Origin: Deltaproteobacteria bacterium
Lineage (GTDB): Bacteria > JAUYMQ01
NCBI GenBank assembly: GCA_030698575.1
Contig: JAUYMQ010000002.1
Span: 1-6,167 of the forward strand
Length of the DNA stretch: 6,167 bases
Reading direction: 5' to 3'
Shown here: in pieces, positions 1-6,167 of the stretch
Numbering within the stretch: position 1 is the stretch's first letter
Layout of the letters: every line of letters starts with the position of its first letter
Made by a program: the position numbers and the translations under genes
The notes under the pieces: model-generated
Databases searched by the model: none
The model's input: the letters and a program-made list of their open reading frames with translations, nothing else
Told to the model about the DNA's origin: nothing

Positions 1-1
1 G

Positions 2-463
2 GAGACCTGCGAGGCGCGAAAGCTGGGCGAAGTCGACCACTATCCGGTGCGCGGCGACCGACGGAAGGTTCCGATAGTTCAGGGAATCTGCGCGATCGTG
101 CAGCGGGGAAACAAGGTGCTCTTCGTGCAGCGCCCCGAAAAGGGGCTCCTGGGCGGGCTCTGGGAGTTTCCGACGGCGGAGCTTCGCGGCTGGAAACCCC
201 GCGCCGGTACGGCGGAGGAGTTCGTGCACGAGATGCTGGGGCTCGAGGGCTCCGTCGAGGCGACGCTCGGAGTCATCCGCCACGTTTTCACGCACCGCGA
301 TCTCAGGCTGCACATCTTTATCTTCCAGGCGAAGGGCGGGCGCCTTCGCGTGGGGCGTTACCGCTCGCACGAGTGGGCGCGCACCGATGAGCTTCGGGGG
401 TTTCCGCTCTCGGCGCTGACCGAGAAAGTGCTCGTGCGCCTGGCCGAGCACGGCGCCGTCTGA
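2..463 (+). CDS. mutY: A/G-specific adenine DNA glycosylase MutY, C-terminal part (5' end outside window)
   Basis: MutY removes adenine mispaired with 8-oxoguanine in base excision repair. The frame is open from the left edge, so this is the last 153 codons of a longer gene; the GTG at 47 is internal. The Cys at 8-10, followed by EARKLGEVDHYP and a basic stretch, fits the last ligand of the MutY 4Fe-4S cluster and the exit into the interdomain linker. Next comes the MutT/NUDIX-like C-terminal domain: QGICAIVQRGNKVLFVQRP, then GGLWEFP, the usual MutY signature. The segment HVFTHRDLRLHI (FTH at 287-295) matches the F-S/T-H loop that recognises 8-oxoG in this family. The catalytic helix-hairpin-helix domain lies upstream and is not seen. 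The gene ends in TGA, with a palindromic repeat starting about 40 nt later. The family call is firm; a NUDIX hydrolase alone is less likely because of the Cys and linker. Confidence 0.9.
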   Translation, partial: ETCEARKLGEVDHYPVRGDRRKVPIVQGICAIVQRGNKVLFVQRPEKGLLGGLWEFPTAELRGWKPRAGTAEEFVHEMLGLEGSVEATLGVIRHVFTHRDLRLHIFIFQAKGGRLRVGRYRSHEWARTDELRGFPLSALTEKVLVRLAEHGAV

Positions 464-504
464 ACGATGTTCAGATTCATCGATCTCTCGCCCCGATGGC
501 CTCT

Positions 505-609
505 CGCATGTCATTGCGAGGAGCGAAGCGACGAAGCAATCCCCCCGTTCGTGGCGTTGCCCGGGGGATTGCTTCGTCGGGGCTGCGCCCCTCCTCGCAA
601 TGACATGCG
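505..609. repeat. REP/MITE-like imperfect palindrome (CHCEERSDEAI-type dispersed repeat)
   Basis: This is a long inverted repeat. The outer arms 505-523 and 591-609 are perfectly complementary (19 bp), as are the inner arms 531-545 and 563-577 (15 bp). The loop is 546-562. Between outer and inner arms the sides are unequal: 7 nt on the left (524-530) and 13 nt on the right (578-590). The right side forms its own small hairpin, GGGGC-TGC-GCCCC at 579-591. Translation of either strand gives the familiar spurious peptide HCEERSDEAI or HCEEGRSPDEAI, often annotated as hypothetical proteins in unrelated bacteria, so the short ORFs here are not genes. Such elements are non-coding and dispersed, and probably mobilised in trans. 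It sits just after mutY and could also act as a 3' RNA hairpin, although no U-tract follows. Confidence 0.85.
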
Positions 610-651
610 GGCAGAACGCGAGATTGTTCTGCTACCAGGCCGCGGCGTTTG

Positions 652-680
652 TTGACCCCCATCCACCGCTCGGCTAGGAT
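652..680 (+). promoter_or_regulatory. Predicted sigma70-type promoter for the acyl-CoA dehydrogenase gene
   Basis: A -35 box TTGACC at 652-657 (5 of 6 to consensus) and a -10 box TAGGAT at 675-680 (4 of 6, with the key first T, A at position 2 and last T) are separated by exactly 17 nt. Transcription would begin near A687, giving a leader of about 51 nt before the ATG at 738. It lies immediately downstream of the palindromic repeat and upstream of the only gene on this strand in the region. The match is by eye, and no mapped start is available. Confidence 0.6.
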
Positions 681-704
681 CCGCTCATACAAGACTCACG
701 CACG

Positions 705-716
705 CCGCCCGGGCGG
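705..716. promoter_or_regulatory. Perfect 12-bp GC palindrome in the acyl-CoA dehydrogenase leader
   Basis: CCGCCCGGGCGG is its own reverse complement and lies in the predicted 5' leader, about 20 nt after the inferred transcription start. The same bases can also form a longer RNA hairpin (703-710 with 715-723, one bulged A), just before the ribosome binding site. It could be an operator or a leader hairpin, or chance in a GC-rich leader. No regulator gene is visible. Confidence 0.3.
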
Positions 717-725
717 GACGGCGCC

Positions 726-731
726 GAGGAG
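726..731 (+). promoter_or_regulatory. Ribosome binding site of the acyl-CoA dehydrogenase gene
   Basis: GAGGAG lies 6 nt before the ATG at 738. It fixes that ATG as the start, and the protein then begins with the DFSFSQE stretch typical of acyl-CoA dehydrogenase N-termini. Confidence 0.75.
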
Positions 732-737
732 CCGGTC

Positions 738-1895
738 ATGGATTTCAGTTTCTCGCAGGAAACTTTGATGATGCAGGAGACGCTCCGGAAGTTCATCACG
801 GAGGAGATGCTCCCGCTTCAGGAGAAGCACAAACTCGATCGCGAGAAGCCGCCGCCGGCGGATCTCTGCAAGCAGATGCGGAAACGCTCCGCCGAGCTGG
901 GTTTCTACGGCATCGACATGCCGGAGGATGTCGGCGGTATGGACATTCCGGCCGCCGATCGCTGTCTGCTCTTCGAGGAATCGGGGAAGCACGACAACGT
1001 CTTCGCCAACGAGGTCTTCGGCGGCGCCGGCGGGCCCACGCCCGTCCTGCTCGCCTGCAACGACAAGCAGAAGGAGAAGTACCTCCTGCCGCTCATGAAG
1101 GGCGACATCACCACCTGCTTCGGGCTGAGCGAGCCGGGCGCAGGCTCCGATGCCACGAACATCCAGACGATGGCGGTCAAGAAGGGCGACAAGTGGATCC
1201 TCAACGGCCGCAAGCACTACATCACGAACGGCCCGTCCGCCGACTTCGCGATGGTCTTCGCCTCGAATGACCGAGCCAAGCGCGCGAAGGGGGGCATCAC
1301 CTGCTTCCTCGTCGACCGCGACACACCCGGCGCCGACTTCGATCACCCGCAGCACACGATGGACGGCGATGGCTGGGTGGGCGAACTGGTCTTCGAGGAC
1401 TGCGAAGTGCCGGCTGAAAACCTGCTCGGGCAGGTAGGGGCGGGTTTCTCGCTGGCGATGAAGTGGATCAACGACGGGCGGCTCAACATCTGCGCAGGAT
1501 CGGTCGGGATCGCCAAGCGGATGCTGAAGCTGAGCCTCGATTATGCCCGGCAGCGCGAGGCTTTCGGCACGGCGATCGGCAATTTCCAGCTCATCCAGGC
1601 CATGCTGGCCGACATGGCGACCGACATCTTCGCCGCCGAGAACATGATGTACCGCGCGGCCTGGATGAAGGACCAGGGGCAGGACATCCGCAAGGAGGCT
1701 GCCATGGTGAAGCTCTTTGGCGCCGAGATGGTGAACCGCGTGGTCGATCAGGCCATGCAGATTCATGGCGGCATGGGCTTCATGCGCGAAACGCCGATCG
1801 AGCACGTGATGCGGCAGGTGCGCGTCTATCGGATCTTCGAGGGGACGAGCGAAATTCAGCGCCTCACGATTGCGAAGAACCTTCTGAAGGAATAG
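738..1895 (+). CDS. Acyl-CoA dehydrogenase (FAD-dependent)
   Basis: This 385-residue protein has the usual length for the family. It catalyses alpha,beta-dehydrogenation of an acyl-CoA thioester and passes electrons to electron-transfer flavoprotein, in fatty-acid or related acyl-CoA breakdown in the cytoplasm. The N-terminal helical domain (about 1-120) is followed by the beta domain with the first family signature, CFGLSEPGAGSDA (127-139), and WILNGRKHYITNG (153-165), which contact FAD and substrate. The C-terminal helical domain carries RQREAFGTAIGNFQLIQ (271-287; Arg and Phe at the FAD/dimer contact) and the second signature from QIHGGMGF (341-348). Glu368 in RIFEGTSEIQ is at the position of the catalytic base of medium-chain acyl-CoA dehydrogenase. 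All key residues are present, so it should be active. Chain-length or branched substrate specificity cannot be read from the sequence. It has its own promoter and RBS, no ETF or thiolase partner in view, and a tail-to-tail overlap with the antiporter gene. Confidence 0.95.
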   Translation: MDFSFSQETLMMQETLRKFITEEMLPLQEKHKLDREKPPPADLCKQMRKRSAELGFYGIDMPEDVGGMDIPAADRCLLFEESGKHDNVFANEVFGGAGGPTPVLLACNDKQKEKYLLPLMKGDITTCFGLSEPGAGSDATNIQTMAVKKGDKWILNGRKHYITNGPSADFAMVFASNDRAKRAKGGITCFLVDRDTPGADFDHPQHTMDGDGWVGELVFEDCEVPAENLLGQVGAGFSLAMKWINDGRLNICAGSVGIAKRMLKLSLDYARQREAFGTAIGNFQLIQAMLADMATDIFAAENMMYRAAWMKDQGQDIRKEAAMVKLFGAEMVNRVVDQAMQIHGGMGFMRETPIEHVMRQVRVYRIFEGTSEIQRLTIAKNLLKE

Positions 1896-2379
1896 CCACC
1901 GGCTCCCAGCCCGTCTCGGCGAGCGATTTCAGGGCCTGCTCGGAGGTCGCGGCGTGCAGCACGAAAGCGCCGATGTCGCCCTGCTGGGGCTTCGTGGCTG
2001 AATGGACGAGCAGGGTTTTCTTGTCGCGGTAGAGGGTGAGCAGCAGCCAGTCTTCGGTCTTCCGTTCGGCAAGCGCCGGGTTCTCACCTTCTTTCGCCGG
2101 CTCGGCCTCCTCCTTCGCCGGTTCACCCTGGAATCGGAGATACACGATCGGCGCTTCGTTGTGGCGAAAGCGCACGTTCCACCGTCCGAGGTCCCTCGGC
2201 CCGCCGAAGAGCACCAGCCCGCGCTCTCGCTCGATCTTCTCAGTGGTGACGCCCGGATCAATAGAATCGGCCCCGACATAGGTCGCCGGCACGCCGAAGA
2301 GCGACCGGGCTTCCTGGGCGAACAGCGCGTTCACCGCCGTGTTGCTCGTGAGTCCGACCGCCACCTCAGCCTGGTCGAG
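1864..2379 (-). pseudogene. C-terminal part of the frameshifted RCK-antiporter: rest of the TrkA-N domain plus an unknown tail
   Basis: This is the 3' continuation of the antiporter gene in another frame. The frame is open back to an ATG at 2451, but the part that fits the protein starts at the Leu codon 2377-2379, straight after the GC run. LDQAEVAVGLTSNTAVN continues the RCK (TrkA-N) Rossmann fold left unfinished by the upstream frame, including the T-x-N turn expected after the fourth strand, followed by FGVPATYVGA. After the RCK domain come about 115 residues I do not recognise. They include a charged linker with two EPAKE units (DNA 2089-2124) and a compact end with WLLLTLYRDKKTLLVH. The absence of random codon use or internal stops suggests it was translated until recently or still is, so a sequencing or assembly error is possible. 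The stop codon lies inside the 3' end of the convergent acyl-CoA dehydrogenase gene. Confidence 0.75.
2089..2124 (-). repeat. Two degenerate EPAKE-coding repeats in the antiporter tail
   Basis: Two 15-nt units coding EPAKE, offset by 21 nt, differ only at third positions (GAA/GAG, AAG/AAA, GAG/GAA). They encode an acidic/basic Pro-Ala-Lys-Glu linker between the RCK region and the last ~70 residues of the antiporter. This looks like a flexible low-complexity linker made by local duplication. Confidence 0.5.
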
Positions 2380-3763
2380 GCGCGCGCGCCAGCACCTTCT
2401 CGTCGAAGGCGTTTCCAAAGACCACGCCGTATCCCAGCCGCTCTGCCGCATTGCAATTCGCGGCGTTCGTATCGAGGAAGATCACGCGGGTTCCGGCCGA
2501 GCGCAGCTCGTTCCCGATCGCGAGCCCCAGGCCGTCGGCGCCGAGAATCACGGCGGCGTCACGGGGCGGGGCCAGCAGGCGGAGCATTTTTGCAACAAGC
2601 GGCGCGGCGCCGCCCTGCAACAGAACCGTGACCGCGATCGTCAGGAAGACGAGCGCCCGGAGCGCCGGCCCGCCCGCAATGCCCTCGACCTCCATGACGC
2701 TCGAGGTAAGGGACGCCACGGCGGCGGCGACGATTCCGCGCGGGGCGAGCCATGAGATGAATACCTTGTCCCGGAACGACATGTCCGTGCCGGCCGTCAT
2801 GGAGAAGACCTGCACGGGCCGCACGATGAACATGAGCGACGCCACCGTCGCAATCCCGCCCCAGCCAAGCGCCTGCACATCGGCCAGCCGGACGCTCGCG
2901 GCGAGCAGCACGAAGAGGAGTCCGATCAGCATGACGGTGATCTGCTCCTCGAAGGTCGCCATCCCCCGGCCCACGCGCGTGTGAAGGTTGCCGACGACGA
3001 TGCCGGCGATGGTCGTCGCGAGGATGCCGCTCTCGGGCAGGATGCTGCGGCAGACGGCGAAAAGCAGCACCACGCCGCCCATCGTCACGATGTTCTCGTA
3101 ACCCTCGGGGACGATTCGCCGCGACCGGAGTACCCAGGCCAGGAGGAAACCGAATGACGCCCCGGCAACGAGGCCGAACCCGATGCGCTGGGCCAGCCAG
3201 AGCGGGACGTTCGTGAAAGCCGAGGCCGAGGGGGCCACGGCTATTTCGAGGGCGAGAACGGCGATGAAGGCGCCGATCGGATCGATCAGCACCCCTTCGG
3301 CCTCGAGCACGGTGGACACGCGTGGGAGAAGCCGGACGTGCCGCAGGATGGGCGTCACGACCGTGGGGCCGGTGACGATGACGATGCTGCCGAACAGCAG
3401 CGCCTGGGTCCAGTTCCAGTCCAGCATGAAGAAGCGCGCGGCGAGCGCCCCGCCGAGGCCGGTGATGATCGCGCCGAGGGTCACCAACCGCCGGATGGCG
3501 GTTCCCTCACGCCGGAGGCGGCTGATCTCGAGATTGAGGCCGCCCTCGAAGAGAATGATCGCGACGGAGAGCCGCACGAGGCCGATGAGCCCCTCACCCA
3601 GGAGCCGCGGATCGACCCATTTCAGGCCGTCGGGACCGAGGGCGACGCCGGCGGCGAGGAGCAGCACGATGCCGGGCACGCGCAAGTGGCGCCCGAGCGC
3701 CTGGATGATCACGCCCACGCCCAGCGCTATCGCGAAGACGAGGCTGGCGTCCGCCACCTGCAT
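2366..3763 (-). CDS. CPA1-type cation/proton antiporter, membrane part and first half of RCK domain (frameshifted)
   Basis: Inner-membrane monovalent cation (Na+ or K+)/H+ antiporter. Residues 1-395 are a hydrophobic multi-helix domain. LFEGGLNL (71-78), TGPTVVTPIL (131-140), EGVLIDPIGA (156-165; Asp161 is the likely ion-binding residue) and WLAPRGIVAAAV (338-349) are typical of CPA1/NhaP-like exchangers. From about 403, AVILGADGLGLAIGNEL with VIFLDTN begins a TrkA-N/RCK Rossmann domain, which usually binds a nucleotide and gates transport. The frame stops after 465 residues, mid-domain, with a non-homologous tail PRPG. The domain resumes in another frame, and adding one GC to the run at 2380-2389 would give 633 residues. 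The start is supported by AGGGGGGA (3767-3774) ending 3 nt before the ATG. It lies 26 nt after the ATP-grasp gene on the same strand, probably in one operon. Na+ versus K+ choice is unknown. Confidence 0.85.
   Translation of the reverse strand: MQVADASLVFAIALGVGVIIQALGRHLRVPGIVLLLAAGVALGPDGLKWVDPRLLGEGLIGLVRLSVAIILFEGGLNLEISRLRREGTAIRRLVTLGAIITGLGGALAARFFMLDWNWTQALLFGSIVIVTGPTVVTPILRHVRLLPRVSTVLEAEGVLIDPIGAFIAVLALEIAVAPSASAFTNVPLWLAQRIGFGLVAGASFGFLLAWVLRSRRIVPEGYENIVTMGGVVLLFAVCRSILPESGILATTIAGIVVGNLHTRVGRGMATFEEQITVMLIGLLFVLLAASVRLADVQALGWGGIATVASLMFIVRPVQVFSMTAGTDMSFRDKVFISWLAPRGIVAAAVASLTSSVMEVEGIAGGPALRALVFLTIAVTVLLQGGAAPLVAKMLRLLAPPRDAAVILGADGLGLAIGNELRSAGTRVIFLDTNAANCNAAERLGYGVVFGNAFDEKVLARAPRPG
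2380..2389. repeat. (GC)5 dinucleotide run at the frameshift point in the antiporter gene
   Basis: Five GC units lie exactly where the two frames of the RCK domain must join. Between the Leu codon before the run and the Leu codon after it there are 10 nt. Twelve nt (six GC units) would read Ala-Arg-Ala-Arg and give the four-residue spacing usual in TrkA-N domains (L-x-x-A-G/R-L). Such runs are prone to slippage in replication and to indel errors in sequencing. Confidence 0.7.
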
Positions 3764-3789
3764 CGATCCCCCCTGAACCGGCGCCGGGG

Positions 3790-4833
3790 CTAAAGGGTCG
3801 CCATCTCGACGTTGTCGAAGTTACGGTGATAGTACTTCATGTACTCGACCTTGCGTTCGAGCGAGGTGATGACCGCCTGGGCGAAGTTCACCTTCTCGAA
3901 CTTCTGCGCGCTCCCGAGCCCTCCGGGGCTGAAGACGTTGATCTCCATCAGCTTGTTGCCGACGATGTCCAGGCCCACCAGGAACATCCCGTCCTGGACG
4001 ATCTTCGGTCTGACGATCTCGGCGACTTCGAGATGCGTGTCGGTGATCTCAGCCTCGCGCAGCTTGCCTCCCGCGTGGATGTTGCTTCGCATGTCGTCGC
4101 CGGAGCGAACGCGCCTGAAGGCGGCGTACTTCCCCTTGTAGCGCAGCGGGTGGCCGTTCATCATGAACAGCCGGGTGTCGCCCTCCGCCGCGGCGGTCAG
4201 GTATTCCTGGGCGATCACGTAACCGTCGCGGCTCACCGCATCGACCATCTGGTTCAGGTTCGCCAGTTCTCCCTTCCGCACCAGAAACACCCCCTGGCCG
4301 CCGGAGCCCTGGAGAGGCTTCAGAACGGCGTCGCCGTGCTGCTTGACGAATGCGCGGATCTCCTCGCGATCCCGCGTGATGATCGTGGTCGGGCGCACCT
4401 CGTCGGGGAAAAGCTGGAAATACATCTTGTTCGTGGCTTTGGCGAGGCCGTTCGGATCGTTGAGCACGATCACGCCGTGCCGCATCGCCACGCGGCCGAA
4501 GTTGATCCCGCTTGCCTGGGCCCAGGAGCGGAAACCCATGTCCGTGGATGGGTCGCTCCGGAGCATGAGGACGTCGAGATCGTCCACCGTGATTCGCTCG
4601 GAGATCGCCTTCTTTCCCTGGATGTCGGCGAGGTAGCTCTGGGAGGTCGTGTACTTCTTCTTCGGCGCGCTCCGGGCGCGCGCGCGGATCTTCTCATCCG
4701 CGTCGTAGGCGAAGTCCCCCGCGCCCATGATCCACACCTTGTGGCCGCGATTGACGGCCGACATGCCAAGTCGGATGGTGGTGTAGCCTTGCTCTTCGGT
4801 CGCGATGTCGTTGACGACAAATCCAAGATTCAT
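3790..4833 (-). CDS. Glutathione-synthetase-like ATP-grasp ligase
   Basis: This 347-residue cytoplasmic protein belongs to the GshB-like branch of ATP-grasp enzymes, which join a carboxylate to an amine through an acyl-phosphate made with ATP. The N-terminal pre-ATP-grasp domain (MNLGFVVNDI, residues 1-10, to about 125) is followed by LNDPNGLAKATNKMY (124-138), the Gly-rich lid LKPLQGSGGQGVF (171-183), AAEGDTRLFMMNG (215-227), RSNIHAGG (249-256) and LVGLDIVGNKLMEINV (285-300), whose Glu and Asn are the Mg2+ ligands. In typical GshB the last motif continues TSPT; here it is FSPGGLGSAQ, so the acceptor may not be glutamylcysteine plus glycine. No gshA is seen nearby. It starts 6 nt after the upstream metallopeptidase stop, with GGAGG across that junction, and the antiporter follows by 26 nt. 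The fold is confident; the true product is not known. Confidence 0.85.
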   Translation of the reverse strand: MNLGFVVNDIATEEQGYTTIRLGMSAVNRGHKVWIMGAGDFAYDADEKIRARARSAPKKKYTTSQSYLADIQGKKAISERITVDDLDVLMLRSDPSTDMGFRSWAQASGINFGRVAMRHGVIVLNDPNGLAKATNKMYFQLFPDEVRPTTIITRDREEIRAFVKQHGDAVLKPLQGSGGQGVFLVRKGELANLNQMVDAVSRDGYVIAQEYLTAAAEGDTRLFMMNGHPLRYKGKYAAFRRVRSGDDMRSNIHAGGKLREAEITDTHLEVAEIVRPKIVQDGMFLVGLDIVGNKLMEINVFSPGGLGSAQKFEKVNFAQAVITSLERKVEYMKYYHRNFDNVEMATL

Positions 4834-4839
4834 TCTTGC

Positions 4840-6167
4840 CTACCTCCGTTTGATGAGATCCAGAACCGAATCCGCCTGGCGCAGCTTCGCCATCTTCTCC
4901 GGGAAGCCGGGGTCTTCCAGGTACCGTGGCTTCAACGGCATGGGCAAGAGCACCTTTCGCCACTGCAGCTCCTCGATGATCGAGACGTGCCCGGATCCGA
5001 TCTTTCCAACGTAAAGCGGTTCCAGCTCTCCTCCGCCCTTCAGGTAGTCGAGCAGCTTGACGAGCCCCCGGAGATAGACGATGTCCTTGGTGAACCCGCC
5101 TCCCCTGAAGAGCCGCATCGTTATCATGAAAGCCATGCGCTGCTCAAAGTCGTAGGAGCGGTCCAGCTCGCGAAAGACGTCGATGAAGCTTGCACCGGAC
5201 ACCATGCGATCAGCCGCGGTCACGCGCGCAGCCAGCAGCCGGAGCCTTGGCCGGCTCAGGCCGCCCGCCAGGTATTCGGCCACCACGGCAAGTGATTCCT
5301 GCAGCTCCTCGTACTGCGGCAACCCGACGAAGAGCTGCCTGAATGGCTGCGCCCGGCCGTTGAAGTAGGTCACGACGTGGGTGCCGACTTCGTGCTGGAG
5401 CAGCGCCGCGATCCGGGACATCGGGATCTGCGACTGGCTTCCGATGAGCAGGTTCCCGCGTGAGACGAGCAGGCCCGTGACGTCGTCGCGGACCTCGGCC
5501 TTCGACGACAGCTCGGGATAGCGCGCGCGGTAGTACTTGAACTCCTCCTCCGCCCGCGCGGCGAACCCCTTGGCGTCGACGTGGCCCTTGCCCGAATCGT
5601 CGCGGCTGCGCGAGGGAACGTTGTCGAGAATCTTCCTGGCCAGCCTGAGCAGCGGGGAGCCGGGTCTTCCATAGAGCTGCAGGCTGCCGTAGAGAAAGCG
5701 CTTGGTCCCCAGATCACTGAGCATGCTCAGCCGCCGGTCGAGATCCTCCTGCTGGTCACGGAACAATGCGGCGAGGGACGGATCCTCTATGCGCTCGATC
5801 GGGATCGCGAAGAGCCGGCGCTTGAGAAGGCTTGGATCGACCGGTCGCGGGCGGTAGGCGAACCGCGGCGTCCTCTCGAATCGCTTCGACCGGAAATGCC
5901 GCCACTCGGGTTCGGGATTGGATGGCGTCACTTGCAGCAGGAAGTCGAAGGCGTGGCTCACCTCGGCCAGCTCGCGATCGACCTTCCAGACTGCCTTCAC
6001 GACCTTTCGCCGTCCGAGCGCGTGATAGTGGGGTGCGGAGTGCGTGGTCTCGGTGCGCGAGAACTCGAAGAACGATCGCCGCACCGCGTTGGAGAGCCCG
6101 CGGTGCAACGCCCTCCGTATCATCGGGAATACCTTGCCGGTCGCCTGGCTCTGGTAGATGGGGAGGA
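4840..6167 (-). CDS. DUF1704/QEGLA-motif zincin-like metallopeptidase (start beyond right edge or at 6123)
   Basis: The frame is open to the window edge. An ATG at 6123 would give 427 residues (numbering used here), but the upstream codons read LPIYQSQATGKVFP without a stop, so the protein may be longer; some homologues, as I recall, carry an N-formylglutamate amidohydrolase-like domain there. The core matches the DUF1704 family, often named flavohemoglobin expression-modulating QEGLA motif protein: VDRELAEVSHAFDFLLQVTPSN (48-69, an early family motif), LLIGSQSQIP (225-234), HEVGTH (244-249) and EELQESLAV (272-280). HExxxH plus the downstream Glu fits a zinc site; the eukaryotic relatives (MATCAP) are tubulin tyrosine carboxypeptidases. 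QESLA replaces the usual QEGLA. No signal peptide or membrane segment is visible. It is the first seen gene of the operon with the ATP-grasp ligase, so a job in trimming or recycling an amide-linked glutamyl or peptide product is reasonable inference; no bacterial substrate is known to me. Confidence 0.8.
   Translation of the reverse strand, partial: LPIYQSQATGKVFPMIRRALHRGLSNAVRRSFFEFSRTETTHSAPHYHALGRRKVVKAVWKVDRELAEVSHAFDFLLQVTPSNPEPEWRHFRSKRFERTPRFAYRPRPVDPSLLKRRLFAIPIERIEDPSLAALFRDQQEDLDRRLSMLSDLGTKRFLYGSLQLYGRPGSPLLRLARKILDNVPSRSRDDSGKGHVDAKGFAARAEEEFKYYRARYPELSSKAEVRDDVTGLLVSRGNLLIGSQSQIPMSRIAALLQHEVGTHVVTYFNGRAQPFRQLFVGLPQYEELQESLAVVAEYLAGGLSRPRLRLLAARVTAADRMVSGASFIDVFRELDRSYDFEQRMAFMITMRLFRGGGFTKDIVYLRGLVKLLDYLKGGGELEPLYVGKIGSGHVSIIEELQWRKVLLPMPLKPRYLEDPGFPEKMAKLRQADSVLDLIKRR
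4843..4847 (-). promoter_or_regulatory. Ribosome binding site of the ATP-grasp gene, inside the end of the upstream gene
   Basis: GGAGG on the - strand lies 9 nt before the ATG at 4833 and directly before the TAG (4840-4842) that ends the metallopeptidase gene. The RBS is therefore covered by ribosomes finishing the upstream gene, the usual layout for translational coupling and roughly matched output of the two proteins. Confidence 0.65.

Follow-up and report, generated by a model that had tools for sequence, protein, structure and literature searches.

A bacterial MATCAP peptidase–ATP-grasp ligase module associated with ion-flux genes, and a lineage-specific antiporter beside it

The closest described systems to the locus analyzed here are several enzyme families and ion or osmolyte systems. 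The animal tubulin metallocarboxypeptidases MATCAP/TMCP1 (KIAA0895L) and TMCP2 (PF08014) share with the peptidase of this locus the catalytic fold (7z5g, compared through the relative L062) and the HExxxH plus Glu site. However, the peptidase here is bacterial, is paired with a ligase and has no tubulin, and its relatives add an N-terminal domain with the fold of N-formylglutamate amidohydrolase (FGase). The ligase is alike in fold to Escherichia coli GshB (1gsa) and RimK, and the aligned key positions of GshB are also present. It differs from GshB in belonging to the PRK12458 subfamily, in lying under the canonical cut-off, in its conserved tail and in the existence of a separate gshA–gshB-like pair in the genome. 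N-Formylglutamate amidohydrolase/HutG (PF05013) belongs to the same family as the partner enzyme found in relatives of this locus, with its histidines conserved, whereas the corresponding FGase of Sinorhizobium meliloti scores 22 bits, far short of the 279 bits required by the HutG equivalog model. The glutathione-gated Kef K+ efflux systems have the same layout of Na_H_Exchanger and TrkA-N domains as the antiporter of this locus, which also has a GshB-like ligase close by; the antiporter, however, is CPA1/NhaP2-like by profile and matches no Kef model at E 1e-3. Finally, the NAGGN osmolyte system (GNAT/ATP-grasp dipeptide synthetase) shares an ATP-grasp ligase, a peptidase and the theme of osmotic stress. 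The NAGGN synthetase was rejected as the identity of the ligase, which reaches only 20.8 bits to TIGR03103 against a cut-off of 569.

The window, that is, the whole stretch of DNA that was analyzed, is one entire contig of 6,167 bp from a genome of 4.13 Mb in 653 contigs. Three genes follow one another on the minus strand in the order MATCAP/DUF1704 peptidase, PRK12458 GshB-like ATP-grasp ligase and CPA1-type antiporter with a TrkA-N (RCK) domain, and their features are as follows.

4840..6167, minus strand: MATCAP/DUF1704 (PF08014) metallopeptidase, C-terminal catalytic part (Pfam 284.7 bits; TIGR02421 327.7 bits)
5377..5394, minus strand: HEVGTH metal motif (HExxxH), invariant among homologues
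5296..5301, minus strand: Q-E of the QEGLA-type motif (here QESLA), presumed third metal ligand (Q289 and E290 invariant)
3790..4833, minus strand: ATP-grasp ligase, PRK12458 subfamily, GshB-like (NF009110 485.7 bits, cut-off 408)
2366..3763, minus strand: CPA1-type antiporter, membrane domain and start of TrkA-N/RCK, first frame (PF00999 155.2 bits, PF02254 30.3 bits)
1864..2451, minus strand: cytoplasmic remainder of the antiporter, in a different frame (26–30% identity to the C-terminal part of the intact relatives L143–L146)
2381..2390, minus strand: GC run, junction of the two antiporter frames (indel), read from the sequence; relatives unbroken

The peptidase stop is separated by 6 nt from the ligase ATG, upstream of which GGAGG can be read, and the ligase stop is separated by 26 nt from the antiporter ATG, with an SD-like stretch in the gap. 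No terminator-like site was found in the whole 6,167-bp window. The coordinates and Pfam matches agree with the preliminary description of three minus-strand genes separated by 6 and 26 nt. Its naming of the peptidase, ligase and antiporter also holds by Pfam, but the peptidase is incomplete at the contig end and the reading frame of the antiporter is broken in two. Convergent to these genes lies an acyl-CoA dehydrogenase gene (738–1895, plus strand), which overlaps the antiporter end by 32 nt, and beyond it the end of a Nudix/MutY-like gene (2–463, plus strand); neither has an apparent connection to the three minus-strand genes.

The peptidase belongs to the MATCAP family, formerly DUF1704, with a PF08014 match of 284.7 bits against a cut-off of 27. 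It misses the cut-off of TIGR02421 (QEGLA) at 327.7 vs 338.65 bits, and QES replaces QEG. Residues H258, E259, T262 and H263 are unchanged across 10 homologues, and HExGTH across 53; Q289 and E290 are likewise unchanged across the 10, the downstream Glu being the presumed metal ligand. The peptidase thus carries the HExxxH motif and the presumed downstream Glu ligand that mark the MATCAP family. An EEG motif described in TMCP1 can be compared with the Q-E of QESLA (PMC10499314). Relatives of the peptidase have open frames of about 640–655 aa, and the gene here overruns the contig end; thus, the window lacks about 200 residues of the N-terminus together with any gene upstream. A search for the missing N-terminal domain elsewhere in the same genome, run without a positive control, gave no match. 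In the structure model of the full-length relative L062 (pLDDT 91.8), the C-terminal domain matches human MATCAP (7z5g) with Z 24.9 over 291 residues, and the N-terminal domain (38–238) matches the N-formylglutamate amidohydrolase 2q7s with Z 13.6 and 3.4 Å over 178 residues. Profile comparison of this type of N-terminal domain with the FGase encoded beside it in relatives gave E 4e-4 with only 35% probability, and aligned EIWS to DLHSYN of the FGase. The N-terminal domain of full-length MATCAP relatives is therefore probably a degenerate FGase domain, in which the key histidines have apparently been lost.

The ligase passes the cut-off of NF009110 (PRK12458 ATP-grasp subfamily) with 485.7 vs 408 bits, matches GSH-S_ATP of Pfam with 176.5 bits and fails the canonical GshB model TIGR01380 with 209.9 vs 299.05 bits. 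Its structure model is nearest to E. coli GshB 1gsa (TM 0.87 by target), followed by RimK structures. On alignment to 1gsa, the GshB positions K125, K160, D273, E281, N283, R86 and R210 are matched, and the ATP/Mg-binding residues of canonical GshB are thus retained in the alignment. The C-terminal tail is conserved and ends ...NFDNVEMATL. The genome has a second GshB-like gene, located behind an ORF that we take by reading to encode glutamate-cysteine ligase (gshA-like). Because of this separate pair, the ligase of the window is unlikely to be the only glutathione synthetase of the genome; since it also misses the canonical GshB cut-off, glutathione is an unlikely product.

The surroundings of the peptidase were compared across many phyla (about ten) in 80 loci, the closest of 452 relatives, by scanning genome contigs with the peptidase alignment; a single-sequence query of the same contigs gave no match, whereas the alignment query succeeded. 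In most of these best 80 of 452 loci, FGase (PF05013) comes first and is followed by MATCAP and then by the ligase, which is present in one to three copies; exceptions with no ligase in view include L115, L125, L132 and L138. The FGase in relatives matches PF05013 with 72.7 bits (cut-off 28.9), and its histidines are conserved. The trio also occurs on rhizobial plasmids, including pSymB of S. meliloti, and the annotated FGase and MATCAP (QEGLA) genes overlap by 4 nt. In addition, FGase is fused to the ligase at L050 and to MATCAP in Photobacterium sp. GJ3, where a PRK12458 ligase adjoins. The conserved order across phyla and these two Rosetta fusions argue that FGase, MATCAP and ligase form one system, and the earlier proposal of a joint peptidase–ligase system is supported and extended by a further conserved enzyme. 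In the window, the ligase follows directly downstream of the peptidase, as in this module. No PF05013 match was found in the window or the rest of the assembly, and the contig ends inside the peptidase, which is probably why two of the three module enzymes are seen here. The open-access literature yielded no paper that treats the module as one system, and Iyer et al. reportedly surveyed amidoligases in 2009. The annotations 'glutathione synthase', 'N-formylglutamate amidohydrolase' and 'flavohemoglobin expression-modulating QEGLA protein' conceal what is one system, and the module provides a bacterial setting for the family to which the animal tubulin carboxypeptidases belong.

A response to salt has been recorded for a relative. 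In RNA-seq of the marine bacterium Photobacterium damselae at 1% vs 3% NaCl, the adjacent genes RS17020 (GshB) and RS17025 (QEGLA) are up 38.4-fold and 27.5-fold, respectively, and are among the most induced (PMC10308900). We tentatively assigned this pair to the module from the adjacent locus tags, the annotation and the GJ3 relative. Glutamate is the usual counter-ion of K+. Animal MATCAP/TMCP enzymes strip polyglutamyl chains as well as C-terminal residues (PMC10499314), and FGase takes its name from glutamate-amide cleavage; both suggest a glutamyl-type bond. Our preferred reading, to which we give a probability of about 0.5, is that the window holds a truncated FGase–MATCAP–ligase module whose enzymes make a glutamyl-type amide bond and break it again under osmotic or ionic stress, with the antiporter in an ion-flux slot. 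It builds on the observed gene order, conservation, fusions, catalytic residues, predicted folds and neighbor enrichment. The ligase would form the glutamyl-type bond, either in a small glutamate-containing peptide or as glutamyl residues on a protein tail, and the module peptidases, sharing this one substrate, would cleave it again. The cycle would help the cell respond to osmotic or ionic shifts, possibly by adjusting glutamate, with ion and osmolyte balance as its aim. In many lineages, variable ion-flux proteins accompany the module, in the same operon or beside it; in the host genome, this place would be taken by an RCK-bearing CPA1 cation/proton antiporter. Its association with ion channels in many phyla and the salt response give the module a testable function, with a candidate osmotic-stress peptide or tag.

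The neighboring ion-flux genes were counted with six profiles (MscS, CorA, MgtE, CNNM, K+ channel and CPA antiporter), which found a match in 37 of the 80 module loci and in none of 40 control stretches taken from module-bearing and related genomes of few lineages (Fisher P 7e-9). After thinning of close relatives, ion-flux families remained in 27/55 module loci. Two common families showed no enrichment in module loci over controls (17/80 vs 11/40 and 17/80 vs 7/40). Since the six profiles had been seeded mostly from module loci, the count was repeated with all of Pfam. MS_channel ranked first in the two batches nearest the module, where CBS, AA_permease/SLC12, CNNM, CorA and MgtE also appeared; the top list of one control batch contained none of them. 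Of the 69 MscS genes in 19 module genomes, 29 are no more than 15.5 kb away from the peptidase gene, compared with 0.48 expected, and Poribacteria supply most of them. The arrangement is often tight. For example, MgtE is inserted between MATCAP and ligase in a same-strand unit at L089, and same-strand units run ligases–MscK-like–CorA–CNNM at L095 and MATCAP–CNNM–K+ channel–MscS at L133. The planctomycete locus L120 carries, on the other strand, a Kef-like antiporter, which scores 217 bits against the KefC model (cut-off 752), and an MscK-like channel. Ion-flux genes as a class are thus associated with the module across phyla. The preliminary description had linked the pair to ion flux, which stands for the class of genes but not for the antiporter family of the window.

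The six ion-flux families are absent from the Pontibacter loci, from view near the module on annotated rhizobial plasmids and from about half of the loci. The rhizobial case would fit an unrelated housekeeping or redox role, such as glutathione-like thiol turnover, with ion genes as neighbors through generic stress islands; the GshB-like ligase and the naming of TIGR02421 after flavohemoglobin modulation agree with such a role. We nevertheless regard it as improbable, given the near-abutting same-strand ion genes in many phyla, one of them inside the module, and the strong NaCl response of the P. damselae relative. A special case of our preferred reading is that the ligase, in the manner of RimK and tubulin tyrosine ligase, extends the C-terminus of a protein, which MATCAP then trims; the target could be a channel. 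MATCAP enzymes work on protein tails (PMC10499314), and RimK structures are the next-best folds of the ligase model. The nearest fold and sequence, however, are those of GshB, a free-peptide ligase, and comparison of the C-terminal tails of neighboring channels revealed no shared motif, so that this version seems unlikely. Equally speculative is the wider proposal that reversible glutamyl ligation and cleavage by MATCAP, ATP-grasp and FGase enzymes might tune K+/Mg2+ transporters and mechanosensitive channels in osmotic shifts, which would make it the prokaryotic equivalent of the tubulin-tail cycles run by ligases and carboxypeptidases.

The antiporter of the window matches Na_H_Exchanger (155.2 bits) and TrkA_N (30.3 bits), both above cut-off, with TrkA_N only partly in frame. 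It is encoded by two overlapping ORFs, 3763..2366 and 2451..1864, whose different reading frames join at the GC run 2381–2390. Its relatives are single unbroken frames of about 590–690 aa, which points to an indel in this copy or an assembly error. By profile, the protein is CPA1/NhaP-like (NhaP2-like): no KefB or KefC model was matched at E 1e-3, and only PRK05326 and a_cpa1 were, below cut-off. Its family was found beside the FGase–MATCAP–ligase module in 0 of the best 80 of 452 loci and in 0 of 12 loci from the phylum of genome G039, and the module was within 1.5 kb of 0 of 29 antiporter relatives, all these counts referring to phyla other than that of the host. The linkage of 0/80 and 0/29 rules out the antiporter as a conserved module partner, and with the 0/12 it marks a lineage-specific neighbor. 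The preliminary description had named an antiporter adjoining the pair in this genome only as grounds for refutation, and this is what the survey returned. The frameshift and the same linkage counts would suit an antiporter gene that follows the pair by chance, or as a broken passenger, in one genome, whatever the role of the module. We consider this a serious possibility but somewhat doubtful, because the gene lies on the same strand across a 26-nt gap with an SD-like stretch and because ion-flux genes recur at the equivalent place in other phyla. The best reading is that the antiporter fits this pattern and occupies a variable ion-flux slot, filled elsewhere by MscS/MscK, K+ channel, KCC-like, Kef-like, CorA, MgtE or CNNM proteins.

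It had also been proposed that the antiporter is gated by the ligase product, in analogy to glutathione and Kef: a small peptide would bind the RCK domain and gate transport, and the peptidases would remove it. In keeping with this idea are the Kef-like CPA2 antiporter and MscK-like channel beside the module at L120 and the K+-channel-like genes near the module in six loci, the single one scanned carrying TrkA-N. However, the window antiporter has the CPA1/NhaP-like profile described above, its RCK part is frameshifted, its family is unlinked to the module elsewhere, and no RCK domain was found in the scanned members of the MscS, CorA, MgtE and CNNM partners. The proposal thus found no support, and we regard gating by the product as very improbable. 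In the phylum of the near match G289, carriers number one of five genomes. Two antiporter-like proteins near other loci are of different types from that of the window: the protein near L120 is Kef-like CPA2, and that near L141 (= L053) is Na+/H+ exchanger-like with 523 aa.

The C-terminal tail of the PRK12458 ligase, the GshB-like ATP-grasp enzyme of the module, is strikingly conserved across phyla, through to the final residue, in the ligase genes of the relatives' loci L062–L141 and in the window.

Window 3790-3825, minus strand: conserved ligase C-terminal tail, typical sequence RRNFDNVEMATL

In five loci (L073, L095, L101, L106 and L110), one peptidase is followed by three ligase paralogues in tandem, which suggests that ligation proceeds in successive steps. 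In locus L089, an ion transporter gene lies within the module, almost touching the peptidase gene on one side and the ligase gene on the other.

L089:5749-7158: MgtE-type Mg2+ transporter gene

The FGase (N-formylglutamate amidohydrolase) gene of Sinorhizobium medicae ml29 is interrupted, with two group II intron maturase genes between both parts (L216:7441-11282). The MATCAP (DUF1704) peptidase genes of an Obscuribacterales MAG (L132) and a proteobacterial MAG (L138) have no ligase in view; downstream of each lies a caspase-like gene.

L132:9829-11289, strand opposite to MATCAP: Peptidase_C14 caspase-like gene
L138:9330-10880, strand opposite to MATCAP: Peptidase_C14 caspase-like gene

An intergenic palindromic element in the window resembles a dispersed repeat.

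Window 505-609: palindromic element, two nested perfect inverted repeats
Window 505-523/591-609: 19-nt arms, perfect inverted repeat
Window 529-545/563-579: 17-nt arms, perfect inverted repeat, nested
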